Source: an uncultured Bacteroidales bacterium
GTDB lineage: Bacteria; Bacteroidota; Bacteroidia; Bacteroidales; UBA932
Length of the DNA stretch: 64,000 bases
Assembly: GCA_947630665.1 (NCBI GenBank)
Contig: CANRID010000002.1
Location: 1 to 64,000, forward strand
Reading direction: 5' to 3'
Shown here: positions 1 through 64,000 of the stretch, in pieces
Numbering within the stretch: position 1 is the stretch's first letter
Layout of the letters: every line of letters starts with the position of its first letter
Notes under the pieces: model-generated
What the model was told of the DNA's origin: nothing
The model's input: the letters and a program-made list of their open reading frames with translations, nothing else
Databases searched by the model: none
Translations under genes and position numbers: made by a program

Positions 1-179
1 GCAAATGGACAATTCGTCCTGTCGCATTGCAATTTAAATCAATCCTTTACAAAAATGTCTTCACTCTTACAAAGAGACAACACAACGCAGCGGCTCCCAA
101 ATTCCCTTATTTGCATTATCTATCATCGAATTTTTCCAACACTGTCAGACAAATCCGTGTCGTGTATTCCGATATATTA

Positions 180-1313
180 TTATTTCACAAAATACTCGGT
201 TTTCAACCAATAGGCATAAATCGGATCCTGGAACGAGATCTTACCACCGTTGTTGTCTAATATGTCATTCTTGATAAGCGCTGCCTTTGAACGGGCTATT
301 GACGTCGTTGAAGAAATTTGATAGCGATGCATTACCTCTGTTGAGCTAATGGCCTTTTCACCGGCGATAAGGGCTTTGAGATAGTTCAGTTGCTGTGTAG
401 ATAGCGTCTCTGTAATCGTTACAAACAACAGGCTTAACTGTTCCACCAATGTCGTGTGAGCCTCACGCACAATCTCAACGGTACAGAGATCCTTCGTTCT
501 GAGCCATGACAGTTGTGCCAGCTGTTGTGCATAGTATGGATGGTTATCTACGAGTTCTACAATCAAGAGACTTGCTTTATCGCTGATGCTTTTGCCGGTA
601 TCGGCGAAACGACTCTTGAAAAACTCCACGAGGCAAGGAGTCTCAATCTTATTGAGAAACATCAGATTGCCGAATTTGTAGAAAGGTTTGGAGGAATCGG
701 TAAACACATCCATCATCATGTGGCGCTTGCTGCCATAGAGGCAATAGGCGACACTCTGGTGCAGCTGCCAATGCGAACGCAATTTTTTCTGAAAATAGTC
801 GGGATCGGTAAATTCCGCAATATTCTGGAACTCGTCTATGCAAATAACGATTCTCAGATTTTTCTTCTTGGCAATTTTTTCGGCAAGGTCGAGTACTTCA
901 TCGGGGTTACGCTTTACCTCTTCCCAATCGAAGTCGATTGAAACCTCATTGGTGGGGTCTGTACCGATTGAAATCTTGGGGATAAGGTGCGTAAAGAAAC
1001 TCTTTGCACTTTCGATTGCCTCCTCCCATTTTGTGGAAGTGGCAGCAATCACCTTTTGGGCGAGCAACGAATAGAAATGTTCCTCGTTACGCACATTGAA
1101 AAGGTCGATATGACAGATCCGAAGATTGCTATCCTGGGCCATCGCTAATTTTGCGGCCTTATTTACAAGCGAACTTTTTCCCCAGCGACGAGGAGAGATA
1201 ATAATCGTATTGATTAATGCCGTAAAGTGCTGGACCAAATCGGCGGTTTCCTTCTCACGGTCGGTGAAATTTTTCTCGGTAGCAATCTTTCCAAATATAA
1301 AAGGAGTTTCCAT
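180..1313 (-). CDS. AAA/archaeal-type ATPase (ATP-binding protein)
   Basis: Protein METPFIFGKIATEKNFTDREKE... with Walker A-like SPRRWGKSSLV and Walker B-like RIVICIDEFQ; ORF track start extended, ATG at 1313 preferred. Confidence 0.8.
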   Translation of the reverse strand: METPFIFGKIATEKNFTDREKETADLVQHFTALINTIIISPRRWGKSSLVNKAAKLAMAQDSNLRICHIDLFNVRNEEHFYSLLAQKVIAATSTKWEEAIESAKSFFTHLIPKISIGTDPTNEVSIDFDWEEVKRNPDEVLDLAEKIAKKKNLRIVICIDEFQNIAEFTDPDYFQKKLRSHWQLHQSVAYCLYGSKRHMMMDVFTDSSKPFYKFGNLMFLNKIETPCLVEFFKSRFADTGKSISDKASLLIVELVDNHPYYAQQLAQLSWLRTKDLCTVEIVREAHTTLVEQLSLLFVTITETLSTQQLNYLKALIAGEKAISSTEVMHRYQISSTTSIARSKAALIKNDILDNNGGKISFQDPIYAYWLKTEYFVK

Positions 1314-1539
1314 AATGCCCAATTGTTGATTTCCAATGCAAATATAGTACATAAAATGTAATTACATAAATTGTTGTTACAAAAAGTGTATATACATTTA
1401 ATGAAATTCCATATCTTTTGCCGGTGGCAGTAAACCCTCGGACCTTCTTTTTTGTTCTTTTTATACAAGATCAAGATGTCGCAGTGTTTATTGGACAACT
1501 GTATTTAAAGTAGTTTATCAATTAAAAAGGAGGCAAAAC

Positions 1540-1965
1540 ATGTTACCGTCAAAGAAAAGCCAGAACTGGTTACCCGGTATTTTCAATGATTTTATGGGCA
1601 GCGACTGGATTGAAAAAATGAATTCTTCCACTCCTATAAATATTATGGAAACAGATACCGATTATAAAGTGGAGATAGCTGCTCCGGGGCTGACCAAAGA
1701 GGATTTCAGCGTGAAAGTGACCAACGATAATCTGATGGTCGTTACCGTGGAACAACACTCCCGGAGTGAGGAAAAGGATAAAAAAGGCCGTTATTTGAGA
1801 AGGGAATTCTCTTATTCTCAATTCCAGCAGAATTTGATTTTGCCCGATAATGCGGATAAGGAAAAGATTCAGGCGAGGATGAGTAACGGTGTGTTGGATA
1901 TAGACATACCAAAGAAGACTCCGGACAAAGTGGAACCTGCCGTTACGGACATTGAGGTTCAATAA
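1540..1965 (+). CDS. Hsp20/alpha-crystallin family small heat shock protein
   Basis: 141 aa; YKVEIAAPGLTKEDFSVKVTNDNLMV...YSQFQQNLILPDNADKEKIQARMSNGVLDIDIPK is a typical alpha-crystallin domain. Confidence 0.93.
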   Translation: MLPSKKSQNWLPGIFNDFMGSDWIEKMNSSTPINIMETDTDYKVEIAAPGLTKEDFSVKVTNDNLMVVTVEQHSRSEEKDKKGRYLRREFSYSQFQQNLILPDNADKEKIQARMSNGVLDIDIPKKTPDKVEPAVTDIEVQ

Positions 1966-1987
1966 GGGATCGTATATATATAACGGA

Positions 1988-2027
1988 GGGGATGACTCTA
2001 AATCAAATAAGAGCCGTCCCCTTTTTT
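1988..2027 (+). terminator. Intrinsic terminator downstream of hsp20
   Basis: Imperfect inverted repeat GGGGATGACTCT...AGAGCCGTCCCC followed by TTTTTT. Confidence 0.65.
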
Positions 2028-5022
2028 ATTTTTCTTCCGGATCTGCGGGAAGAATGATGCCTTTGCCTTCCGTTCCGTCGATATATACGCGGGGAGGAGC
2101 CGGCAGATGTATTTGTCGGAGAAAATGACTTTCGTATTCCGCTTGAAGGGCATCCAAAAAGGATTCATTATAAAATCCGTCGTCCCGGAAAGGATTGATG
2201 GTAAGATATCCTACGCCTAAGGAGGTTATATTCTGGAAAAAATGGGTACCCTGGCTGGGATCTACCTGGAAGTCTTTCAGTCCGCTTTCCACGATGACTT
2301 TCGCTTCGGAGATATCTCCCCAGGTTGTCGGGATGCCGAGCCACGGATCGCTGGAACCCCACCGGCCTGGACCGATCAGGATATAGCTGCGCTTTTCTTC
2401 TCTCATTCTGGCGTTCAGCGTGTGGATTTCCCGCGCGATTTCTTCCGTGCGGGATTTGTCGAAATTGGCGCTTTTGACGTAAATGATGTCCGTAATCCCT
2501 TTTATATTGCCGGGTCCCAGCGCTTTTTCCGCATAAATGATCGCCCGGCTCTTGTCAAGGGAGCCAATATCTATGGTTTCATGTGTTTCGGTAAAATGGG
2601 TGATCGGCCTTACCTGCAATACGTTGAAAATGGCATTCTGGCCGGCGGGCACATCCATGTCCATGGCGAATTCAATTTCTACCGGGCTGCGGAGTTCTTT
2701 CTGGCATATTTCCAGCAAATCGGAAAGAAGCCGTGCCAAAGGAAGTTTCTCGAATTGCAGGATATTGGCGAAGGTGATGATTTTGGGATTGCGGGGTTCG
2801 AATGTATTATGGACAATCCGGTCGCTGTTCATATCGTAGGAGGATGCCACGTACCGTATATTCCGGAACCGGGCGGCTTCCGGTATGGTAAAACGGGCTA
2901 TATTTACGGCATCGTCGAGAGAAGTCTTGAATTTTTCCGGTTCCATGTCGAGCGCATACATTTCATTTTGCGTTTCGCTCATAGCCAGCTTTATCGTAGA
3001 AAGCTGGAGTATGTTCCGGGTATGGCGGGGCGAAAAGCGCAGGCCTCTGCCTCCGTCTACAATCAGTTTTCCCAGACCGAAGGCCATGTTTACGATTCCG
3101 TCTTCCGGTTTTTCATTTCCCAACGGATAGAAATTTATGGAACGGGCTACTCCCGACAGGGTAGGGAAGTAATACCCTCCGTCCTGGGAACCGCAAATAT
3201 CCTGAATGACCACTCCCATTTTTTCTTCTCCCGGCATATTGGAAGTAGTGTGGATATAAGCCCGGCTGGATGCGAAAAAGACGGATGCATACACGCTTTT
3301 GATGGCTTTTTCCAGCAGCCGGTACATTTGGTCCTTATTCTCGGTAACGGGAATCATATAGGTGGAATAAATGCCGGCAAACGGTTGGTAATGGGAATCT
3401 TCCAATTTCGAACTGGAACGCACGGCCAGCGGTTTGTTCGCCTTTTCCAGATAAGAACGCAGATGCAGGCTCAGTTTTTCCGGCAGGCGGGAACTGACGA
3501 ATTCCGATAAAATCTCCTCGTCCGTCGGATTGGAATTGATAACGTATTGCAGTCCGTTTTGCTTGATGAACTGGTCGAAATAATCCGTAGCAATGGCAAT
3601 GGTGCGGGGAATCATGACCTTGATCCCCGGATATTTGGCAAGCATGTCGTATTTCAGGAGCAGGCTGTTCACAAAAGCCAGGCCGCGGGCTTTTCCACCT
3701 AAAGAGCCTTCACCCAGTTTGGCGAACCGGATATATTTATTGTAGGCGGACGGGGTGAACCGGGCCACGATTCCCTGACCGGACATCATCCTGTAATCTT
3801 TGAATTTGCGTATGATGAATTCCCTCATTTGGGCGAAGGTCTCGAAATCTTCTCTTCGGATGTCTTTAAATTCCCGGGCAAGAGAAAACAATCCTCTCGA
3901 ATACAACCATTTGGATATCCTGTTGCGGGAAGTGTGATAGGAAAGGACTTCCTCGGGAATCTCGTTGAGCAGGGTCTGCATGCTTTTGAGATCTTTGGCC
4001 CGACCCAGAATTTCCCCGGTATGCAGATCCCTGAATACGAAATCTCCGAATACGAATTCTTCGCCGATATACTCGCTCAGCTCCATCAGCAGGGTGGGGG
4101 AATATTTGACTATGAACCCGCAGCCGATCTCTCCGGCTTTTTTACGCATGCTTTCCTGGCTGGATTGCAGCAAAACGGGCATATAGGGATTATCCTTTTT
4201 TATCAGACGTGCCAGCTCCAGCCCCGCTTCCAGATTTTCGCTCTCGGACGGATCGTTTTTGTGCATTACGAACCCGATATCGGAAATGATTCCCAGCAGG
4301 TTCTTCTTGTATTTCTGATATAACAGCAAGGCATCTTCATAATTGGTCGCCAACAGGATTTTGGGCCGTCCTCTTTTCCGGAGCTTCTGTTGCTGTTCGT
4401 TCAGGGCCTCCTTCAGGAATTCGGCGCTTTGCTGTAATACGAGTTTGTAAATGGCGGGCAGGTAGGTGGAATAGTACCGCACCGAATCCTCTACCAGCAG
4501 AATGCACTGCACTCCCGCATGAAGGATGTCATTGTCCGCGTTCATTTTATCCTCTATCAGCTTGATGATGGCCAGGATAAGATCCGCGTTCCCGTTCCAG
4601 CTGAAAATATAATCGACGGCCGATTTGTCTGCCTGCTCTATTTGCCGGAAAACTTCTTTTGAGAAATTGGTCAGCAAAACCGTCGGGATATACATATTTT
4701 TCTCCCTGAGGTTTCTCGACAAATCGAAAACATCCATGTCTTTTGTATTGAACATGCTGATAATCAAATCGAAGGATGTTCCTTCTTCTATCAGTTCCTG
4801 CGCCTGGTCCGCCGTATTGACCCAGGTGAAGGAGGGAGGATTGCTGATGTTCAGATCTACATATTCCCGATAGATCTTCATTTCTATCTGTCCGTCTTCC
4901 TCCAATGTATAAGCATCGTAGCTGCTGCATATCATCAGCACTTTCTTGATCCTTTTTTCCATCAGAAGGGTGTAGTCTGTGCGCCTGAAAGCGGAAAGGG
5001 CATCGTGTTCGATAGAATCCAT
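2026..5022 (-). CDS. Receiver-like domain(s) fused to PEP/pyruvate-binding (PPDK N-terminal-like) domain protein
   Basis: 998 aa; N-terminal receiver-like segments (KKVLMICSSYDAYTLEEDG; CILLVEDSVRYYSTYLPAIYK), then LGGKARGLAFVNSLL...PLAVRSSSKLEDSHYQPFAGIYSTYM typical of PEP-synthase/PPDK nucleotide-binding domains. Confidence 0.82.
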   Translation of the reverse strand: MDSIEHDALSAFRRTDYTLLMEKRIKKVLMICSSYDAYTLEEDGQIEMKIYREYVDLNISNPPSFTWVNTADQAQELIEEGTSFDLIISMFNTKDMDVFDLSRNLREKNMYIPTVLLTNFSKEVFRQIEQADKSAVDYIFSWNGNADLILAIIKLIEDKMNADNDILHAGVQCILLVEDSVRYYSTYLPAIYKLVLQQSAEFLKEALNEQQQKLRKRGRPKILLATNYEDALLLYQKYKKNLLGIISDIGFVMHKNDPSESENLEAGLELARLIKKDNPYMPVLLQSSQESMRKKAGEIGCGFIVKYSPTLLMELSEYIGEEFVFGDFVFRDLHTGEILGRAKDLKSMQTLLNEIPEEVLSYHTSRNRISKWLYSRGLFSLAREFKDIRREDFETFAQMREFIIRKFKDYRMMSGQGIVARFTPSAYNKYIRFAKLGEGSLGGKARGLAFVNSLLLKYDMLAKYPGIKVMIPRTIAIATDYFDQFIKQNGLQYVINSNPTDEEILSEFVSSRLPEKLSLHLRSYLEKANKPLAVRSSSKLEDSHYQPFAGIYSTYMIPVTENKDQMYRLLEKAIKSVYASVFFASSRAYIHTTSNMPGEEKMGVVIQDICGSQDGGYYFPTLSGVARSINFYPLGNEKPEDGIVNMAFGLGKLIVDGGRGLRFSPRHTRNILQLSTIKLAMSETQNEMYALDMEPEKFKTSLDDAVNIARFTIPEAARFRNIRYVASSYDMNSDRIVHNTFEPRNPKIITFANILQFEKLPLARLLSDLLEICQKELRSPVEIEFAMDMDVPAGQNAIFNVLQVRPITHFTETHETIDIGSLDKSRAIIYAEKALGPGNIKGITDIIYVKSANFDKSRTEEIAREIHTLNARMREEKRSYILIGPGRWGSSDPWLGIPTTWGDISEAKVIVESGLKDFQVDPSQGTHFFQNITSLGVGYLTINPFRDDGFYNESFLDALQAEYESHFLRQIHLPAPPRVYIDGTEGKGIILPADPEEK

Positions 5023-5185
5023 AATGAACCGGATATTTGAAATCGATTGCGTACATTTGCAATCGGGTCTGCAAAGTAATAAAAAAAACGGAATCCGGGA
5101 TGCGTTTTTTCTCGTTCAGGAAACTTTTTTAAGTACTTTTGCAGCGGATTCCCGCAGATGTGCGGGAGAGTTAAATTCACAGATT

Positions 5186-6547
5186 ATGACCATAGGTATT
5201 CCTACAGAACTCGGGACTGAGAAAATTTCCAGACTTTTAAGACAATACGCGATTCCGGCCATCATCGCCATGACCGCATCCTCTCTTTATAATATGGTAG
5301 ATAGTATTTTTATCGGCCAGGGGGTCGGAAAATACGCCATTGCGGGGCTGGCTCTGACTTTTCCGCTGATGAACTTAGGGGCGGCTTTCGGCTCGTTGGT
5401 AGGGGTGGGGGCTTCCACTATGATATCCGTGTTGCTGGGACAGAAAAATTACGAGGTGGCCGGAAAGGTATTGGGAAATGTGGTGGTGCTGAACCTGATC
5501 GTGGGGATCATTTATATGGTTCTGGTACTCACTTTTTTAGATCCTATTTTATATTTTTTCGGAGCCAGCGGACAAACCATCGGGTACGCCCGCGATTATA
5601 TGCAGATCATTCTGATAGGGAACATAGTAACGCACATGTACTTCGGACTGAATGCGGTTCTGCGGGCTTCGGGCTTTCCTAAAAAAGCCATGATCGCCAC
5701 TATTCTCACGGTTATCACCAACTCGATAATGGACCCGTTATTCATTTACGGATTCGGATGGGGGATCCGGGGGGCGGCCATCGCCACCATATTGGCGCAG
5801 ACTATTTCCCTTACCTGGCTCGTCGTCATGTTTTCCAATAAAAACCAGTTGATTCATTTTAAAAAGGGCATTTACAGGCTCAAGGCCCGGATCGTGAAAG
5901 ATTCCTTGGCCATAGGCGCATCGCCGTTTCTGATGAATCTGGCTTCCTGTCTGATTGTTATTCTTATCAATCAGGGTCTTAAAGAACACGGGGGAGACCT
6001 GGCCATCGGAGCTTACGGAATCGTGAACCGGGTGTCTTTCGTGTTCGTGATGATCGTAATGGGACTTAATCAGGGAATGCAGCCGATCGCGGGATATAAT
6101 TTCGGCGCCCAGAAATACGACCGGCTCAGTAAAGTGCTGCTCCAGACCATCGGCTGGGCGACTTTGGTAACCGTTACCGGATTTATCATATCGCAGGTCA
6201 TTCCCCGCCGGATCGTAATGATTTTTGCTACGGATGAAGAATTGATCGCTCATGCCGTAAGGGGCATGAAAATAGTATTCCTTTTCTTCCCGATTATCGG
6301 TTTCCAAATGGTTACGTCCAACTTTTTCCAGAGCGTGGGAATGGCCGGCAAATCCATTTTCCTCTCTCTGTCCCGACAGCTTATCATTCTGCTTCCCTGC
6401 CTGATCATTCTGCCGCAATTCTACCAGGTTCGGGGAGTGTGGATGAGTATTCCCATAGCCGATCTGCTTTCGAGCATCATTTCGGGATTCATGCTATATT
6501 ATCAGATAAACAAATTTAAAAAATACGATCATGCAGCGCAACGATAA
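5186..6547 (+). CDS. MATE family efflux transporter
   Basis: MTIGIPTELGTEKISRLLRQYAIPAIIAMTASSLYNMVDSIFIGQGVG... characteristic MATE N-terminus; multiple TM segments; start refined to ATG 5186. Confidence 0.93.
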   Translation: MTIGIPTELGTEKISRLLRQYAIPAIIAMTASSLYNMVDSIFIGQGVGKYAIAGLALTFPLMNLGAAFGSLVGVGASTMISVLLGQKNYEVAGKVLGNVVVLNLIVGIIYMVLVLTFLDPILYFFGASGQTIGYARDYMQIILIGNIVTHMYFGLNAVLRASGFPKKAMIATILTVITNSIMDPLFIYGFGWGIRGAAIATILAQTISLTWLVVMFSNKNQLIHFKKGIYRLKARIVKDSLAIGASPFLMNLASCLIVILINQGLKEHGGDLAIGAYGIVNRVSFVFVMIVMGLNQGMQPIAGYNFGAQKYDRLSKVLLQTIGWATLVTVTGFIISQVIPRRIVMIFATDEELIAHAVRGMKIVFLFFPIIGFQMVTSNFFQSVGMAGKSIFLSLSRQLIILLPCLIILPQFYQVRGVWMSIPIADLLSSIISGFMLYYQINKFKKYDHAAQR

Positions 6548-7181
6548 ATTTTATATCAATATCGGAAGGCAATTCGGTGCCGGAGGAATGGAAATCGGGA
6601 AACGGCTTTCGCAGATGTTCGGGATTCCGTTTTACGACAAAGAGTTGATTTATCTTGCCTCTACGGAAAGCGGAATCAGCCACGAATTCTTTGAAAATAT
6701 AGATGAAAAACCTGTCCAGCAAATCCGGGGCGGTTTTCTGGGTATGCTTTCCTCTACTTTTTCCGATTATTATCCTTCCTCCACCGTGTTGGATAAATAT
6801 GCTCTTTTCAAAATCCAGAGCGATGTCATCCGACGGGTGGCTAAGGAGACTTCCGCCGTTTTCATCGGCCGTTGTGCAGATTATATTCTCAGGGAGGAAC
6901 CGCGTTGTCTGAACGTATTCATCTGCGCAAATACGCAGGACCGGATCGCGCGTTTGAGGAAAAGCAAACGGTTGAACCGGTGCGAGGATATGTCCGACCG
7001 GGAAATAATGGAACTGCTGGAAAAAGGGGATAAAAGGCGATCTACTTATTATAATTCTTATACCTACAAGGTATGGGGCGCCTCGGGATCGTATCATCTC
7101 TGCCTGGATTCCTCCTGGTTAGGTGTAGATAAATGCGTGGAAATCATAGCTCAACTGGTCCGGGAACGCTTTACATTATAA
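6531..7181 (+). CDS. Cytidylate kinase-like family protein
   Basis: 216 aa; FYINIGRQFGAGGMEIGKRLSQMFGIPFYDKELI resembles the cytidylate kinase-like family; overlaps the MATE stop by 17 bp. Confidence 0.85.
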   Translation: MQRNDKFYINIGRQFGAGGMEIGKRLSQMFGIPFYDKELIYLASTESGISHEFFENIDEKPVQQIRGGFLGMLSSTFSDYYPSSTVLDKYALFKIQSDVIRRVAKETSAVFIGRCADYILREEPRCLNVFICANTQDRIARLRKSKRLNRCEDMSDREIMELLEKGDKRRSTYYNSYTYKVWGASGSYHLCLDSSWLGVDKCVEIIAQLVRERFTL

Positions 7182-8439
7182 AACTGATCAGCATCATGAT
7201 ATTCAGAACGGTAACGGAGACGCCGAAAAAGTATAGCAGCGTCCGGACGGTTTTGGAATTTCTATACCGGCCCATTACCTTTTGCGAGGAAGTCAGGCGG
7301 ACTTGCAGGAATATGGTGAAAGGGAGCTGGATACTCAAGACCACCTGAGAATATATCAGTCCTTCGAAAGGATTGCCGATAACTATAATGATAATATAGG
7401 CCGCCACAAGGGAAATACATATTCCCGCTTTGGTATGGGGATCTTTAACATCGTAAGGTTTCCGGTAGATTCCCGAAAAGATAGACCCTCCCGCCATGCC
7501 GGAGGTGATGGTGGAAGCGATTCCGGCAAACAGGAGCGCTATGGCGAAAATCACCGCCGCTCCGTTTCCCAGCAGCGGACGGAGCATCGAGTCTGCCTGC
7601 TGGAGTTCTTTTACGGGGATCCCGCCCGTAAATAAGGCGGAGGCCGCCAACAGGATCATGGCGCTGTTGATCGCCCAGCCGATAAACATGGAAAAAACGG
7701 TATCTATGTATTCGTAATGGAGTTTGTGCCGCATCTTCTTGTCCGGTTTCCAGTTCCGGCTCTGTATGACTTCCGAATGGAGAAACAGGTTGTGCGGCAT
7801 TACCACGGCCCCCAATACGCTCATGATAACGACCATGGACCCGTCGGGAAAAGAAGGGAGTACCCATGCCCGGGCCGCAGCCGGCCAATCGATGGGAGCG
7901 AGGGTCAGTTCATAAATGAAGGAAAGTCCGATAATGGAAACGAAGGCGATGATCCATTTTTCGATCAAACGGTAGCTGTTTGTAAAGAGCATGACGGTTA
8001 CGAATACAACCACTATAAACGCACCTATCTTTACGGGAATGTCTAAGAGCATTTGCAGAGCGATGGCGCCTCCTATGATTTCGGCTAAGGAAGTGGCGAC
8101 CGACGCCGCTACGGCCGAACCCAATAACAGCCGGGAAGCGGCCGGAGGCAGATAGATGGAAGCGGCTTCCGACAGGCACAGGCCGGTGGTTATCCCCAAG
8201 TGCGCCGCATTATGCTGCAATACGATCAGCATGATAGTGGAGAAAGTTACCATCCACAGAAGGGCGTAGCCGAATTCTCCGCCGGCCGCTAAGTTGGAGG
8301 CCCAGTTGCCGGGATCGATGAATCCTACCGTAACCAACAGACCGGGACCCATATATCTGAGAAGCTCCAGTGCGCGAAACCGGAAAGACGTGCGCCGTCG
8401 GCCGGGAAGTAAAGGAATGCGTTGTAGGGGTGCAGCCAT
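7171..8439 (-). CDS. Nramp family divalent metal transporter
   Basis: 422 aa; YMGPGLLVTVGFIDPGNWASNLAAGGEFGYALLWM and MPHNLFLHSEVIQSR are Nramp signatures. Confidence 0.93.
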   Translation of the reverse strand: MAAPLQRIPLLPGRRRTSFRFRALELLRYMGPGLLVTVGFIDPGNWASNLAAGGEFGYALLWMVTFSTIMLIVLQHNAAHLGITTGLCLSEAASIYLPPAASRLLLGSAVAASVATSLAEIIGGAIALQMLLDIPVKIGAFIVVVFVTVMLFTNSYRLIEKWIIAFVSIIGLSFIYELTLAPIDWPAAARAWVLPSFPDGSMVVIMSVLGAVVMPHNLFLHSEVIQSRNWKPDKKMRHKLHYEYIDTVFSMFIGWAINSAMILLAASALFTGGIPVKELQQADSMLRPLLGNGAAVIFAIALLFAGIASTITSGMAGGSIFSGIYRKPYDVKDPHTKAGICISLVAAYIIIIVIGNPFEGLIYSQVVLSIQLPFTIFLQVRLTSSQKVMGRYRNSKTVRTLLYFFGVSVTVLNIMMLISFIM

Positions 8440-8531
8440 TTAATTATAACGGATGACAAGGCCCCCGGTTCAATTATTCAGACCCGTTGCCGTAAAAATC
8501 CTTGCGGCTTATTTATTTATGGCGACTGGGA

Positions 8532-9968
8532 TTACCAGCATTCGATTTCATCTTCTATTTCGGGCAGCTTGTCTTTGGTGAATACCGGATTTTTAATTCC
8601 CGCCTTAAGCTGGACCCGATAATCTTTAAGCAATTTGAAGGCGTATTTCCCCAGGAATATGATAGCGACCAAATTGCATAAGGCCATCAATCCCATTGTT
8701 ACGTCGGCTAAGTTCCAGGCTAAGTCTAAGGAAACGACAGCGCCTATGAAAACCATGATCCCCACGGCAATCCGGTACAGGAACATCACTTCATTGCTGC
8801 GGGTGATGTAGCGGATGTTGGCTTCTCCGTAGTAATAATTTCCCAGGATGCTGCTGAAAGCGAAGAAGAACAGGGCGACCGCCACGAATACGGTGCCGAT
8901 ATTTCCTATTTCATTATTCAGGGCATGTTGGGTGAGCTGCACTCCGTTAACGGAACCGTCGAGCGGGGCTCCGCTGAAAAGAATGATAAAAGCGGTGCAG
9001 GAACAGATAAGCAGAGTGTCCGTAAAAACTCCCAAGGTCTGGATAAGGCCCTGTTTGACCGGATGGGACACATGGGCGGTGGCAGCGGCGTTCGGTGCAG
9101 ATCCCATCCCGGCTTCATTACTGAACAGCCCCCTTTTGATGCCTTGCATCAGGGCTGCCCCGATGCCTCCTCCGACTGCCTGCCGAAAGCCGAATGCATT
9201 TGATACGATAGTTCCGATAATAGAAGGTAATTCTTTGATATTTATTACGATAATAAATAAAGCCAAAGCAATGTATCCCAAAGCCATAATCGGAACGATC
9301 ACGCTGCTGACCTTGGCGATGCGCTGAATTCCTCCGAATATGACTGCTAAGGTCATTATGCACAGGATAATACCCATCAGAGACGTACTCGTACCGAAAG
9401 CCTGCTGGAATGCCGCGCATAAGGTATTGCTTTGTACCGAATTGAACGCAAAGCCGAAAGTGATCGTAATCAAAACTGCAAATAAGACTCCCATCCATCT
9501 CTTTTTCAATCCTTTTTCCATATAATATGCAGGACCTCCGATGTAGGAATCCTTTCCTTTGATTTTAAATAGTTGGGCGAGCGTAGATTCCACGAATGCG
9601 CTGGCCGAACCGAACAATGCTATGATCCACATCCAGAAAACGGAACCCGGACCGCCTACTGCGATAGCCGTGGCCACCCCCGCCAGATTCCCGGTGCCTA
9701 CCCGGCTCGCCAAGGATACGGCGAACGCCTCGAAAGAAGAAATATGCTTGAGGGCAGAGGCGCTTTTCTTATGTTCGGCTTTCGATTTTCCCGTTACTTT
9801 ATCCGCACTCGTTTCTCCTAACAGCCTTATCATTTGCCCGATCATCCGGAACTGGATGAATCTGCTCTTGAAAGTGAACCAGAGCGCGCATCCCAACAGA
9901 ACGGCTATCAGGATATAGGTCCATAGAATGTCATTGGTAAAGGTAATGATATCGTTTAAGTTTTTCAT
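8532..9968 (-). CDS. Sodium:alanine (AGCS) symporter family protein
   Basis: 478 aa; SRVGTGNLAGVATAIAVGGPGSVFWMW and GLFSNEAGMGSAPNAAATA motifs of the AGCS family. Confidence 0.93.
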   Translation of the reverse strand: MKNLNDIITFTNDILWTYILIAVLLGCALWFTFKSRFIQFRMIGQMIRLLGETSADKVTGKSKAEHKKSASALKHISSFEAFAVSLASRVGTGNLAGVATAIAVGGPGSVFWMWIIALFGSASAFVESTLAQLFKIKGKDSYIGGPAYYMEKGLKKRWMGVLFAVLITITFGFAFNSVQSNTLCAAFQQAFGTSTSLMGIILCIMTLAVIFGGIQRIAKVSSVIVPIMALGYIALALFIIVINIKELPSIIGTIVSNAFGFRQAVGGGIGAALMQGIKRGLFSNEAGMGSAPNAAATAHVSHPVKQGLIQTLGVFTDTLLICSCTAFIILFSGAPLDGSVNGVQLTQHALNNEIGNIGTVFVAVALFFFAFSSILGNYYYGEANIRYITRSNEVMFLYRIAVGIMVFIGAVVSLDLAWNLADVTMGLMALCNLVAIIFLGKYAFKLLKDYRVQLKAGIKNPVFTKDKLPEIEDEIECW

Positions 9969-10004
9969 CAGGCTGTCAATTTTATATGTTTAAAGATCAA
10001 TGTT

Positions 10005-10883
10005 CTATATTAATTTATCAAAATCTGTCGCTTTTTCCATGAATTCATTTTTCAATGCATTCAGCGATTCATCGGCTTTGATCTTGGTGATGATGGCTTT
10101 TACCAATCTTTCCAGATCCTTTCCGGGCGAATAGTCGGCCGGACACACGTAATTGACCCGTTCCTGCCGGATCAGTTTCCGGGCGCTTTCCTTTTTCTTG
10201 GCATTGCCGGGTTCATAGACCGCAACGGCAGTTCCTCCCAATTGTTTGATGAGCTTCATGCACGGGACATCGGTTTCCCCGTCCCCGAAATAGATCATAT
10301 TGGGAAAGGCCACTCTTTTCTGGTCTTCCGGGACCGATTCGTTTATTTTAACCGAATCGCTGATACTGTCTATCCCTTTGTTGATTTTGAAAAGGAACTG
10401 GGTCTTGTTCGTATAATTGACAGCTGCGGCAGGCCACATGGCATCTCCTTTATCGTCATAGAAAAAAGAGCAGGCGAAGATGGTCTTGAATTCTTTCGCG
10501 ATGGGAGTCCCCTCTATGATCTCTTTCATGCCGGAAGAATTGATATAGTGTTCGATAGTCACCCCGTGTCTCTTTCCGAATTCCGTGATCCTCTTGAACC
10601 AGGTATCCACCCCCTTGAACAATTCCACCGATTCCCCGAACTGCCGGAAACTGTCTTTGCGCAACGATATTCCTTTCTCCTTGGCTTTTTGCAGCATCAA
10701 CAGCATATAGGCCAATACGTTATCCGAATCCTGCCGCCGGGCCATCTCGGCCGACTCGGCCCAGAATTTCTCTTTGTCGGTTTCGATGGCTTCTATGAAG
10801 GAATATTCCTGCATATTGCCCGGAGACAATGTGCCGTCGAAATCATAAATCAGAGCCACGATGGGAGTTTTTTTGATTGCCAT
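10005..10883 (-). CDS. HAD superfamily hydrolase (phosphatase-like)
   Basis: MAIKKTPIVALIYDFDGTLSPGNMQEYSF (motif I DFDGT), YFGDGETDVPCMK (motif IV); start refined to ATG 10883. Confidence 0.85.
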   Translation of the reverse strand: MAIKKTPIVALIYDFDGTLSPGNMQEYSFIEAIETDKEKFWAESAEMARRQDSDNVLAYMLLMLQKAKEKGISLRKDSFRQFGESVELFKGVDTWFKRITEFGKRHGVTIEHYINSSGMKEIIEGTPIAKEFKTIFACSFFYDDKGDAMWPAAAVNYTNKTQFLFKINKGIDSISDSVKINESVPEDQKRVAFPNMIYFGDGETDVPCMKLIKQLGGTAVAVYEPGNAKKKESARKLIRQERVNYVCPADYSPGKDLERLVKAIITKIKADESLNALKNEFMEKATDFDKLI

Positions 10884-10966
10884 ATCGATTTGTTTGAAAG
10901 TTAGCAAAGATAATGATAAACTTTCACTTCTGGCCTTTATTTCATAAAATACGGGATGGGCAGGAC

Positions 10967-11560
10967 TCAATCTTCCCGATGGTGCCTCCGGTATAGTTCT
11001 TCCTCGATCGCTTCTAAGGGGATATTCTTGTATTCCAACAAAACCAATAAATGGTAAATCAGATCGGAGACTTCGTACACAAGCCTTTGGTCATTGCAGG
11101 CGATTGCTTCGATTACGCTTTCGACCGCCTCTTCGCCTACTTTCTGGGCGATCTTGTTTACTCCCTTGTCCATCAGTTTCACCGTATAAGAGCCTTCGGG
11201 CCGCTCAGCCTTGCGTTTTGCGATTATATCTTTCAGCAAGCGGATAAAGCCTTCCGATTCTGCGGACTGGAAGCAGGAGGTGCTGCCCGTATGGCATACG
11301 GGGCCGGCCGGAACTGCTTTAATGAGCAATGTGTCCCGGTCGCAATCCTCCAAAATGCTATGTACGGTCAAAAAGTTTCCGCTCGTTTCGCCTTTGGTCC
11401 ACAAGCATTTCCGGGTCCGGCTGTAAAAAGTGACCTTTCCTTCTTTCCGGGTTTTCTCCAAGGCTTCCTGATTCATATAGCCTACCATCAATACCCTGAG
11501 GGTTGTTTTATCCTGAATGACGGCGGGTATCAGGCCGTCGGGATTTTTCTTGAAGTCCAT
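10967..11560 (-). CDS. hisIE: Bifunctional phosphoribosyl-AMP cyclohydrolase / phosphoribosyl-ATP pyrophosphatase
   Basis: 197 aa; VLMVGYMNQEALEKTRKEGKVTFYSRTRKCLWTKGETSGN (HisI) and GSYTVKLMDKGVNKIAQKVGEEAVESVIEA (HisE). Confidence 0.96.
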   Translation of the reverse strand: MDFKKNPDGLIPAVIQDKTTLRVLMVGYMNQEALEKTRKEGKVTFYSRTRKCLWTKGETSGNFLTVHSILEDCDRDTLLIKAVPAGPVCHTGSTSCFQSAESEGFIRLLKDIIAKRKAERPEGSYTVKLMDKGVNKIAQKVGEEAVESVIEAIACNDQRLVYEVSDLIYHLLVLLEYKNIPLEAIEEELYRRHHRED

Positions 11561-11605
11561 TGTGTCTTGATTGTTGGTTCAGTAAGTGATTATAAGTATA
11601 GTTGT

Positions 11606-12391
11606 TTATTCGTTTCTTGTATTTTCCGTGCGTCCGGTCCGGACCGGAATGCCTTGTCGGGAAAGAAATTCTTTCAGCCGGTCTATGCGGATTTCCCCGC
11701 GGTGGAATATGGAAGCCGCCAGAGCCGCATCCGCACAGCCCCGGGACGAGAGGACATCTGCTATATCCTCCATCTTGCCCGCGCCTCCGGAAGCGATGAC
11801 GGGAATAGACAGAATCTCCGATAATTTTTTATACACCTGACAGGCATATCCTTTTTTAGTGCCGTCATGATCCATGGAAGTGAAGAGAATCTCTCCCGCG
11901 CCGCGTTCCTGTACTTCTTTAGCCCAGGAAAACAGCTCCTTGTCAGTCGTCCGGCTGCCGCCGTGGGTGGTCACGATCCATTTTCCGTTTATTTGCATCG
12001 CATCGATGGCCGCTACTACGAACTGGGAACCGTACAGTTTCGCCAGATCGGAAATCAGACGGGGATCATTTACCGCCGCACTGTTTACGGAAACTTTGTC
12101 CGCCCCGGCTTTCAGCAGGAGGGAAGCATCCTCTATGCAAGAGATGCCGCCTCCCACGGTGAACGGAATATTGATCCGCGCCGCGATTCTCTCTACCAAT
12201 CCGGCAAAAGTCTTCCTGCCTTCCAAGGTGGCGCTGATATCTAAAAAAACCAATTCGTCTGCGCCTTCATCGGAATAGACACCGGCCATCTCCACCGGGT
12301 CGCCCATATCGGAAAGCCCGGCAAACCGGACTCCTTTGACGGTACGGCCGTTTTTGATATCCAAACAGGGTATGATTCGTTTTGCAAGCAT
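11606..12391 (-). CDS. hisF: Imidazole glycerol phosphate synthase subunit HisF
   Basis: 261 aa; [23 protein letters not shown]...[13 protein letters not shown]...[14 protein letters not shown]. Confidence 0.97.
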
Positions 12392-12422
12392 ATAATTTAC
12401 GGTTTGAAATGTTTTTATCCGT

Positions 12423-13805
12423 TTATTTTCCGTTTAACCGTGCCAGATCTTTCAGGGAAACGGTTCCTTCATACAGGGCTTTTCCTACGATTACGGCCTT
12501 CACGCCGGAGGATTCCAAGGCGGAAAAATCTTCTTTTTTCCCGATGCCGCCGCTGGCGATGATTTCCAAGCCGGGAAAACGGCCGGCAAGTTTCCGGTAT
12601 AAAGAACAGGAGGGGCCGAGCATAGTCCCGTCTCGGGAGATATCGGTGATTATCACATATTTCAGCCCCGAACCGATGAATTTTTCCAACAGGTCCTCTA
12701 CGGTCAGTTCCGTATTTTCTATCCAGCCGCCTACCGCCACATAACCGTTTCTGATATCCGCGCCCAGCACTATTTTTTCGGGACCGTATTCCTCTAACCA
12801 TCGGATAAACAATGCGGGTTGTCTGACCGCAATGCTGCCGCAGATAACCCGGTCGGCGCCCTTGTCCAGAACCTCCTTCAATGCTTCCTGAGTCTTGATT
12901 CCTCCCCCGTATTCTACTTTCAGACCGGTGTTCCGGACGATTTTATAAAGGATATCCGTATTCCGGGGCGCTTGCGCCTTGGCGCCGTCCAGATCCACTA
13001 CATGCAATCTGCGCGTTCCGGCCTGTTCGAAACTGCGGGCGATCTCCAAAGGGTCATCCGAATAAATTTTGCAATCGTCATACCGGCCCTGCCGCAGCCT
13101 TACGCATTTTCCATCCAACAGGTCGATGGCCGGAATGATCTCTATCCGTTGGGCGGGAAGAGGTTCTGCCGATTGTATATCCGGCTGTCCCGACAGAAAA
13201 TTCAATAAGATTTTCTCTCCCGCCGGGCCGCTTTTTTCCGGATGAAACTGACAGCCCATAAAATTGTTTTTCCGCAAAGCGGCGCTCAGCGGGACTCCGT
13301 ACCGGGTAACGGCCGCCGTATTCTCGTTTACTTCCGCATAATAGGAATGGACGAAATACATATACGTCCCTTCCTCTATCCCTGCGAACAAAGACGATTT
13401 TAATTCCGTTACGGTATTCCATCCCGTATGGGGAACTTTCAGATTCGCAGCGGATGCTCCGCCTGTTTCCGGCAGGGAGGCCGGAGAGGAAGGGAAACGG
13501 AATACCCGGTTCTCGAAAATTCCCAAGCACGGCGTATCGTTTTCCTCGGAGTGCGAACATAACAGCTGCATTCCTAAACAAATGCCCAATACCGGCTGCT
13601 TAAACGAACGGATGGCTCGCACTAAGCCCAATTCCCGGAGATTGTGCATGGCCCATGCCGCGTCTCCTACTCCCGGCAGTATGATCCGTTCGCAGGCCGA
13701 AAGCCGTTCCGCATCTGAGCTGACGATATATTCCGCTCCGAGGCGTGTCAGGGCATTCTGCACCGATCTCAGATTTCCTGTCTTATAATCTATAATTCCG
13801 ATCAT
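12423..13805 (-). CDS. hisHA: HisH-HisA fusion: IGP synthase glutaminase subunit fused to ProFAR isomerase
   Basis: Single 460-aa ORF: N-terminus [19 protein letters not shown]...[12 protein letters not shown]...[23 protein letters not shown] (HisH with glutaminase Cys/His/Glu motifs), then [33 protein letters not shown]...[13 protein letters not shown] (HisA). Confidence 0.93.
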
Positions 13806-13832
13806 GATTTAAAAATCAAATAGGGGTAAAAC

Positions 13833-15503
13833 TTATAATATTCCTTTACTGCTGGGAATGCGGAAGTCCGTGCAGTCTTTCCGGATAGCGGCTTTAAGGG
13901 CGCGGGCGAAGGCCTTGAAAATGCCTTCGGCTACATGATGATCGTTTTTCCCCTCCGCCCGGATGTGCAGGTTGCATTTAAGATGTTGGGCGAGCGTTTT
14001 AAAGAAATGTTCCAACATCTGGGAATTCAGGTCGCCGATCTTCTCTGAACGGAATTCCGCTTCCCATTTGAAATCGATGCGCCCTCCTAAATCCAGAAGC
14101 ACCCAGTCCTGCGCTTCATCCATCGGGAGCGCGAACCCGTAACGCTCGATACCCGTTTTGGGTCCTAACGCCTGCGAGAGGGCATCCCCCAAAGCGATGG
14201 CCGTATCTTCTACCGTGTGATGGTCGTCCGTTTCCAGATCTCCAATACAGAGTATCCTGAGTCCGATAGCGCCGTGATAGCCGATTTGCTGGAGCATGTG
14301 ATCGAAAAAATGCAGACCGGTGGAGACGAAAGGTTCTTCGAACCGGTCCAGCTCCACGGAAACACAGATATCGGTCTCTTTCGTTTTTCTTTTTACGGTC
14401 GCTTTCCGACCGGCGGAAGTCTTTTCTTCCTCCCGCTTTTCGCCGGAGCCGTGTCCGTCCGCACAATTTTCCAGGGCGGCCAGCAACCGGGCGTTTTCCC
14501 GGGGGGTTCCTATGGTAATCCGCAGACAGTCCCGGCATAGAGGAAGGGAGGAACGGTCGCGGACTATGATTCCGTGATCTTTCAGATAGTCGAACACCTT
14601 TTGTTTTTCCCGGAAATGGACCAGCAGAAAATTGGCATCCGAAGGGAATACTTTTTCCACGCCCCGCATCCGGGCCAATGCCTGCGCCATCTTCTCCCTT
14701 TCGGAAATAATGATGGAAACCCTTTCCTGTACGGAAAAAGGATCGTCCAACATTTCCAGCACCTGACGCTGTACGGGTACGCTTATATTGTACGGGTACT
14801 TGATGCGGTTCATGGCATCAATGACCGTTTCGCAGGCGATGGCCATGCCTATCCGCAGACCGGCCATGCCCCATGCTTTGGACAGAGTCTGCAACACGAT
14901 TGTCCGGGGACAGTCGTTTATCCGGCTGCAAAGGCTCTTTCCGGGAGCGAAATCTATGTATGCCTGGTCTATCACGGTAATGCCGGGAAAGGTCCCGATG
15001 ATTTTTTCTATTTCTTTCTCTTCCAACAGGTTTCCCGACGGGTTATTGGGCGAGCAAAGAAATATGACCTTTACCGTCTGGTCCACGGCGGCAAGTACCC
15101 GCGATGCGTCTAAACTGAATTCCGGTCCGAGCGGGCATTCTATGATTTTTATGTCGTTTATGCGGCCCGCCGTGCCGTACATGCCGTAGGTAGGGGAGAC
15201 GATCACGGCGCTGTCTCTTCCCGGAGTGCAGAACAGCCTGAAAATTAAGTCGATGGCTTCATCGCTCCCGTTTCCTATGAAAATATTTTCCGGCCTTACC
15301 TTTTTCAGCCGCGCCAGTTTCCGTTTGATTTCGGGCTGGGAAGGAGAGGGGTAGCGGTTGACGCCGTTTTCGAAAGGACTCTCATTGGCGTCTAAATATA
15401 TTTCCATGGGAATTTTGCAATCATCCCGGGCGGTGGAATAGGGGATCATATCTTTTATATTATCCCTCAGCAGGGAATAAATTTCATCGGAACTGTTTTT
15501 CAT
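13833..15503 (-). CDS. hisCB: HisC-HisB fusion: histidinol-phosphate aminotransferase fused to imidazoleglycerol-phosphate dehydratase
   Basis: Single 556-aa ORF: N-terminus IYLDANESPFENGVNRYPSPSQPEIKRKLA...LQTLSKAWGMAGLRIG (HisC), C-terminus ETDICVSVELDR...STGLHFFDHMLQQIGYHG...DDHHTVEDTAIALG...NDHHVAEGIFKAFARALK (IGPD). Confidence 0.93.
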   Translation of the reverse strand: MKNSSDEIYSLLRDNIKDMIPYSTARDDCKIPMEIYLDANESPFENGVNRYPSPSQPEIKRKLARLKKVRPENIFIGNGSDEAIDLIFRLFCTPGRDSAVIVSPTYGMYGTAGRINDIKIIECPLGPEFSLDASRVLAAVDQTVKVIFLCSPNNPSGNLLEEKEIEKIIGTFPGITVIDQAYIDFAPGKSLCSRINDCPRTIVLQTLSKAWGMAGLRIGMAIACETVIDAMNRIKYPYNISVPVQRQVLEMLDDPFSVQERVSIIISEREKMAQALARMRGVEKVFPSDANFLLVHFREKQKVFDYLKDHGIIVRDRSSLPLCRDCLRITIGTPRENARLLAALENCADGHGSGEKREEEKTSAGRKATVKRKTKETDICVSVELDRFEEPFVSTGLHFFDHMLQQIGYHGAIGLRILCIGDLETDDHHTVEDTAIALGDALSQALGPKTGIERYGFALPMDEAQDWVLLDLGGRIDFKWEAEFRSEKIGDLNSQMLEHFFKTLAQHLKCNLHIRAEGKNDHHVAEGIFKAFARALKAAIRKDCTDFRIPSSKGIL

Positions 15504-15584
15504 TTTCAGTATGTTATTTCGTTAGAGAATCTTGAAATCATGTCGGATTTATAATTCCGGCACCGTCTGTGCCGGAGGTTTATC

Positions 15585-16922
15585 TTATTTCCGGGCGCCG
15601 GGTTCGTCCAATCTTACGGAAACGGCGTGGCTATGGGCGTCCAGTCCCTCTGCCAAAGCCATGGTCCGGATGGTTCCCGACAGATTTTCGAGTCCTTCCC
15701 GGGTAATTTCCTGCATCGTGATCCGTTTAAGGAAGCTGGAGAGGTTTACGCCTCCCCGGGAAACGGCCCAACCGCCCGTCGGGAGGGTATGATTGGTCCC
15801 GGAAGCATAGTCTCCGGCGCTCTCGGGGGTGAAATTTCCTAAAAATATGCTGCCGGCGTTCCTGATGCGCTCCGCTGTCCGTCGGCAATCCCGCGTGCAT
15901 ATTATCAGATGCTCCGGAGCGTACAGATCGGCTGCGGCTGTCATTTCCTCTTCGGTCCGCAAGACAACGATCCGGCTGTTTTCCAGCGATCGGTTTATAA
16001 AATCCTGTCGGGAGAGCAGGGCCGCCTGTCGGCCTAATTCTCCGGCGGTTTTTTCCGCTATCTCCCCGGAGACGGTCAACAGAATGGCCTGACTGTTCCT
16101 TCCATGCTCGAGCTGGGAAAGAAAATCGGCGCAGATATATGCCGGTTCCGCACTCTCGTCCGCCAGAATCATGACTTCGGAAGGACCGGCCGGTATATCT
16201 ATGGCGCAGCGGGAAACGGATACTATTTGCTTGGCGGCCGTTACATAATCGTTGCCGGGACCGAAAATCTTGTTTACGGCAGGGATGGTTTCCGTACCGT
16301 AAGCCATGGCCGCTATCGCGGCCGCCCCTCCGGCCCGATATACCGACGTAACCCCGCACAGCCGTGCGGCGAAAAGTATCTCCGGAGCGATCTCTCCGTC
16401 CGGGCCGGGAGGCGAACAGAGAATGATTTCGCGGCAGCCTGCCAATTTTGCCGGAATCGCCAGCATCAGGACTGTGGAAACTAACGGGGCCGTTCCTCCG
16501 GGAATATATAATCCCACCTTATCGATAGGAATGCTTTTCTGCATGCAGGTAACTCCCGGCAGGGTTTCTACGGTTATGTCTTTTATCTTCTGTGCCTTGT
16601 GGAATTTCCGGATATTGGAGGCGGCCCTCCGGAGGGCTTTCCTTAATGGAACGGGTGTCTTCTGGCAGGCTGCCGCCCATTCCTGTTCCGTTACTTTTAT
16701 CCGGCCGTCTTCCATGCCGGGACAATCGAATTTACGGATATAATCCGCTACGGCTCCGTCTCCTTCCGCACGCACCCGCCCGATGATCCGTTGTACGGCT
16801 TGTTCTGTTTGCCGGGGCATGCGTTTTTCTTCCCTGACCATAATCTTTCTTAAAGTATCGCTGTCGGGATAATAAAAAATCCGGAGTGCGTTCTGCTGGA
16901 TGGTATTTTTCTGATTTTGCAT
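15585..16922 (-). CDS. hisD: Histidinol dehydrogenase
   Basis: 445 aa; VGLYIPGGTAPLVSTVLMLAIPAKLAGC...GPGNDYVTAAKQIV...IDIPAGPSEVMILAD. Confidence 0.97.
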   Translation of the reverse strand: MQNQKNTIQQNALRIFYYPDSDTLRKIMVREEKRMPRQTEQAVQRIIGRVRAEGDGAVADYIRKFDCPGMEDGRIKVTEQEWAAACQKTPVPLRKALRRAASNIRKFHKAQKIKDITVETLPGVTCMQKSIPIDKVGLYIPGGTAPLVSTVLMLAIPAKLAGCREIILCSPPGPDGEIAPEILFAARLCGVTSVYRAGGAAAIAAMAYGTETIPAVNKIFGPGNDYVTAAKQIVSVSRCAIDIPAGPSEVMILADESAEPAYICADFLSQLEHGRNSQAILLTVSGEIAEKTAGELGRQAALLSRQDFINRSLENSRIVVLRTEEEMTAAADLYAPEHLIICTRDCRRTAERIRNAGSIFLGNFTPESAGDYASGTNHTLPTGGWAVSRGGVNLSSFLKRITMQEITREGLENLSGTIRTMALAEGLDAHSHAVSVRLDEPGARK

Positions 16923-16949
16923 TTCCGATGAAATTTATGCTTACTTGCT

Positions 16950-17801
16950 TTACAGGATCATCCTTTCCAATGAAAGTATGAGAATGTCTTCCGCGCCTAT
17001 GGATTTCAATTGTTCGGTAACATCCCAGATCAGCTCTTCGTCCACTACGGTATGGATGGCGCTCCACCGCTGGTCGGCCAACGGCAGCAGGGTAGGGCTT
17101 TTCATGCAGGGAATGATTTCCAATGCGCGGTCTAATTTGTCATTGGGGACGTTTACCAGAATGTATTTTTTCCCCTTGCTTCTTTTTACCGATTCTAAAC
17201 GGAAAATCAGCTTCCGGATAAGGGGTTCTTTTTCAGGATCCGGAGCAGGAGGACCGATCAGCACGGCCTGGGAGTACATGACCGTTTCCACTTCTACCAA
17301 TCCGTTGGATATCAGGGTGCCGCCGCTGCTTACGATATCGAATACGGCATCGGTCATCCCGATAGACGGCGCAATTTCAACACTGCCCGCGATTTCTTCT
17401 ATCTGCCCCTGAATGCCGTTTTCCCGGAAATATTCCGCCAGGATTTTCGGATAGGAGGTAGCCACTTTTTTCCCGTTGAAATATTGAAGCCCGTTGTAAG
17501 GTTCGTTTTTTGGAATGGCCAACGAAAGACGGCATTTGCCGAATCCCGGCTCGTAAAGGATATCGACCGGAGATCCCTTTTCTTTTACTTCATTCAGGCC
17601 CACTATGCCTACGTCGGCGATCCGGTTGGCTACGGCCTGGGGAATATCGTCGTCTCTCAGATAGAGGATTTCCAGCGGAAAATTATTTGCCTTGGAAAGC
17701 AGTTTCCGTTTGCTTTCCTCCACGCTGATTCCTGCGTCCGCGAGCAGGTTCATGCTTTCTTCATTTAAACGGCCCTTGGCCTGAAGTGCAATACGTATCA
17801 T
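16950..17801 (-). CDS. hisG: ATP phosphoribosyltransferase (long form)
   Basis: 283 aa; IRIALQAKGRLNEESMNLLADAGI...EIAPSIGMTDAVFDIVSSGGTL plus C-terminal regulatory domain. Confidence 0.97.
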   Translation of the reverse strand: MIRIALQAKGRLNEESMNLLADAGISVEESKRKLLSKANNFPLEILYLRDDDIPQAVANRIADVGIVGLNEVKEKGSPVDILYEPGFGKCRLSLAIPKNEPYNGLQYFNGKKVATSYPKILAEYFRENGIQGQIEEIAGSVEIAPSIGMTDAVFDIVSSGGTLISNGLVEVETVMYSQAVLIGPPAPDPEKEPLIRKLIFRLESVKRSKGKKYILVNVPNDKLDRALEIIPCMKSPTLLPLADQRWSAIHTVVDEELIWDVTEQLKSIGAEDILILSLERMIL

Positions 17802-17835
17802 TATATCGAATTTTATAAGGTCCGGAACATGATAT

Positions 17836-17868
17836 AAAAAAGAAGGCCTGCCCCGATGGCAAGCCTTC
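17836..17868 (-). terminator. his attenuator intrinsic terminator
   Basis: Minus strand GAAGGCTTGCC-ATCGG-GGCAGGCCTTC followed by TTTTTT (11-bp stem with one G:U, then U-tract), between leader ORF and hisG. Confidence 0.88.
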
Positions 17869-17892
17869 CGTTATAAAGTATCGTTTTCTTCT

Positions 17893-17973
17893 TTACATAC
17901 CATACAACAAAATCCCGCCACCGGAAGCCGGCAGATGGTGATGATGATGATTATGTAAAGATACGGTTAACAT
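17893..17973 (-). CDS. hisL: his operon leader peptide (MLTVSLHNHHHHHLPASGGGILLYGM), below ORF-track length cutoff
   Basis: Codon-by-codon reading of the minus strand gives ATG TTA ACC GTA TCT TTA CAT AAT CAT CAT CAT CAC CAT ... GGT ATG TAA: six His codons in a seven-codon run directly upstream of an intrinsic terminator and hisG. Confidence 0.88.
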   Translation of the reverse strand: MLTVSLHNHHHHHLPASGGGILLYGM

Positions 17974-17992
17974 TTTTTCTCGTTTGAGGGGA

Positions 17993-18023
17993 CAAACATA
18001 CGCAAGTTTTTTCTTTTATCAAA
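17993..18023 (-). promoter_or_regulatory. Bacteroidetes-type promoter of the his operon
   Basis: Minus strand TTTG-N19-TATGTTTG, matching TTTG / TAnnTTTG consensus, about 20 nt upstream of the leader ATG. Confidence 0.75.
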
Positions 18024-18029
18024 AAAAAT

Positions 18030-18728
18030 TCAATCCAATTCTTCAAAAGGAATATCCATGAGCTTGTATTTTTCGCGGTCGCCGTAATTGAAATGCCACC
18101 ACTCGTCTTCATAGATATCGAATCCGTGCCGGACCATAACTTGCTGAAGTTTTGTCCGGTTGGCTATCCGGGCAGGAGACAGGTCGGGGTAATATGCCGC
18201 AGCTTCCTTGGTAAAGGAATCGAACTCCGTAGGCATTTCTATGTATCGGCCCGTTTTCAAATCTATCAGGCCCAGATCTACGGCGCATCCCCGGTTATGT
18301 ATGGAGCCGGTGCGGGGGCTGGCTACGAAAACGGTATCCTTATAGACTTCGTAAAAATAAAGCGTAGCGGCATAAGGCCGGTAGGCATCGTATATCACGA
18401 TTCCCAATCCTTCCTTTTTAAGATCTTTCTGCACTTTTTTCAACGCTTCGGCGGCCGGTTTGCGCAGATAGGCCTTGGGCGATGTGTAAATCCGGGTTTT
18501 GGTGAAATTATTCTCGGTCGCGTAACGGATATCTATCCGGATGCCGGGAATGAACTTTTCGAGATTGACCAACCGGTTGTCGGGATTTGACACCACGGCC
18601 TTCCGGTAAGCCTCCGCGGTATTTACGATATCCAGCCCATAGGGATTTCTTTTAGAAGAAGCCGCCTCGTCCTGGGCCCATAGAGGCGCCGCCAAACAGA
18701 TCAGTAAGGAAACAAGTAATTTTTTCAT
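18030..18728 (-). CDS. D-alanyl-D-alanine dipeptidase (VanX/DdpX family) with signal peptide
   Basis: MKKLLVSLLICLAAPLWAQ signal; VIYDAYRPYAATLYFYEVY...GSIHNRGCAVDLGLID...DEWWHFNYGDREKYKLMD. Confidence 0.9.
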   Translation of the reverse strand: MKKLLVSLLICLAAPLWAQDEAASSKRNPYGLDIVNTAEAYRKAVVSNPDNRLVNLEKFIPGIRIDIRYATENNFTKTRIYTSPKAYLRKPAAEALKKVQKDLKKEGLGIVIYDAYRPYAATLYFYEVYKDTVFVASPRTGSIHNRGCAVDLGLIDLKTGRYIEMPTEFDSFTKEAAAYYPDLSPARIANRTKLQQVMVRHGFDIYEDEWWHFNYGDREKYKLMDIPFEELD

Positions 18729-18798
18729 CGTTTTTATCATATAATATATCGGCAAAAATAATACAAATTTCAGCTTCGGCCACTCCTTGATCCGGAAA

Positions 18799-20553
18799 TC
18801 ATAAAGGCTTTCGGAGAAGCAATTTGTCAAAAGTTATATCCTCTAATTGCGTGCCGTCGGGAGTAAAAAGGAGGAAGGACATGATGAGCGCATAATCTAA
18901 CGTATCCAAGCGGCAGAATTTCTGCACCGACTCCGGAGAGGTTTCCAAAGCATGGAGAGCGGAATCCGGAACCGATCCTATTTTACGGGACTGTTTCTCT
19001 AAAATTTCCCGATAAGAAAGTTTCAGCAGCTCCCCGCCATCCCGGAGCCGGTAAATAACGGCATATTTTGTTTGCACGGAAGTTTCGGTTTGTACGGAAA
19101 CCGTTGCGCTGGTATCCCCGGGATATCCGAGCGGATAAAGGGCCGCAAAACCCGAAACGTCGATCGGCAGGGAACGGTCCGGAGAGATGGAGACAAGGCT
19201 GCCCGGTTTATGCTTGGGCAGGATACGGGATGCGATTCGGGATTCGAACTCCCGGGAATCGGTACCGAATTTTTCGTGCATGATCGATTTCCGGTCCGCC
19301 TTATTATCTTTTTGCCGCAGATAATCTTCATAATATTCCAGTCCTCCGAGTATCTTTTCATATTTATCCCGATAGAGACTGTCGGACGCAGACGCTTTTT
19401 GTCCCGGCGTGAATTTCCGGTTCGCGTCCAGCAGGCCCAATTCCTCTCCGTAACGGTAGATTCTGTTTACCTGGCAGCGGAGACCCGCCGTTTCGGCGGA
19501 AACGGGAGGAATATAGGTAAAGAATGAGAACAACAGTACCGCACCGACGGCAATATAAAGATAATGGGCGGTTTTGCGGAACATCAGACAAAGCAAGGCC
19601 GCTGTCAGGACCGTATCGCTCAGTAACAGATATATCCTTGCCTGGGTCAGCCCGTATTCGTTTATACGGTACAGCGCGGCCGTCCACATCATCAGGGCCG
19701 GCAGGAGAGCTATAAAACCGAAATTTTTGTAGAATCTTTCTAAAAAAGGCGAAGGAAGCGTTTCATTTACGGCCTTTGTCAGGAAGGAAACGATCAGATA
19801 TACGAATACCATAACGGACAGTCCGCCGTCGGGCAATTCCCATTTCAGGGCGATAGTGGCGAAATAGACATACAGGATAACGGTATATATCAATATGGCG
19901 GGCGTCAGCACATATTTGATCAGAATGCCGGGAAAGGAGGGAACCTTAAAACTTTCCGGCGGACCGTAGATCCGGTCGAAAACCAAGAATACAACGGGAA
20001 AAACGAGGATGAAAACGATTTGCAGAATCAGAAAGACACCGGATCCGCTGTCGCCGAAAAAATCCCGCGAAAGGAAAATGATGTTCACGGAACCGTATAT
20101 ACAGACGGCTGTCAGAAAAAGGAGACCGGAGAGCATCAGCGCGTATCCCGTATTGAGGGCCGTACGCAGAGCGCTTTTTGCAAAAAGAACGTTATCTTTA
20201 TAAAAACGATAGATAAACAGAAGGATAAGGGCGGTGAAAAAAAGGACCGCAAACGGTACGGATTCCGTAAAGTCCGTCGTAAGCGCCCCCAACACCGGAA
20301 TGATCAGGAAAAATGACAGGTAATATATAATTCTTCGGGGATTTTGCCGGAACAGGTTATTCAGACAAAATGAAACCGTGAAAAGGACAGGCAGCCATGC
20401 CGGCATGTAACCCGGCTCGTAATCCATTCCAAAAAGGTTTTCCTGTCGGGATATGAAAAAAGAGGCCAGGCATAATAAGATTTCCACAGGATTCCCGACA
20501 AGCGTATTTTCCAGCTCCGAGAATAAACGTGGCAGTTTTTGTTTAAGATTCAT
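18799..20553 (-). CDS. Multi-TM membrane protein, DUF4153-like
   Basis: About 584 aa with many hydrophobic segments in the N-terminal two-thirds; family assignment from recalled similarity. Confidence 0.65.
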   Translation of the reverse strand: MNLKQKLPRLFSELENTLVGNPVEILLCLASFFISRQENLFGMDYEPGYMPAWLPVLFTVSFCLNNLFRQNPRRIIYYLSFFLIIPVLGALTTDFTESVPFAVLFFTALILLFIYRFYKDNVLFAKSALRTALNTGYALMLSGLLFLTAVCIYGSVNIIFLSRDFFGDSGSGVFLILQIVFILVFPVVFLVFDRIYGPPESFKVPSFPGILIKYVLTPAILIYTVILYVYFATIALKWELPDGGLSVMVFVYLIVSFLTKAVNETLPSPFLERFYKNFGFIALLPALMMWTAALYRINEYGLTQARIYLLLSDTVLTAALLCLMFRKTAHYLYIAVGAVLLFSFFTYIPPVSAETAGLRCQVNRIYRYGEELGLLDANRKFTPGQKASASDSLYRDKYEKILGGLEYYEDYLRQKDNKADRKSIMHEKFGTDSREFESRIASRILPKHKPGSLVSISPDRSLPIDVSGFAALYPLGYPGDTSATVSVQTETSVQTKYAVIYRLRDGGELLKLSYREILEKQSRKIGSVPDSALHALETSPESVQKFCRLDTLDYALIMSFLLFTPDGTQLEDITFDKLLLRKPL

Positions 20554-20616
20554 AACGTTGAAGAAATTTTCCGGGAATATCCCGATAATCGGCAATTGGA
20601 AACGGGAGGGCCGTTG

Positions 20617-21312
20617 TCAGACCGCCGCCGTCTCTTTCAGATAAGCGTTCACCTTGTCGAAGAACAAGGCGATATGATATCCGTCCGCCAGACCGTGGTG
20701 AAAAGAAACGGCTACGGGCATTACCATCCGTCCTTCTTTGGGAACGGCCTTTCCGACATTTATCAGGGGTTTGTCTGCTCCGTTGCGATGATGTTGGGTG
20801 CAAGTGACGGATGTAAAGTATAATTCCGGAATGGCACTGACCAGCACGACATCCAAAAATTTATTGGCTCCCGACTTCATCTCGTTTTCCGCCGCATACG
20901 GATCCGTTTCGGCCGGAATATCCGCGATGATTTCCCGGGCCGTTTTATAGAATTTCCCGAAGTTCTTGTTATACGGGATTTTAACGGAATGAAACTTTCC
21001 GTTTTCTCCTACCCGGATGGGCGTAATGACCGATATGTTTTTATATAGCACGATGATTTCCTTATGGGAATCATCCTCGGATTTTTCGATCCGGTATCTT
21101 AACTCGGGAATTTCGTTGACGGCTCGCAGAATGGCATATAGATATCTCAGGAAAAAAGAGGTGCCGGTTTCTTTCGACCTTTGCAATGCTTCCGTACAAT
21201 CCGCTTCGGAAGTGATGGTTATAAAAGGGTTGAGATACTGTTTGAAAAATTCGAAGTTATTTCGTCTTTCCCATGTGTTGTAATTGATTATAGTTCTGAT
21301 ATTCGAGTCCAT
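20617..21312 (-). CDS. Chloramphenicol acetyltransferase-like (CatA family) acyltransferase
   Basis: 231 aa; NTWERRNNFEFFKQYLNPFITIT and C-terminal catalytic HHGLADGYHIALFFDKVN. Confidence 0.85.
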   Translation of the reverse strand: MDSNIRTIINYNTWERRNNFEFFKQYLNPFITITSEADCTEALQRSKETGTSFFLRYLYAILRAVNEIPELRYRIEKSEDDSHKEIIVLYKNISVITPIRVGENGKFHSVKIPYNKNFGKFYKTAREIIADIPAETDPYAAENEMKSGANKFLDVVLVSAIPELYFTSVTCTQHHRNGADKPLINVGKAVPKEGRMVMPVAVSFHHGLADGYHIALFFDKVNAYLKETAAV

Positions 21313-21388
21313 ATGATTATTTCCAATTGTGTAATTTCCTTACGATCACGCGGCGCCTCGGCATAATCCAAATTCCATTTTTCATGAT

Positions 21389-22543
21389 TTACAAATCCGA
21401 GAACAGATTGCGGCCTTCTCCCCATCCGTCCGGATCGGGATTTTCCTCTCCGGAGGCATCGTTGCGGTCGTAATCGGGAAGCTGTTCCTGTATCGAGCGG
21501 AACAGGGCGTTTGCCTGCATGCCTATGTCTCTCGGAGAAAGAATCTGTATATGAGGCTGATATTCGAAAACCGCATAATAGAATTCCTGATTCGGAATGA
21601 TCTCTATGCAGTATATGACATCCCCGTTCTCCAATATCTGTTCCGTTTGCTGGGAGCGGTGAAGCGGGTTGATACGGATGAACGGAGCCAGTTTGTTCTT
21701 TACTAAGAACCGGATTTTCCGTATATCTCCCGACAGCCGGGTAACCCCTATGATATTCCGGAAATATTCCCGGGGATCGAAAACCAGCTCCTGCGGAAAC
21801 GGCAGAATGGAATAGGAATAATCCCTTATCCGGTCCAGCGGCAATTTATAGACGCCTCTTAATCCGTCTTTGTAGCCCAAGGCATACCAGCGTCCTTTGT
21901 ATTCTTTCAGGTACATCGGATAAAAGATGATGGACATTATATTGTTGGACCGGGAAGAATGATAACCGATGCACAAGGCCTTTTTATTCAGGATAGCGTC
22001 ATGAATGACATTAAAATATTCCAACCCCACGAAATTCCTTTTACCTTCGTAGGAGACCACTGCATCCCTTTGTTCCACTTTCGCTTCGAATTCCTCCGAA
22101 AGGATATCCGCCGGATTCTTTAAAGGCCTCAGACTCTCCATGGCGCCGTAGCAGCGGAGCGTATCTATTATTTCTTCCAATTCATCCAAAGTGCTTTTCT
22201 TCAGGGGCGCTTTGCGAATGGTATAGAAAGGATCTTCGTATTTATAATATTTCCGCTCGTATACGATAATGGGAGCGCCGTAACCGTACTTTTTGTCCCG
22301 CATGAACTGCAAGTCCATCTGCAAGGTCCTGACGGAAATTTCCCTCTCCGGTTTCCCGAGGCGACCGCCTTTGGCCCGCATCGCCTCCGAACAGGCCGAC
22401 ATCAGATCCTTGAGGGTATATTTGTTCCGGGGATCTCTCAGACAATTGTCTATCGTTTTGTATCTTAGCAATGCATTGGAACGGAGGTTCATGATCGGGA
22501 GATTATTATTATACAAATATACTTTTTTTAAGGGAATTCTCAT
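21389..22543 (-). CDS. WYL domain-containing transcriptional regulator
   Basis: 384 aa; N-terminal HTH-like region (RTLQMDLQFMRDKKYGYGAPI), YKGRWYALGYKDGLRGVYKLPLDRI WYL region. Confidence 0.85.
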   Translation of the reverse strand: MRIPLKKVYLYNNNLPIMNLRSNALLRYKTIDNCLRDPRNKYTLKDLMSACSEAMRAKGGRLGKPEREISVRTLQMDLQFMRDKKYGYGAPIIVYERKYYKYEDPFYTIRKAPLKKSTLDELEEIIDTLRCYGAMESLRPLKNPADILSEEFEAKVEQRDAVVSYEGKRNFVGLEYFNVIHDAILNKKALCIGYHSSRSNNIMSIIFYPMYLKEYKGRWYALGYKDGLRGVYKLPLDRIRDYSYSILPFPQELVFDPREYFRNIIGVTRLSGDIRKIRFLVKNKLAPFIRINPLHRSQQTEQILENGDVIYCIEIIPNQEFYYAVFEYQPHIQILSPRDIGMQANALFRSIQEQLPDYDRNDASGEENPDPDGWGEGRNLFSDL

Positions 22544-22601
22544 AAAATTGTTACATTTGTTACGCTTGAAATGAATAACGTTTTACGGGAAATTATTACG
22601 T

Positions 22602-24101
22602 ATGTACACCAACGATAAAAAGCTCTATGTGGCCCGGTCGTCCCAAGGTCCTTTATATATTGCGGGAAAAATGGCGAACCGGCACGGATTGATCGCCGGA
22701 GCGACCGGCACGGGAAAAACCGTTTCGCTGCAGGTAATGGCGGAAACATTCAGCCAGGCAGGAGTGCCTTGCTTCATGGCGGATATGAAAGGGGACTTGT
22801 CGGGAATCTGCCAAAAGGGGGAAATGACTCCGTTCATTGAAAAAAGGGCGGCGGAATTCGGTATTCCGCAACCGGAGTTCCAGGGATGTCCGGTCCGTTT
22901 TTTCGATGTTTACGGGGAACAGGGCCATCCCATGCGGGCCTCCATTTCCGATATGGGGCCGATCATGTTGTCCCGGCTGCTGGGATTGAATCAGGTGCAG
23001 TCCGGAATTTTGAATATGGTTTTTAAAATAGCCGACGAGCGGGGATGGCTGTTGATAGATGTAAAAGATCTGAGGCTGATGTTGGATTATGCGGGCCGCA
23101 ATGCCGCGGAATTTACGCTCCGGTACGGAACGCTGTCTTCCAGGAGCATAGGCTCCATTCAACGGGCGCTGTTGGAGTTGGAGTCGCAGGGCGCGGAAAA
23201 ATTTTTCGGGGAGCCGGCCTTCGATATATTCGACTTGTTGCGGACGGAAAACGGCAAGGGTGTCGTAAATATCTTGGCTGCCGACCGGTTGATGCAGCAT
23301 CCGAAGCTCTATTCTACTTTTTTGTTATGGCTGTTGTCTGAACTTTATACCCGCCTTCCTGAAGTGGGGGACTGCGAGCTGCCTAAGTTGGTCTTTTTCT
23401 TTGATGAAGCGCACATGCTGTTCGAAGATACATCCAAGGTGCTGACAGACAAAATAGAGCAGGTGGTAAGGCTGATCCGTTCCAAGGGAGTGGGGGTTTA
23501 TTTCATTACACAGGCTCCCTCCGATATTCCCGACAATATTTTAGGACAACTGGGGAACCGGGTTCAGCATGCCCTGCGGGCTTTTACGCCTCGGGACCAG
23601 AAAGCGGTCCGGAGCGCCGCACAGACATTCCGGCCCAATCCTTCTTTTAAAACGGAGGATGCGATTTTGGAATTAGGGACCGGAGAGGCGTTGGTTTCGT
23701 TTTTGGATGAGTCGGGAGCGCCGTCTGTGGTGCAGCGTGCAAAAATGTTGTTTCCGCTCAGTTCCATCGGTCCCGTATCGCTCCGGCAGCGGGAGGAGCT
23801 TATCCGCAAATCCCCTTTATACGGTATGTATGAACGGGAAATCGATAGGGAAAGCGCCTATGAGATTATATCGGCTTTGGACGAGAAAACGAACAGACAG
23901 AACCGGGAGAAGGCTTTGGCTGAGGAAGAGGAAAAGGCGCAACGGCAAAGAATCAAGGAGCAGGAGCGGAGGCATTCCGCCCGGCGCCGTTCTTCCCGGA
24001 GTTCTCCGATGGACAAGATCATCGGTTCCGCCGCGAATACTATCGGGAGAAATATAGGAAATTCCTTGGTAAGGAGTATCTTGGGATCATTGTTCAAATA
24101 G
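22602..24101 (+). CDS. HerA-like helicase / DUF853-type ATPase
   Basis: 499 aa; [46 protein letters not shown]. Confidence 0.9.
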
Positions 24102-25842
24102 CAGGATTCCCGTGCCGTCCGGAGTTGTTTTCGGTCAGTTCCGTTGCCTTGGCTAAAGCGGGAATGATATGGGGGAAGATGAATTCTTCGCCTATTTCAT
24201 TTGCAAACCCCGCCTTTCTCATATAGTGCAATACATTTTCATTGACTCCCGACAGGATGATCTGCACTTTCTCTTTCCGGGAACGCAGCCACAGATTCCG
24301 CAGGTTATTCAGTCCGGTAGAATCCATAAAAGGCACTTTCCGCATACGGATGATGCGGACCTGCAGGTTTTTCTTTTTCAGGTCCCTGTCTAATTCATCC
24401 AACTTGCTTGCCAGACCGAAGAAGAAAGGACCGTCTATTTCATAGATTTCCACCCCTTTCGGGATATTCAAATGTTCCGTGTCGGTCAGCTGTGCGGTTT
24501 CATCGTCCTCCGTGCCGTGTACATAGTCGTCTTTCAGCACCCTGATGGTAGAAGTCTCGGAAACGCGCTTGACGAATAAGATAATGGCCAGCACCAGACC
24601 TACTTCTATGGCTACGGTCAGGTCGATGATGACCGTCAGAAAGAAAGTGATCAGCAATACCGCCACATCCGTCTTATCGCCCTTAAGCAGATAGACGAAA
24701 GTCCTCCATTCGCTCATATTATAGGCTACAACCACTAAAATCGCCGCCAGACAGGCCAGCGGGATATAAACCGCGTAGGGCATCAGGAACAGGAAAATCA
24801 ACAGCAAAACGAATGCGTGAATCAGACCTGTTACCGGGGTCCGTCCGCCGTTGTTGATATTGGTCATGGTGCGGGCGATGGCTCCGGTAGCCGGAATGCC
24901 TCCGAAAAACGGCGTTACGATATTGGCTACGCCCTGCCCGATGAGTTCCGTATTGGAATCATGCCTTTTCCCGGTTATTCCGTCCGCTACCATGGCGGCC
25001 AGCAGAGATTCGATGGCGCATAGCAACGCGATGGTGAAAGCCGGCTGGAACAGATTGGGAATCGTAGAAAAATCTATTTTAGGCAGTTCCGGATGCGGCA
25101 TCTCTATGCCGGAAGCCAACTCCGGGAATTTGCTCCCGATGGTGGCGAATTCGATGCCGGCGAATCGGGACAACAGCAAGGATGCTGCGATTCCTGCGAT
25201 AATAGCTGCCAGCGAGCCGGGAACGCGCCGCGTGATCCGCGGCCAGTAAATGATCACCAACAGGCAGAACAGACTTAAAAGCGTCTCATAAATGTTGAGA
25301 GAAAAGAAATTCTTTAGATATGTACCCCATTGCGGAATAAAACCGCTCGGTACGTTTTCGACGGCCAATCCGAAAAAATCTTTGATCTGCGTAGAAAAAA
25401 TGACGACGGCGATTCCGCTGGTAAATCCCACTACGATAGGATAGGGGATGAATTTGATAATGGTACCCAATTTGAAAATCCCCATCAGCACCAAAATGAT
25501 TCCTGCCAGAACGGTGGCGATAATCAGTCCCGACATGCCGTATCGCCCCACTATCCCGTAAACGATTACGATGAACGCACCGGTCGGCCCCCCGATCAGG
25601 AAATGGGATCCCCCCAACAGCGAGACGATGAATCCGGCGATTACCGCCGTAATAAGGCCTTGCTGCGGCGAAACTCCGGAAGCGATTCCGAATGCAATGG
25701 CCAACGGCAGCGCAACGATTCCCACGATGATCCCGGCAATCAGGTCTGCTGTAAACGTCTCTTTGTTGTAATTTCCTTTCTTGAATAATCCGAAAAATTT
25801 GGGCCGAAAAACCTCTGAAACATTAAAACTCATGGTTGTCAA
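24094..25842 (-). CDS. SulP family inorganic anion transporter with C-terminal STAS domain
   Basis: 582 aa; [41 protein letters not shown]-terminal [19 protein letters not shown] motif. Confidence 0.93.
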
Positions 25843-25912
25843 TCAGTTAACCCGGCTTTCAGCAAGCCGATAAACGGGGCCAAATTTAGCGATTTTTTTT
25901 TGCCGGACAATC

Positions 25913-27199
25913 TTAAAAAAGGGATTTGACCGCTTCGATGATTTTCTCCGCAGGCTCGTTCTGGCTGATGACCAGATCTGGCATTTTGTAGGTTACCTGA
26001 TATTCCTGCTTAAATCGTTTTTCGCCTCCTCCCGTAATATTCAGCATAACGGTTTCGTCCCGACGGATTTTTCCTTCCGCCAATGCCTTTTCAAGGCTGA
26101 CGACCGCTACTCCGGCTGCCGAATAGATATCGTTTCCTTCCGTCTTTTCGAACAGTCGGCACGCCTGGCGGAGTTCCTCATTGGTTACGACCTCCATATC
26201 GCCGTCGGTCGCGCAAAGCGCATCGTATAGTCCTCCCGGAACCGAATATGGGGGCTTGCGGTTGGAAAGTACTTTGGCATCGATTTGCAAGGCCTTTTCC
26301 ACCGCTTCTTCCTCATTGAAAGGGAGAAGGGCACGGCTGCCGGCTTTCCACGCATCGTACATGGGAGTGAACGGTATGTTCTGGGATGGAATCAGTTTCA
26401 TCAGATGATTCCCGAACCGGCCGTCTCCGATCAGGCGGAGATTGGCTTCATAAGCCGCAATGGTTCCGGTACCGCTCCCGATAGCCTGGAAATAGCTGTC
26501 GGGAATCCGGCCGATATATTGAGCCGCCGAAAGTACGGTCGTACCCATCCCGTCGCGGCGGGCTATGTTTTTGGCGCCTCCTTCTTCTATAAAATCAGGC
26601 GACTCGCATAATTTGGCCGCCAGCCGGATGGCATCGAAATAATCGGTCTTTAAAGGAGAGCAGATGATTTTTACGCATTCGTTCAGCGGTTTGCGGAACC
26701 ACAGAGCATTGATATTCTCTTGCGGTACGGAGATGACAATGGGAATTCCGTTGTCGGAACATACTTGGGCGAAAGCGCGGGCGGTATTGCCGGCGGAAGC
26801 CACTACCAAAATTTTCCCCGTATGAAGAGGCAGGCGGCCGCAAACCGAATACGCTTCGGTTTCCTTGAAGGAACAGGTGTACATCCGTGCGCCTTTTTCA
26901 GGCCAATATCCCGAAAAAGTGATGTAAAGATTCTCCAGCCCTAATTCTGCGGCCAACCCTTCGCTTTTATAAGTGACGGGCGCACAAGAATTTTCCAGCA
27001 TCCGGCTTATGGGAAGCCAGTCCGCGAATTTGTAGAATCCGTAGGAATCGTCCTTGAATTCTATTTGTTGTTTTTCATATACGGCCCGTATGAGAGACGG
27101 CTCCGGGTCCAAAGGGTCCGACAACAGCCATCCGCTGTCGGCAAATCTGCGTTTTGTGGCGCAATTTTCCAGTATGTACTGGGTAGGCTTGATTTCCAT
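25913..27199 (-). CDS. Cysteate synthase (PLP-dependent, threonine-synthase-like fold)
   Basis: 428 aa; PTQYILENCATKRRFADSGWLLSDP...VTYKSEGLAAELGLENLYITFSGYWPEKGARMYTCSFKETEAYSV matches recalled Bacteroidales proteins annotated cysteate synthase. Confidence 0.85.
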   Translation of the reverse strand: MEIKPTQYILENCATKRRFADSGWLLSDPLDPEPSLIRAVYEKQQIEFKDDSYGFYKFADWLPISRMLENSCAPVTYKSEGLAAELGLENLYITFSGYWPEKGARMYTCSFKETEAYSVCGRLPLHTGKILVVASAGNTARAFAQVCSDNGIPIVISVPQENINALWFRKPLNECVKIICSPLKTDYFDAIRLAAKLCESPDFIEEGGAKNIARRDGMGTTVLSAAQYIGRIPDSYFQAIGSGTGTIAAYEANLRLIGDGRFGNHLMKLIPSQNIPFTPMYDAWKAGSRALLPFNEEEAVEKALQIDAKVLSNRKPPYSVPGGLYDALCATDGDMEVVTNEELRQACRLFEKTEGNDIYSAAGVAVVSLEKALAEGKIRRDETVMLNITGGGEKRFKQEYQVTYKMPDLVISQNEPAEKIIEAVKSLF

Positions 27200-27223
27200 C
27201 TTGTTTTTTATGTTAGTGTTATA

Positions 27224-29104
27224 TTAATTTCCAAACTGCGTTTTTTCCGTCCCGGATGCCGCCGGCTCCCGGATAGCTTCCAAATTTTCGGTTACCGCCT
27301 GGGCGATGTCCATCACCTTGACAGGAGATTGGGCCGCAAAGGTTTTCAAGCAAAGCGGACAAGCGGTAATGATATTGTCGGGATGATTATAGGTAAGGGC
27401 TTTCAAAGAACCCCGGGTAATTTTGATCCGGTCCTCATAATTCAAGGTCAGGCTGCCCAGACTGCCTCCGCAGCAGATACTCTCTTCCTTTTCTTTTTCG
27501 GCCTTTACTAATCTGCCCATCCGCTCGAGAATACGGCGCGGCTCTTCATATACTTTCGCACCCCGGCCCAGTTCGCACGGGTCGTGATAAACATAGGAGC
27601 GCGAAGTGGCGTTCAGTTTCAGTTTCCCTTTGCGGATCAGATTTTCGATATATTGCGTATGATGCAGGATCGTAATTCCCTGCAGATCATATTCTTCGCG
27701 AAATACTTTAAAACAGATAGGGCAGGAAAGCACTAACGTATCGCAACCGGCCGCCCGGATAAGCTCTGTATTTTTCCTGACCAATTCGCGCGCGGCCTTT
27801 TCTTTGCCCGCCAGCATCAGCGGCCGTCCGCAGCAGATGCCTCCGTTTTCGTCCAAAAACCGGTATGGAATCTCCGCGGCCCGGAATATCTCTTTCATGG
27901 CTTTGGAGATACCGGGAGTAAGGTGCGTCATGCAGCCGGCGTAATACAATACGGGTTTGTCCGTCATCGTTTCCGAAACGTCGGCGGGGTTTGCCGGAAC
28001 GGGGCTTAGGGTTTTCAAATAGGAATAATCGTAATACAGACCGTCCGTTACGGTAGATCGCTGGGCCCTTTTGATGGCGCAGGATTCCACCCCTACGGGG
28101 CAAAGGGCCACGCATTTGCCGCACATCAGGCATTTATCCGCAATCTCATTGATCTTTCGGGTGTTGTGCCGGCGGAGAAACCGTATAAAATAGACGGATG
28201 AATATTTAAGGTTTTTTTTCTGCATATTCATGGGACACGCGTCCAAGCAGATTCCGCAGCTGGAGCAGGCATAAATCTCCGCTTCCGCAAATCCTTTGCG
28301 CGGACGGGTCACTTTCAGACCGGCATTGCGCAACAGAATCAGGAAGGCTTCCGTAGGGATGTGCATGTATCGCGTGAACGGCATTACCAACAGGAATGTC
28401 CCCAATACTGTGGAGTATGCCCACCAGGTGGGAAGAATATGATAGTCGTTGCTGAGAAAATTGGCGAAAAGGAAATTCATGGGCTTGGTGAGGAAACTGC
28501 CTCCGCTGATGCCGGCCGTAAAGCTTTCCGCAAGGAGCCTCAGAGGAAAGATCGCCCACAGACAATACAGGCCGATACGGTCTGCCAGACTGGGCTTGGT
28601 GGTACGGCGCATTCCCAATGCGATAGAACGTACCCGTTTATACATGGCCAATGCTATTCCGCTCAGGATAACCAACAGGAAAAAATCCATCAGGAAGAAA
28701 AAGAAGGCGCCCCGGAGCGTATGGTTGTTTTCCATGGTAAAATACCGGAAAAACACCGGATAATAAATCAGTCCGTTCCGCTGGGGAGTATATAGGGCTA
28801 CTTCTATGTGTCCGATTACGATTATCATGAACCATCCGAAGGCGATGCTGGCGTGCATATAGCCCAGCAGGGCCTTGCGTTTGAATATTTTCACGTGCAG
28901 CAGACAATCGCACAGGATGTCGCGGCAGTCTTTGTAAATGATCCGGGGGTTGATAAAAGACAACGCCAGCTTTTTTCTGTCGGGACCCGGAATATGTTTC
29001 AGAATACGGATCAGGCCGATCAGCAAATATATGCAGAGGAAAACCATTCCGATCATGAATGGAAGTACGAAATTATCGTATCCGCTGAGTATTCTTTCCT
29101 TCAT
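27224..29104 (-). CDS. HdrE/HdrD-like fused membrane heterodisulfide reductase-type Fe-S protein (two CCG domains)
   Basis: 626 aa; N-terminal TM region, two 4Fe-4S motifs (CSSCGICLDACPMN; CLMCGKCVALCPVG), then two CCG-like domains (YYAGCMTHL...ICCGRPL...LSCPICFK; YHDPCELGRG...ICCGGSLG...TACPLCLKTF). Confidence 0.85.
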   Translation of the reverse strand: MKERILSGYDNFVLPFMIGMVFLCIYLLIGLIRILKHIPGPDRKKLALSFINPRIIYKDCRDILCDCLLHVKIFKRKALLGYMHASIAFGWFMIIVIGHIEVALYTPQRNGLIYYPVFFRYFTMENNHTLRGAFFFFLMDFFLLVILSGIALAMYKRVRSIALGMRRTTKPSLADRIGLYCLWAIFPLRLLAESFTAGISGGSFLTKPMNFLFANFLSNDYHILPTWWAYSTVLGTFLLVMPFTRYMHIPTEAFLILLRNAGLKVTRPRKGFAEAEIYACSSCGICLDACPMNMQKKNLKYSSVYFIRFLRRHNTRKINEIADKCLMCGKCVALCPVGVESCAIKRAQRSTVTDGLYYDYSYLKTLSPVPANPADVSETMTDKPVLYYAGCMTHLTPGISKAMKEIFRAAEIPYRFLDENGGICCGRPLMLAGKEKAARELVRKNTELIRAAGCDTLVLSCPICFKVFREEYDLQGITILHHTQYIENLIRKGKLKLNATSRSYVYHDPCELGRGAKVYEEPRRILERMGRLVKAEKEKEESICCGGSLGSLTLNYEDRIKITRGSLKALTYNHPDNIITACPLCLKTFAAQSPVKVMDIAQAVTENLEAIREPAASGTEKTQFGN

Positions 29105-29434
29105 TTATTTTAGGTTATAGATTTTACAAATGGATAATACCAGCTGCCGGGTGTTGATGGCCCGGGGACAAACGATCGTACACTTGCCGCAGAGCATACA
29201 TCCTTTTATGAATTCTAAAGCCTCTTTTTCCCGACCGTTCTGCAAATAGAGGATAGCGCTTCGGATGCTGGTGCGGGTATAGACGCCTGCAGTGCAACTG
29301 GCGGTGCAGGAACCGCAGGCCATACATTTGAGTACATCGGGTTCCAGTTTTACGAGTTTCCCGAATGTCTCCCGGTCGGCTTTGTTCAGATCGATACGGG
29401 AACTGGGGGTGAGGGAATAACCGAAATCTGCCAT
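29105..29434 (-). CDS. HdrC-like 4Fe-4S protein
   Basis: 109 aa; CMACGSCTASCTAGVY and CMLCGKCTIVCPRAI. Confidence 0.85.
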   Translation of the reverse strand: MADFGYSLTPSSRIDLNKADRETFGKLVKLEPDVLKCMACGSCTASCTAGVYTRTSIRSAILYLQNGREKEALEFIKGCMLCGKCTIVCPRAINTRQLVLSICKIYNLK

Positions 29435-30474
29435 TATTCGAAGTTTTTCATATAGTTATGAACGGTCAGCGCGGCGGCGCGGGCTTCGTGCAAAGTGTCG
29501 GGAAGGGTTTTGGGGCCTGTACATGCTCCTGCAAAGAAAATCCCGTTTTTATTGCTTTTTTGCAGGGAATAAACGCTGTCCCGACAGGAGAAAAACCCGT
29601 CTTCGGCGGTCTCTAAGGAGATCATGCTTCCTACCTGTTGTCCGGCCCCGCTGTTTTTCATGCCGGCCATAAGCACCAGCAGGTCGAGCGTAACTTTGAC
29701 AGGTTTGCCGCTAAGAGTGTCTTCGGCTTTGACTACGAGCTTCTTGTCTATGTCTTCCGCTACTTCCGAGACTCTTCCGCGAATGAACCGGATACCGTAA
29801 TCTTTCTGGGCTTTGAGATAGAGATCTTCGTAATTGCGTCCGAACATGCGCAAATCCATGTAAAAGCAATAGACGTCCGCCTGGGGAAATTCCTCTTTGA
29901 TTTCGCAGGCTTGCTTTACGGCAGTGGCGCAGCATACTTTGGAGCAATGTCTGTTCCCGATTTTTTCGTCGCGGGAGCCTACGCAATGTACAAAACCGAT
30001 TTTTTGTGGCTGCAGGGGAATCCGGGGATCCGGGACGGCCTGTTTATCCTTGCGGGAAGCGAAGAACGATTCCAGATCCGCATTCGTAATTACATGGTCG
30101 TAAATTCCGTATCCGTATTCTTCTTTCTTTTCGGCCGGGAACAAGTCGAAGCCGGAAGCGATCAGCACGGCATTGGCCAGAATGGTAATGCCGTTGGAAA
30201 GAATTACGTTGTATGACTTTTCCAGCAGGTTGACGGACTGCACTTCCGTTCCGAGAAAGTATTTTACTCCGCCGATATTCGCCAGCAGCGAGTCTAAAAC
30301 GCTTTTGGCCGGGACTCCGTCGGGAAACAACCTGTCCCATTTCGCTAAATGCCCTCCCAGTTCGTGGGTTCTTTCTACGAGTATTACGTTATAACCCATG
30401 TTTTGGAGTTGGGCAGATGCTTCTAATCCGGCAGGCCCTCCGCCTATTACGATTACGTTTTTGTTCATGTGCAA
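29434..30474 (-). CDS. HdrA-like FAD-dependent Fe-S oxidoreductase
   Basis: 346 aa; VIVIGGGPAGLEASAQLQNMGYNVILVER...GFVHCVGSRDEKIGNRHCSKVCCATAVKQA, short HdrA lacking extra ferredoxin domains. Confidence 0.88.
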   Translation of the reverse strand: MHMNKNVIVIGGGPAGLEASAQLQNMGYNVILVERTHELGGHLAKWDRLFPDGVPAKSVLDSLLANIGGVKYFLGTEVQSVNLLEKSYNVILSNGITILANAVLIASGFDLFPAEKKEEYGYGIYDHVITNADLESFFASRKDKQAVPDPRIPLQPQKIGFVHCVGSRDEKIGNRHCSKVCCATAVKQACEIKEEFPQADVYCFYMDLRMFGRNYEDLYLKAQKDYGIRFIRGRVSEVAEDIDKKLVVKAEDTLSGKPVKVTLDLLVLMAGMKNSGAGQQVGSMISLETAEDGFFSCRDSVYSLQKSNKNGIFFAGACTGPKTLPDTLHEARAAALTVHNYMKNFE

Positions 30475-30519
30475 TTTTCTATTGAGAGTTCAGGTATCTG
30501 TTTGTTTCGATATACGGGC

Positions 30520-31584
30520 TTATTTCAGGCAGGACGGCCTTTCGGGTTGTCCCAAATCCTTATTGCCGGGTCCTTTGTACTTTGTCTCCGGATCGTAGGG
30601 GATTCCTATTTTATCCAACAGGGGTTCTACACCTACCTGATGGGTCTGCAAGCCCAGATCCCACGGATCGTATCCCATAACCAATCCGGCCACTTCCTCA
30701 TAGGTGAAAACCGGTATCCCGTGTCCGTTTTCCCCGTAGGTCTTGCCTTCCATTTCGCTGATGACATATTGCCACCGATCCAGAAAATAGGGGCAACCCG
30801 GGCAGTTGGTGATAATCATATCCGGTTTGTAGGGTTCCATCGATTCGAATTTTTTATGGGTGTTGGAGAGGGAATATCCCCGGTTGCTCCGGACAAGGTA
30901 TTGCCGGAATCCGAATCCGCAGCAATGCCTGCGCTCGGGATAGTCGATCACTTCGCCTCCCCATGCCTCGATCATGCCCGTAAGCACATACGGGTATTCG
31001 GCGCCTCCCACGCCCTTGGACGGAAACATTTTGGAATAGTGGCATCCGATATGTTCCACGACCCTCAGCGGCCGGCCCGTTGTCTTATCGATCAGTTTGT
31101 ATTTGGCCCGTGCCGCAATGAGGTTGCGGTATTTATAGATGATGTCGCTGGCATGGGCCAGATAGGCGGGTTTGCTGAATTCCAACTTGCAGGTATCCCA
31201 GAGAATCTGCTTGATTTTTGCTTCGAGTTCCGGAAACTCCCTCCAGGTTTCCAATGTTTCGGTATAAAGCCCGAAGGAGGTGATGCATGAGCATACATAA
31301 TTTTCATATCCGTATTTATGCATCAGGGCGAATTGCCTGGCGATAATGGTCATAACGGTTTCCTGGGGTATGGCATCCGAATGATATGCGATTCCGCCGC
31401 AGGTGGTATGATGCTCCGTCTCGAAAAAATCCTTTTGCAGTTTGTTTTTTACAATGTCCAGAAACGTTCTTTCCGAAGCGGGGAAAAAACTTTGCCGGAT
31501 ACAGCTTCTTACATAAAAATAATGGTCATCGGGAATTTCCTTCTGATAATCCGACCATATTTTCCTTTTCCCTTCGTATATCAT
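30520..31584 (-). CDS. HdrB-like CCG-domain protein
   Basis: 354 aa from MIYEGKRKIWSDYQ; HIGCHYSKMFPSKG...ERRHCCGFGFRQYL...TNCPGCPYFLDRWQ; ORF track N-terminal extension rejected. Confidence 0.85.
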   Translation of the reverse strand: MIYEGKRKIWSDYQKEIPDDHYFYVRSCIRQSFFPASERTFLDIVKNKLQKDFFETEHHTTCGGIAYHSDAIPQETVMTIIARQFALMHKYGYENYVCSCITSFGLYTETLETWREFPELEAKIKQILWDTCKLEFSKPAYLAHASDIIYKYRNLIAARAKYKLIDKTTGRPLRVVEHIGCHYSKMFPSKGVGGAEYPYVLTGMIEAWGGEVIDYPERRHCCGFGFRQYLVRSNRGYSLSNTHKKFESMEPYKPDMIITNCPGCPYFLDRWQYVISEMEGKTYGENGHGIPVFTYEEVAGLVMGYDPWDLGLQTHQVGVEPLLDKIGIPYDPETKYKGPGNKDLGQPERPSCLK

Positions 31585-31601
31585 AATTTTTATTTTGTGT
31601 T

Positions 31602-32297
31602 TTACCGGTTCAGATGGTCTTTTTCCGTCTGGTTGAATACTTTGTCGAAATATTCCTCCTCGCTTAATCCCAATTCTTCGGCTTTCTGCATGGAAACTTC
31701 CCGGATAATCCGCAGACGGTCCGTAGCTCCGGTAGCATCGAAAATGCGTTGCAATTGGTCCAGATCTTCTTGGGGGATCCTCCGCAAGGCTCCGGTGCCG
31801 TCTCCGTCGAGATTGGCTCCTAACCGGGAATAGACATCTTGCATATGTTTCTCCTGCCATTCCCATACTTTGCCCGCTTCCGGGTGCATGGAGTACTTAA
31901 ACGTGCGGGGATAAACGCAATAACCGTAATTAAGGATATTGCCGCACAATACTTTGGCCAGTGCATATTGCTGACGTCCCTTTTCGGATTCCGCGAAATA
32001 TTCCAACTCCATGGAGAGGCTCCGGAGAGCCATGATCACCAATCCGGGCGCGTTTTTGCGCGGGCAGCGGGTGACGCAGGACATACATTCTCCGCAATAC
32101 CAGATGGTTTCGCTTTTGAGAAGAGCTTCGATTTCCTCTTCATCTTTCGATTGTACTATATCTACTATTTTCCGGGGATCGTATTTATAGAATTCCGCTG
32201 CGGGACAAATGGCCGTACAGGTTCCGCAATTGATGCACGCCCGCAATCCTTCCTGGATCCGGTAATCCAGGATCAGTCTGTCATACAGTTTGCCCAT
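31602..32297 (-). CDS. HdrC-like 4Fe-4S protein
   Basis: 231 aa; CINCGTCTAICPAAEFYKYDPRKIVDIV and CGECMSCVTRCPRKNAPG. Confidence 0.88.
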   Translation of the reverse strand: MGKLYDRLILDYRIQEGLRACINCGTCTAICPAAEFYKYDPRKIVDIVQSKDEEEIEALLKSETIWYCGECMSCVTRCPRKNAPGLVIMALRSLSMELEYFAESEKGRQQYALAKVLCGNILNYGYCVYPRTFKYSMHPEAGKVWEWQEKHMQDVYSRLGANLDGDGTGALRRIPQEDLDQLQRIFDATGATDRLRIIREVSMQKAEELGLSEEEYFDKVFNQTEKDHLNR

Positions 32298-32751
32298 GGT
32301 TTGTCAGTTTTAGTAAGTTTCCGTTATCATCCATGTTTTCAGCCATTTTTGAAAGGACTTTTATGAATGTTTGAAGTTCCTCCGACGGAATGCCTTTGGT
32401 AATCAGATTCACCGCTTCCATCGCCGAATCCGTTATCTCGTTTTTCATATCTGCTGCCAAAGGAGTGATCTCGATTAGGTTCTGCCGGCGGTCCTGCTTG
32501 TCGGCCACCCGGTTCACCAAATTCTTTTTTTCCAATCCGTCGATGAGCTTTACGACGGAGTTTTTGTCTTTGAGAATGGTATCGGCGATCTGTTGCTGGG
32601 AAAGAGTGCCGTTGTCCCAGAGAGCGTCCATGACTAAGAACTGTTCGGGGGTTATATTATATCCCTTTTTCTGGAAACTGACGGTAATATACTGTTTGAA
32701 GCGGTTATGGACCAGATTCAGGAACACGCCGACCTGTTTATTCAGTATCAT
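32281..32751 (-). CDS. MarR family transcriptional regulator
   Basis: 156 aa; ITPEQFLVMDALWDNGTLSQQQIADTILKDKNSVVKLIDGLEKKNLVNRVADKQDRRQNLIEIT; overlaps downstream HdrC-like start by 17 bp. Confidence 0.92.
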   Translation of the reverse strand: MILNKQVGVFLNLVHNRFKQYITVSFQKKGYNITPEQFLVMDALWDNGTLSQQQIADTILKDKNSVVKLIDGLEKKNLVNRVADKQDRRQNLIEITPLAADMKNEITDSAMEAVNLITKGIPSEELQTFIKVLSKMAENMDDNGNLLKLTNHGQTV

Positions 32752-32780
32752 ATTTGATAGTATAATCTTTTACTATTTTG

Positions 32781-32810
32781 CAAAAGTAGGAATTTTTCCG
32801 TTCCCGCAAA
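32781..32810 (-). promoter_or_regulatory. Promoter of marR-hdr operon
   Basis: Minus strand TTTG-N18-TACTTTTG (matches TAnnTTTG), about 30 nt upstream of marR ATG. Confidence 0.65.
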
Positions 32811-32901
32811 AAATAAATTCGGTTTGGGTGCGGTTCATCATTATCTTTGTAGGGAATTACCGGCATCCGTCCGATTCCCCGAACCTCTTAAACCAATACT
32901 T

Positions 32902-34230
32902 ATGGATACTCTCGGCACCTTAACGATCCTTATATGCGCTTTTGTAACAGCACTTTGCCTTTTATTGTATTTGTCCAACAAGCGGCAGCTGGCGCGGATA
33001 AAAGAGGATTTCAATATGAATCACGACCGTTTGCGGGCGGATTGTGCCGGCGTGCTGAATGAATTGAAAGTGCAGATGCAGGAACATCGGCGGGAGAGTC
33101 GCGATGATTATCAGCGGGGGCAGAAAGACTGCCGCGACGAGATCGCCAAGCAATTGACCGCAGGCAGGGAAGAGCTTGCCAACACGATCCGGGCTTTCCA
33201 GCACTCTTTCGACAAGAATGTGGAACTGTTGAGCGAAGTGCAGCGCGAGCGGCTCTCGCAATTGGAAAAGATGCAGAATGAACGTTTGCAGCAATTGGAC
33301 AGGACCCAAGGGGAAATGATCCGGAAAACGGATGAGAAACTGGAACGTATCCGCACGACCGTAGAAGAGAAACTGGACAGGACGCTTTCCGAGCGGCTGG
33401 GCAAAAGTTTTGAAACCGTCGGGAAACAGCTCAGCGAGGTACAGCAGGGGTTGGGAGAAATGAAAAATCTCGCCCAGGATGTGGGTGGATTGAAAAAAGT
33501 GCTGAGCAATGTGAAAATGAGAGGTGGTCTGGGAGAGGTCCAGCTGCACATGCTTTTAGAGAATATACTGGCTCCCGATCAATTCCAGATGAATGTCTGC
33601 ACGCGCCGGGGCAGCCGGGAAGTGGTGGAGTTCGCCGTCAAGCTGCCGGGCAATACGGATGCCGTTCCCCATATCTGGCTCCCGATAGATGCCAAATTCC
33701 CCAAAGACGTTTATCAAAAATTGCAGGAGGCTTACGATCTGGCGGATGCGGCCTCCGTGGAAGCTGCGCAAAAAGAATTGGATCATGCGATCAAGACCAA
33801 TGCCCGGGATATTTGCAGCAAATATGTAGATCCTCCCTATACTACCAATTTCGCTATCATGTTCCTGCCCTTTGAAGGGATATACGCGGAGGTGGTGCGA
33901 AAGGCGGATCTGCTGGAATATCTCCAGAAAACGTATAATGTGATCGTTACGGGGCCTACCACCTTGGCGGCCATCCTCAACAGCCTGCAAATGGGCTTCA
34001 AGACGCTGGCGATCCAGAGAAGGAGCAGCGAGGTATGGGAGACCTTGGGAGCGGTGAAAACGGAGTTCGAGAAATTCGGCGGTATTTTGGAAAAGGCCAA
34101 GAACAAGATCCAGGGAGGGCTGACGGATATGGACACGTTGGTGGGGACCCGTACCCGTGCGATTCAGAGGACGCTCAGGGCGGTGGAAGTGCTGGAGCCT
34201 GCGCAGACGGAGCGGTTGCCGGAAGAGTAG
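32902..34230 (+). CDS. rmuC: DNA recombination protein RmuC
   Basis: Long coiled-coil then VKMRGGLGEVQLHMLLENILAPDQF...LPIDAKFPKDVYQ...NFAIMFLPFEGIYAEVV...GPTTLAAILNSLQMGFKTLAI; start refined to ATG 32902. Confidence 0.95.
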   Translation: MDTLGTLTILICAFVTALCLLLYLSNKRQLARIKEDFNMNHDRLRADCAGVLNELKVQMQEHRRESRDDYQRGQKDCRDEIAKQLTAGREELANTIRAFQHSFDKNVELLSEVQRERLSQLEKMQNERLQQLDRTQGEMIRKTDEKLERIRTTVEEKLDRTLSERLGKSFETVGKQLSEVQQGLGEMKNLAQDVGGLKKVLSNVKMRGGLGEVQLHMLLENILAPDQFQMNVCTRRGSREVVEFAVKLPGNTDAVPHIWLPIDAKFPKDVYQKLQEAYDLADAASVEAAQKELDHAIKTNARDICSKYVDPPYTTNFAIMFLPFEGIYAEVVRKADLLEYLQKTYNVIVTGPTTLAAILNSLQMGFKTLAIQRRSSEVWETLGAVKTEFEKFGGILEKAKNKIQGGLTDMDTLVGTRTRAIQRTLRAVEVLEPAQTERLPEE

Positions 34231-34251
34231 GGGAACGATACAGGAAAAATC

Positions 34252-34310
34252 AATCCCGCAAGCCCCCGGTGACGAAAATCAGAAACGTCTTTTCGGAGGC
34301 TTACGGGATT
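34252..34310. terminator. Bidirectional hairpin between convergent rmuC and susD-like genes
   Basis: AATCCCGCAAGCC / GGCTTACGGGATT long inverted repeat in the convergent intergenic gap; no strong T-tract. Confidence 0.5.
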
Positions 34311-34328
34311 GGTCAATAATCGGATTTA

Positions 34329-36020
34329 TTACCAGCTGAGTTCCGGGGAATCTTCATTCGGTTTCAGCGGCGTAGGATTGTTTACGCATTCCGTGTTATA
34401 GTTGGTTTCTGTCTGCACGATACAGAAATCCATCCAGTTAGGGTAGGTGTTTCCGTCATTGGTGCCGTAAATGCCGTAGTTCCACCGGTATCCCGACGGG
34501 TGGTTCGTTTGGGCATAACTGCGGATGATCCCTTTGTCGAGACGTTTGATGTCGAATGTGGCGAATCCTTCACCCCACAGTTCCACGCGGCGCTGCCACC
34601 ACACCTCGTTCTGGAAATCCTTGGCATAACTGCTCCCATAATTCTCGGAAGTATGTTTCCCGTATTCGTATTTCGGATCACGGGTCTTGGCAAAAGCGGT
34701 CAGCAGGTTTATTCCATTGGCTTCGTTCTGCATTCCGGCGGCTTCCGCCTCGATAAGCATCATCTCTTCGGCACGCATCAGCGGCACGGCTACGGTAAAA
34801 GCCTTGTACTGATCGTTATGTTCGCCGTCTTTCGGACGGAACTTGACTTCCAGGCCTCCGACCATCTGCGATGTTGTTGCTCCGGCCGTGGACAAAATAC
34901 CTTCCGGTGCATCGGAATAGGCAGACAGGGCTTCCAGCGCCTCGTTCTGTTCCATATTGTCGATATTAAAATCGATGAAGACTTTTTTGCGGAAATCGCT
35001 TTCGGGGATGCTCTGGTAAAGATGATAGTCAATGTGTTTCGGGGTGCCGTAATTGGCTGCGTATCCGCACCCCGAAGCGCTTACCTCGATGATCATCTGA
35101 GAACCCCAGCTTGAATCCCCGTCGTTTCTTATGATATTCGGATCATTCGACTTGTACGTCAATCCGAATATCCAACTGTTGTTCGGAGTATTGAATCCGG
35201 TGCTCCGGGAGGTGAACTGTTCCTCATTCATGGCGGTGTATCCCGAGTATGCCATTCTTGCATATTTCTCGGCCTCCGGCCAATTCTCCATTGTGAGATA
35301 AGCCCGCGCCTTCAATCCATAGACCACGGAAAGATCGGGCGTATATACATCGCTGCGCTTGTAGTCGGCGAGATAGGTTTCGGCTTTGTTCAGATCTTCG
35401 AGTATATGCCCCCACATCACCTCATTAGTGGCGCGGGGATTGGAAGCCAGCTCGGCCAGGGAGGTGGTCTCCAGAATCAGAGGAACTGTAATGCCCGCAG
35501 GATCTTTGGCATAAGTCTTCGTGGCGAACATTCTCGCCAGATCCATGTAGAACATCGCACGCATGGCATAAGCGATACCGACACCGGTTTTCTTGTCATC
35601 GGAAGGCTCTTCGCCCGCTAAGGAAAGCACCGTATTGCAACTTTTTATCCATCCGTAGTAGTATGTCCACGGCAGCTGCGATACCGCATATTGGGGTCCC
35701 AGACCGGTTCCGCATCCGTACCATGTAGTGTACCACTCGTTGCCGTTATCCTCTATAACGATATCCTGCCCCATAACATCGCGCATCAGGAAGAATGACG
35801 GGTAGCCGAAATCATAGGGAGTATAGCTGCTCCCTGAATAAGTGAACGAACCCGCCAGCGAACTGGTAATGGCCGAGACAAAATTGTCGAACGATCCGGG
35901 AGCGCTCCCGGCCTGATCTGCAGTAACGCTTGAAGACTGCGGGTCGATTTCCTTGATGCAACCGGACAACAGCATCGCACCGGCTGCGGTTATAAAGAAT
36001 ATTCTTGCAATATTTTTCAT
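34329..36020 (-). CDS. RagB/SusD family nutrient-uptake outer membrane lipoprotein
   Basis: 563 aa; lipoprotein signal AAGAMLLSGCIKEID; C-terminal WWQRRVELWGEGFATFDIKRL typical of SusD. Confidence 0.93.
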   Translation of the reverse strand: MKNIARIFFITAAGAMLLSGCIKEIDPQSSSVTADQAGSAPGSFDNFVSAITSSLAGSFTYSGSSYTPYDFGYPSFFLMRDVMGQDIVIEDNGNEWYTTWYGCGTGLGPQYAVSQLPWTYYYGWIKSCNTVLSLAGEEPSDDKKTGVGIAYAMRAMFYMDLARMFATKTYAKDPAGITVPLILETTSLAELASNPRATNEVMWGHILEDLNKAETYLADYKRSDVYTPDLSVVYGLKARAYLTMENWPEAEKYARMAYSGYTAMNEEQFTSRSTGFNTPNNSWIFGLTYKSNDPNIIRNDGDSSWGSQMIIEVSASGCGYAANYGTPKHIDYHLYQSIPESDFRKKVFIDFNIDNMEQNEALEALSAYSDAPEGILSTAGATTSQMVGGLEVKFRPKDGEHNDQYKAFTVAVPLMRAEEMMLIEAEAAGMQNEANGINLLTAFAKTRDPKYEYGKHTSENYGSSYAKDFQNEVWWQRRVELWGEGFATFDIKRLDKGIIRSYAQTNHPSGYRWNYGIYGTNDGNTYPNWMDFCIVQTETNYNTECVNNPTPLKPNEDSPELSW

Positions 36021-36040
36021 GAGAATCTATTTTACTTTTT

Positions 36041-39000
36041 TCAGAATGTTAATTGAATGCCACCCATAATGGTGCGTACCGGAGAATATACGTTGACGGA
36101 TGCGTTTGCGCTATATGCATATCTTGGATCAAGTCCTTTTCTGGCAGACCAGAAACAGAGATTCTCGCCCGTGGCGTAAATGCGCAGCTTACCGCCGCCA
36201 AGACTCGACATCAGTTTCTTCGGCAAGGTATAGCCCACGGTGAAAGACTGGAAATTGAGATATCTCGCACTGGTCAGCCAACGGTCGGAGACTGCATTCG
36301 TATATTGGTCGCTATAATAGAAACGGGGAATCGTGCTGGAGGTGTTTTCGGGCGACCATGACTTGAGTACATCCACATGTACCGCGTTCCCCGCACCGCC
36401 TGCCGATGCGATATTCGACATCAGACTAGCATACATGTTGTCGTATATCTTGCCGCCCAGCTGATAGTCGAAAGACAGCGACAAGTCGAATCCATAGATG
36501 GAAAGGGAAGTCCCGAATCCTCCATAAGCGACAGGAAGTCCGCTTCCCTGCTCGTACTTGGTGGCTTCGTTGGGATTGGTGGTGGTACGGTCGTGGCTTT
36601 TACCCGGACGGTTGGTGACGCCCTCTCCCAGATTGGCATCCACCCAATAGGTAGCCTCGCCCTGCTCATTCACACCGGCGTATTCGGCACAGAACCGGCT
36701 GTAAAGCGGGCCGCCTTCTTTGTACCACATGCTGTTTTCCGTAAATCCGCCCAACTCTGTAATTTTGGCCTCCGGCAGTTTCAGTATTTTGTCTTTATTA
36801 TGAGAGATGTTGAACATCAAGCTCCAATCTACGTTCTTCGTGCGGATAACGGTCCCCTGCAGGCCTAACTCGACTCCCGAGTTGCGGATATCACCTATAT
36901 TGCCGTAATATCCGCGGGAGCCGGCGCTCTCCGGAACAGATAGCCAGAAGAGCAGATCGGTGGTCTTCTTGTTGTAATAATCGATGCTGCCGGAGAGACG
37001 ATTGTCGAAAAGGCTGAACTCGATACCTGCGTTCATATTCGTGGTGGTCTCCCAAGTTATTTCGGGATTCCCGATACGGTAGAACGATGCCGACATTTGC
37101 ACATCCGAAGCGGCGCTCAGTGAGTACAGGTCGGTATAAGCCCAGTCGCCGATATTATCGTTACCTTGCTGACCGATGGAGAATTTGAATTTCAAATAGT
37201 CTATCCATCTGACATGGAAAAACGGTTCCTTGTCCATCATCCACGCACCTCCGACCGACCAGAAGTTGCCCCAACGGTTGTCTTTGGCAAAGCGGGAAGA
37301 TGCATCGAGACGGTAGCTTGCAGACGCGAAGTATTTTTCTTTATAATTATACTGCAGATTGGCGAAGTAGCCCTCCACGTTATACTCGGTAGTGTAGGAG
37401 GATGAGGTTACTTTCTTGGCGGCTCCGTTCAGTTCCTGAATATCCGGACTGAAAACTCCCTGTCCGGTGGCCGACAGGTAAGTGGTTTTCTGATCATAAT
37501 ATTCATGCCCCAGCATAAAGCTCACATTGTGTCCTCCAAACTGGTCGAAATACTTGAGGGTCTGCACATGATTTTGGCGTACTCCATCGTTTTGCGATTT
37601 GAGAAGCTCGCCGTTCACGCTGACTTTCGGTCCGTAAAGTGCGTTATCGTAAGTCGATGCATTGGTATGTCCCCAGTCCACGCTGCTTGTGGCGTTGAAT
37701 TTCAGGAAATCCGTCAGGTTGACATCCACGGTAAACGTTCCGGTAAGTTTGTTGCCTTTGGAAGTGTTATCATTATAGCGGTTGGATCCTAACGGGTTGT
37801 TTGTCGCCATGAAAGCACGGCTCAATCCCGGATAATTGCTTGCCGCTACGCCGTAGTCATACTGAGGATTACCGTTCTCGTCAATCCGGATTTGCGGATT
37901 ACCGTTCTTGTCCAGTACGCGTACATAGATAGGATAAATAGGAGCGATTTTCGATGTATAATACATCAGATTTGTAGAGTTGAATGATGTATTCATGTTT
38001 GGAGTGGATTCGGTTACGGTATTGGTATATCCGACATTCGCTCCCATTTTCAGCCATTTCCTTGCCTGGTAATCGGCTTTGACTCGCGCGGTGATCCGCT
38101 GGAATCCAGAGTATTCGATGATTCCGTCATCATCCAGGTAACCGATGCTCGCATAAAACGACCCCTTGTCCATGGAACCGTTGATGCTCACGTTGTATTC
38201 CTGACGGAACGCATTGCTGTAGGCGGCATCGCGCCAGTTGTCGTTAATGAGGTAATATGTTTCGCCGTTGGCCTCATAACTGCGACCCAGCACTGCATTG
38301 GGGTTCAGTCTGCCGTCCGTGCCGATAAGGTACTGTCCGTCGGGAACAGTATAGATGTTGTATCCTAAATGCTGCAACATCAATTTATTCGCATTTGCAT
38401 TGGCAGTTTCCATGTTTTGCTCCTGCATGTAGTGATAGTAGTTGTAATACTGTCCGTATATTGTTTCGTAATACCGGCCCGGGTCCGTTATGGTTTCGTA
38501 GTCCTGCACGGCCCGGCTGTTGGCCCCCCATTTTATATCCACGTTTATCTGGGCTTTCGAATCTTTCCCGTTCTTGGTCGTAACGAGGATAACACCGGCT
38601 GCACCCCGGGCTCCGTATAATGCGGCTGAAGCGGCATCCTTCAGTACGGTAACCGATTCGATGTCTTCTTGCGGGATATTACTCAGCGAGGCGCTGTAAG
38701 GCGCGCCGTCCACGATAATCAACGGATCGGTTTTGGCGTACATCGAAGCGATACCGCGGATCATGATAGATCCTTGACCGGCACCGGGGGCACCTGAACC
38801 GCCACGGAGTTGAAGACCGGGAGTCGTGCCCACCAAAGCGTTCACTACGTTAGTCGTGATATGTTTGGACAACTCTTTCGTGTCCACGACAGTGGCGCTT
38901 CCCGTAAATGAAGATTTTTTCTGCGTACCGAAGGCGACAACCATGACCCCTTCCAACGCCTGGGCATCGACCTTCAAGACCACCCTTATGGGTTCAGACT

Positions 39001-39265
39001 TGATGTCTGCCTCCTGGGTTTGCATCCCGATAAAGCTGATTACCAAAGTGGTTGACGAACTTGGCACTCCATCGAGAACGAACTTCCCGTCGGCATCTGT
39101 CGCCGTTGCGATTGTTGTACCCTTTACTACAACGGACGCTCCGATGACAGGCCCGTTATCTTCTTCCGAAATGACAATACCTGTAACCCTTTTAAGGGTT
39201 TGGGCTGTCACCATGCCTGTTCCTATCAATAGGAAAGCCAATAAAAAAATCAATTTCTTTTTCAT
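36041..39265 (-). CDS. SusC/RagA family TonB-dependent outer membrane receptor
   Basis: 1074 aa; signal peptide, VTGIVISEEDNGPVIGASVVVKGTTIATATDADGKF, plug DIESVTVLKDAASAALYGARGAAGVILVTTKNG. Confidence 0.96.
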   Translation of the reverse strand: MKKKLIFLLAFLLIGTGMVTAQTLKRVTGIVISEEDNGPVIGASVVVKGTTIATATDADGKFVLDGVPSSSTTLVISFIGMQTQEADIKSEPIRVVLKVDAQALEGVMVVAFGTQKKSSFTGSATVVDTKELSKHITTNVVNALVGTTPGLQLRGGSGAPGAGQGSIMIRGIASMYAKTDPLIIVDGAPYSASLSNIPQEDIESVTVLKDAASAALYGARGAAGVILVTTKNGKDSKAQINVDIKWGANSRAVQDYETITDPGRYYETIYGQYYNYYHYMQEQNMETANANANKLMLQHLGYNIYTVPDGQYLIGTDGRLNPNAVLGRSYEANGETYYLINDNWRDAAYSNAFRQEYNVSINGSMDKGSFYASIGYLDDDGIIEYSGFQRITARVKADYQARKWLKMGANVGYTNTVTESTPNMNTSFNSTNLMYYTSKIAPIYPIYVRVLDKNGNPQIRIDENGNPQYDYGVAASNYPGLSRAFMATNNPLGSNRYNDNTSKGNKLTGTFTVDVNLTDFLKFNATSSVDWGHTNASTYDNALYGPKVSVNGELLKSQNDGVRQNHVQTLKYFDQFGGHNVSFMLGHEYYDQKTTYLSATGQGVFSPDIQELNGAAKKVTSSSYTTEYNVEGYFANLQYNYKEKYFASASYRLDASSRFAKDNRWGNFWSVGGAWMMDKEPFFHVRWIDYLKFKFSIGQQGNDNIGDWAYTDLYSLSAASDVQMSASFYRIGNPEITWETTTNMNAGIEFSLFDNRLSGSIDYYNKKTTDLLFWLSVPESAGSRGYYGNIGDIRNSGVELGLQGTVIRTKNVDWSLMFNISHNKDKILKLPEAKITELGGFTENSMWYKEGGPLYSRFCAEYAGVNEQGEATYWVDANLGEGVTNRPGKSHDRTTTNPNEATKYEQGSGLPVAYGGFGTSLSIYGFDLSLSFDYQLGGKIYDNMYASLMSNIASAGGAGNAVHVDVLKSWSPENTSSTIPRFYYSDQYTNAVSDRWLTSARYLNFQSFTVGYTLPKKLMSSLGGGKLRIYATGENLCFWSARKGLDPRYAYSANASVNVYSPVRTIMGGIQLTF

Positions 39266-39357
39266 GAGACCATCATTTAGGTAGTTAGTTAGATTAAAAA
39301 ATTCTTTAAAATCTTTTTTTCATTTCAAATAAAGATTTCTTTGGTGATATGTACTGC

Positions 39358-39377
39358 ATATCCGTTTCTTCGCAAGA
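39358..39377 (+). repeat. Left inverted repeat (20 bp) of putative invertible promoter element
   Basis: ATATCCGTTTCTTCGCAAGA; perfect reverse complement of 39542-39561. Confidence 0.9.
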
Positions 39378-39541
39378 AAAGGATGATTTATATAATTATA
39401 TGATAAACAGTACTATAAGATATGCTTGCTGTTTGTTTGAATAACACAAGACATCTTTTTGAATAACAGTCATGAAAATTTTTATAGTCTGAAGATTAGC
39501 AATTCAGAAATTTTGCTTATTTTTGAGACATCATATCTTTC
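39378..39541. promoter_or_regulatory. Putative invertible promoter segment (164 bp) upstream of susC
   Basis: Segment bounded by perfect 20-bp inverted repeats; contains plus-strand promoter-like motifs (TTTG-N18-TCTTTTTG at 39432-39461; TATTTTTG at 39518-39525) pointing away from susC; no CAAA (minus-strand TTTG) in the interior. Confidence 0.7.
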
Positions 39542-39561
39542 TCTTGCGAAGAAACGGATAT
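39542..39561 (-). repeat. Right inverted repeat (20 bp) of putative invertible promoter element
   Basis: Plus strand TCTTGCGAAGAAACGGATAT; perfect reverse complement of 39358-39377. Confidence 0.9.
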
Positions 39562-39750
39562 TTTTATTTGCCAGAGACTATTGATTATGTATAATTCCAA
39601 TGATTTTGATCTTTGATCCTTGGGGTATGATATGGCAATGTCGGTCTGCAACGATGTATTTTACACTTGAACAGTCTCTATTATATACTCTTCTGCAAGA
39701 TTCTTGCTTCGAGTAGAAAGAATGTCCTGCCCGCGACGCTGCGGAGCGGG

Positions 39751-40764
39751 TTAGTTTTTGAGCAGCAAAACGATGAACGTTACATACAGAATCAGGAAAA
39801 TGATGCCTTCCGGCCGGTCGATCCGTTTCTTTTGGAAGGTAAAGGCCGTTACGAAGATCAGCAGAGAGGAAAGCAACAGCGTACCCAGATCCAGAACTCC
39901 TATGTTTTCCATGCCTAAGGGACGTATGACGGCGCTGCCGCCCAGGATCAGAAAAATGTTGGCGATATTGGATCCGAGGATATTGCCAAGCGCCAGGTCC
40001 GTTTTCTTTTTATAGGCAGCCACAAGGCTGGAAGCCAGTTCCGGGAGGGAGGTGCCTCCGGCCATCAGCGTGATGGCGATTACGGCCTCCGAGATTCCTA
40101 TTTTCCGGGCGATAGAACTGGCGGAGCCGATGAAAAGATCTCCCCCGTAGATCAGGCCTGCCAGTCCTCCGATAATCATCAAGGCAGATACCCCTGTTTT
40201 TCTATGTTTTTCTCCGGATTTGTCCGGGATCTCCGCGAGGCTTTCGGCAGGGGCGGGCCTGTCATAATTATCGCCGGCGGTTTCGGCAGGAGAAACTGCC
40301 TTGGCCGAATATAGGGTATAGACCATGAAGACCGTAAAAAACAGGAGCAGGAGAATCCCGTCCGTGCGGGAAATAAGGCTTTCCGAAGTACCGTCGATAT
40401 ATTTGTCCAGACCTATTACGCACAGTACGGCAGCGGCAAGAAATCCGAAAGGGATGTCTTTTCTGATATTATTGCCTGTCAGTCCTATCGGGAAAATGGT
40501 GGCCGTAAGGCCCAGGATGACCAGCGTATTGAATATATTGGAACCTATTGCGTTTCCTACGGCCATGTCCGTATTGCCTTTGACGGCCGATATGAAACTG
40601 ACCGCCATTTCCGGAGCGGAGGTCCCGATGGCTACGATGGTGATTCCCACGATGAAATCGGAAAGCCCGAATTTTCTGGCGATCGAACTCGAACCGTCCA
40701 CTAAGTAATTGGCGCCTGCTAATATAAGGGCGAGTCCCGCTATCAGAATGAATATATCATACAT
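39751..40764 (-). CDS. Calcium/sodium antiporter (CaCA family, YrbG-like)
   Basis: 337 aa; two repeats with VAIGTSAPEMAVSFISAVKGNTDMAVGNAIGSNIFN and MAGGTSLPELASSLVAAYKKKTDLALGNILGSNIAN. Confidence 0.95.
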   Translation of the reverse strand: MYDIFILIAGLALILAGANYLVDGSSSIARKFGLSDFIVGITIVAIGTSAPEMAVSFISAVKGNTDMAVGNAIGSNIFNTLVILGLTATIFPIGLTGNNIRKDIPFGFLAAAVLCVIGLDKYIDGTSESLISRTDGILLLLFFTVFMVYTLYSAKAVSPAETAGDNYDRPAPAESLAEIPDKSGEKHRKTGVSALMIIGGLAGLIYGGDLFIGSASSIARKIGISEAVIAITLMAGGTSLPELASSLVAAYKKKTDLALGNILGSNIANIFLILGGSAVIRPLGMENIGVLDLGTLLLSSLLIFVTAFTFQKKRIDRPEGIIFLILYVTFIVLLLKN

Positions 40765-40948
40765 GTCGTTTCAATTTTCCCGCTATTCAAACATGGAAAC
40801 TTTCCGGAATGTTTATAAGCGGGGACAAAGTTAAACATTCTGTTCGTATATTTGCGCTTCGGATTCGCCTTGGTGCTGGATATGCTGGAAGATGCGGCCG
40901 GGGAAATCTTGAATACTCTATGCGGTTAATATATAATATAAATAAAAT

Positions 40949-41950
40949 ATGTTGGGTGAAACTGTTTCGGTGCTTGTGGCCCTTTCCTGGACCCTTTGCG
41001 CTTTGTTTTTCGAATATGCGGGGAAACGGATCGGTTCTACCAATCTCAATCTGATCCGGTTGCTTTTCGCTTTTGTCATGTTAGGCGTTACGCTTTTTAT
41101 TATGGGCGGAAGTTTCTTTCCCCGGTTCGCGGATATACGTACCTGGGGATGGATGGGACTGTCGGGAATGGTAGGATTCGTATTGGGTGATTATTTCCTG
41201 TTTTATTCCTATACGCTTATTACCGCGCGGTTCTCGCAACTTATCATGACGCTGGCCCCTCCATTCGCCGCCCTGTCGGGATGGGTATTATTGGAAGAAA
41301 GGCTTTCGTTTCCGGCCATCTTAGGAATGGCCGTTACTTTGGCAGGCATCGCCATTTCCATTTATTCCAAAGGTCCCGCCGAATCTGCAGAGACTCCTGA
41401 GAGCGGAACCGGAAGCGGAACGGGGCATCTCCGGCTGGCTCTTCCTTTGAAAGGCGTCATCTTTGCCGTGATAGGGGCTTTCGGCCAGGGAGTGGGGATC
41501 GTACTGAGCAAGGAGGGAATGATGACCTATCAGGAAGCGCTGAATATTTCTGCGGGCGTAGCGGGAGATGCTGCTTCAACGGCGGCCGGGAATCCGTTAT
41601 ACGTCCCTTTTGCAGCCACCCAAATGAGGATCATTACGGGAATTTTTATTTATATCGGGCTGATAGCCTTTACGGCGGGGCTGAAACAGTTCTTCCGTGC
41701 ATGGAAAAACATAAAAGGGATGCGGGCGGCTCTTTACGGTTCCGTTTTCGGACCTTTTCTGGGCGTTTCCCTCTCCCTTATGGCGGTTCGTTATACCAAT
41801 TCGGCCATAGCTTCCACAATCATGGCTACGGTACCTATTCTGATTCTGATTCCCGACAAATTCATTTTCAAAAGGCAGGTAACGCCCCGTCAGGTGTTGG
41901 GAGCCGTAATCAGCGTGGCAGGAGTAGCCATGTTTTTTATAAAGTTCTGA
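40949..41950 (+). CDS. DMT/EamA family transporter
   Basis: 333 aa, ~10 hydrophobic segments, EamA-like repeat with GDYFLFYSYTLITARFSQLIMTLAPPFAALSGWVLLEERLS. Confidence 0.88.
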   Translation: MLGETVSVLVALSWTLCALFFEYAGKRIGSTNLNLIRLLFAFVMLGVTLFIMGGSFFPRFADIRTWGWMGLSGMVGFVLGDYFLFYSYTLITARFSQLIMTLAPPFAALSGWVLLEERLSFPAILGMAVTLAGIAISIYSKGPAESAETPESGTGSGTGHLRLALPLKGVIFAVIGAFGQGVGIVLSKEGMMTYQEALNISAGVAGDAASTAAGNPLYVPFAATQMRIITGIFIYIGLIAFTAGLKQFFRAWKNIKGMRAALYGSVFGPFLGVSLSLMAVRYTNSAIASTIMATVPILILIPDKFIFKRQVTPRQVLGAVISVAGVAMFFIKF

Positions 41951-41954
41951 AAGA

Positions 41955-44900
41955 TCAGCTGTTATACTCGTTCCAGCTTTTGATCTGTATTTCTTCCTGC
42001 GGTATGGCGCAGAACGCATTGATAAAAGCGGAGGCAAGCCGGGCGTTGGTAATAAGAGGAATATTGAAATCCACCGCAGCCCTGCGGACTTTATAGCCGT
42101 TGTCTAACTCTTCCTGCGTGAGATTCTTGGGGATATTTACCACCAAGTCGATCTCTTTTTTATGGAGCAGGCTCATGGCCTGAGGTTCCATGGAGGCTTC
42201 GCTCGGCCAATAAACGCGGGTCGCCGGAACATTGTTATCTACTAAATATTTATAGGAGCCTCCGGTGGCATACAGATTATATCCCTTGGATACTAACAAT
42301 TTGGCTGCACCGAGCAATTCCGCTTTCTGTTTGGCGTCGCCGGTGGAGAGCAGGATATTCTTTCGAGGCACTGTATAGCCCACCGACAACATGGCTTTCA
42401 ATATGGCTTCGTTGCTGTCGTCTCCGATACATCCTACCTCTCCGGTGGAAGCCATGTCAACACCTAACACCGGATCGGCTTTCTGAAGCCTTGAAAACGA
42501 GAATTGCGAGGCTTTGATCCCTACATAATCCAGGTCGAAAGCGCTTTTGCTCGGGGCGGTAACCGGTTCGCCTGTCATTATCTTGGTGGCTAATTCGATA
42601 AAATTGATTTTAAGCACTTTAGATACGAATGGGAAGCTCCGGGAGGCCCTGAGGTTGCATTCGATCACTTTAATGTCGTTTTCTTTAGCTAAGAACTGTA
42701 TATTGAACGGTCCGGAAATTTCGAGGGCTCCCGCTATGCTGCGTGCTATTTTTTTGATCCTGCGGGCGGTCTCCACGTAAAGCTTCTGCGGAGGGAACTG
42801 AATGGTGGCATCGCCCGAGTGTACGCCGGCAAATTCGATATGTTCCGAGATGGCATACGCAATCACTTCTCCTTTATGGGCGACCGCATCGAATTCGATT
42901 TCCTTGGCGTTCTGGATAAATTCGCTTACTACCACGGGATGTTTTTTAGAGACATTGGCCGCCAAGTTCAGAAATTGCTCCAATTCCACTTTATTGGAAC
43001 ATACGTTCATAGCGGCTCCCGACAGCACATAGGAAGGCCTTACCAATACCGGAAAGCCCACATGATCTACAAAGTCGTAAACATCAGCCAGCGTAGTAAG
43101 CTCTTTCCAGCGGGGCTGGTCGATTTCCAGCCGGTCCAGCATGGAGGAAAATTTGTGCCTGTCTTCCGCATTGTCTATGGATCTGGCACTGGTACCCAGC
43201 AGGTTTACACCTGCGGAATCCAACCTCATCGCCAGATTGTTCGGAATCTGCCCTCCCACTGAAACGATCACTCCGTGCGGATTTTCCAGTTCGCAGATGT
43301 CCATGACCCGCTCGTAAGTCAGTTCATCGAAATAAAGCCGGTCGCACATATCGTAATCGGTAGATACCGTTTCGGGATTATAATTAATCATCACGCCCCG
43401 CCAGCCGCACTTGCGGATAGTGGAGAGGGCATTCACGCTGCACCAGTCGAATTCCACCGAACTTCCGATCCTGTATGCCCCGGACCCCAGCACGATGATG
43501 GATTTCCGGTCGCCTATGTAATCCACATCATTGCTGATCCCGTTGTAAGTCAGATACAGATAGTTGGTCTGAGCCGGAAATTCGGCGGCCAAAGTATCTA
43601 TCTGTTTTACCACAGGCACGATTCCGAGCGATTTCCGGTAACGGCGTACCTCGTCCATGGCCTTGTCCGTATCCAATTTATCTTTATAGAGGAGCCTGCC
43701 GATCTGGAAATCCGAAAATCCCTGTTCTTTCGCTTTTTTGAGCAGAGAGACATCCAGCCCGGAAAGGTCATCGATTTTCTCCAATTCTTTTCCGGTACGG
43801 ATAATATTGTAGAGCTTTTCCAAGAACCATTTGTCTATTTTAGTCAGTTCATGTATCTGGCCGACCGTATATCCTTTATTGAACGCTTTGGATATAACGA
43901 AGATACGGTTATCCGTAGGTTCCCTCAACGCTTTGTCGATATCCTCCACTTTTATCTCCTTGTTGGCTACGAACCCGTGTGCGCCCTGTCCGATCATCCG
44001 CAGGCCTTTCTGGATCGCTTCCTCGAAAGTCCTCCCGATGGCCATCACTTCGCCTACGCTTTTCATGCTGCTCCCGATCTCGCGGCTCACTCCGTGGAAT
44101 TTGGAAAGGTCCCACCTCGGGATTTTGCAGACGATATAATCTAAAGCCGGCTCGAAAAAGGCCGGAGTGGTTTTGGTAACGGAATTTTTAAGGTCGAACA
44201 GGCCGTATCCCAATCCTAATTTGGCCGCCACGAATGCCAGCGGATATCCCGTAGCCTTGGAAGCCAGCGCTGAAGAACGGCTCAGCCTTGCATTCACCTC
44301 TATGACTCTGTAATCTTCCGATTCGGGATCGAAGGCGTACTGCACGTTGCATTCTCCGATGATGCCGATATGCTTTACAATCCGTATGGATAATTCCCGC
44401 AGCAGATGGTATTCCCGGTTGGTCAGCGTTTGGGAAGGCGCCACCACTATGCTTTCGCCCGTATGGATGCCCAACGGGTCGAAGTTTTCCATATTGCACA
44501 CCGTGATGCAGTTGTCGTATTGGTCTCTGACCACTTCATATTCGATTTCTTTCCATCCCTTAAGGGATTTTTCCACCAATACCTGCGGAGAAAAGGTGAA
44601 CGCTTTTTCAGCCAGCCTGATCAGTTCCTCTTCGTTATTGCAGAATCCGCTTCCCAGACCGCCCAATGCGTATGCGGCCCTCAGAATTACCGGATATCCC
44701 AATTGCCGGGCCGCCTGCATTGCATCTTCGATATTTTCCACCGCATGGCTCTTGATGGTCTTTACTCCGATTTGGTCCAATCTTTTGACGAACAGTTCCC
44801 GGTCTTCCGTATCCATGATCGCCTGTACGGGCGTTCCAAGCACTTTCAGATTATATTTTTCCAGAACGCCGTTCCGGTATAATTCCACTCCGCAATTGAG

Positions 44901-45176
44901 CGCAGTCTGTCCTCCGAAGGCCAGCAAGATTCCCTGCGGCTGTTCTTTTTTTATGACCTGCTCTACGAAATAGGGGGTAACCGGGAGGAAATAGATTTTG
45001 TCGGCGACCCCTTCCGAAGTTTGGACGGTTGCAATATTGGGATTGATCAGAACGGTTTCGATGCCCTCTTCCTTCATGGCTTTCAATGCCTGGGAGCCGG
45101 AATAATCGAATTCTCCGGCTTCGCCTATTTTAAGGGCGCCGGAACCCAACAGTAAAACTTTCTTAATTTTCTCCAT
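41955..45176 (-). CDS. carB: Carbamoyl-phosphate synthase large subunit
   Basis: 1073 aa; KKVLLLGSGALKIGEAGEFDYSGSQALKAMKEEGIETVLINPNIATVQTSEG. Confidence 0.97.
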   Translation of the reverse strand: MEKIKKVLLLGSGALKIGEAGEFDYSGSQALKAMKEEGIETVLINPNIATVQTSEGVADKIYFLPVTPYFVEQVIKKEQPQGILLAFGGQTALNCGVELYRNGVLEKYNLKVLGTPVQAIMDTEDRELFVKRLDQIGVKTIKSHAVENIEDAMQAARQLGYPVILRAAYALGGLGSGFCNNEEELIRLAEKAFTFSPQVLVEKSLKGWKEIEYEVVRDQYDNCITVCNMENFDPLGIHTGESIVVAPSQTLTNREYHLLRELSIRIVKHIGIIGECNVQYAFDPESEDYRVIEVNARLSRSSALASKATGYPLAFVAAKLGLGYGLFDLKNSVTKTTPAFFEPALDYIVCKIPRWDLSKFHGVSREIGSSMKSVGEVMAIGRTFEEAIQKGLRMIGQGAHGFVANKEIKVEDIDKALREPTDNRIFVISKAFNKGYTVGQIHELTKIDKWFLEKLYNIIRTGKELEKIDDLSGLDVSLLKKAKEQGFSDFQIGRLLYKDKLDTDKAMDEVRRYRKSLGIVPVVKQIDTLAAEFPAQTNYLYLTYNGISNDVDYIGDRKSIIVLGSGAYRIGSSVEFDWCSVNALSTIRKCGWRGVMINYNPETVSTDYDMCDRLYFDELTYERVMDICELENPHGVIVSVGGQIPNNLAMRLDSAGVNLLGTSARSIDNAEDRHKFSSMLDRLEIDQPRWKELTTLADVYDFVDHVGFPVLVRPSYVLSGAAMNVCSNKVELEQFLNLAANVSKKHPVVVSEFIQNAKEIEFDAVAHKGEVIAYAISEHIEFAGVHSGDATIQFPPQKLYVETARRIKKIARSIAGALEISGPFNIQFLAKENDIKVIECNLRASRSFPFVSKVLKINFIELATKIMTGEPVTAPSKSAFDLDYVGIKASQFSFSRLQKADPVLGVDMASTGEVGCIGDDSNEAILKAMLSVGYTVPRKNILLSTGDAKQKAELLGAAKLLVSKGYNLYATGGSYKYLVDNNVPATRVYWPSEASMEPQAMSLLHKKEIDLVVNIPKNLTQEELDNGYKVRRAAVDFNIPLITNARLASAFINAFCAIPQEEIQIKSWNEYNS

Positions 45177-45182
45177 TTTATA

Positions 45183-46256
45183 TTACAACAGTTTAATAAA
45201 TTCGTCAAATAAAAATTCGGTATCGGTGGGACCGCTGGAAGCCTCCGGATGGAATTGGGCGGAAAAGAACGGCTTCGTTTTATGCCGTATCCCTTCGTTG
45301 GTGCCATCGTTCATGTTGATGAAAAGCGGTTCCCAATCTGCCCCCAGCGTATTATTGTCCACTGCAAACCCGTGATTCTGGGAGGTGATGAAACACTTGT
45401 CGCTCCCCACCATTCTTACCGGTTGATTATGGCTCCGGTGTCCGTATTTGAGTTTGAAGGTTTTTGCGCCTCCGGCTCTGGATAACAGCTGGTTTCCCAT
45501 GCAGATTCCGAATATGGGCTTGTCATTGTTCATGGCCTTGCGGATATTCTCCACCGCTTCCCCGCATAATTCCGGATTTCCCGGCCCGTTGGAAATGAAC
45601 AGCCCGTCGTACTCTAAATTATTGAAATCGTAATTCCACGGTACCCGGATCAGTTCCACGCCTCTTTTTATCAGACATCTCAATATGTTGTGCTTTACTC
45701 CGCAATCTACTAAAACCACTTTCTTTTCCCCGCTGCCGTATTTTATAACCTCCTTGCAACTTACCACATCCACCTGGTTCTCCAAATTCGGGTCCGGTAC
45801 GGAAAAGTCCCCGTTGCAGCCCTCCGGAACGATTTTGCCTAACATGGCACCCTTTTCCCTGAGAATCTTGGTCAGTTCGCGGGTATCGATTCCGAAAATG
45901 CCGGGTATTTTCTGTTCCTTAAGCCATGTATCCAAGCTCCGCACCGCATTCCAGTGGCTGTAATTAAATGAATAATCGGAAATAATCAACGCTCTGACGT
46001 GAATTTTTTCCGATTCGAAGTAAGAAGAAATGCCATTGGAGAAATGCTCTGTCGGGACCCCGTAATTGCCTACCAAAGGGTAGGTTACGCAAAGGATCTG
46101 ACCGGAGTACGAAGGGTCGGTCAGGCTCTCGGGATATCCCACCATTGCCGTACTGAAAACCACCTCTCCGTGTGCGGGCTGCTCATAACCAAACAAAAAG
46201 CCCTGAAATTCAAGGCCGTTCTCTAAAAATAAAGTCGCTTTTTTATTGGGTTGCAT
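45183..46256 (-). CDS. carA: Carbamoyl-phosphate synthase small subunit
   Basis: Starts MQPNKKATLFLENGLEFQG; PIFGICMGNQLLSRAGGAKTFKLKYGHRSHNQPV glutaminase motif. Confidence 0.97.
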   Translation of the reverse strand: MQPNKKATLFLENGLEFQGFLFGYEQPAHGEVVFSTAMVGYPESLTDPSYSGQILCVTYPLVGNYGVPTEHFSNGISSYFESEKIHVRALIISDYSFNYSHWNAVRSLDTWLKEQKIPGIFGIDTRELTKILREKGAMLGKIVPEGCNGDFSVPDPNLENQVDVVSCKEVIKYGSGEKKVVLVDCGVKHNILRCLIKRGVELIRVPWNYDFNNLEYDGLFISNGPGNPELCGEAVENIRKAMNNDKPIFGICMGNQLLSRAGGAKTFKLKYGHRSHNQPVRMVGSDKCFITSQNHGFAVDNNTLGADWEPLFINMNDGTNEGIRHKTKPFFSAQFHPEASSGPTDTEFLFDEFIKLL

Positions 46257-46357
46257 TGGATTGTAAGTATGGTTAATAAAATTGAGCAAAAGTAGTGAAA
46301 AATATCCGTTTGGAAAAATTTAAACGCAAGGTGCGATGCAATTTTGATCACATCCCG

Positions 46358-48880
46358 TTATTTTAAGTACCTTCCTGTCTTGCTGCGTTCACATTTGCAG
46401 ATTTCCGCCGGTGTCCCCGCCGCAACTATTTCACCGCCCCGGACTCCGCCATCCGGCCCCATATCGATTACGAAATCAGCGTTCCTTATCACATCCGTAT
46501 CATGTTCTATCACGATAACGGTCGCTCCGTTTTCAATCAGGCGTTCAAATACATGGAGCAGTGTTTTCACATCTGTCGGATGGAGGCCTATGGTAGGTTC
46601 ATCGAATACGAATACCGTGTCAGCCTGTCCTTTTCCCATCTCGCTGGCGAGTTTCAGTCGTTGGGCCTCGCCGCCGGAGAGACTTGGCGTTTCTTCACCC
46701 AGTGTCAGATAGCCGAGGCCAAGCTCTTTCAGAACGCTGAGCCTTCTTGCTACAAGCGGAAGATCGGAGCATGCGACAAGCGCCTGGTCAATGCTCATAT
46801 CCATGAGTTCCGGAAGCGTGCTTGCCTTGCCTCCGTGTTTCGGTATCCGCCGTATGAGGCTGGCTTCTTTTGCATAACGGGAGCCGCCGCAGTCCGGGCA
46901 TGGAATCTCCACGTCCGGCAAAAACTGAATATCCAGATCGATGGAGCCTGTTCCGTCGCAGGTAGGGCACCGCAGTTTTCCGGTATTGTAGGAAAAATCG
47001 CCCGCCTTATATCTCCGGTCTTTTGCGTCCGCCGTTTTTGCATACACCTTCCGCAGTTCATCGTGGACATCGGCATAGGTGGCGACAGTAGAACGCACAT
47101 TGATCCCGATGGGCGTGGCATCGATCAGCTTGACCTGCGCGATTCCGTCAGCAGAGACGGATTTCACATGCTTTGGAAGTTGTTTTCCCCGTATAGATGC
47201 TTCCAAGGCCGGAATCAGGCTCTCCAGAACCATCGTCGTCTTGCCCGAACCGGATACGCCGGTTACCGCGATCAGCCGCCCTTTAGGGAAGTCCACCTCT
47301 AACGGTTTTACCGTATGGATTTCCGATGTAGACAGATGAATGGTTCCGAGGGAAAACATCTGATCCGGTGAGATATGTCTTCCGAGGCGGAGCTCCGTTT
47401 TTCCTGTAAGGAAACCGCCGATCCGCGAATCCGGGTTGTTCTCCACTTCTGCAAGCGTACCCTGCGCAATGACCGTTCCTCCGCCCGCACCGGCTTCCGG
47501 TCCGAGTTCGATGAGCCAGTCCGCCTCGGAAAGCACATGGGTGTCGTGATCCACAAGAACGACCGAATTGCCGTCAGCTACTAAATCGCGCATCACGCCG
47601 GTCAGTCCCTCCAGATTCGATGGGTGCAGACCGATGGACGGCTCGTCCAGAACATACAGGACCCCGGTGGTACGGTTGCGTACTGCACGGGCCAACTGCA
47701 TCCGCTGCCGTTCCCCCGTGGAAAGGGTAGAGGCGGCGCGGTCTAAAGTAAGATAGGAGAGTCCCAGATCGGTCAGGCGTTTTGAAGCGCTCTGGAACGA
47801 TTCGCAGATGCTTTCCGCCATGGGACGCATTTCTTCCGGCAGGGAAGCCGGAACGCCGGCAACCCACTGTATCAGGTCGGAAAGCGTCATGGTGCAGGCT
47901 TCCGCCAATGAAATGCCCCGGAGCTTAGGTGCCCGCGCAGCATCGCTGAGTCTCGTGCCGCCGCAGTCGGGGCATACATCCTGCCGCAAAAACTTCTCCA
48001 CACGCTTCATGCCCTTTTCGTCCTTCACTTTGGACAAGGCATTTTCCACCGTATAGGTAGCGTTGAAATAGGTAAAATCCATGTCTCCGGCAGCGCCGCT
48101 GGTCTTGTTCTGATAGATGATGTTTTTCTTGACGGCGGGACCATGGAAAACGATATCCCGTTCCTTCTCGGTCAGTTCCCGAAACGGCACATCGGTACGG
48201 ACACCCATTTCGCGGGCGATATCCTTCATCAAAGACCACATCAGCGTCTGCCAAGGCGCTACCGCACCTTCGTCAATCGACAGGGATTCGTCCGGCACCA
48301 GCGTCGATTCATCTACGGTACGGACAACGCCCGTGCCGTCGCATTTTTTACAGGCGCCCTGACTGTTGAAAGCCAGTTCCTCCGCACCGGGCGCGAAGAA
48401 GTGTTCTCCGCAGACGGGGCATACTATCGGAAGCCCCGCCGCCACATTCAGAGAGGGCTCAACATAGTGTCCATTCGGACAACGGTGATTGGCAAGCCTC
48501 GAATACATCAGGCGCAGACTGTTCAGCAATTCCGTTCCCGTTCCGAATGTACTGCGGATTCCGGGAACGCCGGGCCGTTGGCGCAGCGCGAGAGCAGCCG
48601 GAACGTACAGCACTTCATCCACCTGCGCCTTTTCCGCCTGCGTCATTCTCCTCCGTGTATAGGTGGACAGGGATTCCAAATAACGGCGGGAACCCTCTGC
48701 ATACAGAATACCTAAAGCCAGCGAGGATTTGCCGGAACCGGAAACGCCCGCGATCCCCACTATCTTGCCTAAAGGTATATCGACATCGATGTTTTTTAAG
48801 TTATGCACACGTCCGCCGCGTATTCTGATCCTGTCCGGCGCGTTGTGATTTTCCGTGTTCATGGTAGACTGCTCCTGCAT
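46358..48880 (-). CDS. UvrA-like ABC ATPase (class II, lacking UvrB-binding region)
   Basis: 840 aa; GVSGSGKSSLALGILYAEGSRRYLESLS; STGERQRMQLARAVRN; SGGEAQRLKLASEMGKG; Zn-finger CPTCDGTGSIDLDIQFLPDVEIPCPDCGGSRY; short segment between GTGTELLNSLRLMYSRLANHRCPNGHYVEPS and CPVCGEHFFAPGAEELAFNSQGACKKCDGTG. Confidence 0.9.
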   Translation of the reverse strand: MQEQSTMNTENHNAPDRIRIRGGRVHNLKNIDVDIPLGKIVGIAGVSGSGKSSLALGILYAEGSRRYLESLSTYTRRRMTQAEKAQVDEVLYVPAALALRQRPGVPGIRSTFGTGTELLNSLRLMYSRLANHRCPNGHYVEPSLNVAAGLPIVCPVCGEHFFAPGAEELAFNSQGACKKCDGTGVVRTVDESTLVPDESLSIDEGAVAPWQTLMWSLMKDIAREMGVRTDVPFRELTEKERDIVFHGPAVKKNIIYQNKTSGAAGDMDFTYFNATYTVENALSKVKDEKGMKRVEKFLRQDVCPDCGGTRLSDAARAPKLRGISLAEACTMTLSDLIQWVAGVPASLPEEMRPMAESICESFQSASKRLTDLGLSYLTLDRAASTLSTGERQRMQLARAVRNRTTGVLYVLDEPSIGLHPSNLEGLTGVMRDLVADGNSVVLVDHDTHVLSEADWLIELGPEAGAGGGTVIAQGTLAEVENNPDSRIGGFLTGKTELRLGRHISPDQMFSLGTIHLSTSEIHTVKPLEVDFPKGRLIAVTGVSGSGKTTMVLESLIPALEASIRGKQLPKHVKSVSADGIAQVKLIDATPIGINVRSTVATYADVHDELRKVYAKTADAKDRRYKAGDFSYNTGKLRCPTCDGTGSIDLDIQFLPDVEIPCPDCGGSRYAKEASLIRRIPKHGGKASTLPELMDMSIDQALVACSDLPLVARRLSVLKELGLGYLTLGEETPSLSGGEAQRLKLASEMGKGQADTVFVFDEPTIGLHPTDVKTLLHVFERLIENGATVIVIEHDTDVIRNADFVIDMGPDGGVRGGEIVAAGTPAEICKCERSKTGRYLK

Positions 48881-48956
48881 GATTTTTCATTGTCGGCATC
48901 ATACTTGAAGCCCCGGTTTTTATCGATTTTATTATTGAAAACGATCTTCCCGACGC

Positions 48957-50498
48957 CTATTTGGCAAAACTTACCGAACGGGTTTCCCGGATCACGGTAA
49001 TTTTCACCTGCCCCGGATAAACCATTTCGTCCTGTATTTTTTTCGCTATCTCTATGGAAAGGTTTTCCGCCTCCTGATCCGATACCTGCTCGCTTCCCAC
49101 GATTACCCTTAATTCCCTTCCGGCCTGAATGGCGTATGTCTTTGTAACTCCCGGATAGGAGAGGGCGATGTTTTCCATATCTTTCAACCGCTTGATATAG
49201 GATTCTATCACTTCCCGACGGGCTCCCGGCCTTGCTCCCGAAATGGCATCGCCTACCAGCACCAGCGGAGAGATCAGGGAAATCATCTCCACTTCTTCAT
49301 GGTGCGCTCCGATAGCATTGCAGATTTCCGGTTTTTCCTTGTATTTTTCCGCCAGTTTCATACCCAGGATAGCGTGAGGCAATTCCGGATCTTCGTCCGA
49401 TACTTTTCCTATATCATGCAGCAATCCGGCTCTTTTGGCCGCTTTGGGATTCAGACCCAATTCGGAAGCCATCGTAGCGCAGATATTGGCCACCTCGCGG
49501 GAGTGTTGCAACAGATTCTGACCATAAGAGGAACGGTATTTCATCCGGCCGATCAGTTTCACTAATTCGATATGCAGACCGTGTACGCCTAAATCGATGC
49601 AGGTACGCTTGCCGGTATCCATGATTTCGTTCTCCAACTGTTTCTGGACTTTGGCCACCACCTCTTCAATGCGGGCCGGATGGATACGTCCGTCGGTTAC
49701 CAACTGATGAAGAGCCAGTCGGGCGACCTCCCGTCTTACCGGGTCGAAAGCGGAAAGCAAAATGGCTTCCGGAGTATCATCCACCACGATTTCCACACCG
49801 GTCGCCGCTTCCAAGGCGTGTATATTCCTTCCCTCCCTTCCGATGATCCGGCCTTTGATCTCATCGCTCTCGATATTGAATACCGTAACGGCGTTCTCAA
49901 TGGCCGTTTCCGGCGCGGTACGCTGGATAGTATTGATAACGATCCGTTTCGCCTCCTTGGATGCGGTCAGACGCGCTTCATCCATCACATCGTTGATATA
50001 AGACATCGCCTGTGTCTTGGCCTCATCTTTCATGGTCTGCACCAATTGGGCTTTCGCTTCGGCGGCGGTCATGCCGGCAATATTTTCTATTTTTTCAATG
50101 ACTTCCTGTTTAAGGCGATCGTATTCTTCCGATTTCTTGTTTATTATTTCCATCTGGGCAGACAAATGGGTCTTGATGGAATCTATCTCTTTCTGCTTTT
50201 TCGCTATCTCTGAAGCTTGCTGGTTGGTTATCAGTTCTTTTTGCTTTATTTTGTTCTCAATCTGGAGAATCTGGTTATTTTTTTCATTGATGAATTGTTC
50301 GTGTTCGCTTTTGAGTTGCAGGAATTTTTCCTTTGCCTGAAAGATTTTCTCCTTTTTTATATTTTCTCCTTCGATGCGGGCCTCTTTAAGGATTTCTTCT
50401 TTTCTTTTTTTCAACACTACTTTATTTACGATATAATAGGCGGCCAAAAATCCCAGTAACGCACCTGTTAATGGTAGAATTATTTCCATTGTTGTCAT
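48957..50498 (-). CDS. rny: Ribonuclease Y
   Basis: 513 aa; N-terminal TM, coiled coil, [35 protein letters not shown] domain GLLHDIGK. Confidence 0.97.
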
Positions 50499-50551
50499 TT
50501 GAATAATTTATAGTTTAAATATCATTAAGTTTTTATACAAATTAGAGCACG

Positions 50552-50747
50552 AAAAAAGCCGTCAGACTCATTGCTGTTTATCAGAAAAATCTTATCATGT
50601 AAGATTTGAGCTCCGATTTAGAATCAAACTTCCAACGTCCCGATAACGGAATCCCCCAAAGGGTCACCTAGGCCTGCCTTCATCTGTCGGTTCGCTCGGT
50701 TCTGTTATAGTGTTGATTTTCGCAAAGAGCAAAATGTCTAACGGCTA
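50552..50747 (-). ncRNA. ssrS: Putative 6S RNA (SsrS)
   Basis: Intergenic ~195-nt rod-like element: closing stem AGCCGTTAGAC (5') / GTCTGACGGCT (3') followed by TTTTTT, further internal pairing (TTGCT/AGCAA; GAAAATC/GATTTTTC), directly downstream of zapA, a conserved 6S location. Confidence 0.65.
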
Positions 50748-50780
50748 AACTAATATGTAGCAATATTTCAATATATCTAA

Positions 50781-51074
50781 TTACAAATTATTGTTAATAT
50801 ATTCTTCCAATTGATTGTCTAATAATTTCAATTCATTTAATAAACCGTTCAGATCCTGGTCTTGTTCAACTTTAATCCATTTCATTACAAATTGAAGCAA
50901 AGACATAGACAAGGCGTCCTGGCTATCTCGGTTTGCATACTTTTGTTTGTAATATGCTACCCTTTCATTTATCATTTTTACCGCCCGACGAATATTCTCT
51001 TCCTCCGACGGGTTGATTCTAAAAGGATACACCCGATCTGCAATCCCTATTTTTATTTGTTGCTGTTCTTCCAT
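50781..51074 (-). CDS. zapA: Cell division protein ZapA
   Basis: 97 aa; IKIGIADRVYPFRINPSEEENIRRAVKMINERVAYYKQKY. Confidence 0.9.
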   Translation of the reverse strand: MEEQQQIKIGIADRVYPFRINPSEEENIRRAVKMINERVAYYKQKYANRDSQDALSMSLLQFVMKWIKVEQDQDLNGLLNELKLLDNQLEEYINNNL

Positions 51075-51076
51075 TA

Positions 51077-51370
51077 TTAGTCATTCAGCAGTGAAATGCA
51101 TTTATCTATTTCTTTCACTAACTTTCCAATTTTCTGTTTAGCTTCTTTTACATCCTGCGCCGATGCTCTAAATGCTTCTGTAAGTTGTAGTTTTTCTATT
51201 TTCCTTTTTAATTCCTTTATATTTGTTTTATTTGATTCCAATTCGTTTTGGGCGGTGGAAAGCTCCTCTTTTAACAAACGATTTTCCGCGGCAACCGTCT
51301 CGTAAGCGGATATGATACGCTCTATATCCTTTTTCAGCTTGTTAATAATAATATGACTTTCCTCGTTCAT
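51077..51370 (-). CDS. Small coiled-coil protein co-transcribed with zapA
   Basis: 97 aa, heptad-like, ENRLLKEELSTAQNELESNKTNIKELKRKIEKLQ; stop 2 bp from zapA start. Confidence 0.75.
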   Translation of the reverse strand: MNEESHIIINKLKKDIERIISAYETVAAENRLLKEELSTAQNELESNKTNIKELKRKIEKLQLTEAFRASAQDVKEAKQKIGKLVKEIDKCISLLND

Positions 51371-51400
51371 TTTGGTATTAATCCTCGCAAAGTTAGTAAA

Positions 51401-51434
51401 AAAAATAAAAGCCCCTACAATTATAGGGGCTTTT
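51401..51434 (-). terminator. Intrinsic terminator downstream of 2-oxoacid:ferredoxin oxidoreductase operon
   Basis: AAAAGCCCCTA-n6-TAGGGGCTTTT with T-tract on minus strand. Confidence 0.8.
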
Positions 51435-51456
51435 ATTCCGTGTGTGGCCGATTTTT

Positions 51457-52008
51457 CTATAATACGTTTATGTCTTTCAGCTTTTCCATGCCTACTCGGA
51501 TCGCCTGTTCATTCATGGGAATCAGATGATGATGCCGGGGCGGAATGGACTTTTTCAGTCCTTTGACTACGTTTTCCAACGTAACGATAGGCTTTTTTTT
51601 CAGGAAAGCTCCCAACACTATCATATTGAATGCTTTGGTGTTTCCCATCAAGGCGCTTTCGTCAGCGGCGCTAATGGAACATACGTTTATATCTTTTCTC
51701 TGCGGATGTTTAGTAATGCCGTTGGGATCATAGATCAGCAACCCGCCCGGTTTTACCAAGTCTTCGAATTTGTCCATCGACTGCTGGTTCAGGATAATGG
51801 CCGTATCGTATTTGCTTAAGATAGGGGAACTGATTTTTTTATCGCTCAGAATGACGGTGACATTTGCCGTGCCTCCCCGCATTTCCGGGCCGTAGGAGGG
51901 CATCCAGGTCACTTCCTGATCCTGCATGATACCCGAATAGGCCAATATTTTACCCATAGACAAAACTCCCTGGCCGCCGAACCCCGCTATAATGATTTCT
52001 TCTTTCAT
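51457..52008 (-). CDS. 2-oxoacid:acceptor oxidoreductase gamma subunit
   Basis: 183 aa; EIIIAGFGGQGVLSMGKILAYSGIMQDQEVTWMPSYGPEMRGGTANVTVI. Confidence 0.95.
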   Translation of the reverse strand: MKEEIIIAGFGGQGVLSMGKILAYSGIMQDQEVTWMPSYGPEMRGGTANVTVILSDKKISSPILSKYDTAIILNQQSMDKFEDLVKPGGLLIYDPNGITKHPQRKDINVCSISAADESALMGNTKAFNMIVLGAFLKKKPIVTLENVVKGLKKSIPPRHHHLIPMNEQAIRVGMEKLKDINVL

Positions 52009-52039
52009 CTTTCAGTAATTTTAATGAGTTAACTAACGG

Positions 52040-52801
52040 TTATCTGTCTTTAATATCGCCCAGCGGATAGAACGGGAACATATTCTCTTCCATCCATTGA
52101 TTGGCCTTGACCGGAGTCATTTTCCATCCGGAATTGCAGGTCCCGACAAATTCCACGAAGGAAGTGCCTTTATTCATCATGGAATTTTCAAATGCTTTAC
52201 GGACCGCTTTTTTGGCTTTCCGCACGGCCGCCGGATTCTGGGCCGACTGCCGGGTTACGAAACAGGTGCCTTCCAACTGCGCTACCAACTCCGTGATTTT
52301 AAGAGGGAAGCCGTTCAGTTCCGCCTTCCTTCCGTAAGGAGTCGTCGCGGTTACCTGTCCCAGCAGGGTGGTAGGAGCCATCTGGCCCCCGGTCATTCCG
52401 TAAATGGCGTTATTTATGAAAATTACCACGATGTTCTCCCCGCGGTTGCAGGCGTGTATGATTTCCGCCGTACCGATGGAAGCCAGATCGCCGTCACCCT
52501 GATAGGTGAATACGTATTTGTCCGGGTTCAGCCTTTTTGCGGCGGTAGCCAGTGCGGGCGCCCTTCCGTGGGCCGCCTGTTCCCAATCGATATCTATATA
52601 ATTGTAGGCCAGTACGGCACATCCTACGGGAGAGATGCCGATAGTCTTGTCTTGTATTCCCATTTCCCCGATTACTTCCGCCAGTATTTTATGCACTACC
52701 CCGTGGGTACATCCCGGGCAATAATGCATGATGTTGTCGGTGAGGAGAGGGGATTTAGAATATACTTTATTTTCCGGTTTGATTATATCATTTATATCCA
52801 T
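52040..52801 (-). CDS. 2-oxoacid:ferredoxin oxidoreductase beta (TPP-binding) subunit
   Basis: 253 aa; CPGCTHGVVHKILAEVIGE...TYQGDGDLASIGTAEIIHACNRGENIVVIFINNAIYGMTGGQMAPTTLLGQ. Confidence 0.95.
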   Translation of the reverse strand: MDINDIIKPENKVYSKSPLLTDNIMHYCPGCTHGVVHKILAEVIGEMGIQDKTIGISPVGCAVLAYNYIDIDWEQAAHGRAPALATAAKRLNPDKYVFTYQGDGDLASIGTAEIIHACNRGENIVVIFINNAIYGMTGGQMAPTTLLGQVTATTPYGRKAELNGFPLKITELVAQLEGTCFVTRQSAQNPAAVRKAKKAVRKAFENSMMNKGTSFVEFVGTCNSGWKMTPVKANQWMEENMFPFYPLGDIKDR

Positions 52802-52808
52802 AGCTCTT

Positions 52809-53888
52809 CTATCGGTTAATTGTTTTTACAAACGCTTCGTAAATCTCTTCCGGAGAAGGGATCATGCCGCCCATACGGCCGAAATGATATACCGGCACCC
52901 TGCCGTTTACGATCAGACGGATATCTTCGACCATCTGTCCGGAGTTCAATTCTACGGAAGCGATGCTTTTTAATTGCGGGATCAGAGATTCCAGCGCCTG
53001 TTTCGGGTACGGGAAAAGAGTAATAGGACGCAACAGCCCCATTTTGATTCCGTTTTCCCGGGCCAGATCCACTACGCTCTCGCTCAGACGCGACATACTT
53101 CCGAATGCAACCAGCAGATATTCCGCATCTTCCGTTCTATAAGTTGCGAAAAGGGCCTCTTTTTCCTCTATTTCCTTATATTTTTCCTGGAGTCTGATAT
53201 TGGCCGCTTCCTGAACCGGGGCTTCCAAGGCCAGGGAAGTGATCATATGTTTTTTCCGTCCGCTTTTTCTCCCGGTGCAGGCCCATTCGCATTGGGCGTC
53301 GATTTCTTCCGCGGTTCTTCTGGGTTTGATAGGACGCAACTCCACTTTTTCCATCATCTGGCCGATCACTCCGTCGGAAAGGATCATGGCCGGCGTGCGG
53401 TATTTGAAGGCCAGCTCGAAAGCTTTGTCCACGAAATCGTACATGTCCTGAGCGGATGCCGGAGCCAGGACGATCATTTTATAATCGCCGTGTCCGCCGC
53501 CTTTCACGCATTGGAAATAGTCGCTCTGACTGGGTTGGATTGTCCCCAATCCGGGACCTCCGCGCATTACGTTCACTATCAGGCAGGGAAGTTCCGCTCC
53601 TGCAAGATAGCTCATCCCTTCGCACATCAGGCTGATGCCGGGGCTGCTGGAAGAGGTCATGACCTTTTTGCCGGTGCAGGCTCCTCCGTACAGCATATTG
53701 ATGGAAGAGGTTTCGCTTTCCGCCTGTAAAACCACCATTCCCGTAGTTTCCCAAGGCTTTTCGGCCATCAGGGTCTCCATTACCTCCGACTGGGGGGTGA
53801 TGGGATATCCGAAATAGCCGTCGCAACCGTACCGGATAGCTCCGTATGCGATCGCTTCGTTTCCTTTCATTAATATTTTTTCTGCCAT
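52809..53888 (-). CDS. vorB: 2-oxoacid (2-oxoisovalerate-type) ferredoxin oxidoreductase alpha subunit (VorB-like)
   Basis: 359 aa; MKGNEAIAYGAIRYGCDGYFGYPITPQSEVMETL...VMTSSSSPGISLMCEGMSYLAGAELP. Confidence 0.9.
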   Translation of the reverse strand: MAEKILMKGNEAIAYGAIRYGCDGYFGYPITPQSEVMETLMAEKPWETTGMVVLQAESETSSINMLYGGACTGKKVMTSSSSPGISLMCEGMSYLAGAELPCLIVNVMRGGPGLGTIQPSQSDYFQCVKGGGHGDYKMIVLAPASAQDMYDFVDKAFELAFKYRTPAMILSDGVIGQMMEKVELRPIKPRRTAEEIDAQCEWACTGRKSGRKKHMITSLALEAPVQEAANIRLQEKYKEIEEKEALFATYRTEDAEYLLVAFGSMSRLSESVVDLARENGIKMGLLRPITLFPYPKQALESLIPQLKSIASVELNSGQMVEDIRLIVNGRVPVYHFGRMGGMIPSPEEIYEAFVKTINR

Positions 53889-53901
53889 TTGATCTGGATA
53901 T

Positions 53902-54123
53902 TTATATTTTTACTCTGTAAACCGTTATAACCGAATCCGGACAGACCGTCGCACAGTTGGTACATCCGGTACAATTGTCGGGATTCGCCATGTAAGCGAA
54001 ATTATATCCTTTGCCATTGACTTTTTTTGATAGCGCAATGGTTTGCGTGGGACAATTTACTATGCACACGCTGCATCCTTTGCATCTTTCCGTGTCTACC
54101 ACGATTGCTCCTTTTACTGCCAT
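53902..54123 (-). CDS. 4Fe-4S ferredoxin-type delta subunit of 2-oxoacid oxidoreductase
   Basis: MAVKGAIVVDTERCKGCSVCIVNCPTQTIAL...NPDNCTGCTNCATVCPDSVITVYRVKI; start refined. Confidence 0.92.
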   Translation of the reverse strand: MAVKGAIVVDTERCKGCSVCIVNCPTQTIALSKKVNGKGYNFAYMANPDNCTGCTNCATVCPDSVITVYRVKI

Positions 54124-54151
54124 TTTATCTGATGTTTTATAAATTTTTATA

Positions 54152-54313
54152 TCAATTGAAAAATTTAAATCCTCTGGAAACTTCTCCAATAATGTAATTC
54201 CATCGAATCAAGATTCCTATTATCAAAAGAAGGGCCAAAATAACGAACCCTTGTACCGTAGGACTCGACTCTTTAAATTTCGATACTAATTTAAGAAGAT
54301 TTCTTTTAATCAT
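54152..54313 (-). CDS. 53-aa single-TM small protein (MIKRNLLKLVSKFKESSPTVQGFVILALLLIIGILIRWNYIIGEVSRGFKFFN)
   Basis: Open reading frame read from minus strand (ATG 54313, TGA 54152) below ORF-track cutoff; one strong hydrophobic helix; sits between acd and ferredoxin subunit with ~30-bp gaps. Confidence 0.75.
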   Translation of the reverse strand: MIKRNLLKLVSKFKESSPTVQGFVILALLLIIGILIRWNYIIGEVSRGFKFFN

Positions 54314-54347
54314 TCAATAAATTTTAAAAATTTTTAATAAATCATTA

Positions 54348-56399
54348 TTATTTTTTGATTTTTATTCTTGCATCCACTACGGTTACCGTTCTGGCGTTTC
54401 CCAGCAGCGGATTCAAATCCATCTCCGAAATTTCGGGCGCAGCCGTGCATAATGCGGAAACGCGCCGGATCGCTTCATTGAACAATACCGTATTGACCCC
54501 TTCTTTTCCCCGCGTACCCGCCAATATTCCGTATCCTTTCAGGCCGGTTATCATTTTTTCCGCTTCCCGACGGGATACGGGCGCGAGTGCGGTGCCGGTA
54601 TCCTTGAGTGTTTCTATGAAGATCCCCCCGAGACCGCACATGACTACGGTACCGAACTTCTCCTCCTTTTTTGCGCCTATGAACAGTTCCGTTCCGTAAA
54701 GCATGGGCTGGAGCAATATGCCGGAAGTCCCCTCGATGGACATCATCCGGGTAAATTCGGTAGAGAGGGTATTGTCGTCATTGACATTCAGGGATACGCC
54801 TCCTACATCGGTTTTGTGTATCGGCCCTATGACTTTCATGGCGACAGGATAACCGATCTCCCGGACGGCCTCCAACGCTTCCTCCACATTGCCGGCCACC
54901 ATCTCTTTTACCCGGCCGATGCCTGCCGCATCCAGCAGCAGCTGCACTTGCCGGGGCGGCAAGAACCCGTCCTGACATTCTTCTATCACGCTGCGGATCA
55001 TTTGCTTATCTACGGCCGGAGCGATGATTTCCTCTTCCGGTGCAGGGGTATTCATCACTTTTACGAAAGCTTCTCCGAAAGCCACTTCGTCATTGAAGGA
55101 AATTCCTCCCATCTTCTGGAATGTTTCGATGGCGTCTTTCGCATTGATGATGGAGGGCAGGATGGAATATATCGGCTTGCGGCATTCTTTTATCTTCTTC
55201 AGCAGTCCCTTATAGACATCCGTTACGTCGGAAAGTCCCGGACACCCGAATATTACGGCCATGGAATCGACATCGAAATCCCGTTCGCATGCCTCTAAGA
55301 TGCGGGAAAGCTGCGCTCCCGTTCCCGTAGCCAGAAAATCTATCGGATTCCCGACGGATGACCCGAGATACAATTCGGACAGGAGTTCGTCCGCTTTTTC
55401 TCCCGACAGCTTCGGAATCTCCACTCCCGATGTACTGAGAATATCGGTCAGCATGACGGCCGGGCCTCCGGCATGGGTAACGATGGCCATTCTGTTCCCG
55501 ACAGGACGGGGACACATCATGACCGAAGCGATATTTACCAATTCTTCCCGACTGTACGCCCTTACGATTCCGGCCTTCCGGAAAAGGGCGTTCACCGCCG
55601 CGTCCGGCGTGGCCAAGGCTCCGGTGTGAGAGGAAGCGGCCCGGCTTCCCGTCTCGCTGTAACCGGCTTTTATAGCCGCTATCCGGGCTCCTTTCAGAAC
55701 GAGGGAACGGGCATGTTTGAGCAATAAGTCCGGATCGGCGATGCTTTCGATATAAAGCAGCTTGACCGGAGAACTTTTTCCGGGGATATAATGCTCGTCC
55801 AGGTATTTCAATACGTCTTCCACGCCTGCCTGAGCGCTGTTGCCTACGGAAAAGACATTGGCGAAACGGATGCCGTGCTGCCGTGCCGCTTCCATAATGA
55901 ACACGACCGTAGCGCCGGAGCCGGAGATGATGTCTATGCCGTCGGGAGACAAGTTGGAAACAGGCTGGGTAAATATGCCCGCATAATGAGGAGTGGCCAC
56001 CCCGATGCAGTTGGGACCGATGACCGAGGCTCCGCAGCGGTCCGCGCATTCTACGATCTCCCTTTCATACCGGGCGCCTTCCGCACTGTTTTCCTGAAAT
56101 CCGGCCGAGTATATGATCAGGGCCTTGCACCCTTTTTTCTCGCACAATGTACGGACGGCTTCTACACACATTTTGGCGGGAATGGCCAGGATAGCGCAAT
56201 CTACGGGAGGCAATTCCTCCAAAGACGGAAAAGTTTCCTTTCCCTGGATATTTTTTCCTTTGGGATTGACTACATATATTCTACCCTTATAATTCAGGTT
56301 TATCAGATTCTTCAAGGCGCTTCCGCCCGGTTTGGAAACATCATCCGAACCGCCCACTACGACGATGCTCCCGGGTGAAATCAATTGTTCGGTAATCAT
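54348..56399 (-). CDS. ADP-forming acyl-CoA/acetate-CoA ligase (fused alpha-beta)
   Basis: MITEQLISPGSIVVVGGSDDVSKPGGSALKNLINLNYKGRIYVVNPKG (CoA-binding), SHTGALA phospho-His loop, C-terminal ATP-grasp REIGYPVAMKVIGPIHKTDVGGVSLN. Confidence 0.92.
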   Translation of the reverse strand: MITEQLISPGSIVVVGGSDDVSKPGGSALKNLINLNYKGRIYVVNPKGKNIQGKETFPSLEELPPVDCAILAIPAKMCVEAVRTLCEKKGCKALIIYSAGFQENSAEGARYEREIVECADRCGASVIGPNCIGVATPHYAGIFTQPVSNLSPDGIDIISGSGATVVFIMEAARQHGIRFANVFSVGNSAQAGVEDVLKYLDEHYIPGKSSPVKLLYIESIADPDLLLKHARSLVLKGARIAAIKAGYSETGSRAASSHTGALATPDAAVNALFRKAGIVRAYSREELVNIASVMMCPRPVGNRMAIVTHAGGPAVMLTDILSTSGVEIPKLSGEKADELLSELYLGSSVGNPIDFLATGTGAQLSRILEACERDFDVDSMAVIFGCPGLSDVTDVYKGLLKKIKECRKPIYSILPSIINAKDAIETFQKMGGISFNDEVAFGEAFVKVMNTPAPEEEIIAPAVDKQMIRSVIEECQDGFLPPRQVQLLLDAAGIGRVKEMVAGNVEEALEAVREIGYPVAMKVIGPIHKTDVGGVSLNVNDDNTLSTEFTRMMSIEGTSGILLQPMLYGTELFIGAKKEEKFGTVVMCGLGGIFIETLKDTGTALAPVSRREAEKMITGLKGYGILAGTRGKEGVNTVLFNEAIRRVSALCTAAPEISEMDLNPLLGNARTVTVVDARIKIKK

Positions 56400-56582
56400 G
56401 TTGCGCTTCGTTTTGTACAAAAATAATAAAAAGTCCGAATAATTATATCGACAACGATAAAAAATAATTAAAAAATGAATTTAAATTATAAATCATAATA
56501 AAACCTTTCGTTTTCATGATAGGGAAAACCACCAGCGGCTCAAATACAAAGGGGCGGGCCGGAACAAGTTGAAACAGATTTC

Positions 56583-58301
56583 TCAATGGTTCCGGACATA
56601 TTTCAGACAGGCATATTCCACCGGCCGGCGCCGATCTATTTCCTTATTGAAACAAAACCAATGAATGTTTTCATTTTCAATTATATAATAATACCGGTAC
56701 CGGCCGTCCGCTTTCCGGGACAAAGGATTGTCCGGAAGGGGACACTCCGGTTCTTCCGGATTGTAATGAGACGCGTTCTCCGGACAACGGGAGATCCAGG
56801 GCCGGAGTATCGCCGCCGGTTCTTTCTTTAAGGAGAGTCCGTTTAAAACCCAGCCCGCAGAAAGGGCTCCCAAAACGGAGGGATAACGGGTTTTGCAATA
56901 ATCGTACAGTAATTCGGATTTCGATTCGAAACTGTATAGCCGGGTGAGGAAACCGGTTCCCGATAGAAACTCGGTAAGCTCCCGGAGAAAATCGGGATAT
57001 TCCAGAACGATTTCCCGGAAAATCTTCCTCCAGCGCGGATCGTTATACCAGCTTTCGAGTATTTTGGACAATATCATGCAACGATTCAGCTGATCGTATG
57101 TAATATGTTTTGTATTAAGAATTTCATAAGGAGGAACAGGGGAGTGGATTAACCCGGTCTCCCGGCTTTTCTCCCTGAAATAAGTACCGGGAAGGACTTT
57201 GAGGGATTCGAGTTGGATTTCATGGGGACCGATCCCTATAAGCCGGTTCGCATCCATGAGCAATTGTTTGTAAGTATAGCCGGGCAGTCCCGCAATCAGG
57301 TCTGCATGGACTTCGAATTTGCCTAACGAAACCAAGTATTCCAGTCCTTCGACCGCACAGGCGGTTTTGCCGGCACGCCCGCATCCTTCTATAACCCGGT
57401 CATTCAGACTCTGGATACCTGCCTCTATATGAAGCAAACCTTCCGGTAATGAAGATAAAGTATCTTTGATTGTTTGGTTTATCAGCGCCGGATGAATTTC
57501 TATATGAAACCGGATCTTCCCGGCGAAGCTCCGGAAAACCTCCAGCAGACGTACCGCCCTGAGGGGCTGTGCATTGAAAGTCCTGTCCAAGATCCTCACT
57601 TCCCGGATACCTTTTCTATATATCTTTTTCAACCGTTGCCGGATGATTTCCGGGTCGATATTGCGGACGGGGGTATTGCAGATGCCGCTTACGCAGAAGC
57701 GGCAGGTATTGAAGCAGCCGCGGGAGGTTTCCAATTGGACGAAAGATTTTTCCCAGTTGAAGAATCGGGATTTTTCCGGAGGAACTAATGCGGGGAAATC
57801 CCGGACAGCGACCGCCGCACACTTGCGGTATGAGCCGTCGGGACGCAGATATTCGAATCCCGGAAGCGATTCCCAGGGTTCCGGAGAATGCTGCGGGGAG
57901 TCTTCTATGATATTTCGGATCAGCAAAGGGAATATTTCCTCGCCTTCGCCCTTGAATACGGAATCGACAAACCCGTTTCCCCGCAGGAAGGCTTCATTGT
58001 TCCCCAAGAATTCCGGGCCTCCCAATATGATACGGACCGGGCCGAGCAGGGCCTTGAGTCTGCACAGTAAGAATTGAAGAGTTTCCATATTGAAAAGCCA
58101 GGCCGTGGCGAAAATATAGTGCGGTCTGAATTTCAGTACGGAAGATATGATGAGGGCCGGGTCTGTTTTGGGAGTTCCGGAGACCATTTTCCATCGGGAT
58201 TTTTTTAGCAGATCTCTTGGAATCTGCGCATGAAGCGCGGGATAAGCGAGCGACGAATGGGAATAGGACGCATTTATGTCGAGCCACAGAAATCTTGTCA
58301 T
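56583..58301 (-). CDS. B12-binding-domain radical SAM protein (DUF4080-like)
   Basis: 572 aa; LQLETSRGCFNTCRFCVSG radical SAM CxxxCxxC; N-terminal cobalamin-binding-like region. Confidence 0.88.
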   Translation of the reverse strand: MTRFLWLDINASYSHSSLAYPALHAQIPRDLLKKSRWKMVSGTPKTDPALIISSVLKFRPHYIFATAWLFNMETLQFLLCRLKALLGPVRIILGGPEFLGNNEAFLRGNGFVDSVFKGEGEEIFPLLIRNIIEDSPQHSPEPWESLPGFEYLRPDGSYRKCAAVAVRDFPALVPPEKSRFFNWEKSFVQLETSRGCFNTCRFCVSGICNTPVRNIDPEIIRQRLKKIYRKGIREVRILDRTFNAQPLRAVRLLEVFRSFAGKIRFHIEIHPALINQTIKDTLSSLPEGLLHIEAGIQSLNDRVIEGCGRAGKTACAVEGLEYLVSLGKFEVHADLIAGLPGYTYKQLLMDANRLIGIGPHEIQLESLKVLPGTYFREKSRETGLIHSPVPPYEILNTKHITYDQLNRCMILSKILESWYNDPRWRKIFREIVLEYPDFLRELTEFLSGTGFLTRLYSFESKSELLYDYCKTRYPSVLGALSAGWVLNGLSLKKEPAAILRPWISRCPENASHYNPEEPECPLPDNPLSRKADGRYRYYYIIENENIHWFCFNKEIDRRRPVEYACLKYVRNH

Positions 58302-58398
58302 AAACCTGTATTTGGTGCCAAAATACGATATTTTTATCTATTTTTGTTATTCGGAAAGAAGAAAATGAAAGACTGTTGATAAAGAACGTTTTTTGAAT

Positions 58399-59229
58399 AT
58401 GGATGAAAGAGTTGTAAGAATCAATGAGGCTGCGGAGTATATCAAGGGCAGGTTAGGAGGCAAGACATCCTTGGCGGGGATTGTCTTGGGAAGCGGGCTG
58501 GGCAAACTGGCCGATGGAATCGAAGATCCCGTAGTCATACCTTATAAGGAGATTCCCCATTTCCCGGTATCTACCGCCGTAGGTCATAAGGGAAATTTCA
58601 TTGCGGGTACCTTGGGCGGGAAATTCGTTGTGGCCATGCAGGGACGTTTCCATTTTTACGAAGGATATTCCATGGAGCTGGTCACTTTGCCCGTGCGGGT
58701 GATGAAAGTGTTAGGCATAAAATATCTGTTCGTGTCCAATGCGGCCGGCGGCGTAAACTTCGCTTTCAAGGTAGGGGACCTGATGATTATCCGCGACCAT
58801 ATCAATCTGCTTCCCAATCCGCTTATCGGGAAGAATATGGATGATTTCGGCCCGCGGTTCCCGGATATGACGCGTCCGTATGATCCGGGACTGATCGGAC
58901 GGATGGAGGAAATCGCCCGTCGGGAAAAGATACAATTGAAAAAAGGCGTTTATTTAGCCGGCACCGGGCCGAGTTACGAAACTCCGGCGGAATATTCTTT
59001 TTTCCGCCTCATAGGCGCCGATGCAGTGGGTATGTCCACCGTGCCGGAGGTGATTGCGGCGCGTCACAGCGGTATTCCCGTTTTCGGCATGTCGGTCATT
59101 ACCAATGAAGCGCACGGCGATTTTCCGGAAGATTACGTAAATGACGGAGAAGAGGTGATAAAAGCGGCGGATGCGGCGGCTGACCGGATGTCTTTATTAT
59201 TTACCCGGCTGATTTCAACTTTGGACTGA
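58399..59229 (+). CDS. Purine-nucleoside phosphorylase
   Basis: [44 protein letters not shown]...[26 protein letters not shown]...[31 protein letters not shown]. Confidence 0.96.
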
Positions 59230-59262
59230 TTCCGGAAGGGTCAGTTTTCGTATCCCGACAAG

Positions 59263-59892
59263 ATGATGATAAAGAATATAATATTCGATATGGGTGGCGT
59301 TTTGGTGGGTCTGGACCGCCATAAATGCCTGGATGCTTTTGCTGCGATAGGTTTTCCGGATTTCGGGGATTATCTGGATCCTTACAAACAGAAAGATTTT
59401 TTTGCGGCATTCGAGAACGGAGATTTGACGGCGGCGCAATTCCGGGATGAAGTGCGCCGGCATATTTCCCGGCCGGAGACTGCCGATCAGGAGATAGATA
59501 ATGCGTTGAACATGTTCCTGACGGGAGTAAATCCTGCAAAGATCCGGTTCTTGCTGGATCTGAGAAACAAATACAAACTCTTTTTGCTGAGCAATACCAA
59601 TCCGATATCCTGGAAGCATACGCAGGAGTTGTTTGAAGAAGCCGGCGGCATCCCGATGGTCTCCGCATTCGATCGTGTTTTCCTTTCCTTTGAAATGAAC
59701 AAATCCAAGCCGGGAGAAGCTATTTTCCGTCAGGTGCTGCGGGATGCGGGAATCCGGGCGGAAGAAAGTCTGTTTGTCGATGACGGACCTGCGAATACCG
59801 CGGCCGCTTCGGGTATGGGATTCCGGGTTCTTCTATATGATGTGAATACCGATCTGGCGGCAAAAGTGACGGAGGCATTGGAAGAATGGTAA
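59263..59892 (+). CDS. HAD family hydrolase (HAD-IA, YihX-like)
   Basis: 209 aa; KNIIFDMGGVLVGLDRHKCLDAF; FLLSNTNPISW; ESLFVDDGPANTAAASGMGFRVLLYD. Confidence 0.92.
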   Translation: MMIKNIIFDMGGVLVGLDRHKCLDAFAAIGFPDFGDYLDPYKQKDFFAAFENGDLTAAQFRDEVRRHISRPETADQEIDNALNMFLTGVNPAKIRFLLDLRNKYKLFLLSNTNPISWKHTQELFEEAGGIPMVSAFDRVFLSFEMNKSKPGEAIFRQVLRDAGIRAEESLFVDDGPANTAAASGMGFRVLLYDVNTDLAAKVTEALEEW

Positions 59893-60683
59893 AATTCGTA
59901 AGTCTTTCCAGCGGAAGCAACGGTAATTGTTATTATATAGGCAACGAGCATACGGCGCTGCTGATCGATGCCGGTATCGGCCCGCGTACTATCAAAAAAC
60001 GTTTGCTCGAACACGGCATCTCTATGGAAACCGTTGAATTCGTGCTTGTCACACATGATCATATCGATCATATCAAGAGCTTAGGGTCCTTGGCGGAGCG
60101 TTTGCATTTGCCGGTATATGCTTCCGAAAAATTGCATGGAGCGCTCGAGAGACATTTTTGTACGCGCGGCAAACTGTCGGGATGCATCCGGAAAACGATA
60201 CTGGATCGCCCCTGCGAATATAAAGGGGTCCGGTTCATTCCTTTCGAAGTGCCTCACGACGCTACCGAAACGGTAGGATATTATATCGATTTCTACGGGA
60301 CCAAATTCACTTTTCTTACGGATGCGGGCGCTGTGACGGAATCGGTCATCAAGTATTGCAAAATGTCGGGACACCTGATATTCGAGGCCAATTACGATCT
60401 GAATATGCTGCTGAGGGGAAGTTATCCTCCGGATCTGAAGATAAGGATTATGGAAGGCCACGGTCACTTGAGCAACGAACAGACGGCCTCCGCCCTTAAA
60501 ATCATCTACCACCGGGATCTGAGCCATATTTTTTTATGCCATTTGAGCGAAAACAACAATACTCCCGCCGTGGCATACGATACCATAGCGAAAGGGTTGT
60601 CCGATATAGGCGTAAAAGTGGGGACCGATGTCGCCCTTACCTGCCTTCCCCGCAGGCAATCGTCCCAGCTGTTCACCTTTTAA
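59886..60683 (+). CDS. MBL-fold metallo-hydrolase (YycJ/WalJ-like)
   Basis: 265 aa; VKFVSLSSGSNGNCYYIGNEHTALLIDAGIGPRTIKKRL...VLVTHDHIDHIKSLGSLA. Confidence 0.92.
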   Translation: MVKFVSLSSGSNGNCYYIGNEHTALLIDAGIGPRTIKKRLLEHGISMETVEFVLVTHDHIDHIKSLGSLAERLHLPVYASEKLHGALERHFCTRGKLSGCIRKTILDRPCEYKGVRFIPFEVPHDATETVGYYIDFYGTKFTFLTDAGAVTESVIKYCKMSGHLIFEANYDLNMLLRGSYPPDLKIRIMEGHGHLSNEQTASALKIIYHRDLSHIFLCHLSENNNTPAVAYDTIAKGLSDIGVKVGTDVALTCLPRRQSSQLFTF

Positions 60684-60750
60684 GCCTTACCGGATCCGGA
60701 ACCGATATTTGCGTTTTTTGCATTGACGGATGCTTTGTACGGATATTAAA

Positions 60751-60786
60751 AAAGGGAATGACTTCTATTTCTGGTCATTCCCTTTT
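60751..60786. terminator. Bidirectional intrinsic terminator between MBL hydrolase and pckA
   Basis: AAAGGGAATGAC-n11-GTCATTCCCTTT perfect 12-bp stem with flanking A/T tracts. Confidence 0.85.
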
Positions 60787-60856
60787 CCATGTTTTCCCGG
60801 GTCACTCCCGGATTATGCCGATTTCCGGAAAAACCGTTTCTTCCGGAAATGGGTTT

Positions 60857-62464
60857 CTACAGTTTCGGACCGGCTGCAACCAAAGCTTTTCCGGCAGCGT
60901 TACCGGTGAATTTATTGAAGTTCTTGATGAAGCGTCCGGCCAGGTCTTTCGCCTTTTCGTCCCACTGCGCAACATCCTGATAAGTGTCGCGCGGATCGAG
61001 GATCTTAGGATCCACTCCCGGCAGGGAAGTAGGGATCGTCAGGTTGAAATAAGGGATGGTCTTGGTAGGAGCTTCATTGATGGAACCGTTCAGTATGGCA
61101 TCGATGATTCCGCGGGTATCCTTAATGGAAATACGTTTCCCTGTTCCGTTCCAGCCGGTGTTTACTAAATAAGCCTTCGCACCGGATTTTTCCATCTTCT
61201 TCACTAATTCTTCCCCGTATTTGGTAGGGTGCAAAGAAAGGAACGCCGCCCCGAAGCATGCGGAGAAAGTAGGGGTCGGTTCGGTAATACCGCGTTCCGT
61301 ACCGGCCAGTTTGGCGGTAAATCCGGAAAGGAAATAATATTTGGTCTGTTCCGGAGTCAGTATGGAAACCGGAGGCAGTACGCCGAAAGCATCTGCAGAC
61401 AGGAAAATCACTTTTTCTGCGGCAGGAGCCTTGGAAACCGGTCTTACAATATTCTTGATATGGTCGATCGGATAGGAAACGCGGGTATTTTCGGTTACGC
61501 TTTTATCGTTGAAATCGATTTTGCCATTGGCATCCACCGTTACGTTTTCGAGCAAAGCGTTGCGTTTGATAGCATTGTAAATATCCGGTTCCGCCTCTTT
61601 GGAAAGATTGATGACCTTGGCGTAGCATCCGCCTTCGAAATTGAATACGCCGTCATCGTCCCAACCATGCTCGTCGTCGCCGATAAGCAAACGTTTAGGG
61701 TCGGTAGACAAAGTGGTCTTGCCTGTTCCGGACAAACCGAAGAAAATGGCGGTGTTTTTGCCGTTCATATCGGTATTGGCAGAGCAGTGCATGGAAGCCA
61801 TGCCCTTTAAAGGAAGAAGGTAGTTCATAATGGAGAACAGCCCTTTTTTCATTTCTCCCCCGTACCAGGTATTGAGAATTACCTGTTCGTTGGAGGTCAG
61901 GTTGAATACGGTAGCGGTCTCGGAGTTGAGGCCCAACTCTTTATAGTTTTTCACCTTGGCTTTGGAAGCATTGAAGGAGACGAAATCCGGTTCGCCGTAA
62001 TCGGCCAGTTCCTCTTCCGTAGGGCGGATGAACATATTTTTCACGAAATGGGCCTGCCATGCCACTTCCATAATGAAACGCACTTTCAGGCGGGAGTTTG
62101 GATTCGCCCCGCAGAAAGTATCCATTACATACAGTCTCTTGCCGGACAGTTCCTTGACAGCCAAATCTTTCAACGCTTTCCAGGTTTCCGGGGAGGTAGG
62201 CTTGTTATCGTTTTTATATTCATCTGAAGTCCACCAGATGGTGTCTTTGGAAGTATCGTCCAATACGAAAAATTTATCTTTAGGGGAGCGCCCGGTATAG
62301 ATTCCGGTCATTACGTTTACAGCTCCGAGTTCGGTAATCGTTCCTTTATCATAACCGGTGAGGCCCTCTTTGGTTTCCTCTTCAAAAAGGGTTTCGTAGG
62401 AGGGGTTGTGGAGAATTTCCTTCACATCGGTAATTCCGTACTTGCTTAAATCTATTTTTGACAT
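60857..62464 (-). CDS. pckA: Phosphoenolpyruvate carboxykinase (ATP)
   Basis: 535 aa; [14 protein letters not shown]...[45 protein letters not shown]. Confidence 0.98.
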
Positions 62465-62725
62465 AATAAAGTTAATTTAATTTTTTATGAATTCTTTTAT
62501 TTTTATCCTAATATTCCAAGATGCAAAGATAGATATAAAAACTAAAATCATGAGCAATCTTCCTACAAAATTCTTGCCGAAAAACCGACAAAACTGAACG
62601 AAACGGAAAATGCAGAAATACAATATGATAAGAATCGATCCGGTCTTAATTCGAAATTAGAAAGGCTGTCGGGATTATTATTGAAAGGAATTCGATATTT
62701 TTGTAAAAGAAAAAACGGAGACGGA

Positions 62726-64000
62726 ATGATAAAGGAGATTTTGAAAAGATATTGGGGTTATGACGAGTTCAGACCCATGCAGGAGGAGATTATTTCCGCT
62801 ATTTTGAACGGGGAGGATACGTTGGCGCTCATGCCTACGGGTGGAGGGAAGTCCGTGTGTTTTCAGGTGCCGGCCATGGCCAAGGAAGGGATCTGCTTAG
62901 TGGTGTCTCCGTTGATCGCTCTGATAAAGGATCAGGTACAGAATCTGAATGCCAGAGGGATGAGGGCGCTGGCGGTGTATTCGGGCATGAATTATCATCA
63001 GATAGATGTAGCTTTGGATAATGCGATATACGGAGATTATAAATTTTTATATGTATCGCCCGAAAGGCTCCAGACGCCTTTGTTCCAGGAAAGGGTGCAG
63101 AAAATGAACATCAACTTCTTGGTGGTGGATGAAGCGCACTGTATTTCCCAATGGGGATATGATTTTCGTCCTTCCTACCTGGAAATCAAAGAAATAAAAA
63201 AACATATAGGGAAGGTCCCGACGGTTGCCCTGACGGCTACCGCCACGAAAAAGGTGGCGGAGGATATAATGCGGCATCTGGAATTCGAAAGGCCCCATGT
63301 CATTTCGTCCGGGTTCCGGCGGCCGAATTTGTCGTACGTGGTAAGGGAAACGGACGATAAATACGGAAACATCCTGCGGATATGCCGGGCTGTGCAGGGT
63401 TCGGGAATCGTTTACGTGCGGGAGCGCAAAAAGACCGAAGAGATCGCGGGTTTCCTCAGGGGACAGGGAATCGCAGCCGACTTTTATCATGCCGGCCTGA
63501 GCAAGGAAATGCGCTCGATCAAACAGGACGGATGGAAAAAAGGAGAGATCAGGGCGATCGTAGCCACCAACGCATTCGGTATGGGAATCGATAAGCCGGA
63601 CGTGCGTTTTGTGATTCACTACGATCTGCCGGATTCCATTGAAGCGTATTTTCAGGAAGCGGGCCGGGCCGGCCGGGACGGATTGCGCTCTTATACTACG
63701 TTGCTGTGGAATCGTTCCGATTTGAACCGTCTCAGACAAATACATAACGTAACATATCCGTCGGTAGAATATATCAAAGATATCTATCAGAAAGTCTTTA
63801 TCTATTTGCAGATTCCCTATGAAGCGGGAAAGGAAAGCGTCAACAAGTTCGATCTGGCCGGATTCGCCCGGAAATTTTCGCTGAATGCGGTATCGGCTTA
63901 TTATGCCATTAAATATATAGAGCAGGAAGGTTACTGGGAACTGACGGACGAGATCGACAATCCGTCCCGGATCACCTTTATCGTAAACCGGGATGAATTA
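62726..64000 (+). CDS. recQ: RecQ family ATP-dependent DNA helicase, truncated at window end
   Basis: MIKEILKRYWGYDEFRPMQEEIISAILNGEDTLALMPTGGGKSVCFQVPA...VVDEAHCISQWGYDFRPSY...ATNAFGMGIDKPDVRFVIHYDLP...QEAGRAGRDG; open to position 64000. Confidence 0.95.
   Translation, partial: MIKEILKRYWGYDEFRPMQEEIISAILNGEDTLALMPTGGGKSVCFQVPAMAKEGICLVVSPLIALIKDQVQNLNARGMRALAVYSGMNYHQIDVALDNAIYGDYKFLYVSPERLQTPLFQERVQKMNINFLVVDEAHCISQWGYDFRPSYLEIKEIKKHIGKVPTVALTATATKKVAEDIMRHLEFERPHVISSGFRRPNLSYVVRETDDKYGNILRICRAVQGSGIVYVRERKKTEEIAGFLRGQGIAADFYHAGLSKEMRSIKQDGWKKGEIRAIVATNAFGMGIDKPDVRFVIHYDLPDSIEAYFQEAGRAGRDGLRSYTTLLWNRSDLNRLRQIHNVTYPSVEYIKDIYQKVFIYLQIPYEAGKESVNKFDLAGFARKFSLNAVSAYYAIKYIEQEGYWELTDEIDNPSRITFIVNRDEL

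Follow-up and report, generated by a model that had tools for sequence, protein, structure and literature searches.

A predicted invertible promoter upstream of a susC-susD pair in an uncultured Bacteroidales bacterium

Promoter inversion is well described in Bacteroides, where capsules and surface proteins as well as SusCD and restriction systems are subject to it (PMC12632263, PMC4747536, PMC8375218). In B. fragilis, the promoter segments IVp-I and IVp-II are switched by the tyrosine recombinase BF2766 (Tsr19), which acts both locally and in trans, and the OFF state of IVp-I is the prevalent one (PMC4747536). The Mpi-type capsule promoters PVR7-12 of B. intestinalis measure 183-186 bp; transcription start has been mapped in or at their proximal repeat, and most of the loci are mostly OFF in the wild type (PMC8375218). 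Phase variation of SusC/SusD in B. fragilis has been ascribed to Tsr0667 shufflons, as related in PMC4747536 with reference to Nakayama-Imaohji 2009.

Here we describe a 204-bp element located upstream of a susC-susD pair in a 64,000-nucleotide stretch of DNA from an uncultured Bacteroidales bacterium (the window), which is in all likelihood an invertible promoter switching this pair ON and OFF, inversion at this locus being predicted from the sequence. The element resembles IVp-I and IVp-II in its short promoter segment, inverted repeats, TAnnTTTG motif and surface-related targets, and in the tyrosine recombinase predicted to act on it in trans, these being the features compared; as to the genes controlled, IVp-I and IVp-II serve an EPS operon and a lipoprotein cluster (PMC4747536), and the window element would serve susCD. 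The Mpi-type promoters are of nearly equal size and start transcription where we predict it for the window element, but their repeat (ARACGTTCGTN / GTTCGTTTAA) and their serine invertase both have no match in the window. The Tsr0667 shufflons, as far as they are related in the citing paper, share with the window the SusC/SusD outer-membrane genes and, as predicted here, a tyrosine recombinase; they exchange genes by multiple inversions, whereas a simple promoter inversion is predicted here. No repeats with the window-type core were found in the literature searched.

The locus looks like a new and well-formed case of a bacterial bet-hedging switch of known kind, placed before a nutrient-uptake pair, and adds a predicted phase-variable SusCD transporter in a small-genome Bacteroidales lineage. 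Pairs of this type import nutrients, and when they vary, this has consequences for diet use and immune recognition, and possibly for the sensitivity to phages.

Inverted repeat and predicted promoter upstream of susC

The susC gene and its susD-like partner (Table 1) apparently form a two-gene unit. The original prediction had placed a perfect 20-bp inverted repeat around 164 bp, 92 bp upstream of this minus-strand susC, and all of this was borne out, with 92 nt lying between the left arm and the susC ATG; the arms moreover extend to 27 nt at 93% identity. When the window was simulated 30 times with a Markov model, the longest exact inverted repeat (spacing 20-600 bp) was mostly 12-14 bp and never exceeded 16 bp, and the runner-up in the real window was 14 bp long, leaving the pair described here as the strongest at close spacing. 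Each arm is near-palindromic with the core TCTT-CGC-AAGA; the half-site of the arm reads TTTCTT where CTCTT is usual, and the two arms have unlike inner half-sites.

Table 1. Coordinates of the susC-susD pair and of the element upstream of it, in positions of the window
Feature	Position	Strand	Remarks
susD-like lipoprotein gene, susC partner	34329..36020	-	PF14322, PF07980; 66% identity with the L021 partner gene product
susC (SusC/RagA TonB-linked outer-membrane protein)	36041..39265	-	TIGR04056, 772 bits
Leader, element to susC start	39266..39357	-	no TAnnTTTG
Left arm, susC-proximal	39358..39384	+	39358-39377 exact; near-palindromic; core TCTTCGCAAGA at 39367-39377
Predicted invertible segment, 164 bp	39378..39541	.	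inversion predicted
-7 promoter element TATTTTTG (TAnnTTTG)	39518..39525	+	16 nt from right core, facing away from susC; spacing as in 17/24 related elements
Right arm, susC-distal	39535..39561	-	39542-39561 exact; core at 39542-39552

With up to 3 mismatches allowed, the arm sequence occurs in just these two places of the 2.24-Mb genome; it was not found in 38 other genomes of the same genus; the element DNA had no counterpart among 40 related genomes. Eight isolated matches of the arm 16-mer were obtained among viral contigs, none with an inverted repeat around it. The inverted ends of a 204-bp unit would also fit a MITE, a miniature non-autonomous transposon bounded by terminal inverted repeats, that has inserted before susC. 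This origin is extremely improbable given the single copy in the genome (again at up to 3 mismatches), the absence from the 38 congeneric genomes, the borders, at which no target-site duplication was seen, and the related elements, which share site and promoter spacing rather than interior.

The repeats of the same genome were surveyed by pattern searches, in the stretches around recombinase and susC genes and at contig ends. No inverted repeat of comparable strength precedes the other susC genes on unbroken contigs of this genome or of the genus. Near the start of the window contig (58-82) there is a site-like sequence, TTCACTCTTACAAAGAGACAA, that contig C32 also has at its start, between flanks that have diverged; it belongs to a paralogous stretch.

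The sole TAnnTTTG of the element, TATTTTTG, is a perfect match to the -7 consensus and stands at a distance of exactly 16 nt from the right core, a position with a probability of about 0.01 by chance; the base that follows it is A, not the Y of the longer consensus TANNTTTGY. No clear -33 TTTG was found upstream of TATTTTTG, and likewise none is conserved among 21 aligned elements. Within the segment, five TTTG are on the plus strand and the minus strand has none, in agreement with the earlier remark that the interior holds no CAAA for a minus-strand TTTG. The promoter-like motifs that had been proposed fared differently: TATTTTTG occupies the conserved place of the family described below, while TTTG-N18-TCTTTTTG (39432-39461) is present but was rejected as the promoter and stands outside the conserved design, since TCTTTTTG fails TAnnTTTG (C for A) and related elements have nothing comparable there. 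Matches to sigma-70 hexamers were set aside, that model being inapplicable to Bacteroidales promoters.

Because the one TAnnTTTG faces away from susC and the stretch from the element to the ATG has none, the analysis supports a promoter assembled in the OFF orientation. The same orientation had been proposed in the original prediction, and it is the position of TATTTTTG relative to the right core, not the first of the proposed motifs, that argues for it. The motifs do read on the plus strand into a region lacking a plus-strand gene, as had been described: the right-hand neighbour (39751-40764) is on the minus strand and the next likely plus-strand gene begins at 40949. A scan for an intrinsic terminator of rightward OFF transcripts returned none, the hairpin at 39726-39750 (-15.8 kcal/mol, z -1.6) being not significant. 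Inversion in silico turns the promoter towards susC, as anticipated, and puts TATTTTTG 128 nt upstream of the ATG. Once ON, the promoter would start transcription beside the susC-proximal arm, with a leader of about 120 nt ahead of susC; when OFF, it would fire rightward, away from the gene.

A site class shared among Bacteroidales

Two TCTTNNNAAGA cores spaced by about 150-180 bp were used as a search pattern, with the reversed pattern as a control. Such pairs occur three times in the genome that holds the window (the window element, C7:21725-21911 and C33:3165-3339), once in a Bacteroides genome and eight times in Bacteroidaceae bacterium IMSAGC_004, while the control gave zero matches in the same genomes. 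The wider comparison covered 393 Bacteroidales genomes and 53 pairs, two near-duplicate loci having been left out. The centre triplet was identical in both arms in 24 of the 53 pairs, against about one expected, and the window element, with CGC at both centres, is like the other matched-centre pairs. A TAnnTTTG located 14-18 nt inside one arm and reading outward, most commonly at 16 nt, was present in 17 of the 24 matched-centre pairs and in none of the 29 with different centres (Fisher p 1e-8; 5e-8 without the two elements of the window's own genome). These elements follow a common design, in which they share the site core, the place of the promoter and a core-to-core size of about 185 bp; their site and promoter spacing are alike and their interiors dissimilar. 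Both states occur, as judged with the direction of the adjoining gene: ON in L208, L211 and L216, and OFF in L141, L209, L210, L214, L215 and L184. The data support assignment of the window element to a recurring family of putative invertible promoters.

Crossover between two sites requires matching centres. The centre triplets vary between elements and match within each, and therefore fit crossover sites; together with established knowledge and the neighbouring genes, this leads us to infer that the TCTTNNNAAGA sites serve tyrosine recombinases. The same variation fits poorly with a fixed operator. Each arm is a dyad, and its predicted fold is a short hairpin (-7.7 kcal/mol, z -1.7), as would be expected if the arms acted as regulator operators or as RNA hairpins (an attenuator) in the susC leader instead of as recombination sites, but not all members of the family have the promoter in the same direction with respect to the gene, and Tsr genes lie beside many of them, which makes such a role very improbable.

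The resulting sequence rule, i.e., paired TCTTNNNAAGA cores with matching centres and, some 16 nt inward of one arm, a TAnnTTTG, detects switches and gives their ON or OFF state from an assembly alone.

Targets, candidate recombinases and signs of inversion

Elements of the family precede susC genes, a restriction-modification operon, DUF3575 genes and upxY-like regulators of polysaccharide loci, the matches to the latter scoring below NCBI's curated cut-off. In the genome of the window, the C33 element precedes a gene for a DUF4988 protein, and the C7 element (L141:7726-7912, i.e., C7:21725-21911) lies in the OFF state with a Tsr gene on one side and a type II methyltransferase / type IIG restriction operon on the other, an arrangement that recurs in IMSAGC_004 (L209). 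Around the DUF4988 surface-protein gene, three copies of one leader-plus-arm stretch with CCCTCTCTTACCAAGAGAAG (L208:3163-3341 and the ends of C33, L350, and C20, L337) run into differing sequences, and multi-site shuffling is possible there. Another element, with TCTTATTAAGA cores, was found between groES/groEL and a glycan-type operon (L230:1501-1686) and recalls IVp-II of B. fragilis, which likewise adjoins groES/EL (PMC4747536).

Many of the elements adjoin a gene for a tyrosine recombinase of about 400 aa with the domains Arm-DNA-bind_5, Phage_int_SAM_5 and Phage_integrase, and no recombinase gene is adjacent to the window element. In the tree, the Tsrs encoded on C7 and C49 of the same genome fall inside the clade of element-neighbouring recombinases (support 98/99) and that of C28 just outside it. 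Because of this placement, and because the G429 element, which has the core TCTTCGCAAGA of the window element, stands beside a Tsr gene whose product shares 72% identity with the C49 Tsr, the C49 or C7 enzyme is the most likely candidate for acting in trans; such a Tsr-type site-specific recombinase would cross over within the core and flip the segment. An Mpi-type serine invertase could be considered in its place, as it switches many Bacteroides capsule promoters of about the size of the window element (PMC8375218, PMC4747536). Inversion by such an enzyme appears highly unlikely here: the arms lack the Mpi repeat (PMC8375218), PF00239 matches the genome just once, weakly and in a 225-aa frame, and it is tyrosine recombinases that neighbour sites of the TCTTNNNAAGA class.

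The ends of contigs offer a hint of inversion elsewhere in this genome. Before another susC, a related site of 18-19 bp stands in two inverted copies (TATCTCTTCCGTAGAGATA and the reverse complement of CATCTCTTCCGTAGAGATA) exactly at the end of C17 (46035-46053, L263) and the start of C47 (1-19, L264), and the contigs break precisely at the inner ends of both arms; with up to 2 mismatches allowed, this site was found nowhere else in the genome. As an 18-bp repeat alone is shorter than the usual assembly k-mers, the breaks were read as a trace of reads in mixed orientation, which suggests that the C17/C47 element may be actively inverting, with both orientations present in the sampled population. 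Over the whole assembly, site-like arms lie within 60 nt of the contig end at 7 of 116 ends, some of them within longer repeats, against 0.23 expected. One more complete element is situated at the start of contig C14 (L278:38-251), with CTCTCCGTAAGAG arms and a degenerate -7 motif, TACTTTTA.

In contrast to C17/C47, the contig of the window is unbroken at the element, and one orientation therefore probably dominates there. The unbroken contig would also be expected of a locked relic, a former promoter of the family whose sites have drifted or whose recombinase is gone, with susCD left OFF from it or otherwise served; the half-sites deviating from CTCTT/AAGAG and the missing adjacent Tsr gene point the same way. 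Against such a loss of function, the arms are still exactly identical over 20 bp, spacer included, and Tsrs of the right clade are present, among them the one 72% identical to the neighbour of an element with the TCTTCGCAAGA core, so that we regard a relic as unlikely and a functional invertible promoter as the preferred reading.

Related putative switches at other susC loci

The closest full-length homologue of the susC-susD pair belongs to Bacteroides sp. Marseille-P3684 (L021; 68% and 66% identical) and is likewise preceded by an element, of 181 bp and with related arms, that ends 57 bp before the susC match. Its -7 motif stands 16 nt from the core and faces away from the gene (OFF), as in the window, whereas the interior, the centre bases and the neighbouring genes differ and one core base is changed (TAGA). 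Since the neighbours differ, the switch and the gene pair appear to stay together and their surroundings do not. It can tentatively be proposed, as a possibility of rather low probability, that one Tsr site class switches the transporter of the window, restriction-modification (C7) and surface proteins (C33, C47), giving linked cell-to-cell variation in surface exposure and phage defence, and that the switch with its susCD is shared with Bacteroides as a unit.

Two further arrangements were observed at susC genes. In a Mediterranea MAG (L035), a perfect 28-bp palindromic repeat, TGCTCATTAAACGAACGTTTAATGAGCA, with an Mpi-like motif lies at -327 to -123 from the susC homologue and would represent the other inverton class, that of the Mpi type, before a related gene. 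In L067, a 135-bp inverted duplication of the susC start and leader, spanning -743 to +73 of susC, is suggestive of a susC shufflon.
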